Below, piece by piece: positions 1 through 64,000 of a stretch of DNA of 64,000 bases (positions are counted from its first letter, which is position 1; every line of letters begins with the position of its first letter). The notes beneath the pieces are model-generated. The model ran no database searches and had not been told where the DNA came from. It was given only the letters and a program-made list of their open reading frames with translations. The translations under genes were made by a program, and so were the position numbers. This DNA is from Ignavibacteriales bacterium (GTDB taxonomy: Bacteria; Bacteroidota; Ignavibacteria; Ignavibacteriales; Ignavibacteriaceae): positions 1 to 64,000 of the forward strand of contig JAGUYG010000001.1 of NCBI GenBank assembly GCA_020061465.1. Direction: 5' to 3'.

Positions 1-221
1 GCCACCAAGGCACAAAAACACCAAGTTTCACAAAAAATTATCTGAAAAAAATGGGGCGAAATTATTTGTCCCATTACCTCTCAAATTTTACAGCCTACCT
101 CTGAGGTTTCAATGATTGGTTCTACGTAAATAATTTAGATTATAAAACAAAAAATAAGTTTAAGAACATGCTAATTAACAAAACCTCGGAAGTTTTATAC
201 TCAATTTCGGAAGGTGAGTTA

Positions 222-1355
222 CTAATTTAAAATTTTAAATTCTATCCTTCTATTCAACGCACGACCCTCGGCAGTGTTATTATCTGCCACCGGTTTTGAT
301 TTGCCATAACTGGCGGTAGTTATTCGGTTTTGATTTATTCCTTTTGCAGCTAAATAATTCTTTACAGCTTCTGCTCGCTTTAAGGACAGCCGTTGGTTGT
401 AGCTGTCAGAGCCAAGGTTGTCGGTATAGCCTTGCACTTCAATTTTAATATCCGGATTTGCAGAAAGTATTTGAACTGCATTCAACAAAATAGGAATAGA
501 TTCAGGGCGAATATCTGCTTTATCAAAATCAAAATTTACTCCTACAAGCACCCAGTTATCCTCGGCAATTACTGGAACTTTATGTCTTTTTACAATTGAT
601 TCAATTCTGTCATAATCAACTTCCACAGGTTTTATTGTATATTTTTTTACTATTTCCTCGATTTTATTATAGTCGACTTGTGTGCCAATTCCTTCGTATA
701 TATCGCAAAGATTAGACTTTTCTCCGTATGAAAAATAGTATAAGAATCCGAGATCAAATGACATATAGGTATCGTAAATTCCCCCTAATAAACCTCCGCC
801 GGTAGTACCGAAAAGTCCATCGAATTTTGTACTTGCAGGAAAATGAGATCCTACTTCAGTTTTAATTTTCCAATTTTCCGTTAGACGCCATTCGGCACCA
901 AAGTTTAGGTTTAACTGGTAGTCAACATACGAATCGTTCAATTTAGCAATCGGTGAATTATCTATAGTGGAATAGAAAAACCCTAAACCAAGGCTAAGGT
1001 AAGGTGAAATTGGTTCGCAGGGAACGAAGTAATACAATAAACCGAAATTACCAACACCCAAATTGTTAGTTACAATTTGCGAAGGTGAACCTGCCAAACC
1101 ATCAAGGTAAATAAAGTTGATTTCAAATCTTAATCCGATATGTTCAGAAAAATTTCTTTGAATCGATGCATATCCGCCATAGCCGGATTCTTCCCGAACA
1201 TCAACATTAGTACTTACATACTTTGGATATGTTCCTCCGAAGCCAACACTCCAGCTATTCTTGGATAACCATTTATAATTAGATGATTGACAAAGCGATA
1301 CAGAGTTGACAGTAAAAAGGACAGTGAGTACAAAAAAGAAGCGTTTATTTTTCAT
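222..1355 (-). CDS. OmpA-family outer membrane protein
   Basis: The 377-aa product has an N-terminal signal peptide (hydrophobic stretch ending near SLCQS), a roughly 200-residue beta-barrel-like region rich in Gly and aromatic residues, a short linker with repeated VDYDRIE/VDYNKIE segments, and a C-terminal OmpA domain (about residues 265-377). The OmpA domain shows VNFDFDKADIRPES, the peptidoglycan-binding signature VQGYTDNLGSDSYNQRLS and the terminal ALNRRIEF motif. The family anchors the outer membrane to peptidoglycan non-covalently. The start is supported by an AAAGGAG Shine-Dalgarno sequence upstream of the ATG. It is monocistronic and divergent from the tRNA. The exact barrel function is unknown. 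Confidence 0.93.
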   Translation of the reverse strand: MKNKRFFFVLTVLFTVNSVSLCQSSNYKWLSKNSWSVGFGGTYPKYVSTNVDVREESGYGGYASIQRNFSEHIGLRFEINFIYLDGLAGSPSQIVTNNLGVGNFGLLYYFVPCEPISPYLSLGLGFFYSTIDNSPIAKLNDSYVDYQLNLNFGAEWRLTENWKIKTEVGSHFPASTKFDGLFGTTGGGLLGGIYDTYMSFDLGFLYYFSYGEKSNLCDIYEGIGTQVDYNKIEEIVKKYTIKPVEVDYDRIESIVKRHKVPVIAEDNWVLVGVNFDFDKADIRPESIPILLNAVQILSANPDIKIEVQGYTDNLGSDSYNQRLSLKRAEAVKNYLAAKGINQNRITTASYGKSKPVADNNTAEGRALNRRIEFKILN

Positions 1356-1592
1356 ATTTCAGCTCCTTTAATTTTTCTTCCATATAGAGATTACAGAAAT
1401 ATTTAAAGTTTATTTTTATATATATTCTGTAACACATTTGATTGTAATGTATAATATTTAAGTGCAAGTGGCAATAATTTTTATTAAAAATTCTGTTTTA
1501 GCGGAAATGAGCGCAAAAAGCTTGGAAATTGATTCATGACAGATTATTTTTGTCAGCCTCTTAACATAATTACTACAGCAGGAGAGTTCATT

Positions 1593-1670
1593 CGGGGTGT
1601 AGCGCAGCCCGGTTAGCGCGCTTCGTTCGGGACGAAGAGGTCGGGGGTTCGAATCCCCCCACCCCGACCA
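1593..1670 (+). tRNA. tRNA-Pro (anticodon CGG)
   Basis: A complete cloverleaf can be folded by eye. The acceptor is CGGGGTG (1593-1599) paired with CACCCCG (1660-1666). The anticodon stem is CTTCG/CGAAG with the 7-nt loop TTCGGGA (1626-1632), giving anticodon CGG at 1628-1630. The T arm is GGGGG-TTCGAAT-CCCCC. The discriminator is A1667 and the CCA end (1668-1670) is encoded. The next gene starts only three bases after the CCA. Confidence 0.96.
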
Positions 1671-1673
1671 ATT

Positions 1674-1916
1674 ATGGTCTTCTTTGTTTACATAATTTTT
1701 AGCGCTTCAAAAACTCGTTATTCTGTCGGGCATACGGATAATCTTCAAAGAAGATTTGTTGGACGCAACTCCGGCTTAAATATTTCTACTAAATTTGGTG
1801 TGCCCTGGGAGCTCGTTTTTCAGAAAGATTTTCCTTCTCGTTCTGAGGCTATGATCTTTGAAAATATGATTAAGAAAAGAGGCATCAAGCGTTTTCTTGA
1901 TTCTCTAAAAAAATAA
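1674..1916 (+). CDS. GIY-YIG (URI-type) single-domain endonuclease next to a tRNA
   Basis: An 80-aa protein that is essentially one GIY-YIG domain: FVYIIFSAS (first Tyr strand), YSVGHTDNLQRR (here YSVG replaces the usual YIG-like second motif, with the downstream Arg kept), then PWELVFQKDFPSRSEAMIFE with the conserved metal-binding Glu near residue 63, and a basic tail. Stand-alone proteins of this family are presumed DNA endonucleases; a biological role is not established for most of them. The ATG lies 3 nt after the tRNA-Pro CCA end with no room for a normal promoter or RBS, so it would be read from the tRNA transcript. A broken second copy of the tRNA 3' part follows the stop codon by 7 nt. 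It is the only ORF of a roughly 311-bp unit. Confidence 0.85.
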   Translation: MVFFVYIIFSASKTRYSVGHTDNLQRRFVGRNSGLNISTKFGVPWELVFQKDFPSRSEAMIFENMIKKRGIKRFLDSLKK

Positions 1917-1923
1917 TTTCCCC

Positions 1924-2001
1924 TTAGCGCGTGGCGCCTTTGGCGCCAAGGTCGGGGGTTCTTCCGAAGGAATCCTTTGGAGAATCCCCCCACCCCGACC
2001 A
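1924..2001 (+). pseudogene. Partial, disrupted duplicate of the tRNA-Pro 3' portion
   Basis: Positions 1924-1961 align without gaps to tRNA positions 1613-1650. TTAGCGCG is identical. The 17-nt anticodon arm has the same length but a different sequence (stem TGGCG/CGCCA, loop CCTTTGG). AGGTCGGGGGTTC is identical. A 20-nt insertion (1962-1981) made of two small hairpins (TTCC-GAA-GGAA and TCC-TTT-GGA) then splits the T loop. Positions 1982-2004 match tRNA positions 1651-1673, including the CCA and the following ATT. No 5' acceptor or D-arm 5' half is present, so it cannot be a functional tRNA. The long GGTCGGGG/CCCCGACC pairing could still form a strong hairpin in the transcript. Confidence 0.8.
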
Positions 2002-2035
2002 ATTTTTTAATAAAATCGTTAATCATCACAATCAA

Positions 2036-2533
2036 ATGGCACAAAATCATTCTTTTGATATAGTATCTGAAGTTGATCTGCAAGAAGCGGATAATGCTGT
2101 AAATCAAGCATTGAAAGAAATCCATCAGAGGTATGACCTTAAAGATTCTTCAACTACTATTGAGTTAAATAAAAAAGAAAAAACTATTTCAATCAATTCG
2201 AAGGATGACTATTCGCTTCGGGCGAGTATCGACATATTGCAATCAAAGTTTATCAGGCGTGGAATTTCTATTAAAGCACTTAAGTTAAACCAGCCTGAAC
2301 CTGCCGCAGGCGGGCGATTGAAACAATTGATTAATTTGCAAAGCGGAATTTCCAAAGAGAATGCGAAGAAGATTACTAAAATGATTAAGGACTCAAAACT
2401 AAAAGTAAACGCTCAAATCCAGGATGAACAGATTAGAGTACAAGCACCGAAAATTGACGATTTACAAGCAGTAATAAAATTAGTCAAAGATGCCGACCTT
2501 GACTTTCCCACACAGTTTGTAAATCTCAAGTAA
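2036..2533 (+). CDS. yajQ: YajQ family nucleotide-binding protein (UPF0234/DUF520)
   Basis: From the ATG at 2036 the product is 165 aa, the usual length for YajQ. It begins AQNHSFDIVSEVDLQEADNAV and carries the family blocks RYDLKDSS near residue 30, FIRRGIS in the middle, and FPTQFVNLK at the C-terminus. Homologues bind cyclic di-GMP or nucleic acid in some species; the role here is not known. The reading frame is open further upstream through the tRNA-like repeat, but those codons (starting 1931) come from repeat sequence and do not match the family, so the shorter start is chosen. The gene follows the broken tRNA copy closely. Confidence 0.92.
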   Translation: MAQNHSFDIVSEVDLQEADNAVNQALKEIHQRYDLKDSSTTIELNKKEKTISINSKDDYSLRASIDILQSKFIRRGISIKALKLNQPEPAAGGRLKQLINLQSGISKENAKKITKMIKDSKLKVNAQIQDEQIRVQAPKIDDLQAVIKLVKDADLDFPTQFVNLK

Positions 2534-2554
2534 AGTCAGAAAAATTAAGTTTAA

Positions 2555-4204
2555 TTAGCCGATATAAGCTTTTCTCAGCTTCTCGGTCTCAAGCATCTTT
2601 ACAATCGAAAATTCTTCTTCAGTTATTTTTTCTTTATCGCCGTAGTAATTATGATCAACGCTGTCTTTTTGATCATCTGCATTAAACACCAATGAAGAGA
2701 TTATTTCCAGATTTTCCGCCACTACATTTCGTTCATCATTCTTATCTATTGTTCCTTCCACTAAGTATGGACCCATGGACATTGTGCGATCGGCAACGCG
2801 CAAATATACCTTCGGAAAAATTACCGCCTCAAAGGTTCCTGTTAAATCTTCAAGCGACAAGAACTTCATTATATCTCCCTTTTTTGTTCTTATTCGTTTC
2901 GACGTCATGTACCATCCAATCATTTTCACTCTTCTGCCGCGGTATTTTATCATATCTTTCGCTTTAACAATGGATGGACTATCTGTCCACTCATTAAAAA
3001 AATAGAGCGGATGTTTCGTAGCCATATAATCAAAGGTTTCATATTCTATCCTGCATATTTCTTCAAAGCTAAAGTTGCGGCTTGTTGCAATTTGTTCTTC
3101 CAAGGCAAAAGTTTCGTTTATAAAGAGATCGACATACGCAAAATCAGGTATCTTGCGCCGGTGTATATACAAATCGAGCAGCCTCAGCAATTCGGGACGT
3201 GTTTTATTAAAGCAATCCATTGCACCGCATTTAATTAATATTGCAGTTTCCTCATAAGCCAAACCGGTTCTTACTAAAAAATCTGCTAGCGATATATATT
3301 TTTCGTTTTCTTTTCTTTCATCTAAAATTTTCTGTGCCGAATTATAAGAGAGATTTTTTATTGCCATTAAACCTATCCGGATTTTTTTTCCTTCTGCTGT
3401 GTACTCGTAGGCGCTGTGGTTTACACACGGAAGCTCAATCTGTAAACCAAGCCTTCTGCATTCCTGAATATAAACTGCCGCCAAGTAGAAGCCGCCGCCG
3501 TTGCTAAGCACGCTTGACATAAATTCAGCCGGATAGTGAGCTTTAAGAAAAGCAACCTGAAAAGAAAGCTGCGCAAAGGAAGCGCTGTGCGCTTTGCAAA
3601 AAGAATAACCCGCAAAGGATTCTATCTGCCGCCAAAGCTCTTTTGCCTGTGCATCGGTCAATTTATTTCTTTTGCATGAAGAAAAGAATTTATCTTCTAA
3701 TTGCATCATCGCTTTATGCGAACGCATTTTGCCGCTCATAGCACGACGAAGCAGGTCCGCTTCTTCCAAAGAAAGACCTGCTACATAGTGAGCAATTTTA
3801 ATCACGTCTTCCTGGTATATCATTATTCCGTAGGTTTCCGCCAAATGCTCTTCCATAGCCGGGACCAAATATGTGCGCCGTTTGGGGTCTTTATGCCTTG
3901 CTATAAATTCCTGCATCATCCCGCTTTCGGCAACACCGGGACGTATAATGGAACTGGCGGCTGTAAGCATTTCGAAAGTTTCGACATTGAGACGGCGCAG
4001 CAGTGAGCGCATCCCGGGCGATTCAATATAAAAACAGCCGACCGTGTTTCCCGTTCTAATTAGCTCCCTTGTGGCAGAGTCTTCATACAATTTTTCAAAA
4101 TCGTAAATATCAAAACCTGTTGCCCCTGCTTTGCGCGGCAAAGGAGGATAGATTGTGTGAACCTTTACTCCTTCTCTCCACTCTTTCGGAACATAATAGT
4201 CCAT
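2555..4204 (-). CDS. C-terminal half of a DnaE-type DNA polymerase III alpha subunit (N-terminal half absent)
   Basis: The 549-aa protein starts just before the fingers region: DSATRELIRTGNTVGCFYIESPGMRSLLRRL corresponds to the GDT-VFQ-ESPGM block of DnaE. It keeps the fingers (AMSGKMRSHK, GYSFCKAHSASFAQLSFQ, FLKAHYPAEF), the helix-hairpin-helix region, and an OB-fold (about 420-510). It lacks the PHP domain and the palm with all three catalytic aspartates, which in full-length DnaE (about 1000+ aa) lie upstream. No DnaE-like coding is visible in the 600 bases upstream in any minus frame. An AAAGGAAG sequence about 6 nt before the ATG could support translation. Either it is a 5'-truncated relic that still reads cleanly or a retained non-catalytic part. 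Confidence 0.75.
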   Translation of the reverse strand: MDYYVPKEWREGVKVHTIYPPLPRKAGATGFDIYDFEKLYEDSATRELIRTGNTVGCFYIESPGMRSLLRRLNVETFEMLTAASSIIRPGVAESGMMQEFIARHKDPKRRTYLVPAMEEHLAETYGIMIYQEDVIKIAHYVAGLSLEEADLLRRAMSGKMRSHKAMMQLEDKFFSSCKRNKLTDAQAKELWRQIESFAGYSFCKAHSASFAQLSFQVAFLKAHYPAEFMSSVLSNGGGFYLAAVYIQECRRLGLQIELPCVNHSAYEYTAEGKKIRIGLMAIKNLSYNSAQKILDERKENEKYISLADFLVRTGLAYEETAILIKCGAMDCFNKTRPELLRLLDLYIHRRKIPDFAYVDLFINETFALEEQIATSRNFSFEEICRIEYETFDYMATKHPLYFFNEWTDSPSIVKAKDMIKYRGRRVKMIGWYMTSKRIRTKKGDIMKFLSLEDLTGTFEAVIFPKVYLRVADRTMSMGPYLVEGTIDKNDERNVVAENLEIISSLVFNADDQKDSVDHNYYGDKEKITEEEFSIVKMLETEKLRKAYIG

Positions 4205-4488
4205 TTATGTGCTTCCTTTAAGTTCATTACGAATAGTGAACATTTGAACACTATATATTTAGCAGTTTTGATAATTAAAAGCAAGCCCGCCTTCGATACA
4301 CTTAAAGAAGACATGACGATAACTTTTACTCCCTAAACTAGAAAAGCCGGAATTGAATAAGTTGTATGAATCGATCTCTTCGGGAAAATTAAAACTGATT
4401 TTTGTAACACAGATTATAACGTGTTGCTTACGGATCGGAATCTGTGTGCGGGTAAATAATGCTGTTAAAATCTTTTTTACCAGGATTT

Positions 4489-4678
4489 AGAGTCTGTTGC
4501 ACGACCGAAAATTGTTATTTCGCCTGCCTGTACTGCTGTTTCGGCAGGCAGGCTGCATACCTTTAGTATGTAAACAGGCAGGAAGGAGTCTTCGAGTAAG
4601 AAATCTTTTCAGTTCATAACAAAAAAGATTTCTCCCTTCGGTCGAAATGACATCGACAACTGTTGTACAACAGACTCT
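4489..4678. repeat. MITE-like non-coding element with terminal inverted repeats
   Basis: AGAGTCTGTTG at 4489-4499 is matched by its reverse complement CAACAGACTCT at 4668-4678. Inside are further inverted segments: CCTGCCTG near 4533 against the CAGGCAGG copies near 4545-4582, and AAGATTTC/ACTCG pieces next to TTCGGTCGAAATGAC. No ORF fits this 190-bp unit. It lies in the 670-bp gap between the dnaE-like relic and the CPXCG gene. A second, separate inverted pair (ACACAGATT at 4407-4415, AATCTGTGT at 4439-4447) lies just to the left. Confidence 0.55.
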
Positions 4679-4874
4679 TTAGACTGGACATTGCAGCAAA
4701 GATTTTTGTACATAAGGCAATGTGAATAATCTGTGCTACGAGAGGTGACATAAACGCCGGGAAGTTTTGAAAAAAGTATCAGGAAAAAAAGAATGCTCGC
4801 TTTGATTATTTTATCAAAAAATATTTTAAATTTGAGATGTGTGAATGAGAAAATTTGAATTGAAGGATAAAGCA

Positions 4875-5072
4875 ATGGTAACGGATGAAGAATTAATATG
4901 GACTTGCCAATACTGCGGAGTTCACAATACTGTTTGGGTGGATTTAACCGTTGATGGAAAGCAGGACTTTATTGAAGAATGCCGAATATGCTGTCGACCG
5001 AATAGAATAATCATAAAGGTAGACAAGCAGGACGAAAATATATTTATAGAGTCCAGGCTTACTGATGAGTGA
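4875..5072 (+). CDS. CPXCG-motif cysteine-rich small protein
   Basis: About 65 aa from the ATG at 4875. It has two cysteine pairs, WTCQYCGVHN near the N-terminus and EECRICCRPN in the middle, separated by a short beta-rich segment. This matches the small Cys-rich CPXCG family, which probably folds as a zinc ribbon. The function is unknown. An AAGGA sequence 7 nt upstream supports this start. The same frame also allows an ATG at 4845 (75 aa) but without a convincing RBS. It converges with ftsZ. The stop codon lies inside the perfect inverted repeat TGATGAGT-GAG-ACTCATCA (5063-5081), which may cap the transcript. Confidence 0.8.
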   Translation: MVTDEELIWTCQYCGVHNTVWVDLTVDGKQDFIEECRICCRPNRIIIKVDKQDENIFIESRLTDE

Positions 5073-5129
5073 GACTCATCATACGAGATGCATTGATTTG
5101 ACCGAAGTATTACATTGCGATCAAAGAAC

Positions 5130-5158
5130 CGATGTTAACATCGAATTAAGATTTTTTT
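5130..5158 (+). terminator. Possible weak terminator between the CPXCG gene and ftsZ
   Basis: The palindrome CGATGTTAACATCG (5130-5143) is followed after 8 bases by a run of seven T residues (5152-5158) on the plus strand. The gap between stem and T-run is longer than ideal, so the call is tentative. It would terminate plus-strand transcription of the small CPXCG gene before the convergent ftsZ. Confidence 0.25.
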
Positions 5159-5225
5159 GAAAAGCCTCCTATAAATTGTTTTGTTTATTTATCTGTCTTT
5201 ATACTCCTCATCGAATTAAAAGAAA

Positions 5226-6518
5226 TTAATCCATTATCATTCTTAAGAATGAAGAGCTGTCATCCTCTTTACTTTCCTGTGGTTCATCTTTATCTTTTTT
5301 AGCTTTTTCTTTAGCCCAATTATATCTTGACGCGTTCGCCTTAATAGAGTTTTGGGGGGAATCTTCATCCTCATCGCTGCTTTTTTTTGTTTCAAGTGTA
5401 GACTTAGGACTGTTAACTCTAATGATTGTAGGCACGTCAAGGTTATCCTTATCGATGTCGGCATCAATAAAATTGAATCCTCCTCTAAATGCATCGGCGC
5501 CGCGCGAGCTGAATGAAAAAGTTTTTGCTTTTTTACCTGCTGTATCCGAATTGGCAGCATCAAAGCCTGTAGCAATAACGGTATACGAAACGTAGTCATT
5601 CATTTCTTCTTTCCTAACGCAGCCAAAAATAACATTAGCCTCTTCACCGGCGGCTTCAAAGATAACAGTATTACCTTCGTAAATTTCCTGCATTGTGAGG
5701 TTGCTTGAACCGGTTACATTTAACAATACGCTTTTGGCTCCCTTAATATTTATTCCCTCGAGCAGCGGGCTTGAAATTGCCTTTTGTGCAGCTTCAATTG
5801 CGCGGTTTTCACCGCTTGCTATGCCGCATCCCATCAAGGCTTCTCCGCTTTGGTCCATTACTGCACGAACATCGGCAAAGTCAACATTTATTAATCCTTC
5901 TACCGTTATGATATCGGCAATACCGCGGGTTGCTTCGTATAACACTTCGTTAGGTTTATCGAATGCTGCAAAAGCATTTGTACCCTTATCAAGAATATTG
6001 AGCAATCTTTCATTAGGTATGACGATCAGGCTATCAACATACTGTTTCAATTCCTGTATTCCATGCTCGGAATTCATCATGCGCTTTTTCCCTTCCCACC
6101 GAAAAGGTTTAGTTACAATTCCAACTACCAAAGCCCCTATGCTCTTGGCAATTGAAGCAACTACAGGGGCACCCCCGGTTCCCGTTCCCCCCCCCATTCC
6201 GGCAGTTACAAAAACCATATCGCTTCCCGAAAGAACTTCGGCAATTCTTTCCCTGTCTTCTTCAACCGATTTTTTACCGACATTCGGATCGGCACCGGCA
6301 CCTAAACCGCGGGTAACATTACCACCGCAATGGATTTTATGCGTTGCGCTGCTGCTGTTAAGAACCTGGACATCCGTGTTGATTGCAACGTATTCTACGC
6401 CGGTTAATCCGCGTTTGATCATGCTTTCTATAGCATTACAACCACCGCCGCCAACTCCCACTACTTTTAGAATTGCTGACATCGACCTATCTGCATCAAT
6501 TGTAGCAAATCGCGACAT
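5226..6518 (-). CDS. ftsZ: Cell division protein FtsZ
   Basis: The 430-aa tubulin-like GTPase forms the cytokinetic ring. The N-terminal GTPase domain starts VVGVGGGGCNA and contains the tubulin signature GGGTGTGGAPVVA near residue 107. The T7-loop region NVDFADVRAVM is present. The C-terminal subdomain ends near residue 320. A charged, Ser/Lys/Asp/Glu-rich linker follows, then a short terminal peptide FLRMIMD that probably binds FtsA. An AGGAGG Shine-Dalgarno sequence 6 nt before the ATG fixes the start. It is the last gene of the dcw cluster, 21 nt after ftsA, and the strong RBS fits the high copy number FtsZ needs. Confidence 0.98.
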   Translation of the reverse strand: MSRFATIDADRSMSAILKVVGVGGGGCNAIESMIKRGLTGVEYVAINTDVQVLNSSSATHKIHCGGNVTRGLGAGADPNVGKKSVEEDRERIAEVLSGSDMVFVTAGMGGGTGTGGAPVVASIAKSIGALVVGIVTKPFRWEGKKRMMNSEHGIQELKQYVDSLIVIPNERLLNILDKGTNAFAAFDKPNEVLYEATRGIADIITVEGLINVDFADVRAVMDQSGEALMGCGIASGENRAIEAAQKAISSPLLEGINIKGAKSVLLNVTGSSNLTMQEIYEGNTVIFEAAGEEANVIFGCVRKEEMNDYVSYTVIATGFDAANSDTAGKKAKTFSFSSRGADAFRGGFNFIDADIDKDNLDVPTIIRVNSPKSTLETKKSSDEDEDSPQNSIKANASRYNWAKEKAKKDKDEPQESKEDDSSSFLRMIMD

Positions 6519-6539
6519 GATTTACCTCCTTATTTTGAA

Positions 6540-7787
6540 TTATAATTCATCAAAAAATTGTTTTACTCTTTTTACAAGCTTTGAAAGCCCCTTTTTACTT
6601 TTTGATCTTTTCTGTCGAATCAAAACTTGGTAATCGCTTGATTTTCCACCGGGCACACCTCGAATTAATCCAGCCACGGTGGCAAATTCCGGGCTTTCAA
6701 TTTCGTTCGATAATCCGGCTCCCAATTCCTGCGGTACGCCAATCCGTGCCGGAAGCCCAAATACATCTTCGGCTAACTCAATAGAGCCTTTAAGTAAAGC
6801 ACCTCCGCCTGTTAGCACCATACCGGCTTTGATTTTATTTTTAAATCCTGCACTTCTGATTTCATTGTCAATTAGCACAAACAATTCTCTCATCCTCAAG
6901 CTGATTATTTGTGTGAGCAAACTAACCGGTATCTTTGTACTGCCTCTTGCACCCACGCCTTTTATGATAATATCTTCTTCTTTGATTATTGCACTTTCAC
7001 TTGCATAGCCGTATTCGCGCTTCAATGTTTCTGCCTCTTCAGTAATTACGCCTAACGATTCGCGTATGTCATTAGTTACCTGGTTTCCGGCTACTCCGAT
7101 TACCTTAGTATGTTTTATCGCTTTATTCAAGAAGATGGCTATATCCGTCGTTCCGCCGCCTATATCTATTAATACAACACCCAAATCCTTTTCATTTTCT
7201 TCCAATACCGATGAGCTTGATGCGATAGGCTGAAGAATGTAGTCTTTTACTTGGAGCCCGGCGCGCTCAACCGATTTTTTTATATTTTGAATTGCGGGAA
7301 TGGAAGCAAGTACAATGTGATTTGCAGCTTCCAATCTGGAGCCGGACATTCCTATTGGATTTTCAATTCCCCCTTGATGATCAACCGAAAATTCTTCCGG
7401 GATGATATGTAATATTTGCCTATCCGAGGGAATTCGGATAGTTCTTACATCTGCTTCCAACCGATCTAAATCTTCCTTTCGGATTTCTCTGTCTTCACCG
7501 CTTATAGTAACATAATTTCTATGCCTTATGCTGGTAATGTGCTCGCCTGCCACACCAACATTTACCGTGTTTATTTCGAACCCGGCTCGATTCGATGCAA
7601 TTGCAACTGCCGATTTAATGGCTTCGGCTGTTTTTCCGATATTCGCTACCAACCCCTTATGCAGCCCTTCGGAAGGAGCAACTCCGAATCCTAGAATATC
7701 TAAACGATTTTCAGATACCTTCTCCGCTATCACCGCGCATACCTTTGTTGTTCCAAGATCTAATCCTGCAATTATATTTTTTTTCAT
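6540..7787 (-). CDS. ftsA: Cell division protein FtsA
   Basis: The 415-aa actin-like ATPase tethers FtsZ to the membrane. The phosphate-1 motif GLDLGTTKVCAVI is at the N-terminus, the 1C subdomain follows (about 85-165), phosphate-2 VLIDIGGGTTDIAIF is near residue 205, and the adenosine motif VLTGGGALLKG is near residue 325. The C-terminus (SKLVKRVKQFFDEL) is an amphipathic basic helix, the expected membrane-targeting sequence. The start codon overlaps the ftsQ stop by 4 nt, with AGAGGG upstream as RBS. The length is typical. Confidence 0.98.
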   Translation of the reverse strand: MKKNIIAGLDLGTTKVCAVIAEKVSENRLDILGFGVAPSEGLHKGLVANIGKTAEAIKSAVAIASNRAGFEINTVNVGVAGEHITSIRHRNYVTISGEDREIRKEDLDRLEADVRTIRIPSDRQILHIIPEEFSVDHQGGIENPIGMSGSRLEAANHIVLASIPAIQNIKKSVERAGLQVKDYILQPIASSSSVLEENEKDLGVVLIDIGGGTTDIAIFLNKAIKHTKVIGVAGNQVTNDIRESLGVITEEAETLKREYGYASESAIIKEEDIIIKGVGARGSTKIPVSLLTQIISLRMRELFVLIDNEIRSAGFKNKIKAGMVLTGGGALLKGSIELAEDVFGLPARIGVPQELGAGLSNEIESPEFATVAGLIRGVPGGKSSDYQVLIRQKRSKSKKGLSKLVKRVKQFFDEL

Positions 7788-8551
7788 CCCTCTGCCCGTT
7801 TTTCTGAAGAGCCAAGATATACTTCTTTGGCAAATCTTAAATCAATGTATTCACTTTCGTCCAATAATTTTTTTTCGGAAAGAATTTTATCCCAGATTAT
7901 ATCGAGATAGACCATCTTTTTAGCTTCCTCACCTTTGCCGAAAATAACCGGGGGTTTGATACCGGCAAAAGTAAGCACAATATCGCCGCCGTTTCTTAAA
8001 TTTATTTCCGATAGTTTTTGGGCGATTTTCTCATCGGTTAAACGTGCGGCACCGATTATCTTAAATGCCTGCTGCACATCATCACCGTATGCATGAGAGA
8101 AAGCCTTTATTTTTTCAGATTCCTTCACATTGCTGATGATCGGCATATCCATAAATTTTGTACCCGGCAATAGCGGTAAAATTTGAAATGAATCCGAAAT
8201 TAGATAGGGTTCGGAATTGCTAAGCACAACTGCCATCATCTGCTTTTCGGTTAGATGTACCTTAACTGTTTTAACACCGTCAAATTGAACATCGGCGCGG
8301 AGTATGTACGGATGTTTTTCAAAACGATCTTTCACAACCGGAAGGGTTAAATCTTCAATTGGCGATATTTGATCCAGCTTTGTGAAGGATAAATAATCGT
8401 TTTCAGAAAGAAGATCGTTGCCGGTTATTTCTATCATTTTTATTTCTTCCTTATATTTATTGATACTTACATACACAACTAAATAAGCCATACCGCATAA
8501 TAGAATAATGAACAGAAACAGACCGAATATTTTTCCTCTTTTTTCGTTCAT
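7784..8551 (-). CDS. ftsQ: Cell division protein FtsQ/DivIB
   Basis: The 255-aa protein has a short cytoplasmic N-terminus, one TM segment (about residues 9-28, GLFLFIILLCGMAYLVVYVSI), a POTRA domain (about 36-105: IKMIEITGNDLL...YILRADVQFDGVKTVKVHLTE) and a divergent C-terminal beta domain. FtsQ bridges the early and late divisome through FtsB/FtsL. Its position between murC and ftsA is the classical one and carries much of the identification, because FtsQ sequence is poorly conserved. It overlaps ftsA by 4 nt. Confidence 0.9.
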   Translation of the reverse strand: MNEKRGKIFGLFLFIILLCGMAYLVVYVSINKYKEEIKMIEITGNDLLSENDYLSFTKLDQISPIEDLTLPVVKDRFEKHPYILRADVQFDGVKTVKVHLTEKQMMAVVLSNSEPYLISDSFQILPLLPGTKFMDMPIISNVKESEKIKAFSHAYGDDVQQAFKIIGAARLTDEKIAQKLSEINLRNGGDIVLTFAGIKPPVIFGKGEEAKKMVYLDIIWDKILSEKKLLDESEYIDLRFAKEVYLGSSEKRAEG

Positions 8552-8555
8552 AAAA

Positions 8556-9926
8556 TTAATTTTTTAGAAGGTCGACAAACTTCTCTCCGTATTTCCAGAT
8601 ATCACCCGCTCCCATCGTAATAATTATATCTCCCTTCTTTTTCATCTGATTCAGAACGGAGGGAATTTCTTTTTTATCTTCAACGTAAATAACATTATTA
8701 TGTCCGAACTTTCTGGCAGTATCCGCAATTAACTCTCCTGTAATTCCCTCAATTGGTTCTTCGCGTGCCGGGTAAATATCTGTGCAGACAAATACATCGG
8801 AATTAAGAAAGGACCTACCGAATTCCTGATAAAAATCTCTTGTGCGTGAATAAAGATGCGGTTGGAAAACTGCAACAAGTCTTCTATCCCAACCAGCTCT
8901 AATTCCGGCTAAGGTGGCGGTTGTTTCAGTCGGATGGTGTGCGTAATCGTCAACAACCAAAATTTCTTCATTATATTTTATTTCGAATCTTCTAAACACT
9001 CCCGTAAATGACTCAAGCGCTTTTTTAATTGTATTAAAGTCTATACCAAGTTCCTTTGCTATACACACGGCAACAAGAGAATTTTTTACATTGTGAATGC
9101 CCGGAACGTTTAGATTTATTTGACCGAGCTTTTCTTCTCTATATTTAACAGTATAATTGCTAGAAAATTCTTTATGCGAAACATTAATTGCTCTAACATC
9201 CGCTTGAGTGGTTAATCCGTATGTAATTACTTTCTTATCAATTTGAGGAATGATATCCTGCAGCGCCGGTTCATCCAAACATAAAACCACAAATCCGTAA
9301 AACGGAACTTTATTTGCAAACTCGATAAAAGCTGTCTTTATGTCGTCAAGATCTTTGTAAGTATCAAGATGTTCTTTTTCAAGAGTGGTTAAAGCTGCAA
9401 TAGCAGGAGTCAATTTCAAAAAAGTCCTATCGAATTCATCCGCTTCTACCACGATAAACTCGCCGTTACCCAATCTTGCATTAGTCCCACCTAACCCGCT
9501 CAACTTTCCCCCCACGATAATTGTGGGATCAATACCCCCTGCAGTTAATGTTAAACCAACCATTGATGTAGTTGTAGTTTTTCCGTGCGTTCCGGCTATC
9601 CCGATACCGTATTTCATTCTCATGCACTCTGCAAGCATTTCGGAGCGTTTAATTATAGGAATTTTTCTTTCAACTGCTGCTTTTACTTCGGGATTATCAA
9701 GAGTAACAGCGGAAGAATAAACCAACACATCGACATCTTTCAAATTATCGGGTGAATGTCCTTCATAAATTTTTATTCCCAATTCACTCAACCGCTGCGT
9801 AATTTCGGAAAGAGATTTATCCGATCCCGAAATTTCGAAACTCTGATTAAGTAAAATCTCGGCAATGCCGCTCATGCCTATGCCGCCAATGCCGACAAAA
9901 TGTACTTTTTTAATATTCTTGAACAT
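8556..9926 (-). CDS. murC: UDP-N-acetylmuramate--L-alanine ligase MurC
   Basis: A 456-aa ATP-dependent ligase that adds L-Ala to UDP-MurNAc. The N-terminal UDP-binding domain shows HFVGIGGIGMSGIAEILL. The ATP P-loop is GIAGTHGKTTTTSMVG near residue 108. The central domain contains EADEFDRTFLKL. The C-terminal domain has VVDDYAHHPTE and the FQPHLYSRT block typical of MurC. The start follows an AGGTAG RBS. It lies 3 nt after the membrane PH-like gene and 4 nt before ftsQ. The murB and ddl genes that often sit next to murC are absent here. Confidence 0.98.
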   Translation of the reverse strand: MFKNIKKVHFVGIGGIGMSGIAEILLNQSFEISGSDKSLSEITQRLSELGIKIYEGHSPDNLKDVDVLVYSSAVTLDNPEVKAAVERKIPIIKRSEMLAECMRMKYGIGIAGTHGKTTTTSMVGLTLTAGGIDPTIIVGGKLSGLGGTNARLGNGEFIVVEADEFDRTFLKLTPAIAALTTLEKEHLDTYKDLDDIKTAFIEFANKVPFYGFVVLCLDEPALQDIIPQIDKKVITYGLTTQADVRAINVSHKEFSSNYTVKYREEKLGQINLNVPGIHNVKNSLVAVCIAKELGIDFNTIKKALESFTGVFRRFEIKYNEEILVVDDYAHHPTETTATLAGIRAGWDRRLVAVFQPHLYSRTRDFYQEFGRSFLNSDVFVCTDIYPAREEPIEGITGELIADTARKFGHNNVIYVEDKKEIPSVLNQMKKKGDIIITMGAGDIWKYGEKFVDLLKN

Positions 9927-9929
9927 TAA

Positions 9930-10406
9930 CTACCTGTTTATCTTTAGTTCAAGCTCTTGAAATTTTTTTAATAACAGACCTTCGTTTTCATAATCGTAAG
10001 GACGAATGATTACCAGTCTGCGGCGATTTTTAATTTTTATTCGTATTAACCTGAACGCCTTTGTTTGTAAAGTACCACGGTCACGTGAAATTTTTATTGT
10101 TTCAATATTCTCAAGCGGAATTTCTCTAATCTTCATTCTGGTTTTAAAGACAATTGAACTTTCCGTCACTTCAAGATGTTTGTTCTTGTATGCATTCCAT
10201 AGTAATGAGAAGATCGAGATTAATACTATTATTCCGAAGAAATATATTATCGGGTCTTTAGTAATCAATGTGAACGAATCTTCGATAAACTCACCGCGGA
10301 TAATCACATAAAGCACGAATGCAATAAAGTAGATTATTGTTGATTGATAATAAAACGATAAATTATACTTAAACGATCGAACCATATTTTTATTTTCTTC
10401 ATTCAT
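9930..10406 (-). CDS. Two-TM membrane protein with a PH-like domain inside the dcw operon
   Basis: The 158-aa protein has two hydrophobic segments (about residues 19-38 and 51-68) followed by a basic beta-rich region (about 75-155: VTESSIVFKTRMKIREIPLENIETIKISRD...RRRLVIIRPYDYE). The pattern of two TM helices followed by strands starting with an xVTESxIVF motif resembles bacterial PH (bPH2/YdbS-like) membrane proteins. This is inferred from the pattern, not from a search. The start overlaps the murG stop by 4 nt and murC follows after 3 nt, so it is co-translated with cell wall genes. It is not part of the standard dcw gene set. Confidence 0.7.
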   Translation of the reverse strand: MNEENKNMVRSFKYNLSFYYQSTIIYFIAFVLYVIIRGEFIEDSFTLITKDPIIYFFGIIVLISIFSLLWNAYKNKHLEVTESSIVFKTRMKIREIPLENIETIKISRDRGTLQTKAFRLIRIKIKNRRRLVIIRPYDYENEGLLLKKFQELELKINR

Positions 10407-11506
10407 ACTGCTTTTGCATAATTTATTGCTCTCATTGCTATAATATGAGCGGCATCGGGTTTTGCAAGTGCCCGTGCATTTTTGCTTAGCTCTTCAAGCT
10501 TTTCTTGGTTGTTAATCAAAGTTAGCACTACATCTATAAGTTCAGACTTCAAATTTTTATCTTCGATCAAAACTGCTGCCCCAACGTCTGCCAATGATTT
10601 GGCATTTTGAAACTGATGATTTTCAGCAACGTTCGGTGAGGGCACAAAAACAGCGGCAACACCTAACGATAAAACTTCGGCAATTGTAGTTGCACCTGCT
10701 CTTGAAATTAATAAATCGCATGCTGAATAGGCTGCTTGCATATTGTCGATGAATTTATTCACTCGTATATCTTTTTTTTCATATTCTTTATAAAATTCAA
10801 AATAGTTTTTTCCTGTCTGCCACAAAAGTTGAATATTATTTTCTGATAGATCCCTGGTAAAGGAAGCGACTGCTTCATTTATTGATGCAGCACCTAAGCT
10901 GCCGCCTAAAACTAACAACGTTTTTTTGTTCTCGCTCAATCCGAATTCTCTCAATGCATTTGCTCTATCCATCCTTTGTAACGTTTTACGAATCGGATTA
11001 CCGCTTAAGATTACTTTATCCGGACTGCGAAAATATTTTATAGAATTTTCAAAACTTATATGGATTTCATCGGCATATTTCTCAAGCAGTCTTGTTGTTA
11101 TACCCGGATAACTGTTCTGTTCCAACAAAATTATTTTTGCACCTAAAATGGATGAAGCATAAACTGCAGGACCTGAAACATAACCGCCTGAACCGATTGC
11201 AACACGCGGTTTGAATTTCATATTTATTAAAATACTTTGAATGACCGAAACAATCAGACGGACGGGAAAAAGAAGATTATCGAAGGTTAATTTGCGCGAA
11301 AATCCTTTTATCCAAATCGACTTAAATTTAAATCCCGATTGAGGTACTACCTTTCCTTCAATTTTAGTTTTGGCTCCGATGAAAAGAATGTCGCTTTCAG
11401 GTTCTAAAGTACGTATCTCTTCCGCAACTGCTATTGCTGGAAACAAATGTCCGCCGGTGCCGCCGCCTGCAAAAAGAAAACGATATTTCGAATTTGTTAA
11501 GCTCAA
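10403..11506 (-). CDS. murG: UDP-GlcNAc:lipid I transferase MurG
   Basis: A 367-aa GT28 glycosyltransferase that converts lipid I to lipid II on the inner face of the membrane. The N-terminal Gly loop FAGGGTGGHLFPAIAVAEE is at the start, the second Gly-rich loop GSGGYVSGP lies near residue 105, and the C-terminal domain has LLVLGGSLGAASIN near 200 and the UDP-GlcNAc site ISRAGATTIAEVLSLG followed by FVPSPNVAENHQ. It overlaps ftsW by 4 nt and the following PH-like gene by 4 nt. Length and motifs are complete. Confidence 0.98.
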   Translation of the reverse strand: MSLTNSKYRFLFAGGGTGGHLFPAIAVAEEIRTLEPESDILFIGAKTKIEGKVVPQSGFKFKSIWIKGFSRKLTFDNLLFPVRLIVSVIQSILINMKFKPRVAIGSGGYVSGPAVYASSILGAKIILLEQNSYPGITTRLLEKYADEIHISFENSIKYFRSPDKVILSGNPIRKTLQRMDRANALREFGLSENKKTLLVLGGSLGAASINEAVASFTRDLSENNIQLLWQTGKNYFEFYKEYEKKDIRVNKFIDNMQAAYSACDLLISRAGATTIAEVLSLGVAAVFVPSPNVAENHQFQNAKSLADVGAAVLIEDKNLKSELIDVVLTLINNQEKLEELSKNARALAKPDAAHIIAMRAINYAKAV

Positions 11507-12615
11507 TTTAGTTCTTCCTGCATATCTTGCTTTTCGGATGTATTAGATAAAGCGATGTTGACCAATATTCCCACCGAAACGCACATGAAAATTAGAGATG
11601 TGCCTCCGTAGCTTATGAACGGAAGTGGAAGTCCGGTAATCGGAACCAATCCCGTTGCAACAGCCACGTTAATGAATGCATAAACGATGATCGAAATAGT
11701 GATGCCGAAAGCGAGAAGCTGTCCGAATTGATCTTTAGCTTTTTTAGCGATAAGAATACCGGCAATAAAAATTACAAGGTACGCCGAAAGCACTATTACC
11801 GATCCTATAAATCCAAGTTCTTCTCCTAAGATTGCAAATATGAAATCGCCGTAAGCTTCGGGAAGAAATAAATTACTTTGTTTACTGTGTCCTATTCCTA
11901 CCCCCAAAATACCACCGCTGCCTAAACCGTAAAGTGCCTGTTTAACCTGAATATGCAAATCGCCTCCGGATTGAAGACTATTGACAAAAGATATTATTCT
12001 ATCGCGCGAATGGGCAAAAAACATTGATCCTATTCCTGCGGCAAAAAAACAGAGGATCGAGGAAAAAATAATATGCAGAATTTTTGCACCGCCAACGTAA
12101 AGGATTAATAAAGAAATCATCGCTAACAGGATTGCATTACTTATATTCGGCTGGATCAGAATTAGCCCTGAAATCAATATTATCCAGAAGAAAACGTAAA
12201 GAAAACCTTCCCGGTAATTTCTAATCCAATCGGCTTTGTCCTCTATCAATGCCGCTATATGAATTATTAAAAACAGTTTTGCGGCATCAGCCGGTTGAAA
12301 AGTAAGAGGACCTAAATCAATCCACCTGCCGGCACCTTTGTAAGCGGGAGAAACAAATAGTGTTACAATTAGTACCAGTGTAACAAGTATTATCGCCGGT
12401 TTACTGTAATCTTTATACAATTCATAAGGGATGAAACAAAAAATTCCCATCAATGTTATTCCTAATACCACCTTAAAAAAGTGCGAGTTGAACAAATGAA
12501 AAATGCTGTCGAACTTTAATGCGCTGTATGTGCTGCTTGCACTCATAACTATTATTAATCCCAAAAGTATGAGTACAAAAGCGTCAAAAAATACTGCTGC
12601 TGCTAATTTTTTCAT
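11503..12615 (-). CDS. ftsW: Lipid II polymerase / cell division protein FtsW
   Basis: A 370-aa SEDS-family glycosyltransferase with about ten hydrophobic segments. Family features are GAGRWIDLGPLTFQPAD with the following AKLFLI, the GLGSGGILGVGIGHSKQ loop, LPEAYGDFIFAILGEELGF, and the C-terminal GLPLPFISYGGTSLIF motif. It polymerises lipid II together with the class B PBP encoded upstream (ftsI). The start overlaps the murD stop by 1 nt. Assignment as FtsW rather than RodA rests on its place in the dcw cluster. Confidence 0.96.
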   Translation of the reverse strand: MKKLAAAVFFDAFVLILLGLIIVMSASSTYSALKFDSIFHLFNSHFFKVVLGITLMGIFCFIPYELYKDYSKPAIILVTLVLIVTLFVSPAYKGAGRWIDLGPLTFQPADAAKLFLIIHIAALIEDKADWIRNYREGFLYVFFWIILISGLILIQPNISNAILLAMISLLILYVGGAKILHIIFSSILCFFAAGIGSMFFAHSRDRIISFVNSLQSGGDLHIQVKQALYGLGSGGILGVGIGHSKQSNLFLPEAYGDFIFAILGEELGFIGSVIVLSAYLVIFIAGILIAKKAKDQFGQLLAFGITISIIVYAFINVAVATGLVPITGLPLPFISYGGTSLIFMCVSVGILVNIALSNTSEKQDMQEELN

Positions 12616-13961
12616 TATAAATTATTTACCGCTTCTTTAAAAACTTTTCCTCTGTGTTCGTAATTATCGAACATATCGAAACTTGCACAAGCTGGCGATA
12701 ATAAAACTATGTCGCCTTCCCGTGCTTCGTTGTTAGCCGCTGTTACCACTGCTTCGAGCGATGCTTTCACTTCAACTTTAACATGAGAATGAAAGAAATT
12801 AAAAATTTTATCCCCCGAAGAACCTATTGCGTATATTTTTTTTACTTTCTCAAGTACAAGATTTTTTATACGGTTGTAATCGTTTCCTTTATCCTGCCCG
12901 CCAAGAATTAAAAAAACCGGACTATCGAAGCTGCTTAAAGCATACCAAACGGATTCTACGTTGGTAGCTTTAGAGTCGTTAAAATACTTTACTCCTTCTA
13001 TTTCTCTGACAAACTCTAAGCGATGTTCTACTGCCTTAAAAGTCTTAAGTGCATGTTTGATCTTGTCGTTATTCAGTCCAAACAATTTTGCCGCGCATAT
13101 AACAGCCATTGCATTAGAAATATTGTGGCTTCCTTGCAAGTTGATATCTGAAACCAAACACTCAAATTGGATTTTTCCGCTTTCTGCAAAATAGATTCGT
13201 CCATCTTCCTCTGAGCATCCGTAATCTGTTTTTTCGCGCAAAGCGAAAAAATAATCCTTCGCTTTATAATTCTTGGCAAATTGATTTACCACATCATCAT
13301 CTTTATTTAGAATAAGATAGTCGGAATCGTCTTGATTCATATAGATACGCATCTTCGAATTAATGTAATTGTTAAAATCGTTATCATATCTGTTTAGATG
13401 ATCCGGTGTTATGTTCAAAATGATAGCTGCATTCGGTTTAAATTCTTCAATAAAATCAAGCTGAAAACTTGATACTTCGAGCGAAACAAATTCATCTTCT
13501 TCAACATCGAGTGCAATTTCGGAAAATGCGTTGCCGATATTTCCGGCTGCATAAGTCTTAGCTCCGCATAAATTAAACACATGCCCGCATAAGCTAGTAG
13601 TTGTAGTCTTTCCGTTTGTTCCGGTAATCGCAATAATCTTACCTTTACAGAAATGATATGCAAGTTCAATCTCGCTGATGATCTTAATTTTCCTTTGTGC
13701 TGCACTCTTAATTACCTCAGCATCCGAAGGAACTCCCGGACTAATAACCATCAAATCACAATCAAATACTTTCCGGGTATGTCCGCCGATTTCGTAATCG
13801 ATATTTAACGGTTTTAGAATTTCAACCGAGCTTTGAATAAATTTATCAGCGGAGTTATCGCTTACAAACGGAACAGCATCTAATTTTTGTACCAGCTTTG
13901 CGGCGCCAATTCCGCTTCTTCCTGCACCTATTATCGATATTTTCTTTCCGCTTATATTCAT
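12615..13961 (-). CDS. murD: UDP-MurNAc-L-Ala--D-Glu ligase MurD
   Basis: A 448-aa Mur ligase adding D-Glu to UDP-MurNAc-L-Ala. The N-terminal Rossmann-type start is ISIIGAGRSGIGAAKLV, the P-loop ITGTNGKTTTTSL lies near residue 112, central LEVSSFQLDFIEEFKPN and NITPDHLNRYD follow, and the C-terminal domain has FNDSKATNVESVWYAL and ILGGQDKGNDYN with the terminal LLSPACASFDMFDNYEHRG block. It joins mraY and ftsW with 1-nt overlaps. Confidence 0.98.
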   Translation of the reverse strand: MNISGKKISIIGAGRSGIGAAKLVQKLDAVPFVSDNSADKFIQSSVEILKPLNIDYEIGGHTRKVFDCDLMVISPGVPSDAEVIKSAAQRKIKIISEIELAYHFCKGKIIAITGTNGKTTTTSLCGHVFNLCGAKTYAAGNIGNAFSEIALDVEEDEFVSLEVSSFQLDFIEEFKPNAAIILNITPDHLNRYDNDFNNYINSKMRIYMNQDDSDYLILNKDDDVVNQFAKNYKAKDYFFALREKTDYGCSEEDGRIYFAESGKIQFECLVSDINLQGSHNISNAMAVICAAKLFGLNNDKIKHALKTFKAVEHRLEFVREIEGVKYFNDSKATNVESVWYALSSFDSPVFLILGGQDKGNDYNRIKNLVLEKVKKIYAIGSSGDKIFNFFHSHVKVEVKASLEAVVTAANNEAREGDIVLLSPACASFDMFDNYEHRGKVFKEAVNNL

Positions 13962-15070
13962 TATCTAATTTTGAATGAAACTAAACTTACTATTGCAAGA
14001 ATAATCGCGATTATGTAAAACCTAATTACTATTTTTGGTTCGGGCCACCCAACCATTTCGAAATGATGGTGGATTGGAGCCATTTTAAATACCCTTCTTC
14101 CTTCGCCGAATTTTTTCTTTGTGTATTTGAAGTACAGCCTCTGAACGATTACAGATATTGTCTCCATAAAAAAAATACCGCCAAGTATCGGAATAAATAA
14201 TTCTTTTTTGATTAAAACGGCTAAAATTCCGAAAGCGCCTCCTAATGCGAGCGAGCCTGTATCGCCCATAAAAACTTGTGCGGGATACGAATTGTACCAA
14301 AGAAATCCCAGCGATGCCCCAACTAATGCCGCTACAAACACCGTTAACTCACCGGAACCGGGCAGATAAATTATATTAAGATAATTAGCAAATATGGCGT
14401 TGCCGCTTACATAACTTAATATTGCCAAAGCAATCATAACGATGACTGTTACACCAATGGCTAATCCATCTAATCCATCAGTTAGATTAACCGCATTTGA
14501 AGTTGCGGTAATTATAAAAACAACAACAGGGATATACAAAAATGAAAAATCAAAATTTACGTTTTTCAAAAAAGGTACTGTGGTAAGTGAGTTTATTCCT
14601 TCAAACTCCGGGGAGAAATAAATTACCGAACCGACTACAACTCCGATAAGAACCTGACCTAATAATTTATAGCGGGCAATTAATCCGTTTGGATACTTCT
14701 TTACCACTTTCAAATAATCGTCTAAAAAACCTACTAAGCTTAACCAAACGGTCCCTGCTAAAATTAAAATTACATACGTGCTTTTTAATTCACCCCAGAG
14801 CAGCACGGGAATAACGACCGAAAGTATTATGATTAATCCTCCCATAGTAGGAGTACCCGCTTTAGACCAATGAAATTTGGGACCCTCAATTTTTTTTGTT
14901 TCCCCGATTTGCTGCTTTTGCAAATACTTAATTATTTTGGGCCCTAAATAAAACGAAAGGAATAAGCCGGTTATAGCTGCCAATGCAGACCGGAATGTTA
15001 AAAATCGAAAGATATCGAAACCAGGAGGATCGAATACTTTGTTTATATAATCGAATAAATAGTAAAGCAT
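13961..15070 (-). CDS. mraY: Phospho-MurNAc-pentapeptide translocase MraY
   Basis: A 369-aa polytopic membrane enzyme (about ten TM segments) that transfers phospho-MurNAc-pentapeptide to undecaprenyl phosphate, forming lipid I. Visible signatures are GTPTMGG, the catalytic acidic motif FLDDYLKV, the region NLTDGLDGLAIGV, FMGDTGSLALGG, and the C-terminal HHHFE loop. The length is typical. It overlaps murF and murD by one base on either side. Confidence 0.98.
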   Translation of the reverse strand: MLYYLFDYINKVFDPPGFDIFRFLTFRSALAAITGLFLSFYLGPKIIKYLQKQQIGETKKIEGPKFHWSKAGTPTMGGLIIILSVVIPVLLWGELKSTYVILILAGTVWLSLVGFLDDYLKVVKKYPNGLIARYKLLGQVLIGVVVGSVIYFSPEFEGINSLTTVPFLKNVNFDFSFLYIPVVVFIITATSNAVNLTDGLDGLAIGVTVIVMIALAILSYVSGNAIFANYLNIIYLPGSGELTVFVAALVGASLGFLWYNSYPAQVFMGDTGSLALGGAFGILAVLIKKELFIPILGGIFFMETISVIVQRLYFKYTKKKFGEGRRVFKMAPIHHHFEMVGWPEPKIVIRFYIIAIILAIVSLVSFKIR

Positions 15071-16461
15071 TAGTTTGCGGCTCTCCGCTCAATTGAGTTA
15101 ACGAATTCTTCCATTTTCATTCCTCTTGAACCTTTAACCAAGATAACAGTGTTTGATAAATCGGTATTATTTAAAAATTCATTCAAACTTTCGCGAGTGT
15201 CAAAGTGATTACATTCAATTTTTGTTTTGGATAAAGCATCACATAAACTTTTCATCAAGTCGCCGATGCAATAAACTTTGTCTATTTTATTCTTTTTTAT
15301 AGCTGACGATAAACCGATATGATAATCCGCTCCTCTTTCACCAAGCTCAAACATATCTCCCAACACGGCAATTTTATTCGAATGGGTTTTAATTTTTCCG
15401 AGAAGTTCAATCGCATACTTCATCGTTTGGGGATTAGCGTTATAAGTGTCATCTATCAAAACAAAATTTGCAAAGGTTTTAACATTTAATCTTTTTTCTA
15501 CCGGCTTAAAATTATCTATTGCTCTTATGATTTCTTTTTTTGACATCCCTAATTTAAGTGCAACTGCCGCCGCCGCTAAAAAGTTCGATGCACTCTGTTC
15601 CCCGTATAAGGGAAATGAATGTTTGAACTTTTTCTTTTTATAAGAAATTTGAATAACGGGTTTTCCTTCATCGGTAAACTTTTTTATCTTACCTTTTACA
15701 TTGGCTTTAGAGGTAAATGCGAATGAAACTTTTTTATCATATTGTGCCGCTGTTTTCCTTAGCAGCTTATCATCGTTATTAATGAATACCCATCCATTCC
15801 GCTCAGCAGTTACTTTAAATAAAGCTTCCTTCTCCCTCAACACACCCCTCCTATCTTTAAGAAACTCAAGATGCGAATCGCCTATATTGGTAATTAAAGC
15901 ATAATCAGGTAAAGCTATATTTGTGGAATAATCTATCTCTCCAAAATGGTTCGTTCCCAATTCAAGCACTAAGAAATCATGTTTATGGTTGGTACTTAGA
16001 ATCGTCAATGGAACACCAATGTGATTATTATTATTTAAAATCGTTTTATTCACTCTATATTTTTCTTTCAGCAATGCAGCTAATAATTCCTTTGTTGATG
16101 TTTTTCCGGCGCTGCCCGTAATTCCGATAATCTTAGCATTTAGTTTTCTCCGCCAAATACTTGCTATATCGCCTAACGCTTTTACAGTATTTTCAACTGT
16201 AATGATGACCGAATTAATGTCGTCATATTCATTAAGCTTTTGCTTATCAATAAGAACTGCAGCGGCTCCTGAGGCAACCGCATCTTTAACAAAATCATGT
16301 CCGTCAAGCCTCTCGCCTTTTATTGCAACAAAAAGAGAATTCTTTTTAATATTTCTTGAATCTATCGAAACGAATTCAACCGGTTTAAATTCATCCGGGT
16401 TGAATATTTCGGATCCGGGAATATCGAACAAATCATTAAGCGTAATCCGAATTTTTTTCAT
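15070..16461 (-). CDS. murF: UDP-MurNAc-tripeptide--D-Ala-D-Ala ligase MurF
   Basis: A 463-aa Mur ligase. The N-terminal domain carries FVSIDSRNIKKNSLFVAIKG, typical of MurE/MurF. The P-loop is GITGSAGKTSTKELLAALL near residue 110, followed by NNNNHIGVPLTIL, central ELGTNHFGEI and the C-terminal LIDDTYNANPQTM, VLGDMFELGE and VKGSRGMKMEE blocks. These distinguish MurF from MurE. It overlaps the murE stop by 4 nt. Confidence 0.97.
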   Translation of the reverse strand: MKKIRITLNDLFDIPGSEIFNPDEFKPVEFVSIDSRNIKKNSLFVAIKGERLDGHDFVKDAVASGAAAVLIDKQKLNEYDDINSVIITVENTVKALGDIASIWRRKLNAKIIGITGSAGKTSTKELLAALLKEKYRVNKTILNNNNHIGVPLTILSTNHKHDFLVLELGTNHFGEIDYSTNIALPDYALITNIGDSHLEFLKDRRGVLREKEALFKVTAERNGWVFINNDDKLLRKTAAQYDKKVSFAFTSKANVKGKIKKFTDEGKPVIQISYKKKKFKHSFPLYGEQSASNFLAAAAVALKLGMSKKEIIRAIDNFKPVEKRLNVKTFANFVLIDDTYNANPQTMKYAIELLGKIKTHSNKIAVLGDMFELGERGADYHIGLSSAIKKNKIDKVYCIGDLMKSLCDALSKTKIECNHFDTRESLNEFLNNTDLSNTVILVKGSRGMKMEEFVNSIERRAAN

Positions 16462-17927
16462 TCGCTCAAATATTTATATACAATTTCTTTATCCGAAAAA
16501 TGATATTTAACTCCGGCGATTTCCTGATAATCTTCGTGTCCTTTACCTGCAATAAGAATAACAGAATTTTCTTCAGAATTATTTATCGTTTCGGCAATAG
16601 CCTCTTCACGGTTTTCAATTATTTTATAGTTGTCTTTATTTATACCGGATTTAATTTCATTAATGATTTCGAAGGGATTTTCGTTCCGGGGATTATCGGA
16701 AGTAATGATTACTTTATCGCTCAAGCTTGCTGCAATTCTACCCATAACCGGGCGTTTAGATTTGTCCCTATCGCCGCCGCAGCCGAAAACAGTATAGATA
16801 GGATTTTCATCCTTAACAATATCTCTAATAACTAAAAGAGTTTTCTCAAGGCTGTCGCCAGTGTGGGAGTAATCGATAATTATTTTCTTATTGCCCGAGC
16901 TTATTACTTCAAATCTCCCCGGCACCTGGGAAGCATTTTTAATTCCCTCTAAAGCTTTTTCTTCTTTTACGCCTGAAAGAACTGAAGCAGCAAAAGCTGC
17001 ACAGCAATTATAAGCATTAAAACCGCCTATAAGTGAAGTTGAAACAGCATATTGTTTATTATTGTAAGTTATATCGAACTTAGTTCCATCTAAATCGAAT
17101 TTAATATCAGAAATTAAAAAGTCTGCATTTGATGCCGTACCATAAGAGAACAATTGTGCTTTCGAACCGAGGATGACATGAGGGCTGTAAGGATCATCCA
17201 GATTATAAACACCAAATGCAGACGAAGCGAGGGAGGCAAATAGAATTCTTTTTGAACTTAAGTAATTTTCAAAGTTTTTATGAAAGTCAAGATGTTCGGA
17301 GGTAATATTTGTAAATATTGCACCGCTGAAGTACAAGTTTGTTACCCTGTTTAAAAAAAGCGAGTGCGAGGATACTTCCATCACGGCATAACTGCAACCG
17401 GACTGCACCATTTCAAAAAGCAGTTCATTAGTATCGCTAGCTTCGGGTGTTGTAAGCGAAGATTTAATTTCTTTTTCTCCGATATAATTTGCAATTGTAC
17501 CCAACAACCCTACTTTAAAACCCGCTGTTTCAAACACACTTTTTATGATGTAAGTAGTGGTTGTTTTTCCGTTTGTTCCGGTAACTCCAATCAATTTTAA
17601 TTTTTCAGACGGTCGTCTATAAAACGCAGCAGAAATTTCAGCTAAAGCAATCCTGCTGCTTTTGACGAGGATCTTAGCCGCCTTAGCGTGATAAAATATT
17701 TGATCCGGCACCGCCTGATTATCTTCTAAAATTACTGCAATAGCACCTTTGTTGATTGCATCAAGAATAAAATTGTGTCCATTGTACTTATATCCTTTAA
17801 CAGCAACAAAAACAGAATTCTTAATTGCCTTTCTTGAGTCGTACACAATCGCCGAAATATCTTTTCGTTGAACTTCTCCGACAACCTGAATTGCTTTTAC
17901 GCTATTTAAAAGTTGAGTTAACTCCAT
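16458..17927 (-). CDS. murE: UDP-MurNAc-dipeptide--meso-diaminopimelate ligase MurE
   Basis: 489 aa from the ATG at 17927. The longer reading begins inside ftsI and is unlikely. The UDP-binding N-domain shows ISAIVYDSRKAIKNSVFVAVKG. The P-loop is GVTGTNGKTTTTYIIK. The central domain has LTTPEASDTNELL and MEVSSHSL. The C-terminal DNPRNENPFEI motif is the one that selects meso-diaminopimelate rather than lysine, so the peptidoglycan is predicted to be DAP-type. GKGHEDYQ is also present. The start codon shares one base with the ftsI stop (TAATG), indicating coupled translation. Confidence 0.97.
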   Translation of the reverse strand: MELTQLLNSVKAIQVVGEVQRKDISAIVYDSRKAIKNSVFVAVKGYKYNGHNFILDAINKGAIAVILEDNQAVPDQIFYHAKAAKILVKSSRIALAEISAAFYRRPSEKLKLIGVTGTNGKTTTTYIIKSVFETAGFKVGLLGTIANYIGEKEIKSSLTTPEASDTNELLFEMVQSGCSYAVMEVSSHSLFLNRVTNLYFSGAIFTNITSEHLDFHKNFENYLSSKRILFASLASSAFGVYNLDDPYSPHVILGSKAQLFSYGTASNADFLISDIKFDLDGTKFDITYNNKQYAVSTSLIGGFNAYNCCAAFAASVLSGVKEEKALEGIKNASQVPGRFEVISSGNKKIIIDYSHTGDSLEKTLLVIRDIVKDENPIYTVFGCGGDRDKSKRPVMGRIAASLSDKVIITSDNPRNENPFEIINEIKSGINKDNYKIIENREEAIAETINNSEENSVILIAGKGHEDYQEIAGVKYHFSDKEIVYKYLSE

Positions 17928-19933
17928 TAGTAAATCACCGTTCCCGTTACTGAAACATCCTGGCACTCCAGTTTGCAAGTCATTCCTTTACGAATTTTTT
18001 CACCGGGCAGAATACTCTGCTGAATAACTTTTCCGGAACCTTGCACGGTATGTTTAACACCGAGTTTATTCAGCAGAGCAAGTGCATCTTTTATAGGGAG
18101 ATGGGTAAGGTTCGGCATGATACCCGGTAAAAGGCGAACAGTATGGTTAGATGGCTGCTCAAAATTTTGCACCGATGCCAGAACCGTAGAATGATTATCA
18201 TTATTCGAATTTTCTTTAATAGGTTGCGCGCCGGCAATATCAATCTGCAAATCGGCAGGCTGCTGCTGAAAGTATTGTAAATCGTTATTAACAATTTTTT
18301 CGGCAATAGTTTTGAAGATGGGTGCTGCAACCGCCCCACCGTATTTAGCCGTCTTAGGAGAATTAACGTGGATATAGCAAACTAATTTTGGATTTTCAGC
18401 GGGAAAGAATCCGATGAATGATGCATTGTATTCTACCTTCGAGTACTTTTTATCAATTAGCTTTTGCGATGTTCCTGTTTTTCCGCCGATAGAAACGAAT
18501 TTGATTTTTGCATTTTTTCCAGTTCCTTTCTCGACAGCGTTAGTAAGCAGATCCCGCATCTTAGCAGATGTTTGTTCAGAGATTACCCTTCGAATTTGTT
18601 TGGGTTGGATTTCTTTTACCAATTCACCGTTCTTTCTTACTTCTTTTTTAACTAATTGTGGTTTGTATAAAATACCGCCGTTTACCAAAGCACAATATGC
18701 TGTTATTAATTGTATGGGAGAAACCGAAATTTCATAACCAAAAGAAAGGTAGGCTTTAGTTGTTCCTTTCCAATCGTTAGGTTTTTTTAAAAATCCTTTT
18801 GTTTCACTGGGCAGTTCTATCGAAGTATAATTACCGAATCCAAATCCTCTTAGGTATTTATAGAATAACTCGTTATCAAGCCTTTGCGATAATTTGGCAA
18901 TCCCGATATTGCTTGAGTGCTGCAGTATTTCTCTTACTGTTAAATAATTACTAGGATGTGTATCAGTGATGTATGAATTTCCGATTCTGTAACGACCGTT
19001 TTCAACAAAGATCAGTTCATCATCTTCACATAATTTTTGATCATACAATGCCGCTAATGTAAATGACTTAAAAGTTGAACCGGGTTCGTAGGTATCGGTT
19101 ACTGCTTTATTTCTTCTATCGTCGTCGGAAAACTCCCAGTATCTGTTCGGATTGTAATCACTCATGTTAGCAAGAGCAAGAATTTCACCGTTGTTCGGAT
19201 TCATTAAGATCCCGATAGCGGAAGCACCTCCAAAGTGATTTATACCGTTTCTTAATTCTTCTTCTAAAATGGATTGATAAGTTTTGTTTATTGTTAAATA
19301 AATATTATTCCCGGGTTCTGCCGGTCTTGTTTCCTGTTCTGAAATAGTTATCATCCTGTTGCGGGCATCCTTTTCAACAAGCCTGATGCCGTCTCTTCCT
19401 TTTAACGATAAATTAAGGTAGTTATCAACACCGCTCATTGCTGTAAAGTCGGGACCCATATACCCGAGTACATGCGAAGCTACAGAATTGTATTGATAAA
19501 TTCGTGTTGGGTCTTCTTCATAAAAGAATCCCTCCGCAGTAAAATTTTTAAGAAGTATTGCCTTTTCACTTGGTGCTTTTTTTTCAATACAATGATTTCC
19601 TTTATCTTCTTGCATTCTATTGAGATAGTATTTTTCGCTTTTCCCGAAAACGGATGCGAATTTTGCAGCAACTTTCTTTCTTGTTTCCATGTTAGCCATG
19701 CGTAGATCCAGATAGAATGAAATATCGTTTCGATTAAAGACAAGCACATTGTTATTTCTATCATAAATAAATCCGCGCTCAGCTTTGATACTTTCAATTT
19801 TGGTTTGCTGCTGCTGCGCGAAATATTTTAGCTCTTCGCTTTTTAAAATTTGTATATCGAATAACTTTGCAATCAAAAGCGAAAACGCAATGAATACAAT
19901 TATGATTATTAATATGGTTCTTGAGCTATTCAT
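17927..19933 (-). CDS. ftsI: Division-specific peptidoglycan transpeptidase FtsI (PBP3), with one PASTA domain
   Basis: The 668-aa class B PBP has an N-terminal TM anchor (residues 7-24), the PBP dimerisation domain with ERGFIYDRNNNVLV (about 53-66), and a transpeptidase domain with the active-site SxxK in YEPGSTFKSF, the SSN motif in LQHSSNIGIAKL and the KTGT motif in GGKTGTSQKL. A single PASTA module occupies the last 65 residues (GIMPNLTHLPIKDALALLNK onward). It cross-links septal peptidoglycan with FtsW. It overlaps ftsL by 8 nt. Confidence 0.96.
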   Translation of the reverse strand: MNSSRTILIIIIVFIAFSLLIAKLFDIQILKSEELKYFAQQQQTKIESIKAERGFIYDRNNNVLVFNRNDISFYLDLRMANMETRKKVAAKFASVFGKSEKYYLNRMQEDKGNHCIEKKAPSEKAILLKNFTAEGFFYEEDPTRIYQYNSVASHVLGYMGPDFTAMSGVDNYLNLSLKGRDGIRLVEKDARNRMITISEQETRPAEPGNNIYLTINKTYQSILEEELRNGINHFGGASAIGILMNPNNGEILALANMSDYNPNRYWEFSDDDRRNKAVTDTYEPGSTFKSFTLAALYDQKLCEDDELIFVENGRYRIGNSYITDTHPSNYLTVREILQHSSNIGIAKLSQRLDNELFYKYLRGFGFGNYTSIELPSETKGFLKKPNDWKGTTKAYLSFGYEISVSPIQLITAYCALVNGGILYKPQLVKKEVRKNGELVKEIQPKQIRRVISEQTSAKMRDLLTNAVEKGTGKNAKIKFVSIGGKTGTSQKLIDKKYSKVEYNASFIGFFPAENPKLVCYIHVNSPKTAKYGGAVAAPIFKTIAEKIVNNDLQYFQQQPADLQIDIAGAQPIKENSNNDNHSTVLASVQNFEQPSNHTVRLLPGIMPNLTHLPIKDALALLNKLGVKHTVQGSGKVIQQSILPGEKIRKGMTCKLECQDVSVTGTVIY

Positions 19934-20255
19934 ATTTTTCTTTTAGGACGGCGGCTATTTTATTTATTCTTTCTTTATCTACACTAACGGCTCCGATGAA
20001 TTCTTTATTTTTTATCATTCCGAGTTCGTTCATAGCAATGTCAACTATTCTTTCTTCCGATGTTAGATATTGATATACTGCAATCAAATTTACTCTTGAA
20101 TTTTTTATAGCCGATAATTTTTCTTCGGCTAATACTTTTTCTTTGGTAAGCACCTCGCATTGTAATTTTATTCCGACATACAAAAGAGTTAAAACTGCAG
20201 CAAGAATTAAAAGAAAGATTGTCAACAGCAATTTTGATTTTGAACCTTTTTTCAT
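19926..20255 (-). CDS. ftsL: FtsL-like septum protein
   Basis: A 109-aa bitopic protein with a short basic N-terminus, one TM helix (about residues 9-31, LLLTIFLLILAAVLTLLYVGIKL) and a coiled coil (about 35-75) ending in a segment similar to the FtsL/DivIC end (ERIVDIAMNELGM). FtsL sequences are poorly conserved. The assignment relies on topology and on position between rsmH and ftsI, with a 4-nt overlap with rsmH and an 8-nt overlap with ftsI. It would scaffold FtsQ and FtsW/FtsI. Confidence 0.85.
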   Translation of the reverse strand: MKKGSKSKLLLTIFLLILAAVLTLLYVGIKLQCEVLTKEKVLAEEKLSAIKNSRVNLIAVYQYLTSEERIVDIAMNELGMIKNKEFIGAVSVDKERINKIAAVLKEKYE

Positions 20256-21175
20256 ACTCTCTCCGCCGCTCTTAATTTTGCACTACGTGCTCTTCTATTA
20301 ATCTTCACTTCAGCCGGAGATGCGGTGAGAGGTTTTTTTGTTAATATTATAAGCCTTTGCTCTTTACCGCAAGTGCAAACCGGATATTCTTTAGGACAGA
20401 CACATTTCAACGTTTCGTATTTAAACAAATCCTTTACTATTCTATCTTCTAAGGAATGATATGTAAGAACTACGATTCTCCCGCCGGAAGTAAGCAAGTT
20501 AACCGATTTTTCAAGAAATGATTTTAAAATTTCTAACTCGTCATTTACGTAAATTCTTAATGCCTGAAAAACACGTGACAGGGTTTTAACCAAATATCTT
20601 TTCGGAGTAATCTCCGATATTATACCGCTAAGTTCTGTTGTGGTTGTAACTTTTTTTAGCTCTCTTCTTTCACAAATCTTCCGTGCAATCCTCCTCGAAT
20701 TTTTTTCTTCACCGAATTCGAATAGTATTTTTGAAATACTTTCTTCGGAAAAAGAATTAATTATGTCTGCGGCTTTTAATGTTTTTGTCTTATCCATTCT
20801 TAAATCCAATTCGGTTTCTTTTCTATATGTAAATCCGGAAGAAACATTATCCAATTGAAACGAGGAAACACCTAAGTCGGCAAAGATTCCATTGAAGAAT
20901 TGAATTGACTCTATTTTTGCGATTATATCTATTTGCGAAAAATTGAAATTGTATAGTGTTAGTCGATCGATTCCAAAGAACTTTTGCTTACAGTAATTAA
21001 ATGCATTTAGATCAACATCGGTAGCTACAATAAATCCATTTTCATTCAAGAACTCTAAAATTTTTTCACTATGACCTCCGAACCCCAGCGTAGCGTCAAA
21101 ATAAATTCCCGATTTATCCGTTAATAAATATTCAAGCGATTCACGCAGCATTACGGACTCGTGATGACTTTTCAT
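20252..21175 (-). CDS. rsmH: 16S rRNA (cytosine1402-N4)-methyltransferase RsmH (MraW)
   Basis: A 307-aa SAM-dependent enzyme modifying C1402 of 16S rRNA. It opens with HHESVMLRESLEYLL, has the SAM-binding DATLGFGGHSEKIL, the substrate region FADLGVSSFQLDNVSSGF, and VLTYHSLEDRIVK in the C-terminal third, followed by the Cys-containing CVCPKEYPVCTCGKE segment and a basic tail PLTASPAEVKINRRARSAKLR. It lies between mraZ and ftsL, overlapping each by 4 nt, as in most dcw clusters. Confidence 0.98.
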   Translation of the reverse strand: MKSHHESVMLRESLEYLLTDKSGIYFDATLGFGGHSEKILEFLNENGFIVATDVDLNAFNYCKQKFFGIDRLTLYNFNFSQIDIIAKIESIQFFNGIFADLGVSSFQLDNVSSGFTYRKETELDLRMDKTKTLKAADIINSFSEESISKILFEFGEEKNSRRIARKICERRELKKVTTTTELSGIISEITPKRYLVKTLSRVFQALRIYVNDELEILKSFLEKSVNLLTSGGRIVVLTYHSLEDRIVKDLFKYETLKCVCPKEYPVCTCGKEQRLIILTKKPLTASPAEVKINRRARSAKLRAAERV

Positions 21176-21612
21176 TCTTGAGCCATAACGATTGCAGCAA
21201 TTTCTTCAAAAGTTTCGGGTACTTGATTTAGGTAATCGTCATAAACTTGAGGGTTCCAAATTTCTATCTTCTTGAGAGCTCCGAGTATTACAACTTCATT
21301 TTGGATTTTTGCGTAATCCATTAAGTGATGAGGAATGATTATTCGGGACTGAGCATCCATCGTTTCATCTGTAGCATGCTGCATCATCATCCTGATAAAA
21401 GTTGCTTCTTTGGTAACAAACGAATTAAGTTTAGCAAGCCTTTCTTCAAATTTCTGCCATTGATCTAAAGGATAAAGATCAATACAGGGCGCAGTTCCTT
21501 GAACCATCACAAAGGTATCGTTGGCTTCGGGTGATATGTGGCGGCGTAATTTTGCCGGGATGCTAATCCTGTTTTTGGAATCTACCGCATATATGTATTT
21601 GCCTCTGAACAA
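21172..21612 (-). CDS. mraZ: Transcriptional regulator MraZ (TTG start)
   Basis: The 146-aa protein has two SpoVT/AbrB-like halves. FRGKYIYAVDSKNRISIPAKLR opens the first, DAQSRIIIPHHLMDYA opens the second, and the family blocks FVMVQG and LGALKKIEIWNPQVYDDYL follow. MraZ forms oligomeric rings that bind tandem TGGGN repeats upstream of its own gene. The start must be TTG (21610-21612), because the conserved N-terminus begins there and an AAAGGA sequence lies 8 nt upstream. It is the first gene of the cluster, with candidate operator boxes 27-51 nt before the start codon. Confidence 0.95.
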   Translation of the reverse strand: MFRGKYIYAVDSKNRISIPAKLRRHISPEANDTFVMVQGTAPCIDLYPLDQWQKFEERLAKLNSFVTKEATFIRMMMQHATDETMDAQSRIIIPHHLMDYAKIQNEVVILGALKKIEIWNPQVYDDYLNQVPETFEEIAAIVMAQE

Positions 21613-21638
21613 AAATTTATCCTTTCAATGGAAAAATT

Positions 21639-21693
21639 CACCACTCTTCCCCACTACTCCCCAAAAATAATGCAAATTTTAATCGAAAGTCAA
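21639..21693 (-). promoter_or_regulatory. dcw promoter with three phased MraZ-box repeats
   Basis: Reading on the minus strand: a -35-like TTGACT (21693-21688), a 16-bp spacer ending in TGC (extended -10), and a -10-like ATTATT (21671-21666). Three pentamers TGGGG (21663-21659), TGGGG (21653-21649) and TGGTG (21643-21639) follow, each exactly 10 bp from the next. Known MraZ operators are TGGGN repeats separated by 5 bp, the same period. The boxes overlap the expected transcription start, consistent with autorepression of the whole operon. The promoter elements are judged by eye only. Confidence 0.75.
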
Positions 21694-22063
21694 GATTTAT
21701 TTTCTTTTTAAGACAGGTTTTTTTAGATTTTTTTTGAAAAGGTAGATTTCGACTAAATCTGCTGTTATGTAGTACGAATATTTAAGAGTCCACTCCGATA
21801 AATTTACTTTTCAGACTTTCGGTTTTGATTATAGCTAAAACTCAAAGTCTAAGGATTAGTTTTTAGACTTTTCAAAGTGTACTCATTTATTCAATGTTAA
21901 ATTCATATTTCGTAGAACTCATCAACCTCATTCAAATCACATCTATTGGATAATTCCTGATTAAATTCATTGTTCGGATTGACTCTACTGCTTCTTATAT
22001 CTAATTTTTAATAGAATAAGTGGTTGAATTATTTTTTCCCCATCTAACCAAAAAAAAATCACA
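21694..22063. other. Intergenic region between divergent mraZ and the phosphatase gene
   Basis: AT-rich, with no supportable ORF or RNA. It contains two copies of a short motif, AGACTTTC near 21814 and AGACTTTTC near 21868, separated by a loosely symmetrical AAACTCAAAGTCTAAG segment. It should hold the promoter of the plus-strand signalling genes, but no confident sigma-70 pair was found. Confidence 0.4.
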
Positions 22064-23368
22064 ATGAATGTTACAACCGATCCTTTCAATGTTTCGCATC
22101 TTGAAGACGAAGTTGTTCGGCTGCGGGCAGCCGTTGAAGAATTATCGGCACTGAATGAGATTGCTATTGCAATAACTTCCACTCAAACAGTCGAACAAAT
22201 AGTAGATCTCATAGTTCGTAAATGTGTAAAACATTTAAAAGTAGAGCAAGGAGCGGTAATGCTTCTTAATGAAAAAGATGAAAATAAACCGTTCCACACA
22301 ATGATTCGAAAACAAGATTCTATTTCAGGTTTTCTTCCCTACCGAATGGACGCGCAGCTAACCGGGTGGATGCTAAAAAACAAAACTCCTCTTTTAATAA
22401 ACGATCTTGAAAGCGATTCAAGGTTTAAATTCATGTTAGACAAAAATTTTCCTTTTCGTTCATTACTTAGTGTTCCAATGATGGTAAAAGGAAAAATGAT
22501 AGGCTTGTTAACCGTATTTAATAAACGCAGCGAATTAGGATTTAACCAGGGGGATCAAAGATTGCTCGGAATAATCGCGGCTCAATCGGCTCAGGTAATT
22601 GAAAATGCGAGACTTTACCAGGAGGAACAAGCACTATTACGCTTACAAGAAGAAATGCGTTTAGCTTATGAAATTCAGGTTGACCTTCTTCCGAAATCAC
22701 AACCTAAAATTCCGGGTTATCAAATAGCAGGAACGAGTACCCCGGCAAAGGATGTTGGCGGAGATTATTTTGACTTTATACAAACTCAAGATAACCGATT
22801 AGCTTTTTGTTTGGGCGACATTTCCGGCAAAGGTATTCCTGCCGCTCTTTTAATGGCTAACCTACAAGCAACTTTAAAGGGTCAAACCTTAATCGGAAAT
22901 TCTTGTAAGGACTGCATCTCTTTTGCAAATGACATCCTCTACCATAATACCTCTTCAAATAAATATGCAACTTTGTTCTACGGTATTCTAAACCCGCAAA
23001 CAAATGAAATAAATTATTGCAATGCAGGCCACAACAATCCTTTGATCTTTATTAATAATGAAGAGATTCAGCAGCTTGATGTAGGAGGAATAGTAGTTGG
23101 TATTATGCCTGCTTATCCGTATAACGAAGCAACTATTATACTTTCCCCCGGCAGTCTGTTAATATTGTTTTCCGACGGTATAACCGAAGCTATGAATTCC
23201 AGCGAGGAAGAATTTAGTGAAGAACGATTAATCGATATTATAAAGAAGAACATCGAAGAGACGGCTGAAAGAATTATTGAAATTATACTTAGCGAAGTGA
23301 AAAAATTTTCGGGCAATACTCCGCAGATGGATGATGAAACCCTTATCGTCATTAAGCGAGAAAAATAA
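22064..23368 (+). CDS. GAF-domain PP2C/SpoIIE-type serine phosphatase
   Basis: The 434-aa protein has an N-terminal coiled-coil start (EDEVVRLRAAVEELSALNEIA), a GAF sensor domain (about 40-190, with LLTVFNKRSELGF), a short coiled coil (190-215), and an RsbU/SpoIIE-type PPM phosphatase domain (about 225-430). The phosphatase domain shows the metal-binding motifs VGGDYFDFI and LGDISGKGIPAALLMANL, then NAGHNNPLIF and LFSDGITEAMN. Such enzymes dephosphorylate anti-anti-sigma factors or kinase targets in response to a GAF ligand. No STAS or RsbW-like partner lies nearby. The nearest possible partners are the downstream Ser/Thr kinases. Confidence 0.93.
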   Translation: MNVTTDPFNVSHLEDEVVRLRAAVEELSALNEIAIAITSTQTVEQIVDLIVRKCVKHLKVEQGAVMLLNEKDENKPFHTMIRKQDSISGFLPYRMDAQLTGWMLKNKTPLLINDLESDSRFKFMLDKNFPFRSLLSVPMMVKGKMIGLLTVFNKRSELGFNQGDQRLLGIIAAQSAQVIENARLYQEEQALLRLQEEMRLAYEIQVDLLPKSQPKIPGYQIAGTSTPAKDVGGDYFDFIQTQDNRLAFCLGDISGKGIPAALLMANLQATLKGQTLIGNSCKDCISFANDILYHNTSSNKYATLFYGILNPQTNEINYCNAGHNNPLIFINNEEIQQLDVGGIVVGIMPAYPYNEATIILSPGSLLILFSDGITEAMNSSEEEFSEERLIDIIKKNIEETAERIIEIILSEVKKFSGNTPQMDDETLIVIKREK

Positions 23369-23404
23369 TTAGTCCTTAGTTCACTCTGATTTATAAAAAT
23401 AATG

Positions 23405-23430
23405 TACTGTGGGTTTGCACAGTAGGAGGT
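23405..23430 (+). promoter_or_regulatory. Hairpin abutting the Shine-Dalgarno of the ABM gene
   Basis: TACTGTG (23405-23411) pairs with CACAGTA (23418-23424) around a 6-nt loop. The right arm runs directly into AGGAGGT (23424-23430), the RBS for the ATG at 23438. Such placement could modulate translation. It may also be only a weak terminator remnant of the upstream phosphatase gene, since no T-run follows. Confidence 0.35.
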
Positions 23431-23437
23431 GAATATT

Positions 23438-24196
23438 ATGTTCATGCGCCTTCTTCAATTAAATATAAGTCCTGATCACGGCGAACAATTTAAAGCTTTT
23501 TATATAGATAAGGTTTACCCCCTGCTACATAAAATGCAAGGATGTCTTTTTGCCGGTTTGATAAAGGGCGGAGCCGATGGAACCGAAATAATTTCTATAA
23601 CATTTTGGGAAACGCAAGAACAAGCAGACAGCTATGAAAAAAGCAGTGTGTTTACAAATTTACTTTCCGAAGCTAAACCATTTTTAAGTGAATCGAATGA
23701 GTGGAAAGTTCAGCTTTCGGATAAAATGGAATTGGAATATGCCCCCGTTCAAGAAGAACCCATAATAAAAAAATATACTGCAGCTATCAACAAAGAAGAT
23801 TATCAAAAAGCTAAAATTGCCGGGACACAAATGTACGTCCGAATTGTGTCACTCAAAATTCAAGAGGATAAACTGGAGGAATTTAAAAACCTCTATTCCG
23901 AATTAGTTATGAAAATGCTCAAGGAAACGCCAGGATGTAAATTCGTTTTTTTGACTGAAAGTATGACAGAGAAAAATGAATTTTTATCCGTTACCATCTG
24001 GGATAGCAAAGAAGACGCATACCGCTACGAAAACAGCGGCAAATTTGAAGAGCTAACAAATAGAATTAAACATACTTTCTCTCAATTCTACTTATGGAAA
24101 ATGGCGCTTGAAAAAGAATATAGCGCTAAGATAAAGACCACCGACGATCTTAAAGTAGAAAGTTACAATTTAGTTACAGGCAAAAGTTTTTTATAA
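23438..24196 (+). CDS. Protein with two antibiotic-biosynthesis-monooxygenase (ABM)-like domains
   Basis: 252 aa from the ATG at 23438, placed 7 nt after a strong AGGAGGT RBS. The GTG at 23429 in the same frame lies inside that RBS and is rejected. Two similar ferredoxin-like halves are visible: MRLLQLNISPDHGEQFKAFY...GCLFAGLIKG...TFWETQEQADSYEKS (about 1-95) and MYVRIVSLKIQEDKLEEFKNLY...GCKFVFLTES...TIWDSKEDAYRYENS (about 125-220). The pattern of a strand, an EF-Y helix, GC-F and W-(S/T)-A-YE is typical of dimeric ABM folds, fused here in one chain. The substrate is unknown. It lies between the phosphatase and the kinase array. Confidence 0.75.
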   Translation: MFMRLLQLNISPDHGEQFKAFYIDKVYPLLHKMQGCLFAGLIKGGADGTEIISITFWETQEQADSYEKSSVFTNLLSEAKPFLSESNEWKVQLSDKMELEYAPVQEEPIIKKYTAAINKEDYQKAKIAGTQMYVRIVSLKIQEDKLEEFKNLYSELVMKMLKETPGCKFVFLTESMTEKNEFLSVTIWDSKEDAYRYENSGKFEELTNRIKHTFSQFYLWKMALEKEYSAKIKTTDDLKVESYNLVTGKSFL

Positions 24197-24245
24197 GATG
24201 CATTCTTCAGGGATCAACAAAAGATTTACAAATCATTTTTTTAAT

Positions 24246-24276
24246 TAAAAATAATTGGAAAACTTGGTAAAGGGTG
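24246..24276 (+). pseudogene. Degraded kinase N-terminal fragment (KIIxKLGxG)
   Basis: The sequence at 24246-24276 reads as K-I-I-G-K-L-G-K-G-stop and matches the DNA that encodes KIIEKLGEGG in the downstream kinases, with stop codons before and after it. It is probably the oldest of the truncated kinase starts in this region. The match is short, so it is a weak call. Confidence 0.3.
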
Positions 24277-24321
24277 AACCAATCTTACCGAGGTCTGAAA
24301 CAAATTAATGAAGGAATAATT

Positions 24322-24414
24322 ATGATTGATAATACAATTGCTCACAACAGAATAATAGAGAAATTAAGTTATGCCAGCCTTCATATTCAAAAAAGGAGAA
24401 ATAAATATGAATGA
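24322..24414 (+). CDS. Kinase N-terminal stub ORF 1a (30 aa)
   Basis: A small ORF preceded by AAGGA (24311-24315). It encodes MIDNTIAHNRIIEKLSYASL followed by a basic tail. The first 15 residues match the start of the downstream kinases (MIGNTISHYKIIDKL), and the match ends just before the glycine-rich loop. Its stop (24412-24414) overlaps the start of the next stub by 8 nt. It has no catalytic part. It could be a decayed duplicate or a leader peptide; the SD and the overlapping stop favour at least some translation. Confidence 0.4.
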   Translation: MIDNTIAHNRIIEKLSYASLHIQKRRNKYE

Positions 24415-24517
24415 TTTAATCGGTCAAACAATTTTACATTATAAAATTATCGAACAAGTCGGGCAGGGCGGACTTGTCTCGCCGAAGCTCACCTCAAAAC
24501 AAAAGGACACAATATGA
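24407..24517 (+). CDS. Kinase N-terminal stub ORF 1b (36 aa), coupled to kinase 1
   Basis: It has a strong AAAAGGAGAA RBS 7 nt before the ATG. It encodes MNDLIGQTILHYKIIEQVGQ, then GG and an unrelated basic tail (LVSPKLTSKQ). The first 22 residues equal the start of kinases 3 and 4. Divergence begins exactly at the glycine-rich loop, where the DNA enters GGCGGACTTGTC, related to a palindromic repeat seen again at 26810 and 34939. The TGA stop overlaps the ATG of kinase 1 (ATGA), the geometry of translational coupling. Confidence 0.5.
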   Translation: MNDLIGQTILHYKIIEQVGQGGLVSPKLTSKQKDTI

Positions 24518-26631
24518 TTGGAAATACAATATCTCATTATAAAATAATAGATAAACTTGGCGAAGGCGGAATGGGCATAGTCTACAAAGCCGAGGATACT
24601 AATCTCAAACGCGAAGTGGCAATAAAGTTTTTACCGCGTCAAATTGCCTCCCAACAAGAAGAAAGAGATAGATTTAAAGTTGAAGCCCAAGCTGCCGCTG
24701 CTCTTAATCATTCCAATATTGCCACAATATATTCAATAAATGAAAATGGTGAAGATGTATTTATCGTAATGGAATATATTGATGGAATCGAGCTTAAAGA
24801 CAAGATTGCTTCCGGCACCATTAAATTGAACGAAGCCTTAAACATCACAATAAAAATATCGGAAGGACTTAAAGCCGCACACGATAAAGGAATAGTTCAT
24901 CGGGATATAAAAAGCAGTAACGTTATGGTTACTAACGATGGTAAAGTTAAAATAATGGATTTCGGATTAGCCAAAATTAAAGGGAGCGGTCTAGTTACAA
25001 GGGTAGGAACAACCATGGGAACTGCCGCCTATATGTCTCCCGAACAAGTGAGCGGCGAATCGGTTGATCATCGCACGGACATCTGGTCGTTAGGCGTAAT
25101 ATTTTATGAGCTGCTAACAGGTGAATTACCTTTTAAGGCTGATTATGACGCAGCGTGGACCTATTTAATTCTTAACAAAGATCCCTTAAAGCCAAGTGAA
25201 CTCGACCGTAAAATTCCCCCGCAGCTTGATTCACTCATCATGAAAATTTTGGAGAAAGACCGGGAAAAAAGATATTCTTCTATCGATGAGTTCATCAAAG
25301 ATTTAGGAGAAGTAAAAGCAGAAATAACGGAATCAGAACAGGGCGGAAAAACTAAAGCCATGGCGGTACTGCCGTTTAACAATATAAGCGCTGAACAGGA
25401 AAGCGATTATTTTAGCGACGGATTGACTGAAGAGTTAATAATGAATCTTTCCAGGCTTAAAGACATGAGAGTAGTATCAAGAACTACATCAATGCAATAC
25501 AAAGGAACTCAAAAGGGTGTTAAAACAATAGGGAAAGAATTAGGTGTACGTTACATAATTGAAGGCAGCGTTAGAAAATTTCAAGATAAGCTGCGTATTA
25601 CTGCCCAGCTTATTGATGTTGAAAAAGATGCACAGCTTTGGGCTGAAACTTACAAAGGAAATCTTGCCGACGTATTTGACATACAAGAGCAAGTTTCAAA
25701 ACAGATTGTTGATGCATTGATGGTAAAGTTAACTCCAATGGAAAAAGTTGTGCTTGAAAAACGAGCTACTTTAAACACCGAAGCTTTCGATTGTTATTTG
25801 AGAGCTAGAGACTTTCTTTATCGCCGCACTAAGAACAGCGTTCAGTTTGCAATTCAACTTTTTCTTAAAGCTATTGAATTTGATCCGAGATACGCCGGAG
25901 CTTACGCCGGTTTGGGTGAAGCTTATGCGACTTTATATCAGAATTTTGAGAGTAAAGATATCTGGCTCGATAAAGCAATTGATTCAAGCCTGAAGGCTCT
26001 TACTTATGACTCTTCCCTTTCAGAGGCTTATGCTGCACTTTCACTGGCTTATTTCTATAAGAAATCTAACGAAGAAGCATTCACCGCAGGCAAAAAAGCT
26101 ATAGAGTTAGATCCAAATAATTTTGTCGGTTATTGGATACTGGGAAGAATCTATCACAGCACCGATAGAAATTTAGAAGCCATCGAATTATTCAAGAAAG
26201 TGATTGAGTTAAATCCTGACTTCTTTTCTGCCTATACCGATTTACGTTTGACTTACGAATGGCTTGGTGAAAAGGATAGAATTAATGAGGTTCTTCAGTC
26301 ATCTATTAAAGTTTATCCGCGATATTTACTGCAGCACCCCGATGATGCACGCGCACACTTGTTTTACTCACTCGATCTTCTGCTAATAGGAAAAAATGAT
26401 GAAGCAAAAAACGAAGCTGCAAAAGCAATAGAACTAAATCCAACCGATCCTCTAATGCAGTATAATGCTTCCTGTTTCTATTCCCGAATTGGTGAAAAAG
26501 ATCTTGCAATAGAAACATTAAAAAATGCAATGACTGCCGGTTATCAAGATTATGAGTGGATTAAACGAGATTCAGACCTTGATTCAATCCGTAACGAGCC
26601 AAAATTTATTGAATTAATGAAAGGCAAATAG
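24514..26631 (+). CDS. Ser/Thr protein kinase 1 with TolB-like and TPR domains
   Basis: The 705-aa protein has an N-terminal Hanks-type kinase domain (about 8-270) with KLGEGGMGIVYKAED, the VAIK-type lysine in EVAIKFLP, catalytic GIVHRDIKSSNVM, IMDFGLAKI and AYMSPEQVSG. A TolB-like/FlgO-like region follows (about 285-420: MAVLPFNNISAEQESDYFSD...GVRYIIEGSVRK...QLWAETYKG), then several TPR units (about 430-690) ending in YEWIKRDSDLDSIRNEP-FIELMKGK. No TM segment is seen, so it is probably cytoplasmic. The same architecture recurs in kinases 4, 5 and 6. The start overlaps stub 1b by 3 nt. Confidence 0.93.
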   Translation: MIGNTISHYKIIDKLGEGGMGIVYKAEDTNLKREVAIKFLPRQIASQQEERDRFKVEAQAAAALNHSNIATIYSINENGEDVFIVMEYIDGIELKDKIASGTIKLNEALNITIKISEGLKAAHDKGIVHRDIKSSNVMVTNDGKVKIMDFGLAKIKGSGLVTRVGTTMGTAAYMSPEQVSGESVDHRTDIWSLGVIFYELLTGELPFKADYDAAWTYLILNKDPLKPSELDRKIPPQLDSLIMKILEKDREKRYSSIDEFIKDLGEVKAEITESEQGGKTKAMAVLPFNNISAEQESDYFSDGLTEELIMNLSRLKDMRVVSRTTSMQYKGTQKGVKTIGKELGVRYIIEGSVRKFQDKLRITAQLIDVEKDAQLWAETYKGNLADVFDIQEQVSKQIVDALMVKLTPMEKVVLEKRATLNTEAFDCYLRARDFLYRRTKNSVQFAIQLFLKAIEFDPRYAGAYAGLGEAYATLYQNFESKDIWLDKAIDSSLKALTYDSSLSEAYAALSLAYFYKKSNEEAFTAGKKAIELDPNNFVGYWILGRIYHSTDRNLEAIELFKKVIELNPDFFSAYTDLRLTYEWLGEKDRINEVLQSSIKVYPRYLLQHPDDARAHLFYSLDLLLIGKNDEAKNEAAKAIELNPTDPLMQYNASCFYSRIGEKDLAIETLKNAMTAGYQDYEWIKRDSDLDSIRNEPKFIELMKGK

Positions 26632-26662
26632 ACCTGAAATCTTTCCAACGGAAAAGTAGAAT

Positions 26663-26746
26663 ATGATAAGAAAAACGATATACCATAAAAGCATAGCTGA
26701 TAAACTCAGCCTAACTCCTTTACGCCTACACAGAAGGGGATTATAA
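26663..26746 (+). CDS. Kinase N-terminal stub ORF 2a (27 aa)
   Basis: It encodes MIRKTIYHKSIADKLSLTPL and a short basic tail. The spacing M-I-x-x-T-I-x-H-x-x-I-x-x-K-L equals that of MIGNTISHYKIIDKL, so it is a diverged copy of a kinase start. No good RBS is seen. It ends 2 nt before the next stub. Probably a decayed duplicate. Confidence 0.3.
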   Translation: MIRKTIYHKSIADKLSLTPLRLHRRGL

Positions 26747-26748
26747 AG

Positions 26749-26844
26749 ATGAGTGATTTGATCGGGCAAACAATTTTGCACTATAAAATTATCGAGCAAG
26801 TCGGGCAAGGCGGACTTGTCCGCCGTAGCCAAAAAAAAGCATAA
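26749..26844 (+). CDS. Kinase N-terminal stub ORF 2b (31 aa), just upstream of kinase 2
   Basis: Preceded by AGAAGGGGA about 10 nt before the ATG. It encodes MSDLIGQTILHYKIIEQVGQ, then GG and LVRRSQKKA. It diverges from the kinases at the glycine-rich loop, within the perfect palindrome GGCGGACTTGTCCGCC. The TAA stop is part of TAAGGAATTGATATG, so the RBS of kinase 2 overlaps the stub stop. This would favour re-initiation by the same ribosome. Confidence 0.45.
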   Translation: MSDLIGQTILHYKIIEQVGQGGLVRRSQKKA

Positions 26845-26853
26845 GGAATTGAT

Positions 26854-29541
26854 ATGATCGGAAAAATAATATCTCATTATAAAATAATTGAAAAATTAGG
26901 CGAAGGCGGAATGGGTACCGTTTACAAAGCACAAGACACAAAGCTCGAACGCTTCGTTGCATTGAAGTTTCTCCCCTCTCAGCTTACTGCTACCGATGAA
27001 GAAAAAGCCAGGTTTATACAGGAAGCCAAAGCAGCCTCTGCCATGAATCATCCGAATGTTTGTACTATTTATGACATACAGGAAAAAGATAGTCAACTAT
27101 TCATAGTAATGGAATTTGTTGAGGGTAAAACTTTAAAGGATAAAAAAGATAATATTTCAGAAAAACAGATACTTGAAATCGGAATTCAGGCTGCAGAAGG
27201 ATTGGCTGCAGCACACGAAAAAGGAATAGTTCACAGGGATATTAAACCTGAGAATATTATGATCCGCAAAGACGGAATTGTACAGATAATGGATTTCGGA
27301 CTTGCAAAATTACAATCCGTTGCCGGCGCCTCTCGCCTAACGAAAGCCGGAACTGCTATGGGAACAATCGGATATATGTCACCGGAACAGGTTCAAGGAT
27401 TAGATGTTGATCATCGAACGGATATTTTTTCTCTCGGTGTTGTTCTTTACGAAATGTTTGCCGGCGAAGCTCCATTTAAAGGAATGCACGAAACAGCAAT
27501 AATGTATGAGATAGTGAATGTTGATCCCGAACCTATCTCATCAATTAAGCCGGAAATTAATTCAGAAATTGATTCAATTATTTTAGAATGCCTTGAAAAA
27601 GAGCCCGCTGAAAGATTTCAATCCGCTGCAGAAATTGCCAGAAACCTGCGGCGTTTAAAACGTGATTCGGGTAAGACAAGTTTGAATCGAACAAGATTTA
27701 CGAAGACGGCAATTCAAAATGAGTCCAACCTTCCCAGAGCAGATAGTAAAACAGGGCAATTAAAAAAGAGTATATATAAAAAAATATTTATTGCTGCATC
27801 CTTTCTTTTAGTAGCAATCCTGGCTGCTTTTGTAACCTGGTATTTATATCCGGAGCCGGAAAGGGATGTACGCAAATTTGAGTGGTCGATTGATTATAAC
27901 CTTTTCACTTTATCTCCGGATGGGAAAAAAATTGCTTATTCGAGTGGAGAAAAACTGTGGATCCGTCCTCTGGATAAAATCGATCCGATTGAAATAAAAA
28001 ATAATGAACATATTTCAAATATTATCTGGTCTCCCAACAACAATTATATCGCATATTTTACGGGTTTAGAAACAGATAATCATCAGCTTAGAAAGGTATC
28101 TGTAAATGGTACCGGCAACTCACTAATCGTTAAAATGGAAAGTAATTACTATCCAAGATTCTGGGGAATTGATGATTCAATCCTCGTTACTACCTGGGAT
28201 AATAATGGAGTAAATACACTATTAAAAGTTCCTTCATCCGGTGGTGAATTAAAACCAATTTGCGGCGGTGATACGGCACTATCTACAATCAATGGAAATT
28301 TAACTCATGTACTAGGATTACCTGATGGTAAGAGTCTGCTTCTTAGTAATTATGATCCTAATCTGGGAGGTAAAATAATTGTTCAAACTGCGGAAAAGCG
28401 AACAACTCTTTATAACGCTCCTGAAGGCTTTATTGGTAAACTTGTTTTTTCAAGTAACAATTATATACTTTATCCTCTCTCTATCCGTGGAAACTCTGTA
28501 CCGGATATCTGGGCAATGCCTTTTGATGCATCTTCTTTAGAAGTAACAGGTAATCCATTTTTAGTAGCAAGAAATGCAGACCATTTGAGTGTATCCCAAA
28601 GTGGGATGTTGTTTTATATCGATCCGGGAAATGGAAGCGGAGGAGAGCAATTGGTTTTACTCACCCGGTCGGGGCAGCTCTTAAAGAAAATCGGTCAGCC
28701 GCAATTAGAAATTTACACCCCTATGGTTTCACCTGATGGAAATTTGGTTGCAACGATGAGTACCGAAACAGGCGAAACATACGATATCTGGCTTCATGAT
28801 TTAATTAAGGAAACAAAATCTCAATTGTCCTTTGATATTCCTCAAACCTGGAACCCAAGCTGGTCACCTGATGGAAAGGAAATTGTTTTCGTGTCCGGAT
28901 TTTTTGAAAAATCAGATATATATATTCAATCTACTAATGGCAGAACATCTGCAAAGCCGTTAATTATTTCTGAAAATTTTGAAGGCTCACCCCATTGGTC
29001 TTCTGACGGCAGGTTTATTTTATTTTCAAAAGCGGAGACACTGACCCGAACACAATTTGACATCTGGTATCTTGAAATGGGAAAAGAGAAATCTGCAAAA
29101 CCACTGTTCGAGTCAAGGTTCAATGAAGACAATCCTTCTCTTTCCCCTGACGGACGATTCGTTTCTTTCCAATCGGATAAAAGCGGTCAGATGGAAATTT
29201 ATGTAACAAACTTTCCTGAAGCAAATAAGCAGTGGCAGGTTTCATTTGAAGGAGGTCATTATCCTCAATGGATCGGGAATGAAATATTTTTCGTAAGTCC
29301 AAGAAAAAATACACTTATGACTGTGAAAGTTAAAACAAATTCTGGTTTTCAATCGGAAAAGCCGGAGGAACTCTTCTCTGCAAACACAGCCGGTGTGCAA
29401 CTACAGACTAATTATGCTTATAAGTATACTATTACAAAAGACGGTAAAAACATTATTGCCGTTAAACCATTGACTGATTCAGTCCAGCCCAAACTTGTGC
29501 TTGTGGAAAACTGGTTTGAAGAATTTAAAGAAAGAAAGTGA
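26854..29541 (+). CDS. Membrane Ser/Thr protein kinase 2 with PD40/TolB-type beta-propeller
   Basis: The 895-aa protein has a kinase domain (about 8-270) with KLGEGGMGTVYKAQD, FVALKFLP, GIVHRDIKPENIM, IMDFGLAKL and GYMSPEQVQG. A linker and one TM helix (about 309-330, KKIFIAASFLLVAILAAFVT) follow. The rest (about 345-880) is an extracytoplasmic beta-propeller with PD40-type repeats such as FTLSPDGKKIAYSS, NPSWSPDGKEIVFVSG, PHWSSDGRFILFSK and NPSLSPDGRFVSFQSD. The propeller could sense a ligand or protein outside the inner membrane. It is the only propeller-type kinase in the array. Confidence 0.93.
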   Translation: MIGKIISHYKIIEKLGEGGMGTVYKAQDTKLERFVALKFLPSQLTATDEEKARFIQEAKAASAMNHPNVCTIYDIQEKDSQLFIVMEFVEGKTLKDKKDNISEKQILEIGIQAAEGLAAAHEKGIVHRDIKPENIMIRKDGIVQIMDFGLAKLQSVAGASRLTKAGTAMGTIGYMSPEQVQGLDVDHRTDIFSLGVVLYEMFAGEAPFKGMHETAIMYEIVNVDPEPISSIKPEINSEIDSIILECLEKEPAERFQSAAEIARNLRRLKRDSGKTSLNRTRFTKTAIQNESNLPRADSKTGQLKKSIYKKIFIAASFLLVAILAAFVTWYLYPEPERDVRKFEWSIDYNLFTLSPDGKKIAYSSGEKLWIRPLDKIDPIEIKNNEHISNIIWSPNNNYIAYFTGLETDNHQLRKVSVNGTGNSLIVKMESNYYPRFWGIDDSILVTTWDNNGVNTLLKVPSSGGELKPICGGDTALSTINGNLTHVLGLPDGKSLLLSNYDPNLGGKIIVQTAEKRTTLYNAPEGFIGKLVFSSNNYILYPLSIRGNSVPDIWAMPFDASSLEVTGNPFLVARNADHLSVSQSGMLFYIDPGNGSGGEQLVLLTRSGQLLKKIGQPQLEIYTPMVSPDGNLVATMSTETGETYDIWLHDLIKETKSQLSFDIPQTWNPSWSPDGKEIVFVSGFFEKSDIYIQSTNGRTSAKPLIISENFEGSPHWSSDGRFILFSKAETLTRTQFDIWYLEMGKEKSAKPLFESRFNEDNPSLSPDGRFVSFQSDKSGQMEIYVTNFPEANKQWQVSFEGGHYPQWIGNEIFFVSPRKNTLMTVKVKTNSGFQSEKPEELFSANTAGVQLQTNYAYKYTITKDGKNIIAVKPLTDSVQPKLVLVENWFEEFKERK

Positions 29542-29677
29542 ATTGACATTGAGAACGGTACAACTAAAATTCAAATAATAATCTATATGCGATTCGGTTA
29601 TGGTGAATATGCGCTTTTTAGTCTTCAAAAAAAAATAGAGATATCGAATGACATGTGTCTTTTTACTCCCTCACTAA

Positions 29678-29740
29678 ATGATCGAAACACCCGGCGATGC
29701 CTGGCTTGACATACAAAAAAGGAGATTTAATTATGAATGA
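29678..29740 (+). pseudogene. Shortened leader ORF upstream of kinase 3
   Basis: A 20-codon frame M-I-E-T-P-G-D-A-W-L-D-I-Q-K-R-R-F-N-Y-E ends in TGA overlapping the ATGAATGA start of kinase 3. Its second half aligns with the end of stub 1a (ASLHIQKRRNKYE), and the DNA aligns over about 35 bases, while the kinase-like first half is mostly lost. There is no RBS. It is listed because it shows that the same leader segment preceded this kinase too. Confidence 0.3.
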
Positions 29741-32687
29741 TTTAATTGGACAGACAATTCTACATTACAAGATTATCGAACAAGTTGGGCGAGGAGGTAT
29801 GGGTATTGTTTATAAAGCACACGACATAAAGCTGGACCGGATTATGGCTTTGAAATTCCTGCCGCAGTATTTGAGTTCTGATCCAAATGAAAAAGAACGA
29901 TTCTATCACGAAGCGCGTGCTGCTGCATCGCTTACTCACCAGAACGTGGCTGTTATTTATGAAATCGGTGAGCACGAACAGAATATCTTTCTTGCAATGG
30001 AATATGTTGAGGGTAAAACGCTGAAAAAATTAGTCGAACAGGAAAGCGAATCACTTTCACTAAAAAAAGTTCTGGAAATTGCTATTCAGATTTGTGAAGG
30101 CATTGATGCTGCCCACGAGAAAGGAATTGTTCATCGCGATATCAAATCAGATAATATCATGATAACGCCAAAAGGACAGGTTAAAGTGATGGATTTTGGA
30201 CTTGCAAAACTAAAGGGCGCTTCCAGACTTACGCAAGCAGGCTCAACGGTAGGAACAGCCGCCTATATGTCACCTGAACAAGCACAAGGAGAAGATGTTG
30301 ATCATCGCTCGGATATTTTTTCGTTTGGGGTTGTGCTGTACGAATTGCTGACAACTCATCTCCCCTTCCGTGGTGAACATCAGGCTGCTCTCCTCTATTC
30401 GCTTATAAACGAAAATCCACAACCGATTGCCCGTTTCAACGACAAAGTGTCTGAAGATCTTGAACGAATAATTTTCAAAGCGCTGGCAAAGGATAAAGAT
30501 GAACGTTACCAGCACGTTGATGATATGCTGGCTGACCTTAGGAAAGAACGAAAGAATCTGGAATATGCCCGGTCGGGATACATCAAAGCACCGGCATTAC
30601 AACCGGTGAGCACCGAAAAAAGCAACGGGGGCAGAAACCGGATAAATAAAAAGACTTTAAGAATTTTCATTCCCTCGGCTGTAGTTGTTTTAATTGCCGT
30701 TGTCTCTTTCTTTTTCAACCCATTCAAATCACAGGTAACTGAAAATCAGGCATCGGAGATTTCCAGAAATTCGCTCGCCGTAATGTATTTTGAAAATATT
30801 CCTGACCCTGAAGACAAAAACCACAACAGTGAGATGTTGACTAACTTACTTATTACTTCACTTTCCCAAGTTAAAGGGCTTGAGGTAATCAGCAGAGAAA
30901 GACTGCTGGATATTCAAAAGGATTTGGGAAAGACAGAAACAAAGAGCATTTCATCATCGTTTGCTAATCAGGTTGCCACACGGGCGGGTGTTACCACCAT
31001 GTTGATAGGAAGCATCCTCCAGGAAAAACCAATGCTTACCGTAACAACTCGATTGATAGATGTGCAAAACGGAAAAATAATTAGTTCACAGCAGTTAACA
31101 AATTTTGCCGCGAATCAAATCTTTAATTTGGTTGATAGTCTTACGATTTTAATTCAGAACGACCTCCTGTCTGCTTCCGCAGAGGAAATTAAATCAGTTG
31201 CAGAAGTAACAACAAAATCCCCCGAAGCCTATAGAGCGTTTGTGACAGGACTTGAACTTCTGGGTAAACTTTATTGGAGAGAATCTACTGCGGCTTTTTC
31301 ACGAGCAATTGAACTGGACAAAAATTTTGCAATGGCTTATTATTATTTGTCTAATGCACAGAATAGAATCGGTGAGTTTGAGTCAGCCCGGAGATCTTTC
31401 AATAAAGCAGTTGAACTGGCTGATAATGCATCGGAGCGTGAACGGCTTCAGATTCGGGCAGCAAATTATGAACAGCAGAATAACCTTCCAAAAGCGATTG
31501 AAAGATATGAACAACTTATCGAACGTTACCCCCACGAAATCAATCCTTATGTTCAATTGGGGATCCTTTATGCGTTTCAATTGCTGGATCCCGAAAAAGC
31601 CGTCGATGTGTTCCGCCAAGGTTTGAAGATTGAGCCTTCTGCAAAAACGTTATGGAATTTGATGGCTTATTCTCTTGCCAGGCTTAACAGAAAAAAGGAA
31701 GCACTTGAGGCTGTAAACAAATACATAAATTTGGCGCCTGCCGAACCTAACCCATACGATACGCAGGGGGATGTTTATGCTTGGTTTATGGATTATGACT
31801 CAAGCCGTGCCTCTTATCAAAAGGCAATGAATCTTCGGGTAGATTTTGCCTCTGCTTATAAACTTGGCTATGATGCTGTTCTGAAACAACGATATAACGA
31901 TGCCAAAAAGTTTTTTGATAAGTCCGGTTTGTTAGAGCCGCTTATAGAAGTTCATCTCGGGAAACTTCATCTTGCAGAGAAGAAGCTAAAGGAAATTCCG
32001 GACTCTGAAATTTCTGTCTTTGATAGATTACTTACATTGATACACCTCTATTACGAAATGGGTAAATATCCCGAAATGCTCCAACAAGCGAGACAGTTAT
32101 CAATGCTGAAGTTGAAGAAAGAACCTACTGATATAATTTACGGCAGGGATTACCTTGCCTGGGCATTAATTAAAAATGGTGAGTCATCAGAAGCTCACAG
32201 CCTTATTGCTAAAATGCAAAATGATGTAAGTAATGGACCTCAAATCGTTCAGGTTATTGCAGATTATTCTTCTGCCCTTGCCGCATTTGAGGAAGAGAAA
32301 AATCAACAGGCACTAGAAAAATTTAGAAAGGTTTTTCAAAGGCTTCCGCCAAATCACGAGCCTAACATTTTCTATAGTATTGCACTGCTCAAGACAGGGC
32401 AAATCTCGGAAGCAATTGAAGAGTTTCAGCGGCTTAAGTATTGGTCCAGAACTGACGATATTTTTATCATAAGTACTCTGCCCGGAGCCAGGTTTGATTG
32501 GTCAATAGCTGCTGTCAAAACACATTATTGGCTCGGTGCTGCTTATGAGATGCAGGGCAATAATGACAAAGCACTGAATGAATTCAGAAAGTTTGTAGAT
32601 ATATGGAAGGATGCCGATTTTAATTCACCTGAAATAACCGAAGCAAAGGCTCAAATTTTAAAGCTCGAGGGAATTACAAAAAAATGA
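29733..32687 (+). CDS. Membrane Ser/Thr protein kinase 3 with TolB-like and TPR domains
   Basis: 984 aa from the ATG at 29733, which has an AAAAAAGGAGA RBS and matches the start of kinase 4. The in-frame ATG at 29697 is rejected. The kinase domain (about 8-285) has QVGRGGMGIVYKAHD, IMALKFLP, GIVHRDIKSDNIM, VMDFGLAKL and AYMSPEQAQG. A TM helix lies near 310-330 (LRIFIPSAVVVLIAVVSFFF). A TolB/FlgO-like region follows (about 345-470, SLAVMYFENIPDPEDKNHNS...MLIGSILQEKPMLTVTTRLI), then a long TPR array to the end. The stop overlaps the start of the next stub (ATGA). Confidence 0.92.
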   Translation: MNDLIGQTILHYKIIEQVGRGGMGIVYKAHDIKLDRIMALKFLPQYLSSDPNEKERFYHEARAAASLTHQNVAVIYEIGEHEQNIFLAMEYVEGKTLKKLVEQESESLSLKKVLEIAIQICEGIDAAHEKGIVHRDIKSDNIMITPKGQVKVMDFGLAKLKGASRLTQAGSTVGTAAYMSPEQAQGEDVDHRSDIFSFGVVLYELLTTHLPFRGEHQAALLYSLINENPQPIARFNDKVSEDLERIIFKALAKDKDERYQHVDDMLADLRKERKNLEYARSGYIKAPALQPVSTEKSNGGRNRINKKTLRIFIPSAVVVLIAVVSFFFNPFKSQVTENQASEISRNSLAVMYFENIPDPEDKNHNSEMLTNLLITSLSQVKGLEVISRERLLDIQKDLGKTETKSISSSFANQVATRAGVTTMLIGSILQEKPMLTVTTRLIDVQNGKIISSQQLTNFAANQIFNLVDSLTILIQNDLLSASAEEIKSVAEVTTKSPEAYRAFVTGLELLGKLYWRESTAAFSRAIELDKNFAMAYYYLSNAQNRIGEFESARRSFNKAVELADNASERERLQIRAANYEQQNNLPKAIERYEQLIERYPHEINPYVQLGILYAFQLLDPEKAVDVFRQGLKIEPSAKTLWNLMAYSLARLNRKKEALEAVNKYINLAPAEPNPYDTQGDVYAWFMDYDSSRASYQKAMNLRVDFASAYKLGYDAVLKQRYNDAKKFFDKSGLLEPLIEVHLGKLHLAEKKLKEIPDSEISVFDRLLTLIHLYYEMGKYPEMLQQARQLSMLKLKKEPTDIIYGRDYLAWALIKNGESSEAHSLIAKMQNDVSNGPQIVQVIADYSSALAAFEEEKNQQALEKFRKVFQRLPPNHEPNIFYSIALLKTGQISEAIEEFQRLKYWSRTDDIFIISTLPGARFDWSIAAVKTHYWLGAAYEMQGNNDKALNEFRKFVDIWKDADFNSPEITEAKAQILKLEGITKK

Positions 32688-32776
32688 TTAGTGAAACCAT
32701 TATACATTACAAAATAAGTAAAAAATTAGACGAAGCCCGGCGTAACCGGCAACCACGGAGAAACAACAATGAATGA
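32684..32776 (+). CDS. Kinase N-terminal stub ORF 4 (30 aa), bridging kinases 3 and 4
   Basis: Its ATG overlaps the TGA of kinase 3 (ATGA), and its own TGA overlaps the ATG of kinase 4 by 8 nt (the ATGAATGA geometry also seen at stub 1a). It encodes MISETIIHYKISKKLDEARR and a basic tail, matching MIGETILHYRILEKLGEG up to the glycine loop. The part after the loop position is GC-rich (CCCGGCGTAACCGGCAACC) and different from the repeat at the other stubs. It keeps the coding chain between kinases 3 and 4 unbroken. Confidence 0.42.
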   Translation: MISETIIHYKISKKLDEARRNRQPRRNNNE

Positions 32777-34895
32777 TTTAATCGGACAAACAATTTTGCA
32801 TTATAAAATTATTGAACAAGTCGGACAGGGCGGTATGGGTATTGTCTATAAAGCAGAAGACACTAAGCTTAAACGTTCTGTTGCAATAAAATTTCTTCCG
32901 CACTATATAACATCGGATGAAGCAGAAAGAAAACGGTTTGAAATCGAGGCTCAAGCAGCGGCAGCTTTAAATCATCAGAATATTTCGACAATACATTCAA
33001 TTGAAGAAACCGGTGACAAAATATTTATCGTTATGGAATTTATAAACGGTCCGGAACTAAAAACAAAAATAAAAAATGAAAAGCTGAGTGTTGAAAAGTC
33101 GTTAAATATTATTGAACAAATTGCAAACGGATTACACGCCGCGCACAACAAAGGTATTGTTCATCGCGATATTAAGAGCAGCAATATAATGCTGAATGAA
33201 ACCGGACAGGTAAAAATCATGGATTTTGGTCTTGCTAAAGTAAAAGGAACGGCACAGATAACGAAAGTAGGCACAACAATCGGCACCGCCGCATACATGT
33301 CGCCCGAGCAATCAAACGGCAACAGCGTAGACCAGCGAACCGATATTTGGTCAATGGGAATTATTCTTTATGAAATGCTTACCGGAAGACTCCCTTTCAA
33401 AGGAGATTTTGAACAAGCCGTTATTTATTCAATTCTTAATGAAGAACCGGCGACTATTTTATCACTAAGAGAAGATATTCCGATTAGGCTGGAACAAATA
33501 ATAAAAAAAATGCTTTCAAAAGATTTGAATTTCAGGTACCAGAATGTAGAAGAGTTTCTGAAAGACATACATGAAGTTCGAAATAAAAAGAAAGAGTTCG
33601 AATCGACTGAGAATGAAAAAACAATTGCGGTTTTACCTTTCGAAAATATTAGTCCTGATAAAGAAACTGATTACTTTGCAGACGGTTTAGCAGAGGAGCT
33701 TATAATAAATCTCTCAAGAATTAAAGAAGTAAAAGTTATCGCACGCACAAATTCTATGCGTTTCAAAGGAAGCAACAAAGATATTAGTTCTATCGGCAGA
33801 GATTTAGGTGTAAGGTATATTCTTACCGGAAGTGTTAGAAAATTTAAAGATGATCTGCGAATCTCTGTTCAAATGATTGAGGTTAACAAAGGAATGCAGT
33901 TGTGGGGCGAAACATATAAAGGAAGATTGGCGGATATTTTTGATATCCAGGAAAAAGTTTCAAAAGAAATTGTTGATGCAATGATGCTGAAGCTAAGTCC
34001 CGTTGAAAAAATTGAGTTAACAAAAAAACCAACCTTAAATGCGGAAGCTTTCGATTGCTATTTGAGAGGCAGGAATTTTTTGTTAAACAGAACCAGAAAT
34101 AATTTAGACTTTGCAATACTTTTGTTTGAAAAAGCGGTCGAGCTGGATTCGCGTTTTGCCGCTGCCTACGCAGGATTAGGTGAAGCTTATGCTATGATAT
34201 ATCGCGACTTCGACAGAAAAGAAATCTGGCTCGATAAAGCAATGGATGTTAGCCTTAAAGCTCTTATGTACGATTCAAAGTTGTCGGAAGCTTATGCCTC
34301 ACTTGGTCTTGCTTACTTCGGTAAAAATAAACTGGATGAAGCTTTAGCAGTTACAAAGAAGGCAATAGAATTGGATCCAAATAATGATACTGCATATTGG
34401 ATCCTGTCAAGAATATATCATAGTGCAGATAAGGATTTAGAAGCAGTCGAAGCTCTGGAAAAATTAATTTCTATTAATCCGGAATTTTTGATTGCCTATT
34501 CTGATTTGCAGATGTACTATGAAAGACTAAATGATCAAGTTAATTATGATAGAGTGATAAAGGCGGTTCTTAAAGTTTACCCGAATTATCTTATTAAACA
34601 TCCTGAAGACGCCTATAGACGAATGTCCTATGCCGTTACTTTAGCAATATCAGGCAATTATGAAAAAGCAAAAACTGAAGGCGAAAAAGCCCTTGAGTTA
34701 AGTCCCAACGATCCAATAATGCTTTATTTCGGATCATGTTTATACTCGCGTTTAAAAGAAAAACCCGAAGCCGTACGACTTCTTACAGAAGCCATAAACA
34801 ACGGATATGAAAATTATGAGTGGATTAAGCGCGATCCTGATTTTGAAAATATCAGAAATGAACCGGGTTACATAGAATTAATGAAAGGGAAATAA
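32769..34895 (+). CDS. Ser/Thr protein kinase 4 with TolB-like and TPR domains
   Basis: The 708-aa protein has a kinase domain (about 8-265) with QVGQGGMGIVYKAED, SVAIKFLP, GIVHRDIKSSNIM, IMDFGLAKV and AYMSPEQSNG. A TolB-like region follows (about 282-415, IAVLPFENISPDKETDYFAD), then TPR repeats (about 425-690). The end reads YEWIKRDPDFENIRNEP, as in kinases 1 and 5. There is no TM. The N-terminal 20 residues equal those of kinase 3 and of stub 1b, while the body is closest in design to kinase 1, so start segments and bodies seem to have been reshuffled. Confidence 0.93.
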   Translation: MNDLIGQTILHYKIIEQVGQGGMGIVYKAEDTKLKRSVAIKFLPHYITSDEAERKRFEIEAQAAAALNHQNISTIHSIEETGDKIFIVMEFINGPELKTKIKNEKLSVEKSLNIIEQIANGLHAAHNKGIVHRDIKSSNIMLNETGQVKIMDFGLAKVKGTAQITKVGTTIGTAAYMSPEQSNGNSVDQRTDIWSMGIILYEMLTGRLPFKGDFEQAVIYSILNEEPATILSLREDIPIRLEQIIKKMLSKDLNFRYQNVEEFLKDIHEVRNKKKEFESTENEKTIAVLPFENISPDKETDYFADGLAEELIINLSRIKEVKVIARTNSMRFKGSNKDISSIGRDLGVRYILTGSVRKFKDDLRISVQMIEVNKGMQLWGETYKGRLADIFDIQEKVSKEIVDAMMLKLSPVEKIELTKKPTLNAEAFDCYLRGRNFLLNRTRNNLDFAILLFEKAVELDSRFAAAYAGLGEAYAMIYRDFDRKEIWLDKAMDVSLKALMYDSKLSEAYASLGLAYFGKNKLDEALAVTKKAIELDPNNDTAYWILSRIYHSADKDLEAVEALEKLISINPEFLIAYSDLQMYYERLNDQVNYDRVIKAVLKVYPNYLIKHPEDAYRRMSYAVTLAISGNYEKAKTEGEKALELSPNDPIMLYFGSCLYSRLKEKPEAVRLLTEAINNGYENYEWIKRDPDFENIRNEPGYIELMKGK

Positions 34896-34906
34896 AAGGA
34901 ATTATT

Positions 34907-35008
34907 ATGATAGGAAATACTATTTTTCACTATAAAATTATTGAAAAACTTGGCGAAGGCGGACCTGTCCGCCGTAGCTTATTAAATATTATTAGGACTT
35001 ATTTATGA
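34907..35008 (+). CDS. Kinase N-terminal stub ORF 5 (33 aa), coupled to kinase 5
   Basis: AAAGGA lies 6-7 nt before the ATG. It encodes MIGNTIFHYKIIEKLGEGGP and then VRRSLLNIIRTYL. It leaves the kinase sequence exactly at the glycine-rich loop, entering GGCGGACCTGTCCGCCGTAGC, the same palindromic sequence as in stub 2b. Its TGA overlaps the ATG of kinase 5 (ATGA). It starts 11 nt after the kinase 4 stop. Confidence 0.48.
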   Translation: MIGNTIFHYKIIEKLGEGGPVRRSLLNIIRTYL

Positions 35009-37134
35009 TTGGCGAAACTATTCTCCATTACAGAATTTTAGAAAAACTTGGCGAAGGCGGAATGGGTGTGGTATATAAAGCAAATGATCTTAAGCTTGAT
35101 AGAACGGTTGCAATAAAATTTCTTCCTCCTCACCTTTCTTCCTCTGATGAGAATAAACAGCGATTTATCCGTGAAGCTAAATCGGCAGCAGCATTGAACC
35201 ATCCCAATATTTTGGGGATATATGAGATAAACGTAGAAGACGATTCCTTATTCATTGTGATGGAGTTTGTCGATGGTCAAACACTTAAATCGCACATCTC
35301 ATCCATGACATCGGGAACCGGTGTATCTGTAGTTCAGGCAATCGATTGGCTTGAACAGATAGCCCAAGGTCTAAAGAATGCTCACGATATGAACATAATC
35401 CACCGCGATATCAAAACCGAAAACATAATGTTAACAAAAGACGGCAGGCTGAAAATAATGGACTTCGGATTAGCCAAAATAAAAAACGACGCCGGAATAA
35501 CTAAAACAAAAACTTCCCTTGGCACGTTATCATATTTGTCGCCTGAACAAGTTCAAGGAGTTACCGCGGACCATCGCTGTGACATTTGGGCACTCGGAGT
35601 AGTTTTTTATGAGATGTTAACCGGCGAACTCCCCTTCAAAGCCGAGCATGAAGCTGCATTGCTCTATTTAATAGCTAACGAAGAACCGCCGGTTCCAAGT
35701 ACGTTGAATAGAAAAGTACCGTTGCGCGTCGATGAAGTAGTAAAAAAAATGCTTCAAAAAGATCGTGATAAGAGATTCCAAAATCTGGAAGATTTACTAA
35801 ACGACCTTAACTCATGCAAAAATGAAATTACTTCTTCTGCATCAGCGCAGCTCAAAAAATCTATTGCAGTTCTTCCGTTCGATAATATTGGTTCGGATAA
35901 GGATAACGAATATTTTGCGGATGGATTAACAGAAGAGCTGATTGTTAATTTTTCGAGACTAAACGAAATCGACGTGGTTTCAAGAACAACGTCAATGCAG
36001 TATAAAAATGCGAAGAAGGATATAAAAACAATCGGGAAAGAATTAAACGTTCGGTATATTCTTGAGGGAAGCGTTAGAAAATTTCAGGATAATATTCGAA
36101 TAACGGTTCAATTGATTGATGTGGACAGCGATAGACAGCTTTGGGCAGAATCATACAAAGGTAAGCTTGAAGATATTTTCGATATACAGGAACAAGTATC
36201 AAAACAAATTGTCGATGCACTTATGGTAAAGCTTTCTCCAAAAGAGAAAGTAGTGCTAACAAAGCGCTCGACACTTAATGCAGAAGCGTTCGATCTTAAT
36301 TTGCGCGCAAGGAATTTGTTGTACAGGAGAACCAAAAGTAATTTGGAATTAGCCATTCAGCTCTTTCGTAAAGCAATCGAGCTTGACCCCAGATATGCTT
36401 CGGCTTATGCAGGATTGGGTGAAGCTTATGCAACATTTCATATTGATTACGAAACAAAGGAAATCTGGTTCGAAAAATCCGTTGAAGCAAGCTTTAAAGC
36501 TTTGATGTACGACCCGAATTTATCCGAAGCATATACTTCGCTCGGATTAGCTTATTTCAGCAACAGATCCTATGACGAGGCATTGCTTGCAGTTAACAAA
36601 GCAATCGAACTCGATCAAAATAATTTTACCGCATATTGGATTTTAGGCAGAATCTATTATTCGACAGATAAATATCGTGAAGCTGTTGAGCAATTTGAAA
36701 AAGCAATTTCGCTCAACTCCGATTTCCATACCGCATACGGAAATTTACGAATGATATACGAACGTATCGGGGACCGTGAAAAACGTGACCAAACCGTAAA
36801 AACTCTGCTCGAAATATTTCCGCGATATCTTGCACAAAATCCGGATGATGCCCGCTCGCATATTCATTACGCTCTTGATTTAGCCGTAGTTAATAGACTT
36901 GAAGAAGCTCGTGCAGAAGCGGCGAAAGCACTGGCGTTAAGTCCCGATGATTCCCTTATGATGTATAATGCCGCCTGCTTTTATTCGTTAATTGGAGAAA
37001 AACAGATGGCAATTAAAGTGTTAAAAGATTCGATTAAACACGGGCTGGAAGATTATGAATGGATTAAAAGAGACTCCGACCTTGATAATATCAGAAATGA
37101 ACCTGATTTTTTTGAACTCATGAAAGGCAAATGA
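35005..37134 (+). CDS. Ser/Thr protein kinase 5 with TolB-like and TPR domains
   Basis: The 709-aa protein has a kinase domain (about 8-270) with KLGEGGMGVVYKAND, TVAIKFLP, NIIHRDIKTENIM, IMDFGLAKI and SYLSPEQVQG. A TolB-like region follows (about 287-420, IAVLPFDNIGSDKDNEYFAD), then TPR repeats (about 430-690) ending DYEWIKRDSDLDNIRNEP. It shares with kinase 6 the insert MTSGTGVSVVQAIDWLEQIAQGL and the IIHRDIKTEN loop, so these two are the closest pair. Its TGA overlaps the ATG of the following 116-aa gene. Confidence 0.93.
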   Translation: MIGETILHYRILEKLGEGGMGVVYKANDLKLDRTVAIKFLPPHLSSSDENKQRFIREAKSAAALNHPNILGIYEINVEDDSLFIVMEFVDGQTLKSHISSMTSGTGVSVVQAIDWLEQIAQGLKNAHDMNIIHRDIKTENIMLTKDGRLKIMDFGLAKIKNDAGITKTKTSLGTLSYLSPEQVQGVTADHRCDIWALGVVFYEMLTGELPFKAEHEAALLYLIANEEPPVPSTLNRKVPLRVDEVVKKMLQKDRDKRFQNLEDLLNDLNSCKNEITSSASAQLKKSIAVLPFDNIGSDKDNEYFADGLTEELIVNFSRLNEIDVVSRTTSMQYKNAKKDIKTIGKELNVRYILEGSVRKFQDNIRITVQLIDVDSDRQLWAESYKGKLEDIFDIQEQVSKQIVDALMVKLSPKEKVVLTKRSTLNAEAFDLNLRARNLLYRRTKSNLELAIQLFRKAIELDPRYASAYAGLGEAYATFHIDYETKEIWFEKSVEASFKALMYDPNLSEAYTSLGLAYFSNRSYDEALLAVNKAIELDQNNFTAYWILGRIYYSTDKYREAVEQFEKAISLNSDFHTAYGNLRMIYERIGDREKRDQTVKTLLEIFPRYLAQNPDDARSHIHYALDLAVVNRLEEARAEAAKALALSPDDSLMMYNAACFYSLIGEKQMAIKVLKDSIKHGLEDYEWIKRDSDLDNIRNEPDFFELMKGK

Positions 37135-37481
37135 TAATAATGCTAAGTTACACGCTTGAGAATATTATAAATCAGCTTGGACGAATGTTTACTCTTTATA
37201 AGAGCCAGCTCCGTCCCGGCGACCGATTATACTTAAAAACATGTAATTCTCTTTATTCAATTCAGGTTGTCGATGATGGACACTACTTAGTTTCGGGAGG
37301 ATGGTTTGATAAGCATAATTTATCACCATTTAGAATAAAAATTTCGGGATGCACATTTGGAGGAAGCATTATCAAAACCGATATAATTGCCGCTCCCGGA
37401 TTAAGATTAGAATTTGAAAATAGATTGGTGACAAGTCCTGTTCAAAAAATATTTTTATTTCCTGTGTATAGTATTAATTAA
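37131..37481 (+). CDS. Hypothetical 116-aa protein between kinases 5 and 6
   Basis: Its start (ATGATAATAATG, with a second possible ATG 9 nt later) overlaps the kinase 5 stop by 4 nt, so it is translationally coupled. The sequence has a predicted beta-rich core (RPGDRLYLKTCNSLYSIQVV, YLVSGGWFDKH, FRIKISGCTFGGSIIKTDII, APGLRLEFENRLVTSPVQKI), no TM and no known motif. GCTFGGS and LEFENRLVTSPVQ look like conserved functional segments. I do not recognise the family. It occupies the position where other kinases have a stub ORF, so an accessory role in kinase signalling is possible. Confidence 0.7.
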   Translation: MIIMLSYTLENIINQLGRMFTLYKSQLRPGDRLYLKTCNSLYSIQVVDDGHYLVSGGWFDKHNLSPFRIKISGCTFGGSIIKTDIIAAPGLRLEFENRLVTSPVQKIFLFPVYSIN

Positions 37482-37519
37482 AAATCCAGTAATCAAAAAA
37501 GTATAATGAAGGAAAATTA

Positions 37520-39661
37520 ATGATCGGAAATATAATATCTCATTATAAAATAATTGAGAAGTTAGGCGAAGGCGGAATGGGCATCGTTTACAAAGCTACC
37601 GACACAAAACTTGATAGAACCGTAGCCATAAAGTTTTTACCACCGCATCTTTCTGCCGAAGAGGAGAACAAACAAAGATTTTTGCGCGAAGCAAGATCGG
37701 CTGCTGCATTAAATCATCCCAACATACTCAGCGTTTACGAAATTGATGAGGAGAATGGTTCGCTCTTTCTTGTTATGGAATTTGTAGATGGACAAACCTT
37801 AAAATCGTACATCTCTACACTCACCTCGGGTACTGGTGTGCCTGTAATTCAATCAATCGACTGGATCGAACAATTGTGCCGGGGATTAAAGGCGGCTCAT
37901 GACATAAACATTATCCACCGCGACATTAAAACTGAAAACATAATGATCAGCAAAGACGGTCGACTGAAAATTATGGATTTTGGGTTGGCTAAATTGAAGA
38001 GCAATGTTGGAATAACTAAAACAGGTACATCCCTGGGAACTTTGTCGTACATGTCGCCCGAACAAGTTCAAGGTATCCCGGCTGACCACCGAAGCGATAT
38101 TTGGTCGTTAGGAATTGTATTTTATGAAATTCTAACAGGTGAATTACCATTTAAAGCCGAACATGAAGCAGCATTATTATATCTAATAACCGGCGAAGAC
38201 CCGCCGGCGCCGAATCTGCTAAACAAAAAAATTCCTCATCAGCTTGATGCTGTGGTTAAAAAGATGCTTGAGAAAGACAGGGAACGCAGGTTTCAAAATG
38301 TTGATGAATTAATGCAAACGTTAGAAGCAGTAAAAAAAGAAATTCAGAATGTATCTTCAGCTTCAAAAACAAAAGCCATTGTTGTACTTCCGTTTGATAA
38401 TATTAGTCCCGACGCTGACAGCGATTACTTTGCCGACGGATTAACTGAAGAATTGATTGCAAATCTTTCCAGGTTAAAGGACATAAGGCTGGTTCCACGA
38501 ACAACTTCGATGAGATATAAAGGAACGAATAAGGATATTAAAACCATCGGAAGAGAACTTGGGACAAGATACATCCTTGCAGGCAGTGTTCGTAAATTTC
38601 AAGAAAACTTGCGCATTACCTGCGAACTAATCGACGTAGATAATGATGCGCAGCTTTGGGCGGAAACTTATAAAGGTAAACTTGCAGATGTCTTCGATAT
38701 TCAGGAACAGGTATCCAAGCAAATTGTGGATATGCTGATGGTTAAACTAACCCCTACAGAAAAAATAGTTCTTACCAAGCGGGCAACTATTAATCCCGAA
38801 GCGTTCGATCTATATTTACGCGGCAGGGACTCCCTCTACAGAAGAACCCAAAAGAATATGTTATATGCTATTCAACTCTTTCAAAAAGCGCTCGATCTTG
38901 ATCCACGTTATGCGGATGCTTATGCAGGAATCGGGGAAGCATATTCATCGTTGTACTTAGATGCCGAAAGAAATGAAACCTGGTTAGACCGGGCAATTGA
39001 GGCTAGCTTAAAAGCGTTGATGTACGATTCATCGTTACCCGAAGCTTACGCTGCACTCGGATTAGCATATTATAACAAACGTTCGTTTAATGAAGCAATT
39101 ACCGCAAGCCAAAAAGCGATCGAATTGGATACAAACAACTTTTTAGGGTATTGGATACTTGGAAGAATTTATCACGGCACCGACCGTGACCGCGAGGCAG
39201 TTGACTTATTCAAAAAAGTTGTTGAATTGAATCCTGATTTTTATTCGGTTTATGGTGATTTGCAAATCGCTTATGCGCGGCTAGGTGAGACTGCAAAATA
39301 TGAAGAAACACTCTTAACCGCTCTCGAAGTTTATAAAAGATATTTAACGCAGCATCCCGATGATGCACGCGGGCACATGTATTTTGCTGTGGATTTAGCT
39401 CAAGTGGGAAAGAAAGATGAAGCAAAAATTGAAGCTGCAAAAGCGCTCGAGCTTAGCCCGGATGATCCTTTGATGCTTTACAATGCAGGGTGTTTTTATG
39501 CACAAATGGGAGAAAAGAAACTCGCAATTGAAGCGCTGAATAATGCAGTGACGGTGGGCTATGCAAACTTTGAGTGGCTTGAACGCGATACGGATTTAGA
39601 TACTCTCCGCAATGAACCGGAGTTTATTGAGCTGTTGAAGAGAAAGAAAAATTTAACTTGA
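37520..39661 (+). CDS. Ser/Thr protein kinase 6 with TolB-like and TPR domains
   Basis: The 713-aa protein has a kinase domain (about 8-270) with KLGEGGMGIVYKATD, TVAIKFLP, NIIHRDIKTENIM, IMDFGLAKL and SYMSPEQVQG. A TolB-like region follows (about 287-420, IVVLPFDNISPDADSDYFAD), then TPR repeats (about 430-690) ending YANFEWLERDTDLDTLRNEP. AAGGAAAATTA upstream supports the ATG. It is the last intact kinase of the array. A fragment of the same C-terminus is found 1.6 kb downstream (41297-41346). Confidence 0.93.
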   Translation: MIGNIISHYKIIEKLGEGGMGIVYKATDTKLDRTVAIKFLPPHLSAEEENKQRFLREARSAAALNHPNILSVYEIDEENGSLFLVMEFVDGQTLKSYISTLTSGTGVPVIQSIDWIEQLCRGLKAAHDINIIHRDIKTENIMISKDGRLKIMDFGLAKLKSNVGITKTGTSLGTLSYMSPEQVQGIPADHRSDIWSLGIVFYEILTGELPFKAEHEAALLYLITGEDPPAPNLLNKKIPHQLDAVVKKMLEKDRERRFQNVDELMQTLEAVKKEIQNVSSASKTKAIVVLPFDNISPDADSDYFADGLTEELIANLSRLKDIRLVPRTTSMRYKGTNKDIKTIGRELGTRYILAGSVRKFQENLRITCELIDVDNDAQLWAETYKGKLADVFDIQEQVSKQIVDMLMVKLTPTEKIVLTKRATINPEAFDLYLRGRDSLYRRTQKNMLYAIQLFQKALDLDPRYADAYAGIGEAYSSLYLDAERNETWLDRAIEASLKALMYDSSLPEAYAALGLAYYNKRSFNEAITASQKAIELDTNNFLGYWILGRIYHGTDRDREAVDLFKKVVELNPDFYSVYGDLQIAYARLGETAKYEETLLTALEVYKRYLTQHPDDARGHMYFAVDLAQVGKKDEAKIEAAKALELSPDDPLMLYNAGCFYAQMGEKKLAIEALNNAVTVGYANFEWLERDTDLDTLRNEPEFIELLKRKKNLT

Positions 39662-39744
39662 GGGGATTTAGTGTTTGTTATTGTATTCATCCAGTGCATC
39701 AAGATTTCACTATTTGTGCTCACTCGAAGTTTGAAAATACCAAT

Positions 39745-40656
39745 TTAAAACCGGTTTTTCTCATCTAATTTCTGCAGCAGTTTAATTGCTTCCTTATCAA
39801 ATTTAGAAAACGCAAACCACCTTTTGCCAAGGTCTTTCAGAGAAGCGCCAAAGTGATAGACATCTTCATTATCTATTATCATAAATCTGTCGTGAGAGTC
39901 TTTAAACTCTATTACATCAACCGGTGGAAATTGGGCATTAAACTTTTCAATATCGAGAGCAAGAGCTTTAGAGATTTCTTTAGTATAAATCGTAACAACA
40001 ACATTCTTTTTTCTTTTGGTAAGGAGAGTGAGCACGGTGTCATCAATAAAGTTATCAATCAAAACAATGGATTTGTCGGCTTTGCGGATAAGTTCGGAGA
40101 CAAATTTGTATGCATCATAGATCTGCCCATCAAAAAAGATTCCTTGTTTTGGTTCAAGTTCTTTGCTTTGCAAAGCATTAAAAACCTTTTCAAATTTTTC
40201 ATCGGTTATCATTTCATGCTTTAGCTGCCGCCTTTCTACAGTATCAATCCGTTGAAAAAGCTGAGCATTGTTAATAATAAACTTTCGCATAGCAACAAAA
40301 GCACGCATAATTTGTATATTCATCTCGATTGCACGCTCACTTTTCAAAACACTGGCAAGGTTTGCTACACCTTGCTCAGTAAATACATAAGGTAAAAATC
40401 CCCCCAGGTGTTTTTTCGAAGGTATCGCATTTTGCGATACCATGAATTCAACCTCATCTTCAGTAAGCTGAAACATAAAATCAATTGGAAATCGTTTTGG
40501 ATTTCTTTTTACCTGTTCTCTTAATCTGATAGCTTTCACCTGAAATAAATCTGCTAAATCCCTATCCAGCATCACCTGAATATCACGAATGGTATATATT
40601 TTCCGCTGGATAGCTTTAGAATCGTACAGAGTTAAACTGTTGTTAGATTTTTCCAT
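39745..40656 (-). CDS. ORF6N-domain protein with a PLD-like C-terminal domain
   Basis: The 303-aa protein has an ORF6N DNA-binding domain at about residues 13-100 (YTIRDIQVMLDRDLADLFQV...RFPIDFMFQLTEDE...FLPYVFTEQGVANLASVL), a helical linker, and a C-terminal domain (about 175-300) with SIVLIDNFIDDTVLTLL and DSHDRFMIIDNEDVYHFGAS, a single HxR/D-type motif reminiscent of phospholipase D-like nucleases. ORF6N proteins in Bacteroidota often sit inside type I restriction-modification loci. Here an hsdM remnant lies just upstream on the same strand, which supports that origin. The function is unknown. Confidence 0.8.
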   Translation of the reverse strand: MEKSNNSLTLYDSKAIQRKIYTIRDIQVMLDRDLADLFQVKAIRLREQVKRNPKRFPIDFMFQLTEDEVEFMVSQNAIPSKKHLGGFLPYVFTEQGVANLASVLKSERAIEMNIQIMRAFVAMRKFIINNAQLFQRIDTVERRQLKHEMITDEKFEKVFNALQSKELEPKQGIFFDGQIYDAYKFVSELIRKADKSIVLIDNFIDDTVLTLLTKRKKNVVVTIYTKEISKALALDIEKFNAQFPPVDVIEFKDSHDRFMIIDNEDVYHFGASLKDLGKRWFAFSKFDKEAIKLLQKLDEKNRF

Positions 40657-40771
40657 TTTTATTTCTGCTTTCTAAGGTCACAATTTGCTTCCTTAAAGAT
40701 CTATCTAAGGAAGTCACAATTTGTAACCTCCGTTTTCACTTGCCTGATTTGTGCAAGCGAATCATGCTCAA

Positions 40772-40933
40772 TTACAATATGATTTTACTCAAATTTTCAA
40801 TTATGGTTTTATTCAACTCATTTTCTTCAGCAAGCTGTTTTTCTAATTCTGCTTTCAATGAAGTAAATCGCTCAACAAAATTAAAATCGTCTTCATCATC
40901 GGGTAAGCCAACATATCTTCCCGGAGTTAAAAC
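40772..40933 (-). pseudogene. C-terminal remnant of a type I restriction-modification methylase (hsdM)
   Basis: Read on the minus strand, about 52 codons give [20 protein letters not shown], then [20 protein letters not shown] and a short end before TAA (40774-40772). The TPGRYVG-(x)n-E-F...L-ELE-Q block and the coiled-coil end are diagnostic of HsdM C-termini. An in-frame stop lies just upstream and no further HsdM sequence is recognisable, so the first ~90% of the gene is gone. It lies 115 bp upstream of the ORF6N gene. Confidence 0.75.
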
Positions 40934-41296
40934 TTAATTAAGTAGACGTACTTCATATATTATATCGGATTTACAAAGCCGGGGATGTCTTTACAATCCG
41001 CTCCTAAATCCCCCCATTGAAGCGATTTTATGAATGCAGAACGCTACATGTACCAGCAGTTTTATTGATGAGGTCGTTATCAAAAGGTATTTTTATATTA
41101 TAATGTTTTGATCGTTAATAAAAATTGAAACAGAAAAGTTGAAAAAAGAATTTTTCCGCCGATGATCGGTATCACTAAGACTAATTAGAGTTGACTCAAT
41201 TATGATTATAATCGTATTCAAACTTACATCGTAAAATAAAAGAAAGAAATCAATAAGTCTATAAAAACATTTATTGATGTAATAAAGCCATTATTT

Positions 41297-41346
41297 GGTT
41301 ACGCAAACTTCGAGTGGCTTGAAAGCGTTACAGATGAAGATTTCGT
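41297..41346 (+). pseudogene. Fragment of a kinase C-terminus
   Basis: About 50 bases read G-Y-A-N-F-E-W-L-E-S-V-T-D-E-D-F and align to the end of kinase 6 (VGYANFEWLERDTDLDTL) in both protein and DNA. There is no ORF around it. It indicates that a further kinase copy once lay in this interval, or that a copy was transferred here. The rest of 40940-41420 shows no recognisable gene. Confidence 0.6.
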
Positions 41347-41423
41347 CTTTGCGGCTATGCACTTTAACGATATACTTTCACGGCAGTAACTCTTGAGAGT
41401 AAAAACTTTGAAAGAATCAAAAC

Positions 41424-43232
41424 TTAGGGAATCTCTTTCCTCCCTTTGAAAAATTTATACCATTCGAACATCGGGATTGTAATTGGCAGTGCCGCAATCT
41501 TTCCGCCGAATCCGATTAGCCTGTAAGTGAACATGTTCACTTCGGAGAGTTCAATTGACATTAATAATTTCTCGTTAATTTCAATTCCGTACTTATCTGC
41601 GAGCTCAACTGTTTTTTGATTTATTAAACTATTCAGTTTTGTCAATTTAGTTTGGATTTGTACAAGCTTTGGATTTTCTGTTTCTTCGCTTTGATTTTTT
41701 ACAGTTATCGCTCGTTTATCCAGCAGCTTGAATAATGAGTATCCTTCCGGCATTTTTATCGGTCCGTAAATCTGACCGGTTTCCATTTTCGAAGCGGCTC
41801 TGCCGATCTCTCCACCCTTATTCACAGGAAAGTAACCCCACTCTCCTCCGCTTTTCTTTGTTAGTTCTCTTTGGTTGTACTCTGCGGCAAGCTCTTCAAA
41901 ACTTTTTCCATTATGCAGTTCACTTAGAATGATTTCAACTTCATTGAGATTATCAGTTAATATCTCAATAATGTTTGCCTGAAGAATTGAATCCGGTGAT
42001 GTCTGAAAATCTACTTCATTTATTTCAGGCTGATTGAATGAAAGATTATCTGTCATTTTTTGCATCAGCACTTCGGATAAATAATAGTCAGTCCAGATAT
42101 TTATATCTTTTCTAAATGATGGAATATTATCAAGCCCCAACGAAATAGCTTCACGATAAAGGATTTCGTTTTCGATAAAATTTTTAAGCGCCTTACTTAA
42201 AACAACACGGACATTTGTATTTGTTAACTCGCGGAAATTTATTTTTGAATAAACTAAGTAATAAATGAAATCTTTTAAAACTGCATAATCCGAATCAAAT
42301 TCAACAAAGGGAAGGGTGGAGATTTCATCTTCGCTAAAAATTTTCAACACCTTTGTCAGAACTAAATCATTTATTGTGATGTTTTCTCCAGCAGTTTTGG
42401 CGTTTGCGTAAGTATAATTCAAGATAGAAAACAATGAATCTGCGAATGCTTCAAGAATATTTCTTTTAGCATTTACTTTCCGTCCGGCAAAAATTTTATC
42501 CCAGTACTCACTTGCTGCTGCTTTCGATTTTCTCTCCTTCAAAACACTGATTGCAATATTTCTTACCTTATCGGAGGAGGGATCGATTGTGATATCGGAT
42601 TCTTCCCCTTCGACATGTACTATAAACCATCCTAAGTCTGTTCGGTATGGTTGTGAAAATTCACCGGGTTTTAAAGAAAAAAATATGTTCTCGATTGTTT
42701 TATCAATCTCTCCGAATTTCACATCAATTGGTTTAGGTTGTCCTCCCGTTCGAACTTTCAGCAATGAATCGAAATCGGCACCGGATTTAAGTGAATTGTA
42801 CAACCGGTAAATTTCTGATGAGTCTTTGCTAACCAGATATGCTGTTTTTAATACTTTCCCGATTTTCAATAAAGCATCTTTTATCTCTTCGCTGGATATA
42901 ACAATCTTCGATTCAATTTCTTTTCTATAAAGCTCATCCTTCAGTAACAATTTGGAGAGAGACTTTAGAGAGTAATTAACGGTTTCTATTGTATCCAATC
43001 TCAATTTTCTTGCTTCAAGCGCCCAAAGTTTTTCTGTAAGTAAAGAATACAGAAATTCTTTTTGCAATTCATCACCCGTATAATTAAGATGCGGCATGAA
43101 TTCATACCTGTCCCGAAACTCATCTACAGTAATTGTTGTTGAACCGGCTCTGGCTAAAATCCGATAATTATCTTGCGCAAAAGAGATGATGGGGAGAAAG
43201 GAAATAATAATTGTAAAAAGAACTTTCTTCAT
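41424..43232 (-). CDS. Periplasmic SurA/PpiC-type peptidyl-prolyl isomerase with two parvulin-like domains
   Basis: The 602-aa protein has a signal peptide (residues 1-19, ending ISFAQ), an N-terminal SurA-like helical region (30-105: ITVDEFRDRYEFMP, EFLYSLLTEKLWALEARKL), a first parvulin-like domain (about 108-225, with GEFSQPYRTDLGWFIVHVE) and a second (about 410-515, with NGKSFEELAAEYN, GGEWGYFPVNKGGEIG and GPIKMPEGYSLFKLLDKR). These proteins assist folding of exported and outer-membrane proteins. It overlaps the preceding permease gene by 1 nt, which places a folding factor at the end of a sugar-uptake operon. Confidence 0.85.
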   Translation of the reverse strand: MKKVLFTIIISFLPIISFAQDNYRILARAGSTTITVDEFRDRYEFMPHLNYTGDELQKEFLYSLLTEKLWALEARKLRLDTIETVNYSLKSLSKLLLKDELYRKEIESKIVISSEEIKDALLKIGKVLKTAYLVSKDSSEIYRLYNSLKSGADFDSLLKVRTGGQPKPIDVKFGEIDKTIENIFFSLKPGEFSQPYRTDLGWFIVHVEGEESDITIDPSSDKVRNIAISVLKERKSKAAASEYWDKIFAGRKVNAKRNILEAFADSLFSILNYTYANAKTAGENITINDLVLTKVLKIFSEDEISTLPFVEFDSDYAVLKDFIYYLVYSKINFRELTNTNVRVVLSKALKNFIENEILYREAISLGLDNIPSFRKDINIWTDYYLSEVLMQKMTDNLSFNQPEINEVDFQTSPDSILQANIIEILTDNLNEVEIILSELHNGKSFEELAAEYNQRELTKKSGGEWGYFPVNKGGEIGRAASKMETGQIYGPIKMPEGYSLFKLLDKRAITVKNQSEETENPKLVQIQTKLTKLNSLINQKTVELADKYGIEINEKLLMSIELSEVNMFTYRLIGFGGKIAALPITIPMFEWYKFFKGRKEIP

Positions 43233-44041
43233 TATTCCTTCACGCTTCCCATCATTATTCCTTTGATGTAATATCTTTGCAATGCGAGAAAGACAATTAT
43301 TACCGGTAATATAGTAACAACAGAACCTGCCATCATCAACTCAGGATCTTTAGTATGCTCCAGCATTAAGTTGGCTAATGCAACCGGAAGAGTGTACATA
43401 GAGTCATCGGTTAAAACAATTAAAGGCCAAAGAAAATCATTCCACGTTCCTAAGAAAGTGAAGATTGCAAGAGTAGCCAGTATCGGTGTTGCGAGCGGGA
43501 TTATTATTGTCCGGTAAATCTTAAAATCCGAAGCGCCGTCGATTCTTGCGGCTTCAATTAGACTATCAGGAATTGATAAGCAATACTGCCTTATTAAGAA
43601 TATTCCAAAAATGTTTGCAAGTCCGGGAATTATTATTGCCATATAAGTATTAATAAATCCCATTGACTTTAGCATTAAGAAAAGCGGCAGCATAGTAACC
43701 TGGCTCGGAATTATCATTGAACTTAAAAGAAGATTGAATAATTTATTCTTACCTGCAAATCTATACTTTGCGAAAGCATAACCAGCCATCGAATTAAAAA
43801 ACAAGGAGATGAAAGTAACAAGCACCGAAAGAATAAAGCTGTTCATAAAGTTTCTTGCAACGCTTAGGTTGCTGAATAACCTTTCGTACTGGATAAAGAC
43901 AAATTGATCGGGGAATAAACGGGGCGGGAATACGCTTGCATGTCCGTCTAACATGAACGAAGCTGAAATCATCCATACAAACGGAATTAATGCCCCGATT
44001 GCAGTTATAATTAAAAAAGTATATAAGAATAATTTCTTCAT
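43232..44041 (-). CDS. Carbohydrate ABC transporter permease (MalG/UgpE-type)
   Basis: The 269-aa protein has six predicted TM helices and the EAA loop EAARIDGASDFKIYRTIIIPLATP (about residues 165-190) that docks with the ATPase, followed by WNDFLWPLIVL. The C-terminus GIMMGSVKE is typical of this subfamily. It pairs with the permease encoded upstream (1-nt overlap). No ATPase gene is present, so a shared MsmK/UgpC-like subunit from elsewhere is inferred. Confidence 0.95.
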   Translation of the reverse strand: MKKLFLYTFLIITAIGALIPFVWMISASFMLDGHASVFPPRLFPDQFVFIQYERLFSNLSVARNFMNSFILSVLVTFISLFFNSMAGYAFAKYRFAGKNKLFNLLLSSMIIPSQVTMLPLFLMLKSMGFINTYMAIIIPGLANIFGIFLIRQYCLSIPDSLIEAARIDGASDFKIYRTIIIPLATPILATLAIFTFLGTWNDFLWPLIVLTDDSMYTLPVALANLMLEHTKDPELMMAGSVVTILPVIIVFLALQRYYIKGIMMGSVKE

Positions 44042-44922
44042 TAGCTAATAGCCGGTTTTTGAATTTTAAATTGTGCAAGCGTTCCTAAAAAAATTATGAA
44101 GAACAGCACAAACGCAATCGATGCAGAGTATCCCATATTCCACCAGCGGAAACCTTCTTGATACATGTATTGAACAATACTTAATGTCGAATTCAACGGT
44201 CCGCCTTGTGTCATTACATAAGGTTCTGCGAATAATTGAAAATATCCGATCATCGTAATAATTGTTATGAATAACGTTGTAGGTGCAAGCATAGGAAGCG
44301 TGATGGATTTGAATTTCTGAAAAGCGTTTGCCCCTTCGATATCGGCGGCTTCATATAACTCTTCGGGAATATTCTGAAGCCCCGCGATAAAAATTATCAT
44401 GTTGTAACCAAAATTTTTCCAGACAGCCATAATAATTATTGCAGGCATTGCCCAAACCGGATCGCCTAACCAATCAATGGGATTGATGTCGAAAAATCCA
44501 AGGAAATAATTCATCAATCCGAAATTTTTATGATAGATGAACCGCCAGATTATTGCAACGGCTACAAGCGTTGTTACGACAGGCAAGAAATAACTAAGCC
44601 TGAATATCGCTTTATACTTTACAAGCTTTGAGTTAAGCAGAAGTGCCGCACCTAAGGAAACTGCTATCGAAAGAGGTCCCGCTGCAAATACAAAATAGAA
44701 AGTGTTTCTTAAGGCAGTCCAAAATAACTCATCATCAAATAGTTTAAAGTAATTTTCTAAACCTACGAACCTCAAAGTAGAAAAATCGCCTAATGTGTAA
44801 ATATCAAAATCGGTAAAGCTGATAGCGAAAGCAGCAATTACGGGTAAAAAGAAAAAGACGAATATTGCGGAGACCGCAGGCGCTAAAAAGAAATAAGCTA
44901 TTTGGGATTTATCCGTGTTCAT
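44041..44922 (-). CDS. Carbohydrate ABC transporter permease (MalF/UgpA-type)
   Basis: The 293-aa protein has six predicted TM helices, the EAA loop EAADIEGANAFQKFKSITLP (about 190-210) and a start FFLAPAVSAIFVFFFLPVI typical of the MalF-like group. It forms the heterodimeric channel with the MalG-like partner. It lies 10 nt downstream of the binding-protein gene. The substrate is not evident from the sequence; the surrounding glycosidases suggest glucan-derived oligosaccharides. Confidence 0.95.
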   Translation of the reverse strand: MNTDKSQIAYFFLAPAVSAIFVFFFLPVIAAFAISFTDFDIYTLGDFSTLRFVGLENYFKLFDDELFWTALRNTFYFVFAAGPLSIAVSLGAALLLNSKLVKYKAIFRLSYFLPVVTTLVAVAIIWRFIYHKNFGLMNYFLGFFDINPIDWLGDPVWAMPAIIIMAVWKNFGYNMIIFIAGLQNIPEELYEAADIEGANAFQKFKSITLPMLAPTTLFITIITMIGYFQLFAEPYVMTQGGPLNSTLSIVQYMYQEGFRWWNMGYSASIAFVLFFIIFLGTLAQFKIQKPAIS

Positions 44923-44932
44923 TTATGTTCAA

Positions 44933-46219
44933 TCATTTACTTTGCGATAAAAGCCATCTTCTTTTTTCCAAAATTTTATCTGCATCTTCATCTAATCTTT
45001 TAAGCGCTTCATCAATGCTTAAGACCCCCCTCGCCGCAAATTCCGCATACTGTTGAAGCTTAGCAAAAACAATCTGCTCCCACTCGGGAATTTTGGGAGT
45101 CGCTTTAACATTCAGGAATTGTTCATAAAAAGCTTTCATGTATTTATCATTTTTTATAACCGGATTTTCCCAAGCTTCTTGCAGTGCAGGCAGGTTATTG
45201 ATCATTTTATAGATTTCAAGTTGTTTTTCAACTTCAGAGAGATATTCGATGAATTTCCACGCTTCTTTTTTATGTAATGATTTTTCGAAGATGACCAAAC
45301 TTGAACCTCCGGCTAAAGAAACGCCCGGGTATTCTTCATCATAACCCGGAAGCGGTGCGGTCATCCACTTATCGGCTAATTCATCTTTCATCCATTTTTT
45401 GAATTCCGGAATATTCCATGGACCGGAAATATAAATGGAAAGATATTCTTCTGCGACGGCTTGATAAATATTTGTTACCTGAAGAATACCGAAGGGAGTA
45501 AATTTTTCTTTATGAAATGAAATTAAATAATCGAATGCTTCCTTAAATTCCGGTGAAGAAAAATTACCCCGTGAGTTATTTTCTTTTAGGAGTTCCGCAC
45601 CCGCTTGTAATCCAAAAATAACAAACGGTGCCCATTCGTTTACCGGAAGAAAAATCGGATACTTTTCTTCATTTTTATAAGAAGCTTTTATTTTCTTGCA
45701 TGCATCATAAAGTTCAGTCCAGTTTCTCGGCGGGTTATCGTATCCTGCTTTCTTCAGAACATCTGTTCTATAAAATATTAATCGCGTGTCAATATACCAC
45801 GGGATGCCATACACTTTATCGTCAATTACATTTGTCTCCCAGATTCCTTCAAAATACTTTTCCTTCTTTATCAAGTTTGAATTTTTTATCCAGGCGGTTA
45901 AATCGATAATTGCGTTGAGTGAAGCAAACTGAGGAATCCATGTATTACCAAGCTGACAGATGTCGGGTGTATTGTCGCTTGCGAAAGCAGTAATTAGTTT
46001 TTCTTGCGCGGCGGTCCATGGTATTTGCTGAACATGTACTTTAATGCCCGGATTTCTTTTTTCGAATTCAGGTATGAGCTTGGTGACGAATTCAGCTTCA
46101 CTTCCCATTGCCCAAAATTTAATCATGTTCGCTCCTTCTTTCTTAGAACATGAAAAAGAAACGATTGAGCATAAAAGCATGAAAATATAGAAACGATATT
46201 TTTTATGTATGAAGTTCAT
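44933..46219 (-). CDS. ABC transporter sugar-binding lipoprotein (cluster B solute-binding protein)
   Basis: 428 aa from the ATG at 46219, chosen because it gives a proper lipoprotein signal peptide (KKYRFYIFMLLCSIVSFSC, lipobox Cys at about residue 24). The longer reading begins with TTG inside a terminator hairpin. The mature part is a type 1 extracellular solute-binding protein: IKFWAMGSEAEFVTKLIPEF, PDICQLGNTWIPQF, YGIPWYIDTRLIFYRTDVL, AGGSSLVIFEKSLHKKEAWK and NNLPALQEAW. It delivers sugars to the two permeases encoded directly downstream. Confidence 0.93.
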   Translation of the reverse strand: MNFIHKKYRFYIFMLLCSIVSFSCSKKEGANMIKFWAMGSEAEFVTKLIPEFEKRNPGIKVHVQQIPWTAAQEKLITAFASDNTPDICQLGNTWIPQFASLNAIIDLTAWIKNSNLIKKEKYFEGIWETNVIDDKVYGIPWYIDTRLIFYRTDVLKKAGYDNPPRNWTELYDACKKIKASYKNEEKYPIFLPVNEWAPFVIFGLQAGAELLKENNSRGNFSSPEFKEAFDYLISFHKEKFTPFGILQVTNIYQAVAEEYLSIYISGPWNIPEFKKWMKDELADKWMTAPLPGYDEEYPGVSLAGGSSLVIFEKSLHKKEAWKFIEYLSEVEKQLEIYKMINNLPALQEAWENPVIKNDKYMKAFYEQFLNVKATPKIPEWEQIVFAKLQQYAEFAARGVLSIDEALKRLDEDADKILEKRRWLLSQSK

Positions 46220-46261
46220 ATCATTTAAAGCTGTAATATTTACTACCATTTTTACTAGCTT

Positions 46262-46316
46262 AAAAACCTCCGACGTTTTCAAGTCACGATAGCACTTTCA
46301 CTAACGTCGGAGGTTT
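46262..46316 (-). terminator. Long-stem terminator after the secreted glycoamylase gene
   Basis: AAACCTCCGACGTT (46264-46277) pairs with AACGTCGGAGGTTT (46303-46316), a perfect 14-bp stem with a 25-nt loop. On the minus strand the stem is followed by TTTTT (46266-46262). It begins 10 nt after the stop of the 46326-48233 gene. The stem sequence resembles interspersed hairpins of related genomes, so it may be both a repeat and a terminator. It separates the glycosidase genes from the ABC genes. Confidence 0.65.
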
Positions 46317-46325
46317 AACAATTTA

Positions 46326-48233
46326 TTATTTTAAAAGAACCATCTTTCCGGTTAGAAATTTATTTTCATTTTTTTCAACGGTTCCAACCGATATTCTGTA
46401 CAAATAAACTCCTGAATTTACGGTTGTATCGTTATCATCCTTACCGTTCCAGCTAATATGATTTTCACCGGCATCAAATTCTTTTCGCACTAATTCCCTT
46501 ATTTTTTCTCCTAATGAATTATAAATGTTTATCTCAACAATTTCATTTTGAGGAATTGAAAACGAAATGGTTGTATATGGATTAAACGGATTGGGATAAT
46601 TACCAAACAGCTTATATTCTAATTGAGCCGGAAAATTATCTCCAATGTCAGTTGTTGAATCAGCTTTAAATCCGATTGAATCTAACATTGGCTGAATTTC
46701 CGGGTTCGCCATAAACATTTCCCAAAGCAGATCGCTTCTGTAATTTTCAATCATCACTATTATCGGACCTTGATCGATTGCGATGTAGCTGTTTGCAAAC
46801 CAATTACTACTTAAGTTAAAAGCATCTTTAAATCCGTACTCGCCCCAAAGATTTCCGAAGTAAGACCGGTAAAAATTTTTTAAAGCAGCAATGGATTCTT
46901 CCGGAGTATAGGGCATTGATGAAAGTGCAGCAGTAGGGGTTATAGTCCCATTATCATTGCCGTAAGGTCTATGCTCTGAATATCCCCAGGGGTCATCACT
47001 TGCCGTTAGTCCCCAATTATTTTCACTATAGCCAACATGCCCGCGAGGATTAGCAATACAATATTCCCTATTGATGAGAGTATGATGACGGTTATTCATA
47101 AAATAATTACAATACTTATCCGCTTTGTTTCTTGGATCAAATCCAAGAAAAGAATAATGAGCAAAGAATAAAGGGCCACCATAAGAAGGACCTACCCAAA
47201 GTTTATATCCATAGTAAGTATTATTGTTGACATAACCCGACCCAGCCCAGCCATTGTGAAATGTACTTGCGGGAACTCCATGTGAGGGCGAAGCTATCGC
47301 AAGCAAGTAAGTTATCATTGTTTCCATGTAACCTATCAGCTTCATATTCATTTGCCAGCCGTAATTTGGCGACCAATGCCAATATAAGTGATCGCTGTAT
47401 GGAGATCTTCTATACCAATCCCATTCCACACTTTCCCAAATTTGAGTTATCAAATTTCTAATTTCAGTTTCTAAAGAATCGGAGCCATCGAAATATTGCC
47501 TTGCTGCTAACAATCCTTGTATCATAAAAGATGTTTCAACAATATCGCCGCCGTTATCATACTGACTGAATGGAATCACCTTCCCTGTATTTCCGTCAAG
47601 CCAATGTGAAAAGGCTCCGTGAAATCTATCGGCTTTTTCATTTAAGAAGGTCAGAATTTTTAACATTCTCTCAACACCTTGCTCACGTTTAATAAACTCC
47701 CTTTCTATTCCGACTAATAATGCCATTACTCCAAAGCCTGAACCGCCGCTTGTTACTGTATTGCCCGAACCAAATCTTTCACGGGTTAATCCTGACACTG
47801 GATGTGCATAATCCCAAAAGAAACGAAACGTAGCTCGTTGAACCATATCTAAAAATTCTTCATCTGTCATTTCATGAGTAGTAACTACAACACTGTCGCT
47901 TAAAGAAGATTCATTTCCATTAATATCATAAGCGCTTACTTTGAATGTATTGGTTACTCCGATTTGACCTACATTTAAAGTAAGATAACTCTTCTCCTTA
48001 GGTACATTGGCGTAAAGGATAAACTCACTTCCTGTTTTTCGATACACTTTGTATCCGGCTAAATCTTCTTCTGAATTATTGAACCATGTAATATCGTAAT
48101 GCTTTTCGTAGCCGAAACCACGCACATTTTCCGGAGCGGCAGGCGGAAGTGAATCCTGAACCATTGAATAAGTTAAAATAGAACATGCGGCAGTCAAATA
48201 TATCGATGCAAAAATCTTCTTAAATAAATTCAT
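46326..48233 (-). CDS. Secreted glycoamylase-family (GH144-type) enzyme with FN3 and C-terminal T9SS-like tail
   Basis: The 635-aa protein has a signal peptide, an N-terminal FN3-like domain (about 30-118: PPAAPENVRGFGYEKHYDI...GYKVYRKTGSEF), an (alpha/alpha)6 glycoamylase domain (about 122-535: TFRFFWDYAHPVSGLTRERF, GGSGFGVMALLVGIERE, ETSFMIQGLLAAR, YIAIDQGPIIVMIENYRSDLLW), and a terminal FlgD/T9SS-A-like domain (NYPNPFNPYTTISFSIP...SGVYLYRISVG). Characterised relatives are endo-beta-1,2-glucanases (GH144). The substrate here is inferred. It is exported through T9SS if the tail is functional. A terminator hairpin follows. Confidence 0.88.
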   Translation of the reverse strand: MNLFKKIFASIYLTAACSILTYSMVQDSLPPAAPENVRGFGYEKHYDITWFNNSEEDLAGYKVYRKTGSEFILYANVPKEKSYLTLNVGQIGVTNTFKVSAYDINGNESSLSDSVVVTTHEMTDEEFLDMVQRATFRFFWDYAHPVSGLTRERFGSGNTVTSGGSGFGVMALLVGIEREFIKREQGVERMLKILTFLNEKADRFHGAFSHWLDGNTGKVIPFSQYDNGGDIVETSFMIQGLLAARQYFDGSDSLETEIRNLITQIWESVEWDWYRRSPYSDHLYWHWSPNYGWQMNMKLIGYMETMITYLLAIASPSHGVPASTFHNGWAGSGYVNNNTYYGYKLWVGPSYGGPLFFAHYSFLGFDPRNKADKYCNYFMNNRHHTLINREYCIANPRGHVGYSENNWGLTASDDPWGYSEHRPYGNDNGTITPTAALSSMPYTPEESIAALKNFYRSYFGNLWGEYGFKDAFNLSSNWFANSYIAIDQGPIIVMIENYRSDLLWEMFMANPEIQPMLDSIGFKADSTTDIGDNFPAQLEYKLFGNYPNPFNPYTTISFSIPQNEIVEINIYNSLGEKIRELVRKEFDAGENHISWNGKDDNDTTVNSGVYLYRISVGTVEKNENKFLTGKMVLLK

Positions 48234-48242
48234 TCTAAATAC

Positions 48243-50315
48243 TCATAAATGTTTTACAATTTGAATTGCGAACCGGTTAATTGATAAAATCTTTCCGCTC
48301 TTATTAGTTAACTGAACCGAAACATAATGATTACCGGTTTGTATTTTTTCAGGAAGTTTAATCTCAACAGTATCCCATTGAATACATTTTATTGAATTTT
48401 CCTCAATCGCAGGCAAAGGTAAAGATTTTAACATTTTATTTTTAATCACAAAATCAATCTTACAATTTTTAAATTCTTCATAAAGGTCATTAATCGCCCA
48501 CAGATCTAAATTCAATTTTGCACCGGGAAAATATTTTCTTTGTCTTAGCTTTACAGATACATAAAGCGGTTGAAACGCCCGTTGAAGAGCAAAATAACCT
48601 GCTTTCTTCTTTCCATAATAATCGATAACAGACCAGGTGATTGAAGCCCAGCAATCGATAAACATAAACTGAAATATTCCGGTAACGTTATCATGTTTGC
48701 CGCGTCTGTAATTATCAACAGCCGTTTGAATTAACTCAGCTTGATAACGCTGAGAATTTTTTATGAACTCTTTTACATTCGTTCCTTTGTCAATCTCAGC
48801 GATGTGAAATGTTTGTTCATACTGGAAGTTGTGGTATTCCCATTTTTGCCAATCCGGCTTTTCAATTTCTTTTTTACTTAAAAACTTTCCGAGAGAAGAA
48901 AATTCGGGAAGGGCTTGTGCGCCAAATTCGGTTACCAGCGGTCCCATCGGTCTTGCGGCAAAATGTTCTTTGTTTCCCCAATACCAGCCGTCGTACGGAT
49001 GCTCTTCATAGTTAGAAGCCAGCCTTACAATGCGGCTTTTATCAATGCTTAGTACAGCCTTGTAGAGAAGCGGATCGAGTGAATTTATTTGCATCCCCGG
49101 CTCATTATGGCAGCACCAAAATACGATTGAAGGATGATTGAAATGCTGCTTAACCATATCTTTTATTTGAGCAACTGCTTCGGTGTTAAATTCGGGTGAT
49201 TCGTCGTAAGTCCATTGCAACGCAAAATCCTGCCAAACTAACAATCCATTTTTATCACACTCATCGTAATATTCTTTTCTATTTACATGTGCGTGCATTC
49301 TTATGATATTAACATTCGCTTCCTTTATCCAACGAACCTGCTCTTCTATTTTTTGTTTTGTTAAGTCCGAAAGAAATTGCGTGGGAATAACATTAGTGCC
49401 TCGCAAAAATAATTTCTTTCGGTTGAGATAGAAATTTTGTTTCTTATTCAAGCTGACTTCTCTTATGCCAAAAGTTTCTTGACATAACGGGAATTCTCTT
49501 CCACTAATGCTGACAGTATAAATATTTTGTTCGCCTAAATCCCAGGTCCACCATAGTTTCGGCTTATCAACAATCAATGATAATTCAATTGTACCGTTTT
49601 GTTTCTTTAACTTTATATCAAAATTTTTCTCAATAACTTTTTTATCCGGACCATTAATTGTTACTTCAACTTTGTCGCTAATCAGTTTATCAAGATTGGA
49701 GTAGTAGTCTATCGAAATTTTTATTGTTGCCTTACTTAAATCCTCATTTAACGTAGAGGTTAAGCGAACTGAATTAACGTATATGTTTTTTAACGATAGT
49801 AAATTCACATCTTTCCATATCCCGCCTGTATTCATATCCTGACCGTGTTTGTAGCTCCATCCCCCGGGTCTGCAATCGTGATGATTGAAAATTCCTTTAA
49901 TGAGTTTTTTCTTGAGTGGCCAAACAGTTTTAAATTCTTCTTTCGGAGAGTTAACTTTTATTATAAGATAATTTTTCCCATGAATGTCAATTGCATTTGT
50001 AGCATCGAAGAAAAATTTTTGGAAGTAGCCTTGATGATGCCCAAGATATTTATCGTTCAACCAAACATCAGTGAAGTAATCGACTCCGTTAAATTCGATA
50101 ATAAATAATTCAACCTCTGATTTTGGGACTTTAAAATCTCTAACAAACCAAACCGAACCGCTAAAATTATTTAGACCCTGCAATTGCCAATTAGACGGAA
50201 TTTTCATTGAGGGCAGTGAAGTGTTTAATAACTTCTTTTGTGCTTTATCAAAATGTAGTTTGTTTTTAGGATCAGGTAAAAATTTCCAGAAACCGTTTAA
50301 CGATTTAATTTCCAT
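48243..50315 (-). CDS. Glycoside hydrolase family 2 enzyme
   Basis: The 690-aa protein has the GH2 layout: a jelly-roll sugar-binding domain (about 8-165: MKIPSNWQLQGLNNFSGSVW, FNGVDYFTDVWLNDKYLGHH), an Ig-like domain (about 170-275), and a TIM barrel (from about 280). The barrel has LRGTNVIPTQF, the acid/base region VFWCCHNEPGMQ (Glu near residue 388) and the nucleophile candidate LVTEFGAQALPEF (Glu near 452). No signal peptide is seen, so it probably acts in the cytoplasm on imported oligosaccharides. It may be a beta-glucosidase/sophorosidase, beta-mannosidase or beta-galactosidase; the specificity cannot be read from the sequence. It lies 9 nt upstream of the glycoamylase gene. Confidence 0.88.
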   Translation of the reverse strand: MEIKSLNGFWKFLPDPKNKLHFDKAQKKLLNTSLPSMKIPSNWQLQGLNNFSGSVWFVRDFKVPKSEVELFIIEFNGVDYFTDVWLNDKYLGHHQGYFQKFFFDATNAIDIHGKNYLIIKVNSPKEEFKTVWPLKKKLIKGIFNHHDCRPGGWSYKHGQDMNTGGIWKDVNLLSLKNIYVNSVRLTSTLNEDLSKATIKISIDYYSNLDKLISDKVEVTINGPDKKVIEKNFDIKLKKQNGTIELSLIVDKPKLWWTWDLGEQNIYTVSISGREFPLCQETFGIREVSLNKKQNFYLNRKKLFLRGTNVIPTQFLSDLTKQKIEEQVRWIKEANVNIIRMHAHVNRKEYYDECDKNGLLVWQDFALQWTYDESPEFNTEAVAQIKDMVKQHFNHPSIVFWCCHNEPGMQINSLDPLLYKAVLSIDKSRIVRLASNYEEHPYDGWYWGNKEHFAARPMGPLVTEFGAQALPEFSSLGKFLSKKEIEKPDWQKWEYHNFQYEQTFHIAEIDKGTNVKEFIKNSQRYQAELIQTAVDNYRRGKHDNVTGIFQFMFIDCWASITWSVIDYYGKKKAGYFALQRAFQPLYVSVKLRQRKYFPGAKLNLDLWAINDLYEEFKNCKIDFVIKNKMLKSLPLPAIEENSIKCIQWDTVEIKLPEKIQTGNHYVSVQLTNKSGKILSINRFAIQIVKHL

Positions 50316-50323
50316 TATAAATT

Positions 50324-50674
50324 TTACTCTTCCGAATTTTCGATTGAATGAGAAAGCAGCCTTTCGTATAACTCGTCGTTATTATAAGTTTCCGTCCATG
50401 AATCATGCCCCTCTTCTATTAACATCGGCGTACCATGTCTCTTAACTGCTTCGATATCAGAGCCGCGCTCCTCTGCTCCATGAAGAAATAATACGAGCGG
50501 AAAAGCTTTATCTGATTTATCATAATCTGATGGCAGATAAAGCAGGTATTTTAAGCCTACTCTTAGTTTTATCTCTTTCTCAAAACTCTCTTCCGTTTGT
50601 CTTGATGTTTTGTTTTGTGCATTTAGTTTTTGAAACATTATAATTATTACGAATGATGTGATTAATATTTTCAT
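50324..50674 (-). pseudogene. Internally deleted alpha/beta-hydrolase (predicted peptidase/phospholipase-like)
   Basis: The 116-aa frame joins the N-terminal part of a secreted dienelactone-hydrolase/peptidase-like protein (signal peptide, LKYLLYLPSDYDKSDKAFPL, VLFLHGAEERGSDIEAVKRH, GTPMLIEEG) directly to its usual C-terminal end (GHDSWTETYNNDELYERLLS). In the full family about 100 or more residues with the GxSxG nucleophile and the catalytic Asp lie between. Here they are missing while the reading frame is kept. It cannot be catalytic as read. It lies 8 nt upstream of the GH2 gene. Confidence 0.8.
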
Positions 50675-50814
50675 TTAACCCCTCAAACATCCTTTATTAT
50701 TTTATTTCTCTTGAAGTTTATTCATTTACTAATTCAATTTATGCATTATCCTTCAAGGTATTTTTTACTCTGCATAAAGTGAGTTATTAATCATTCCCGC
50801 CACACACCCTCATT

Positions 50815-53800
50815 TTAATAAATAATCTCAACCGAAGCCGGAAATTCATGAATCATGATTTTGTCTTCTGTAAAAGATTTACTCTCTTTTCCATTAATAA
50901 AAACTTTTTGTAGCAGTTTTGACGAGTTAAAATTTTTCAGAACAATGTTTCCGGGTGGTAGTTCAATGTTGCCGTACACATTTACAGCATACATATTTTC
51001 CTGTTTTTGTATACTGTACGATAATTCACCATAATATATCGGAAGGTTTTCAATTGATATTCCGCCGGGTTCATCAATCCATTCTTGCTTCAACCCTGCA
51101 GCAATAACGAGCGAAGAATCGTACTCATTTTCATAAACGAACATAGCACGAACGGCATTTATAAAATCCGAGCCGACCCAGGTATGTGGCATATCTCCAA
51201 TAAATCCAGGATAACGTTCATCCTTCCAAACAACTTCAGCCCAATGATTCCAACCTGATGGTCTCTGATGTTCTAAGAAAAAATTTAAAAGCTCATGGGC
51301 AATATCCGGCTTATCTAAAAAAATGAATGAACCGATAGTTCTTACCTCATAAGGTGTATAATTAATCCAATTTCTCAAACCCTCTCTTCGTTCCAAAAAG
51401 AATTTGTAATAATTATCAAATGTATTCCGGGCATAAGGTTGTGGGAGGTTTAGTAATTCGTTGCAAGGATAAATTGCAATAGTAGTTGAAGTCGGATCGA
51501 AATCGCCTAATTCTACACAACCCGGAATATAATCTATATTTCTCGTTTTAACCGCAAGATTGATCGAGTTGTATAAATCATTTTTGAATTTATCTCGTAT
51601 GTTTTTAATTCGTTCATACCCATAATCGTTTTTTAATATGTTTTGGATTTCTGCTGCATCCTTCAGTCCTTTAAAAGTAAAAAAATTGTCCCAATATGAA
51701 TGCATCGGTTTTGCGGAGTAGCCTTCGTGGCTGATTGATTCGGGCATAATTCCGTAATAAGCTCTTACACTGTCGTTTCCATTTTTAAAATGATCAATCG
51801 ATCGTTCATCAATCAGCGATTTCATGTAATCAACTGCTTTTATAATTCGATCATTGTATTTGATTAAGAGAGAAGTGTCCTTTGTAAAATTAAAATATTG
51901 TTTCAGCAAAAAAATATATTGACCGTGACTGTCATGTTCGGGCACGGGATCGGGACCGCGGCGATCAACCACGCAGGGTATTTTACCGCTTTCATATTGA
52001 TGCTTGGAATACCACTCTATAAACTCTTTCACTTCATCGGTGATTCCGTTTTTCAGCAGCGCCGAAGATGTTAGCGAACCGTCTCTTATCCACGATCTTT
52101 CATACGACCGCGAACCCGGCTGAATGCCTGCATTATCCCTGTTAATTAAAATGTAAGCCAGATTGGCTCGGTATGAGTTTATAATTTCTTTTACATCTTC
52201 GGGAAGTTTGAACTTAACGCTAGTAATTTTATCCGTCCAATATTTTTTTGTCTCATCCAACAGACGATAAATTGTTTCGGAGCTTTGCTGTTCATTTAAA
52301 AATTTAATCTCACCTCTATTGTCTCCGTAAAAAGGAATGGCAATGAGAACATCTCTGGATTGATCGGGCATTAAATCAAAATCGTAACTAAGTACCCCGT
52401 TTGTCAAATTGAATTGATCAGTCACATTTTGCTCATCCGGAATTTCGCCCTTTGCCAACAATGAGATTAAATTGCCTTGTTCAAATCTTAGCGCACCGAC
52501 GGAACTAAATTTTGTGAGGGGATAAATAAACTTATCATTATCAATCTTAATCACTGAATCTGAAATATCAATTGATGATATTTTAGAAACACCCCCTTCT
52601 ATATTCAGCCATTGATAATAAGGATTAACCTGGACTGGTCGCAGTAAAAGATTTACTTTTCCGTTCAGATTACTCTTACCGATATTCTTTATTGTATAAA
52701 TAACATACAGAACTGAGCTTTCATTCGCTTTACCATGCGCGAAAGCTTTTATTTGAAAAGAAAAGTTTTTTGATTTCCACAGCACTTTAGGAATAGGCAA
52801 ATAATTTTCTTCGAGTGTTTGTTCTTTCTCAACTTCATTCCACGAGTAGAGTCTGTTATTTATAAAAAGCATCGGTTCGATTGAAAATCTTTCTTTATCA
52901 ATTTCAATCATTCCGTCTTCATTTATCAAGGCTTCCTTAACATCGGAGTTAACACCAATAATATTCCAATAAGATTTTTCTTCATAAAAATATCGTGGAA
53001 AGTAACCGCGCGGAAAATCTTTTGTTAGGTTGATGAAGAAATGATTTAGATTTTCCGAGAAATTAGGCTCGAGAATTTTTAATTCTTTAATTCCGACTCT
53101 TTCGCTTCCGTTGTTCAACATTTCAATTTTAACAAAACGTGCGGCGGCATCCTTTAATCTCACATAATTTCGCTCACCGGTGTTGTAGTTAACTGAATAA
53201 ACTTCTTCCCATTCTGTTTTATCATCCGAAACGAAAATGTTATATCGTGCAGGAAAATTTTTCTCATCCCAATCGATAATAAATCCGCCAACTTCTCTTG
53301 ATTGAATGAAGTCAATTACAACCTGCTGCTGTTGGGAAATATCGCTCAACCAAATACTATTTATATCATCGTCAAAGACATTTTTTACCGTGTAATCTGT
53401 GCTCATTTCCGAAGAGGTAAAAAATTTGGGTAAGGGCATCTCTAAGGTTGGCGGAGGAAGTGGTTCAAAGTATAAATCATCAATAAAAATTGAACCTTTG
53501 CCGCCCGTGAAAGATGCAATTGTAAATTCAATTCTGTCGATTTTTTTGAGTTCTTTATTATCCGTGGGTCCCCAGGCAAAACTGATGTGTCTTTTCTTTA
53601 CAGTTACCTTTGTCCATTCAACAGGAAATTCGTAATTGCGGTTATTCACCCACCACACATTTTCACCCGATTTATCTAATAATTTTATTTCAAAATTGTT
53701 GTTGGGTGATTCAGCTTTGATGTAAAAAGAAAATTGATAATTCTCCGGCAAGTCCAACTGAATTAATTTTTGTATTCCGCCGTACCCCGAACCAAGAGTG

Positions 53801-53994
53801 AAATCGTAGTCGAATCGGATTGCACTGCCTGTTCTTCCTTCTGCCAAGGATACTTTTGCTTCAACGCCATCGGATTTATAAATCCTCCATAATTCAATTT
53901 CTTCGAAGTTATCCAATAAAATTTTTTGCGCAGATAGGTTTATTGCAGCTAAAAAAATAATTGATGCAAAAAAAAGGCGAATAAAAATCTTCAT
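50815..53994 (-). CDS. Secreted multidomain six-hairpin glycosidase-like protein with discoidin-type domain
   Basis: The 1059-aa protein has a signal peptide (1-22, ending NLSAQ), a CBM-like jelly roll (about 25-180: LLDNFEEIELWRIYKSDG...GSIFIDDLYFEPL), a discoidin/F5-8C-like domain (about 190-310: YTVKNVFDDDINSIWLSD...RFVKIEMLNNG), a beta-sandwich (about 315-580), and an (alpha/alpha)6 domain (about 600-960). The last contains NAGIQPGSRSYERSWIRDGS, PCVVDRRGPDPVPEHDSHGQ and HTWVGSDFINAVRAMFVYEN. Acidic residues in RSWIRDGS and EHDSHGQ are candidate catalytic positions. The family is not firmly identified. The neighbours suggest it acts on the same glucan. Confidence 0.75.
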   Translation of the reverse strand: MKIFIRLFFASIIFLAAINLSAQKILLDNFEEIELWRIYKSDGVEAKVSLAEGRTGSAIRFDYDFTLGSGYGGIQKLIQLDLPENYQFSFYIKAESPNNNFEIKLLDKSGENVWWVNNRNYEFPVEWTKVTVKKRHISFAWGPTDNKELKKIDRIEFTIASFTGGKGSIFIDDLYFEPLPPPTLEMPLPKFFTSSEMSTDYTVKNVFDDDINSIWLSDISQQQQVVIDFIQSREVGGFIIDWDEKNFPARYNIFVSDDKTEWEEVYSVNYNTGERNYVRLKDAAARFVKIEMLNNGSERVGIKELKILEPNFSENLNHFFINLTKDFPRGYFPRYFYEEKSYWNIIGVNSDVKEALINEDGMIEIDKERFSIEPMLFINNRLYSWNEVEKEQTLEENYLPIPKVLWKSKNFSFQIKAFAHGKANESSVLYVIYTIKNIGKSNLNGKVNLLLRPVQVNPYYQWLNIEGGVSKISSIDISDSVIKIDNDKFIYPLTKFSSVGALRFEQGNLISLLAKGEIPDEQNVTDQFNLTNGVLSYDFDLMPDQSRDVLIAIPFYGDNRGEIKFLNEQQSSETIYRLLDETKKYWTDKITSVKFKLPEDVKEIINSYRANLAYILINRDNAGIQPGSRSYERSWIRDGSLTSSALLKNGITDEVKEFIEWYSKHQYESGKIPCVVDRRGPDPVPEHDSHGQYIFLLKQYFNFTKDTSLLIKYNDRIIKAVDYMKSLIDERSIDHFKNGNDSVRAYYGIMPESISHEGYSAKPMHSYWDNFFTFKGLKDAAEIQNILKNDYGYERIKNIRDKFKNDLYNSINLAVKTRNIDYIPGCVELGDFDPTSTTIAIYPCNELLNLPQPYARNTFDNYYKFFLERREGLRNWINYTPYEVRTIGSFIFLDKPDIAHELLNFFLEHQRPSGWNHWAEVVWKDERYPGFIGDMPHTWVGSDFINAVRAMFVYENEYDSSLVIAAGLKQEWIDEPGGISIENLPIYYGELSYSIQKQENMYAVNVYGNIELPPGNIVLKNFNSSKLLQKVFINGKESKSFTEDKIMIHEFPASVEIIY

Positions 53995-54056
53995 TTTAAT
54001 ATGCTTAAATATTCACATTATAAAGTCGGGGTAATAGGATCCGATTCGTCACCTAC

Positions 54057-54279
54057 ATGCCATCATAATGACTATGTTTTTCTATCAAAATTTGTATAAT
54101 TATTTTGATGACACTATAAAACAAAAGTTTTTTATTTCATCCCCACGGGATTTTATTTTCTTTGTTGTTCCTTTTTCTATAATCATATCATCCCTATTGG
54201 GATTTATATTTCTTAATCCCGAAGGGATGAAACTATTATAATAACGCTAAGAAAAAACACAACTTAATGCTGATGGCAT
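54057..54279. repeat. Palindromic intergenic repeat cluster (gggatgaaa type)
   Basis: Outer inverted ends are ATGCCATCA (54057-54065) and TGATGGCAT (54271-54279). Inside, CATCCC/GGGAT segments alternate: TTTCATCCCC near 54135, ATCCCTATTGGGAT near 54190, and AATCCCGAAGGGATGAAA near 54216, able to fold as nested hairpins. No ORF. This fills most of the 400-bp gap before the gene ending at 54397. Similar GGGATGAAA repeats are common in intergenic DNA of this bacterial group, as far as I recall (not checked). Confidence 0.6.
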
Positions 54280-54396
54280 GACATTATAAAAATGCTGATT
54301 TCCTCTCAAATAAAATACTTCTCAATTTATTACTTTAAAAATTGTCACTCTTAAGTTGATGATAACGAGTCTTGTTGGGATGCATACCTTTACTAA

Positions 54397-55800
54397 TTAC
54401 TCTAAGTATTCAAATCCCAATTTCTTTAATCCATTATGAACCAGTGAATCCTTCATGAAATAATTCCATATTAACCCGCTTCTAAAATTTTCTAACATGA
54501 TAACAATTGGTCCTTGATCAATTCCAATATAATCGGGACTAAACCAATTTACAGTTGGATTAAACGCATCCAGCATTCCGTGCTTTGACCACAAACCTTT
54601 ATCGCTGTACAATCGATGAATATTCATTATGGTCGGAACGACTATTTCCGGTGCAAAAACAATTGATGCGATTGATGCAGTTGGAGCAATAGTTCCGTCA
54701 TCAAAAAATACTAAGTCCGGTCCGCTCGTTCCTCTTCCGGCATAGGTTAGAAATTTTTTGTCGTTATAATTATAACTTTTGCCGGGACCTTCACAGGCAG
54801 TTAATCCCCAGCATAATGAATCATACCCAGCCCAATTGTTCGGATTTTCTATTGCATAAATTCTTTGAGTATAGGCTGCCCGCCGCGAGTTCTCGAAATA
54901 ATCTATTCCCTTCTGTTTCATATATGAATCGGCGAGTTCTCTAAAATCTATGAATATGTGTGAATAATGATGACCAAACATTGGTGGAAAAACTGCATGG
55001 GCTAAGCCTTCATACGGTTCACGCCAATTATAAGTCTTCAGCCAAGCTTCATAAGATTCTTTTGGCTCATTAAGATTTCCTCCTGCAGCAAGAATATAGA
55101 GAAATAATGCCTCGTTATAACCTGTCCAGCCCATGTGATGAAAACCCTTCTCCGGATACCAGCCCATACAAATTGAATTATTATACTTATCATCTGTTTT
55201 CATTTTGAAGAAATTCCAGTCAAGCCGATTAATCAGTTTGGTTGCAGTATCTCTTATTTGTTTTTCAACCTCATCTTCCCTATCAAAATACTGACGCGCA
55301 AAAATTACTCCCGCAATAAGCAACCCTGTATCGACTGTTGAAAGTTCAGATTGCCAGGTGCGTTTGCCCGTCTTCATATCGAGGAAGTGGTAATAGAAAC
55401 CTTTATAACCTGTAGCATCGTCGTTTGTACTCTGTTCTGAATCAAGAAAAAACTGCAATATGGTTAAGGTAAGATATGCTGCTTGCTCTCTCGAAATCCA
55501 TTTTCTTTCCGCACCTATTGCATAAGAAGGAATTGCAAATCCAATTGCTGCAATACTCGAAGCAGACCACCCGGCTGTTCGATCTTTTACTAATCCATTT
55601 TCAGAATTTCTTTCATCAATAAAGTAGAGAAAAGTATAATACTGAAGAGTATCGAGGAAATTTTTATCTTCGTCGGTGAGGTAATAATTTACGCTGCCTT
55701 TGGATCGGAATGTTAATTCTTTATTTTCTTCTTTTGTGTTGCATGCTGTAAAAAGTAAAACAAAATTAAGATATGTTAATAGAGTGATTGTAATTTTCAT
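54397..55800 (-). CDS. Lipoprotein glycoamylase-family (GH144-type) enzyme
   Basis: The 467-aa protein has a lipoprotein signal (ITLLTYLNFVLLFTAC, Cys near residue 20) and an (alpha/alpha)6 glycoamylase domain over nearly all the rest. The domain has TFLYFIDERNSENGLVKDRT, GFAIPSYAIGAERKWISRE, STVDTGLLIAGVIFARQYF, GWYPEKGFHHMGWTGYNEAL, WGLTACEGPG and YIGIDQGPIVIMLENFRSGL. It is a shorter paralogue of the secreted 635-aa enzyme and lacks both FN3 and sorting tail. Relatives are endo- or exo-acting beta-1,2-glucanases. The lipid anchor suggests action at the outer or inner membrane on oligosaccharides released by the secreted enzyme (inference). Confidence 0.88.
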   Translation of the reverse strand: MKITITLLTYLNFVLLFTACNTKEENKELTFRSKGSVNYYLTDEDKNFLDTLQYYTFLYFIDERNSENGLVKDRTAGWSASSIAAIGFAIPSYAIGAERKWISREQAAYLTLTILQFFLDSEQSTNDDATGYKGFYYHFLDMKTGKRTWQSELSTVDTGLLIAGVIFARQYFDREDEVEKQIRDTATKLINRLDWNFFKMKTDDKYNNSICMGWYPEKGFHHMGWTGYNEALFLYILAAGGNLNEPKESYEAWLKTYNWREPYEGLAHAVFPPMFGHHYSHIFIDFRELADSYMKQKGIDYFENSRRAAYTQRIYAIENPNNWAGYDSLCWGLTACEGPGKSYNYNDKKFLTYAGRGTSGPDLVFFDDGTIAPTASIASIVFAPEIVVPTIMNIHRLYSDKGLWSKHGMLDAFNPTVNWFSPDYIGIDQGPIVIMLENFRSGLIWNYFMKDSLVHNGLKKLGFEYLE

Positions 55801-55852
55801 AAGTTATTTTAATTGAGGTTTTGGATAAAATTATATTTCACATATTTAAGGT

Positions 55853-55882
55853 TGTAGAGACGGGGCATGCCCCGTCTCTACA
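55853..55882. repeat. Perfect 30-bp palindrome (GTAGAGACGGGGC type)
   Basis: TGTAGAGACGGGGCA (55853-55867) is followed at once by its exact reverse complement (55868-55882). It is GC-rich in an AT-rich context and lies between two convergent-in-function genes on the same strand. Palindromes of this GTAGAGACGGGGCATGCC type are widespread interspersed repeats in bacteria, from memory. It could act as a bidirectional terminator, but no T-run adjoins it. Confidence 0.75.
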
Positions 55883-55890
55883 TAACTAAT

Positions 55891-56919
55891 TCAATATATC
55901 CCAATACTAACCGTAACTCTGTGTGCTTCTGCTAATCTTCCATAATCAGCATAAGTGTAATCAAATCTTATGTTATACGCCCCGGCTATATCCGTACGCA
56001 CCCCACCGCCTAATACTAATCCTCCTTCGGCGTCCGGTAAGAATAAATTTCTGTAACCGCCGCGAATTGCAAAGTAATTTAAAATACTTAACTCGCCCCC
56101 GATGTTAATGCTTTCCGTATTATCGTTCGGATGAATTGCATCAGCAGCAACCAGCAGCTTATAATCTGTACCAAGATCATATCTGTAAGAAACTCCTGCT
56201 CTAAAAATTGTCGGTAACGGATATGTATCTGTTCTAAGTATTGCAGGCAATTGATCGTTATCGCCGTATTTCTTCGGATCGAAATCGTAGTTTATGTATA
56301 AATCTCTTCCATCGTATGAAGCTCTGCTGCCAAAATTCGATACGCTTGCACCTAACGTTAATCCGTTATTCGTCAATTGGTATTGCACTCCGAAATTCAT
56401 TCCTATTGTAGAAAGGCTGCTGTGCCAGATAGTTTCATTTATATAATTCAATTGTAATCCTACAGATACTCTATCGGTTAACATCAAACCGTAACCAACG
56501 CCTAATGCAAAATTTTTAACGGAAAATCTTTCGCCGGTTCCTAACGGCTGCTCTACGGTTCTAACATCCATTTCGCCTGAGTTAAGCGTTGTTAATATTA
56601 AAGCAAAAGTTCCAACACCAGTTATGTTAACACCTGCTGCCATGTAATTGTAGTTTATATCGGCAAGCCACTTATTAAACGTGAATTGAATATCGCTTCC
56701 GTTAAGCCTTCCGAGACTTGCAGGATTATAAAATATTGACGAAACTTCACCTGAAAGTGAGGCTCCTGCATTTCCTAAGCCAACTATTCTTGAACTGGGT
56801 TCAATCTTTAAGAATTGACCGATTGTTGTTCCGGTCTTACTCTGAGCCATTAAACTATTTGATATCCCTATCAATAGGAATAAAAAAAGCGATACTATTT
56901 TTCTATAAAAACTTTTCAT
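55891..56919 (-). CDS. PorV/PorQ-family outer membrane protein
   Basis: 342 aa from the ATG at 56919. A GTG 9 nt earlier is possible but lies in the likely RBS (GGTGG). A signal peptide ends SLMAQ. A FadL-like beta barrel follows: FLKIEPSSRIVGLGNAGASL near the N-terminus, EVSSIFYNPASLG, many alternating Gly/aromatic strands, YDLGTDYKLLVAADAIHPND, RGGYRNLF and the C-terminal aromatic-ending strand VTVSIGIY. In T9SS, PorV shuttles cargo to the attachment complex and PorQ-like proteins act similarly. It lies 12 nt after the 1095-aa cargo-like protein gene, a meaningful pairing. Confidence 0.88.
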   Translation of the reverse strand: MKSFYRKIVSLFLFLLIGISNSLMAQSKTGTTIGQFLKIEPSSRIVGLGNAGASLSGEVSSIFYNPASLGRLNGSDIQFTFNKWLADINYNYMAAGVNITGVGTFALILTTLNSGEMDVRTVEQPLGTGERFSVKNFALGVGYGLMLTDRVSVGLQLNYINETIWHSSLSTIGMNFGVQYQLTNNGLTLGASVSNFGSRASYDGRDLYINYDFDPKKYGDNDQLPAILRTDTYPLPTIFRAGVSYRYDLGTDYKLLVAADAIHPNDNTESINIGGELSILNYFAIRGGYRNLFLPDAEGGLVLGGGVRTDIAGAYNIRFDYTYADYGRLAEAHRVTVSIGIY

Positions 56920-56931
56920 CTCAACCACCGT

Positions 56932-59900
56932 CTATTTAATGATTGCAAATTTACCGATGTAATCGCCAACCTCCCGGCTTTCAACATGAAAGATGTATAA
57001 GCCCGGTGCTATCTCAAGCTGATCTCGATTTCTCAAATTCCAAACTAAAATACCTTTGTTAATGTTTCCGTCATGATTTAATGTTTGGACTATTTCTCCG
57101 TTCAAGGTATAAATTCTGATAGTGCAATTAACCGGAAGATTCCTGAATTCAATCTTTCTTTCACCTCTGCCGGAAACAGCAAATCGCTGCGGTTCAAAGC
57201 TGGCAGCACCAACATAAGGATTCGGAACGACGTAAGGTTTTTCCGAATATTGGCTTTTGGCAAGATTGGGATCAACTGACTGAGATTTTGTAATAAAAGT
57301 AAATTTATCATGCTTTGAGTAAGGCACAGTTATTTTCAATTCATACTTATCTCCAAGTGTCGGCGGTACTACAGGCGCTCCCATCAATCCGGTAGTATCA
57401 ACTTCCAGCCGCCAGGTTGGTCTTAACACCATCGGCTGATCTAACGATGCTGTAAGTATTTCAATATAATCGTTATGATTTACCGGCACTCCTAAATCAG
57501 ATAAGCTTCTGTATCGAAATTTCAGTTTCATATCGCCTGATAATGTTTTAGCAACCACAGTAAATTTAACCGGACGCACGGGTGCTCCTATTCCAGCAAT
57601 TGAAGTATCGAGAACATCGCTGCTGAAAATTATATCGATATTTTCAGGGAAACCCGGTCTTCGAAAATTAATCGGTAAGCTTGGTGAGTACCGTATTTTA
57701 TACGGGGCATTCGTTCCGCTTACATTTATTAGTTTGGTATTAACCGAATCAATTTGAATTGTTTCCCGTGTGTTTATTATCGGTAAGATACCTGCGCCAA
57801 CAGGACCTGTACCTTCACCATTTAAATCTTCTCCAAAGATGAATAGCGTATCTCCTGCTGTTTCATCCACCATCAAATAGGATTGTGCTCTAACGCTATC
57901 ATCGGAATGCACAAATTCAATTCTGAATACATGATTGTCCGGTACCAGTTCTGAATTTAAAATTTTTAGCTGAAGTGTCCCTGTACCTGTACCCTCGGTA
58001 TGGTTAAGATCAAACACCTCTGCTCCTTTGTAACCAACCACCGGCGGATTCGGATATACTTCGACTACATTCTTCGGAAGAATAGTTCCGCCTCTTAAAG
58101 TTTGACTTACCGTAATCGCATTCTCCGAAGGATAAATTTGTATCGAATCAACTCCCCTATCGTAAGCGGTAACAGCATAAAAATAACGCTGCCCGTTTGT
58201 AACAGTTGTATCAATATACGAATGGGTGATGCCTGTATCTTCACCAAGAAAATAAGCTACACCTTCCACAGTTGTTTGAGAGAATCCGTAAATATCATTC
58301 TTCAAATCAAACTGAGCTATTGGTTTGCCGTTACCGATAGGTCTTGTTCCCGTTGCCGTGTAAATTACCTGCGGATCGAGAAAAGTTGGATCGGTGCTTC
58401 TATAAATTCGATAGCCTTCAAAGTCGTTATTATTTGTAATAGGATCGAATGCACGCTCGGCTGCATTATCCCAGGTTAAAATAACATATCCGTCGCCCGC
58501 ATAAGCTTGTAGCTTTGGCATAGGAGGCGGTACAGCAAATTGATAATTAGCTTTATAAATCTGTTGAACGACTTTTGTAGTAACCCTTAACTCACGAAGA
58601 TCCTGCCCAAAACCAAGTGCAAGGCTAAACCGCTCGGTTTTTCCCGCATCAAGTACGAAAGGACCTGAAGCAAAAAGAAATCCGATATTATAATTCAGCA
58701 CTAAAGGCGCATCGAAAGCGCTGTCAGGATCAGTGAAGATATTGTATAATCTTCTAGGCCACTGCTTGCCGTCATCAAAAAAAACAATTTGATCAACTTC
58801 TGTTGAAGGATTACCAACGCCTGCCCTGATGCGGTTCATTTTAAATCCGGTTAAACCAATTTGATCGGATTCATCAATATCTGTTTTATCAAAGTTAGCT
58901 TCTCCATTCGTAGGTTTACCGTCTCCTTCGCCTGTATCGTTAGTACCAAAAACCCCGTCGGCACCTGTATCATGAAATTCGGCTACCCAATCCATATCTT
59001 CGTCACCGGTCCACCAAACTCCGGTAATGTACGCGGGTCTCTGCGTAATCGGTCCGTAAAATGCTTCAAACTTTGTTAGATCGTAATGCGTGTTTACATA
59101 ATTCAAAATAGCTTCTTGACCTATTATTTCCTCTCCGGGTCCGCTGTCTCTTCTTTCATCGGTTATGCCGTCTTCATCGTTATCAATTCCGTCTGTCGGA
59201 TTACCCGGAGTTTCCATGTATGAATAGCCTAAATAACCGGTTGGACCGCGGTAGCCGTAGCCGTTTTTATCCCAGGTGTAAACAAGATTTAAACCCGCTT
59301 CTTTGTCGAAGTAAGCATTATCGTCATCCGATTCGGGAATTCCGTCACGACCGATAGCAGATCCGCCAACACCTGAATCCATGTATAATCCAAATATTAT
59401 ATTATCATCATACTTTGTGGTACTTTCGTTAGTTATATCATAATGAAAGAAAATAACATAACCCGCCTGCGGATTAGACCATTGAAAACCGCGCTGCTCA
59501 ACCCTAAGTCCCAAACCTCTTCGAGTGTTATCTCTTGAATCAGGAAAGTACGACCATGCGTCATAGAAATTATCATCATAGACTATAAAGCTTTCTTGAT
59601 CTGCTCTTGGTTCTTTACCGAAGTAACCATTCCACCAGCCTTTCCAACCGGGATCGTCTATATCGTTTAATTTATCGTACCATTCATCCGGCCAGGTACG
59701 TGGATCGTTACTAATAGCAACCGACCTGCCGGCGTTTATTGAGGGATCAATTTGAAAATAACCAAAGCGCGGTTCGAAGCGCATGGTTTTATTGGTAATA
59801 GGACTTGTACCCTGTCTTTCTCTGTATCCCGTTTCCATTATATATGCCGGTGTACCGCTTGTTTGCAGCACTCGCGCAAGTACAAATGGAGTAGTTCCAT

Positions 59901-60219
59901 CACTGTAATTTTCCCCTGAGCCTTTTGGTATTTCAACCGAGTGGAAGACACTTAAGTCAACATTTAACGGGTCGGGCGGATAATCACCAACCATTCCGTA
60001 ATTGTAAAAGATAGTTCTTATAAGATTTGCATCGTGCATTCCGGTTCTTTCTGCATCAATTGTACCCCTCCATTCCGGTGGAACTACTGGATGGATATTT
60101 TGCGCCTGCAAGTTTATTATAGGTCCGAATACAAGCAGCGTTATAAAGATACCGGCACCTATCTTTTTAAAATTTTTCGCTGTTTCGAAATTAATCTGTA
60201 AGATATTTTTTGTTATCAT
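56932..60219 (-). CDS. Large secreted T9SS cargo-like protein (1095 aa), partner of the TonB receptor
   Basis: An N-terminal hydrophobic export signal (about 20-40, ending NLQAQ), then a surface-protein body with Asp/Asn-rich calcium-like loops (IGRDGIPESDDDNA, GIDNDEDGITDERRDSGPGE), a FN3-like domain (about 560-690: PPMPKLQAYAGDGYVILTWD...YRIYRSTDPTF), and a C-terminal T9SS-like sorting module (SEKPYVVPNPYVGAASFEP...IAPGLYIFHVES). No catalytic domain is recognised. It lies 2 nt downstream of the TonB receptor and 12 nt upstream of the PorV-like gene. It may work as a surface substrate-binding partner in place of SusD (inference). Confidence 0.8.
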   Translation of the reverse strand: MITKNILQINFETAKNFKKIGAGIFITLLVFGPIINLQAQNIHPVVPPEWRGTIDAERTGMHDANLIRTIFYNYGMVGDYPPDPLNVDLSVFHSVEIPKGSGENYSDGTTPFVLARVLQTSGTPAYIMETGYRERQGTSPITNKTMRFEPRFGYFQIDPSINAGRSVAISNDPRTWPDEWYDKLNDIDDPGWKGWWNGYFGKEPRADQESFIVYDDNFYDAWSYFPDSRDNTRRGLGLRVEQRGFQWSNPQAGYVIFFHYDITNESTTKYDDNIIFGLYMDSGVGGSAIGRDGIPESDDDNAYFDKEAGLNLVYTWDKNGYGYRGPTGYLGYSYMETPGNPTDGIDNDEDGITDERRDSGPGEEIIGQEAILNYVNTHYDLTKFEAFYGPITQRPAYITGVWWTGDEDMDWVAEFHDTGADGVFGTNDTGEGDGKPTNGEANFDKTDIDESDQIGLTGFKMNRIRAGVGNPSTEVDQIVFFDDGKQWPRRLYNIFTDPDSAFDAPLVLNYNIGFLFASGPFVLDAGKTERFSLALGFGQDLRELRVTTKVVQQIYKANYQFAVPPPMPKLQAYAGDGYVILTWDNAAERAFDPITNNNDFEGYRIYRSTDPTFLDPQVIYTATGTRPIGNGKPIAQFDLKNDIYGFSQTTVEGVAYFLGEDTGITHSYIDTTVTNGQRYFYAVTAYDRGVDSIQIYPSENAITVSQTLRGGTILPKNVVEVYPNPPVVGYKGAEVFDLNHTEGTGTGTLQLKILNSELVPDNHVFRIEFVHSDDSVRAQSYLMVDETAGDTLFIFGEDLNGEGTGPVGAGILPIINTRETIQIDSVNTKLINVSGTNAPYKIRYSPSLPINFRRPGFPENIDIIFSSDVLDTSIAGIGAPVRPVKFTVVAKTLSGDMKLKFRYRSLSDLGVPVNHNDYIEILTASLDQPMVLRPTWRLEVDTTGLMGAPVVPPTLGDKYELKITVPYSKHDKFTFITKSQSVDPNLAKSQYSEKPYVVPNPYVGAASFEPQRFAVSGRGERKIEFRNLPVNCTIRIYTLNGEIVQTLNHDGNINKGILVWNLRNRDQLEIAPGLYIFHVESREVGDYIGKFAIIK

Positions 60220-60221
60220 AA

Positions 60222-62870
60222 TTATTTACTCCTGATGGAAATTCCGAATTCAATTCTTCGCGGCTCATAAAATCGAGAAGGATCATATAAAGCGGCACGA
60301 TGTGCGCTTGGGGTCAAACTATAATTTGGGCTTCCCGTTGAACTGAATACAAATCCATTTACAAAATGAGTATTCAGCACATTAAAAACTCTTGCAAATG
60401 CGCTAAGATTAATTATTCCTAAGTCGAAATATTTTTCTGCGCGAATATCTAAAAGGAAGAATCCTTCTTTTTGTCCCGAGTTAGTTTCCTGAGCGGCACC
60501 GAAACCCGAACCGATTTCGGGTGTGTAAGGTTGTCCGCTTCCAAATCTAAAAATAGCACTAATTGAATAATCATCCGGTATAAAATAAACCGCACTCAAA
60601 TTAAGAGTATGGCGCTGATCCCAATTAAATGCAATATCGCGAGGGCGGGGATCCTGTCCTGCTGCGGCACGGTTGGCAGTTTCCCGCGGATCGCTTGAGT
60701 TACCTTGAGCAAACTGCGATGTATAATCGAGCGAGGTGCTTATGTAGTCAATATTTCTTTGAAAGAGCGAAACTGTAAATCCATAAACGCTTCCGAAATC
60801 TACGTTCGTAAATCTTGCATATTCTGCGGCTGTGTAGGTGCTGACAAATTCAACCCCCAACAGATCGCGGATATCTTTGTAAAAAAAAGAAAGCTGAACA
60901 CCCAGGAAATCTGCTAAGGATTGTTTTAATCCGAATTCATATTGAACCGTCAATTCGGGATTTAAATCGGGATTACCCATAACACCGTAGCTTATTCCCC
61001 CAGCCTGCAGTTGATCAAGCAAAGAATAATCGGCATTACTATATAATAAATTCAAACCGGGCAATTGATAGAAATGCCCGTAAGAAAAGTAAACAGAAGC
61101 CGAAGCTGTTAACGGAAAACTTAATCCCAATCGTGGAGCTAATGCAGTTTTTATTTTTGTTTTTATTAGTTTTGATTCCGGTGCACCGGTGATCGTGTTT
61201 GCAGGATTTTGAAGATCGCTTGGTATCTCACCTGCAGCATCGAAGTATTCAAATCTTACTCCGGCACGAACTACCAAATCTCCTAATTCAACCCTGTCTT
61301 GAATATATGCAGCCACCTGATGCGGGAAATAAGTTTTCATTCCGGGGAGCCTCGGAAATTGAAATCTTGGTTGGAGTACTTCTACACCGTCAATATTGGT
61401 TGTAACGAAAAAACCCGGAGGTCCAAAAGTGATTTCTGAAGTTTGAAGGTCAAATCCCGTTTCGATTAGATTTACTCTATCTGCCTGCCAGGTTAAATCG
61501 CCTTTTAACACGAATGAATTTGTTTTTTGTCTGAAGCGACCGAGATCCACACCCTGAATAACCGCACCGTCTTCATAGTTTGGATCACCTTTCGGCTGTC
61601 TGGCATCCAGATATAATGGATCCATTAAATCTTCATAAACATAACTTTCATACAAGAAGTAATTTTGTCTGAAGTTTAATTTGTAAAACATAAGAGATGA
61701 GAGTGTATGTGTAAAAGTTAATCCGTGTGAAAATGAGGTAGAATAGTTTTTAGGAGTTCCGTCAGGATTTAACCTGAAACCGTGATTATAGTACTTACGT
61801 TCGGAGCTGTTAAATGTTACCTGATAGTTGAACTGCATATTCTGCAGTGATTGATTCGTTATTTTGAACTGTCCGCTCCATTCGTCAGTATAGTTCATTG
61901 GAATAAGTTTATTATCTCCGGTTGGATTGAAGTTACGCTGCTCAAAATCATTTTCGTCGAACGGAGTAAACCTTCTTCGTCCGAACATCCAGCCTTCGTT
62001 ATAATACTTCCTGCCGCTTACAAAAAATGTTGTTTTGGGTAAGCCAGTAGGACCGTTCAACGCTAACTGGAAATTGCGAATCTTGATCGGATTGTAATTC
62101 CCATTTTCCGGATACCTTTCGTTATCTGAAGTAAAATAATCTCCAATGTAGGTTTCACCGGAAAATTCAAATTTTTCTCCGCCGGTTTTAAGTACTGCAT
62201 TAACAACACCGGACATTGCCTGTCCGTACTTAGCATCGAATGTTCCGCTTATTACTTGAACTTCTTCAATTATCGATCTATCTAACTCGAGGATTGAAGA
62301 ATTATCATAGGGATTAACAACGGATACGCCGTCAACCTGGTATTGAACTTCACCTATACGCCCGCCTCTAAAATGTCCGTCAATTACTCCTGCCTGTAAA
62401 TTTACTATTTCGTTCAGGCTTTGAACCGGAAGATTTTTAATGTCATCTTTATTGATAGAAGAGACAGAGCTTGTTTGGTTGAATTCGACCAAAGGTCTTT
62501 GTGCAACAACAATTACCTCCTCTCCTTCAATTGCTTCGGGCTGCAAAACTACATCAAGCGAGGTTGTTTGATCGGCAGATATTCTTACATTTTCTATTAC
62601 ATGTGTTTTGTAACCGAGATATCTAAATCTGACGGTATAAGTTCCGGCTCTGATATTTAAGATTATATATCTGCCGTCAATATCGGTAGCAGCACCTAAG
62701 GTAGTTCCATCAATAATTACATTTGCAGCTATAAGTGGTTCACCGGTTTCGTCTAAAACTTTGCCTGTTAATTTGCCTGACACCTGCGAATAAATTAGCC
62801 CTGAGAAAAAGAAAAATAAAATCAAAATATGCCGGATGCTTGTACCAAATATTTTTACTGTTGGATTCAT
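60222..62870 (-). CDS. TonB-dependent receptor with N-terminal carboxypeptidase-regulatory-like domain
   Basis: 882 aa from the ATG at 62870, preceded by GGGAGTT. A TTG 12 nt upstream falls in the RBS. Signal peptide, then a CarboxypepD_reg-like domain (about 30-110: GKLTGKVLDETGEPLIAANV, YTVRFRYLGYKTHVI), the plug domain (about 125-235: NQTSSVSSINKDDIKNLPV, IIEEVQVISGTFDAKYGQAM), and a 22-strand barrel region with GHFYQLPGLNLLYSNADY, LNPELTVQYEFGLKQS and a C-terminal ARVFNVLNTHFVN segment. It imports large ligands using TonB energy. It differs from a classical SusC pair, as no SusD gene adjoins. Confidence 0.95.
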   Translation of the reverse strand: MNPTVKIFGTSIRHILILFFFFSGLIYSQVSGKLTGKVLDETGEPLIAANVIIDGTTLGAATDIDGRYIILNIRAGTYTVRFRYLGYKTHVIENVRISADQTTSLDVVLQPEAIEGEEVIVVAQRPLVEFNQTSSVSSINKDDIKNLPVQSLNEIVNLQAGVIDGHFRGGRIGEVQYQVDGVSVVNPYDNSSILELDRSIIEEVQVISGTFDAKYGQAMSGVVNAVLKTGGEKFEFSGETYIGDYFTSDNERYPENGNYNPIKIRNFQLALNGPTGLPKTTFFVSGRKYYNEGWMFGRRRFTPFDENDFEQRNFNPTGDNKLIPMNYTDEWSGQFKITNQSLQNMQFNYQVTFNSSERKYYNHGFRLNPDGTPKNYSTSFSHGLTFTHTLSSLMFYKLNFRQNYFLYESYVYEDLMDPLYLDARQPKGDPNYEDGAVIQGVDLGRFRQKTNSFVLKGDLTWQADRVNLIETGFDLQTSEITFGPPGFFVTTNIDGVEVLQPRFQFPRLPGMKTYFPHQVAAYIQDRVELGDLVVRAGVRFEYFDAAGEIPSDLQNPANTITGAPESKLIKTKIKTALAPRLGLSFPLTASASVYFSYGHFYQLPGLNLLYSNADYSLLDQLQAGGISYGVMGNPDLNPELTVQYEFGLKQSLADFLGVQLSFFYKDIRDLLGVEFVSTYTAAEYARFTNVDFGSVYGFTVSLFQRNIDYISTSLDYTSQFAQGNSSDPRETANRAAAGQDPRPRDIAFNWDQRHTLNLSAVYFIPDDYSISAIFRFGSGQPYTPEIGSGFGAAQETNSGQKEGFFLLDIRAEKYFDLGIINLSAFARVFNVLNTHFVNGFVFSSTGSPNYSLTPSAHRAALYDPSRFYEPRRIEFGISIRSK

Positions 62871-62901
62871 TTTAACTCCCAACTTTTTTCTTCATCTTAA
62901 T

Positions 62902-62937
62902 AAAAAAGAAACGGAGAGATATTTCACTCTCCGTTTC
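62902..62937 (-). terminator. Rho-independent terminator after the CBM9-like protein gene
   Basis: On the minus strand GAAACGGAGAG (62937-62927) pairs with CTCTCCGTTTC (62918-62908), an 11-bp perfect stem with an 8-nt loop, followed by TTTTTT (62907-62902). It begins 6 nt after the stop codon of the gene ending at 62944 and lies 32 nt before the TonB receptor start. The two genes are therefore likely partly uncoupled in transcription. Confidence 0.88.
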
Positions 62938-62943
62938 AAATAA

Positions 62944-64000
62944 TTATTTTATAAGAATCATTTTACCGACAGCGTTTTGAATATTCTTTCCTAAACTTAA
63001 ACCTGTAAAAGTAACTTTATAGAGATATACGCCTGATGTTAGATTCGAAGCATTCAGGTGATATTCATTAACTCCGGCTTTAACAGAAGATATTTTATTG
63101 CTTGAGACTTCTTCACCGATAGAATTAAATAAAGTGATTGTTACTTCACCTGACTCGGGCACTGCGAATCTTATCTTCGTTGAAGGATTAAATGGATTAG
63201 GATAATTGCCGTAAAGTTCAAGCCGCTTTGGTAAAATTGAAATATTTCTATCTTCAACATTAACAGGCGTTAAAGGATCGAGCACCATCCATGCAGCAGC
63301 CGGACCACCATCGTGCTCTCTAAACCACCATGTCCTTGTACCGTAGTTGGCGAGAGGATCATCAAATGAATCGCCATCGGCTAACATAATACCCATAAAT
63401 ACCAATTTATCTCCGAGATCGGCAGGGTATCCAAATTTTGTTAAGTCAACTTTTAACTCAATCTGATAACCTTCGTCGATATCAAGATTGTTATTTACGG
63501 TAGTAGCTCCTTTAAGATGAACACCAAATTCAGCATAACCGGAATCAATTAATACCGGTAGGTATTCATAAGCTGCTGCTTCACTCAATGTATTGAAAGT
63601 AACTCTCAACCTTTGGAAGATCATAATATTATCAAGATTAACCTGAGAACGATCGCCAATTATGAATTGAACTCCATCAATCTTATCATACTCTTCAGTC
63701 CCTTGTACTAATTGATCGTCTATATCGGCAGCGAGGTACAGGTATTTATCTTTGAAGAACATTTTAATAGCGGCGAATGCCGGGTCAACGACTGGGGGAC
63801 GCGGGTTTCCACCTAATTCTGGCTGGAACTGACCGCTTGAAAGTGGACCGATTGTCGGATAACTGTTTCTTAGTTCGTCATCTCCCCATGCAATATTAAA
63901 TGAATATGCGCCTTCCCAAACAGGGTCATCAAGCTTACCGTCGATAACCGGATCGGCAAAATTACTTCCGTTGGGAACAACAACATCCGGCGCAACATAA
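62944..64000 (-). CDS. CBM9-like secreted protein with T9SS-like tail (5' end outside the window)
   Basis: The frame stays open from 62944 through the right edge, so the start lies beyond 64000. At least 352 codons are visible. The edge-proximal part reads ADPVIDGKLDDPVWEGAYSF, the typical opening of a CBM9-like/DOMON-related sugar-binding fold. This continues through FFKDKYLYLAADIDDQL, YQIELKVDLTKFGYPADLGD and WFREHDGGPAAAW. The C-terminal 85 residues are a T9SS-A-like sorting domain (ELYGNYPNPFNPSTKIRFAV, SSNLTSGVYLYKVTFTG). It is probably a surface carbohydrate-binding protein or a domain of a larger enzyme. The internal ATG at 63762 is not the true start. Confidence 0.85.
   Translation of the reverse strand, partial: YVAPDVVVPNGSNFADPVIDGKLDDPVWEGAYSFNIAWGDDELRNSYPTIGPLSSGQFQPELGGNPRPPVVDPAFAAIKMFFKDKYLYLAADIDDQLVQGTEEYDKIDGVQFIIGDRSQVNLDNIMIFQRLRVTFNTLSEAAAYEYLPVLIDSGYAEFGVHLKGATTVNNNLDIDEGYQIELKVDLTKFGYPADLGDKLVFMGIMLADGDSFDDPLANYGTRTWWFREHDGGPAAAWMVLDPLTPVNVEDRNISILPKRLELYGNYPNPFNPSTKIRFAVPESGEVTITLFNSIGEEVSSNKISSVKAGVNEYHLNASNLTSGVYLYKVTFTGLSLGKNIQNAVGKMILIK

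Follow-up and report, generated by a model that had tools for sequence, protein, structure and literature searches.

The window, a stretch of 64,000 nucleotides from an Ignavibacteriales bacterium, contains an intact tRNA-Pro(CGG) gene followed by a small ORF for a GIY-YIG nuclease, a second, partial copy of the tRNA and finally yajQ (Table 1). A whole gene, an endonuclease ORF and a second copy of the gene end are all present at this locus. In a search of the host genome, tRNA-Pro(CGG) gave a single match with 100% identity, the other match (78%) being tRNA-Pro(TGG). A sequence-only reading had placed a GIY-YIG nuclease between tRNA-Pro and a partial copy of it, in a unit of 311 bp, and this layout was confirmed by ARAGORN, Rfam, Pfam and the 23-nt repeat; the unit length (1613 to 1924) is correct, and the ORF does start 3 nt behind the intact CCA. 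The whole partial copy covers 1924-2004, and its tRNA-derived stretches (tRNA positions 21-28, 46-58 and 59-78) are all exact. That reading had also described a 20-nt hairpin splitting the T loop of the copy, which is indeed there, and an anticodon arm of unchanged length but changed sequence; 17 nt are in fact replaced, but it had been overlooked that they form a perfect hairpin.

Table 1. Features at the tRNA-Pro(CGG) locus of the window
Feature	Position	Strand	Basis
Intact tRNA-Pro(CGG)	1593..1670	+	ARAGORN; Rfam tRNA 67.8 bits
ATT spacer from CCA to ORF; recurs behind the partial copy	1671..1673	+	Sequence
GIY-YIG nuclease ORF, 80 aa, single-domain	1674..1916	+	ORF call, Pfam, structure model
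7-nt linker from stop codon to partial copy	1917..1923	+	Sequence
Partial tRNA copy, end of D arm (tRNA positions 21-28)	1924..1931	+	
Perfect 7-bp hairpin TGGCGCC-TTT-GGCGCCA in place of the anticodon arm (positions 29-45, 17 nt)	1932..1948	+	
Partial tRNA copy, variable loop and 5' T stem (positions 46-58)	1949..1961	+	
Second hairpin, 20 nt, inserted in the T loop between positions 58/59	1962..1981	+	
Partial tRNA copy, 3' T stem to CCA (positions 59-78) plus ATT	1982..2004	+	23-nt exact direct repeat
yajQ, flanking anchor gene for the empty-site comparison, outside the unit	2036..2533	+	

Several other identities were considered for parts of this locus. No intron family was found around the ORF, which lies outside the intact tRNA, when 1400-2600 was scanned with Rfam at E up to 0.1. 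Islands inserted by tyrosine recombinases at tRNA 3' ends likewise reconstitute the tRNA, with a 3' direct repeat left behind, but the 311-bp unit contains no integrase, the GIY-YIG ORF being the sole sense ORF of at least 50 aa wholly inside it, and its inner part is a hairpin-altered copy. No Rfam family fits the partial copy at gathering level, and MIR393 was rejected as its identity because the match lay under the gathering score. The anticodon-arm hairpin is not a dispersed genomic palindrome, since TGGCGCC-n-GGCGCCA occurs at only 1 place in the genome. The motif of a palindrome within yajQ (2300-2315) also occurs once in the genome, and a further hairpin insertion was dismissed there because YajQ of seven relatives aligns across it without a gap.

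The window ORF matches the Pfam GIY-YIG family PF01541 (E 4.5e-10), whereas no NCBIfam model matched it. Its AF2 model (pLDDT 90.2) is closest in fold to UPF0213 BH0048 and Slx1; the Foldseek hits comprised UPF0213, Slx1, UvrC and, weakly, I-TevI (E 0.75), and the best PDB match was BH0048 (1zg2), with E 0.0097 by sequence and 6.8e-4 by fold. In size and fold the nuclease thus resembles the small GIY-YIG proteins of the UPF0213 type, to which the label COG2827 presumably applies. To our knowledge, these proteins have been recognised from sequence and fold and not from mobile units at tRNA genes, and we know of no role assigned to the relatives of this ORF. A phage or plasmid vehicle was discarded: with a cutoff of E 0.01 the protein had no match among phage records, and the plasmid records gave a single match, with 35% identity. 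Two residues set the window nuclease apart from its family, Y17S and H31R. As Y17 is kept in 118 and H31 in 117 of 119 family members, most relatives retain both residues. By analogy with I-TevI, positions 17 and 31 would be catalytic, and with S17 and R31 at two near-invariant positions the nuclease of the window is, judging from its sequence, probably inactive.

Mobility of the unit was assessed with yajQ as anchor, which was present in 84 of the 97 searched genomes (the window's own included) and of which 70 loci were mapped. Upstream of yajQ, 34 of these loci had no tRNA-Pro on the same strand, 4 were too short and 32 had one. Among the latter, which include the window, 19 were clean, 6 carried the nuclease on the 5' side of the tRNA (one of them, L117, as a short weak match), 4 carried it on the 3' side, as in the window, and 3 had only a fragment, which in two cases (L093 and L113) rests on 11 matched nt. 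The state of the site varies even within a genus: genus g4 has one empty site besides two that hold a 3' unit, and genus g27 combines an empty site with one that has only fragments and one filled by a triple 5' array. Comparison of the filled G026 locus with the empty G044 locus of the same genus showed an upstream flank of 236 nt with 87.7% identity that reaches into the first partial copy; past this aligned flank, G026 contains three 317-bp units (951 bp), followed by the tRNA and yajQ. From the empty and filled yajQ loci and from this pair, we conclude that the nuclease is a polymorphic insertion. The sequence-only reading had expected a homing-type mobile unit that spares the tRNA and had named the absence of any empty site among relatives as one outcome that would speak against it; the 19 clean loci among 32, the variation within genera and the continuity of the flank around the 951-bp insertion support its expectation.

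The same data bear on the idea that the unit is a module domesticated by the host, for example one that controls how tRNA-Pro or yajQ is expressed. The frame of the window ORF is still open, and among 15 nuclease pairs compared, of which 9 were saturated, the six finite dN/dS values were 0.06, 0.19, 0.20, 0.24, 0.25 and 0.77 (two of them with dS above 1.4), that is, at most 0.25 in five of the six measurable pairs of relatives, as a module kept for the host might show. However, the unit is cleanly absent from 19 of the 32 comparable loci, and the window copy departs from its family at two near-invariant residues, so that we regard domestication as extremely improbable. The low dN/dS values also count for the homing-type reading set out below.

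Relatives of the nuclease are widespread. Matches at E up to 1e-8 were found in 56 of 97 genomes, two of them (G011:C25 and G019:C1:1321474) being seen only in the yajQ maps, and in a sample of the phylum that overlaps with the former one, 117 of 198 genomes had a nuclease match with an E value of 1e-6 or below; the surveyed genomes are often drafts. A scan of genome contigs gave 19 loci that by title belong mostly to Bacteroidota, but also to Acidobacteria, Zixiibacteriota and Sumerlaeota. Units occur in two forms. The 3' type has the order intact tRNA, spacer, nuclease and partial copy, and the 5' type the order partial copy, nuclease and intact tRNA. A tRNA on the same strand could be assigned to 151 of 178 nuclease hits, a set in which pieces of broken ORFs count separately, and it lay within 150 nt in 111 of the 178. 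The occurrence of such nucleases beside other tRNA genes with partial copies, for which the earlier reading had suggested to look, was established for 12 isotypes (Pro, Asp, Asn, Ser, Cys, Ala, Arg, Leu, Met, Gly, Lys and Val); tRNA-Phe (L042) was left out, as this ARAGORN call fell on a hairpin-bearing copy of tRNA-Ala. A partial copy with at least 20 matched nt was present in the expected place in 117 of 151 cases, compared to 4 of 151 in a control in which each tRNA was resampled once; at a threshold of 16 nt the numbers were 126 and 14, respectively. L007 and L025 are apparently one locus, which is counted twice among the 178 hits and in the set of 134 copies analysed below, and once in the rescan for arrays.

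The remaining 27 of the 178 hits, at 18 loci, had no assigned tRNA. Inspection by eye revealed tRNA-like remnants at 14 of these loci and none at L002, L004, L005 and L050; L002, L004 and L005 are loci of the window's host genome that have the nuclease without a visible tRNA copy. At L004 (G000:C36), the nuclease relative (1501-1740) is located about 340 nt downstream of tmRNA (766-1163). Another locus of this genome, L003 (G000:C11), has two tandem, nuclease-free 80-bp copies of the 5' part of tRNA-Asn with hairpins upstream of the tRNA, and a nuclease with a 3' partial copy downstream; repeat units without nuclease thus exist. The phylum sample contributed 22 new loci out of 30, the other 8 lying in genomes already surveyed. 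A same-strand tRNA within 200 nt was found at 16 of the 22 and a partial copy at 12, and hence the link to tRNA genes, as scored, is weaker in this sample than in near relatives. In two genomes of one genus (L210 and L211), the nuclease (1501-1749 of the oriented locus) lies directly 5' of RNase P RNA: the match to Rfam RF00010 starts about at the end of the ORF, and 19-nt perfect inverted repeats were seen by eye on either side. From these neighbours, the targets of such nucleases may extend beyond tRNA genes.

The anatomy of the partial copies was analysed in 134 copies from 91 loci, a set restricted to copies that have at least 20 matched nt and lie no farther than 120 nt from a nuclease, at loci other than L002, L004 and L005. 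The outer tRNA end is mostly included: 66 of 80 downstream copies reach the 3' end of the tRNA, and 47 of 54 upstream copies start at its 5' end. Aligned with the tRNA, 114 of the 134 copies are interrupted by a gap of 8 nt or more. In 103 copies a gap can form a stem of 5 bp or longer, leaving 31 without a 5-bp hairpin by that measure, and the best stem has at least 6 bp in 97 of the 134 gaps, compared to 4.4 expected from permuted gaps. The copy of the window itself folds better than its shuffled versions (z -4.4; 0 of 200 shuffles equal). Gaps in the D arm occurred at 25 loci upstream and 3 downstream and gaps in the T arm at 0 upstream and 29 downstream (p 3e-13), a sorting by side that is partly built in because a 5' copy holds the 5' part only; gaps in the anticodon arm or variable region were found at 12 loci upstream and 33 downstream. 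Positions recur within an isotype: one common position accounts for 17 of 20 Asp gaps, and positions 21/22 and 16/22 account for 9 and 8, respectively, of the 23 Ser gaps listed for the 5' side. In 17 Pro-type hairpins, which were picked by hand with a preference for intact ones (imperfect examples such as L032 are outside the list), all six outer pairs are retained although three of the six vary in sequence, and the TGGCGC stem of the window is present in 6 of them. The hairpins of the window's partial copy look constrained.

Two further observations concern such hairpins. In the window's genome (G000), palindromes of the form TCCCGA-n-TCGGGA occur at 52 places, compared to 1 in the control, and this dispersed repeat resembles many hairpins of partial tRNA copies. 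At L008, the nuclease lies between full-length pseudo-tRNAs with hairpins in place of both the anticodon arm and the T arm; Rfam continues to recognise them as tRNA (35 bits).

With respect to the origin of the partial copies, the sequence-only reading had proposed that the unit brings a replacement for the 3' part of the tRNA, the displaced part being left downstream to decay. Neither a foreign 3' part nor simple decay is well supported by the survey. Compared with tRNAs of the same isotype and length, the copy was closest to its own tRNA in 70 of 92 cases, tied in 21 and closer to another tRNA in 1, a comparison that is limited by the conservation of tRNAs and biased toward the own match by the detection with the resident tRNA; the copies thus track the resident tRNA. 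The view of the downstream copy as a mere decaying remnant conflicts with hairpins of at least 5 bp in 103 of 134 copies, at positions that recur per isotype. Ordinary tandem duplication of the tRNA flanks, with the nuclease as passenger and the partial copies as decaying duplicates, would account for the match to the resident tRNA and for the existence of arrays. However, decaying duplicates do not acquire stems of 6 bp or more in 97 of 134 gaps where permutation yields 4.4, and duplication leaves nucleases dedicated to an isotype and broken units at the distal ends of arrays (see below) unaccounted for. We therefore consider it very unlikely.

Clades of the nuclease follow the isotype of the adjacent tRNA. 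On a tree of 119 of the 178 hits (unique, length of at least 65, no stop, supported by 16 nt or more of partial copy), 17 isotype changes were required, the least possible number being 12, whereas shuffled labels required 70.3 on average and none of 200 shuffles was as low; this clustering is inflated by near-copies, and the alignment has few columns. The arm that carries the hairpin, scored on 79 nucleases of the tree, required 16 changes, compared to a mean of 35.4 and a minimum of 27 in 200 shuffles.

That the clades follow both isotype and arm, and that the partial copy of the window would fold stably as RNA, could also be expected of a toxin-like nuclease that cleaves tRNA, with the hairpin-bearing partial tRNA as decoy or buffer. 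We attach little credence to this explanation: the fold matches with a named activity (Slx1, UvrC and I-TevI) are DNA nucleases, and the empty sites, the boundaries of the inserts and the order of decay in the arrays are signs of mobility at the level of DNA. A further alternative is that mobility is directed by structure, the nuclease recognising hairpin or cruciform DNA of tRNA arms, so that the palindromic hairpin would be the structured transposition end of the element rather than an erased target. Consistent with this, the closest folds are those of BH0048 (1zg2) and Slx1, and some Slx1 entries are titled as processing branched DNA; the 80-aa protein has no separate DNA-binding domain; and the hairpins sit in stem-loop arms, with the six outer pairs always paired in the 17 hand-picked Pro-type hairpins while three of them vary. 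On the other hand, hairpin sequences differ widely, some resembling the palindrome dispersed over 52 places of G000 (1 in the control), and the isotype specificity speaks for recognition of sequence. Recognition of structure is thus unlikely in our judgement, although it deserves more weight than cleavage of tRNA.

Units frequently form tandem arrays. Examples are five units 315 bp apart at tRNA-Asp (L051), five at tRNA-Met (L252) and four units 322 bp apart at tRNA-Pro (L197). A systematic rescan yielded 32 distinct arrays beside an intact tRNA. Broken units, defined by a nuclease span under 210 nt or a split one and with copies at contig edges dropped, were found in 12 of the 32 arrays; one array (L027) was unscored because a copy is cut by the contig end. 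In 11 of the 12, the sole broken copy was the one distal to the tRNA, and in L180 both copies were flagged, the proximal one owing to an overlapping second match. In none of the 12 was a near or middle copy alone broken. The probability that the broken copy is distal in 11 of 11 arrays by chance is about 1e-4 (four arrays with three scored copies and seven with two). As broken units lie at the distal end, new ones were apparently added next to the tRNA, and the pattern points to the tRNA-proximal side as the place where new units join an array. A separate stretch (L251, G143:C34) has eight tandem units with partial copies resembling tRNA-Met, headed, by eye, by a 3' tRNA part; ARAGORN found no intact tRNA in it.

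Taken together, we favour, with moderate confidence, the reading that the window unit is a 3'-type member of a large family of homing-type cassettes that are directed at tRNA genes and regenerate their target. Each unit would combine a nuclease that consists of one GIY-YIG domain and is specific to one tRNA with a partial copy of the same tRNA, made up of the outer tRNA end, a target arm that a hairpin replaces or splits, and a short piece of inner sequence. The nuclease would cut the tRNA gene in one arm, and a template carrying the unit would serve to repair the break, the intact tRNA and the partial copy acting as putative homology arms. The unit goes in while the tRNA stays whole, as observed in the layout and the empty sites. 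In the carried copy, the hairpin probably erases the cut site and thereby spares the copy from cutting. Since the tRNA, and hence the target, is regenerated, insertion can be repeated and units can pile up at the tRNA; repeated insertion at the tRNA-proximal end may be the cause of the arrays and of their decay at the distal end. The unit of the window would be late in this cycle, located at the sole tRNA-Pro(CGG) found in its genome and with a nuclease that is probably dead. Against the reading as homing cassettes we count that the target remains intact with a nuclease next to it and that the nuclease of the window looks dead. On the same side are the copies' match to the resident tRNA, the 27 hits that had no assigned tRNA, the weaker link in the phylum sample and the 31 copies in which no 5-bp hairpin was measured. 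The window is thus probably one worn-out member of widespread, self-spreading tRNA-gene cassettes that keep the tRNA intact.

Two known systems share parts of this plan. The nearest architecture among the comparisons made is that of mobile ORFs in fungal mitochondria (Allomyces atp6; Glomus atp6, atp9, cox2 and nad3), for which the accessible parts of the source describe an endonuclease ORF behind a gene with a duplicated 3' part, retention of the hybrid gene, an argued foreign origin of the 3' part and, for atp9, an ORF of the GIY-YIG type (PMC3630166). As far as those parts go, these ORFs are associated with protein genes in mitochondria and the present units with tRNA genes on bacterial chromosomes, and, unlike the former, the latter come in a 5' and a 3' form, carry hairpins in their copies, build up tandem arrays and have copies that track the resident tRNA. 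SegB of phages T4 and T6 is a free-standing GIY-YIG homing endonuclease encoded beside tRNA genes that, according to the available excerpts, is implicated in breaks in tRNA-containing sequence and drives tandem amplification by homologous recombination (PMC13096335). The location of a GIY-YIG nuclease beside tRNA genes and the tandem amplification are similar in both cases, and because SegB acts among tRNA genes and causes tandem amplification, the proposed cutting of the tRNA gene and the repeated insertion appear plausible. In contrast, SegB is phage-borne, and the same excerpts contain neither a partial tRNA copy with a hairpin nor cassettes for individual isotypes. Among the matches listed for the open-access literature (preprints and most subscription papers are outside this scope), there was no prior description of chromosomal GIY-YIG units directed at tRNA genes.

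In a wider and more tentative interpretation, which we hold to be possible but less than probable, the units would represent a new class of minimal bacterial mobile elements of about 0.3 kb with one nuclease of about 80 aa, which read stem-loop arms of structured RNA genes as targets and use a hairpin-substituted mimic of the target as their own end. Such a class would cover many tRNA isotypes and possibly RNase P RNA, and would explain to a large extent why small GIY-YIG proteins have expanded in the phylum. If the favoured reading is true, many small GIY-YIG ORFs of the phylum would be parasites of tRNA genes with a predictable anatomy, and their role could be tested simply, since a named tRNA gene should be cleaved and the hairpin copy spared. 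The units would then offer a system for studying the life of a selfish element in a single-copy RNA gene and a model for tRNA-specific targeting by a domain of 80 aa.
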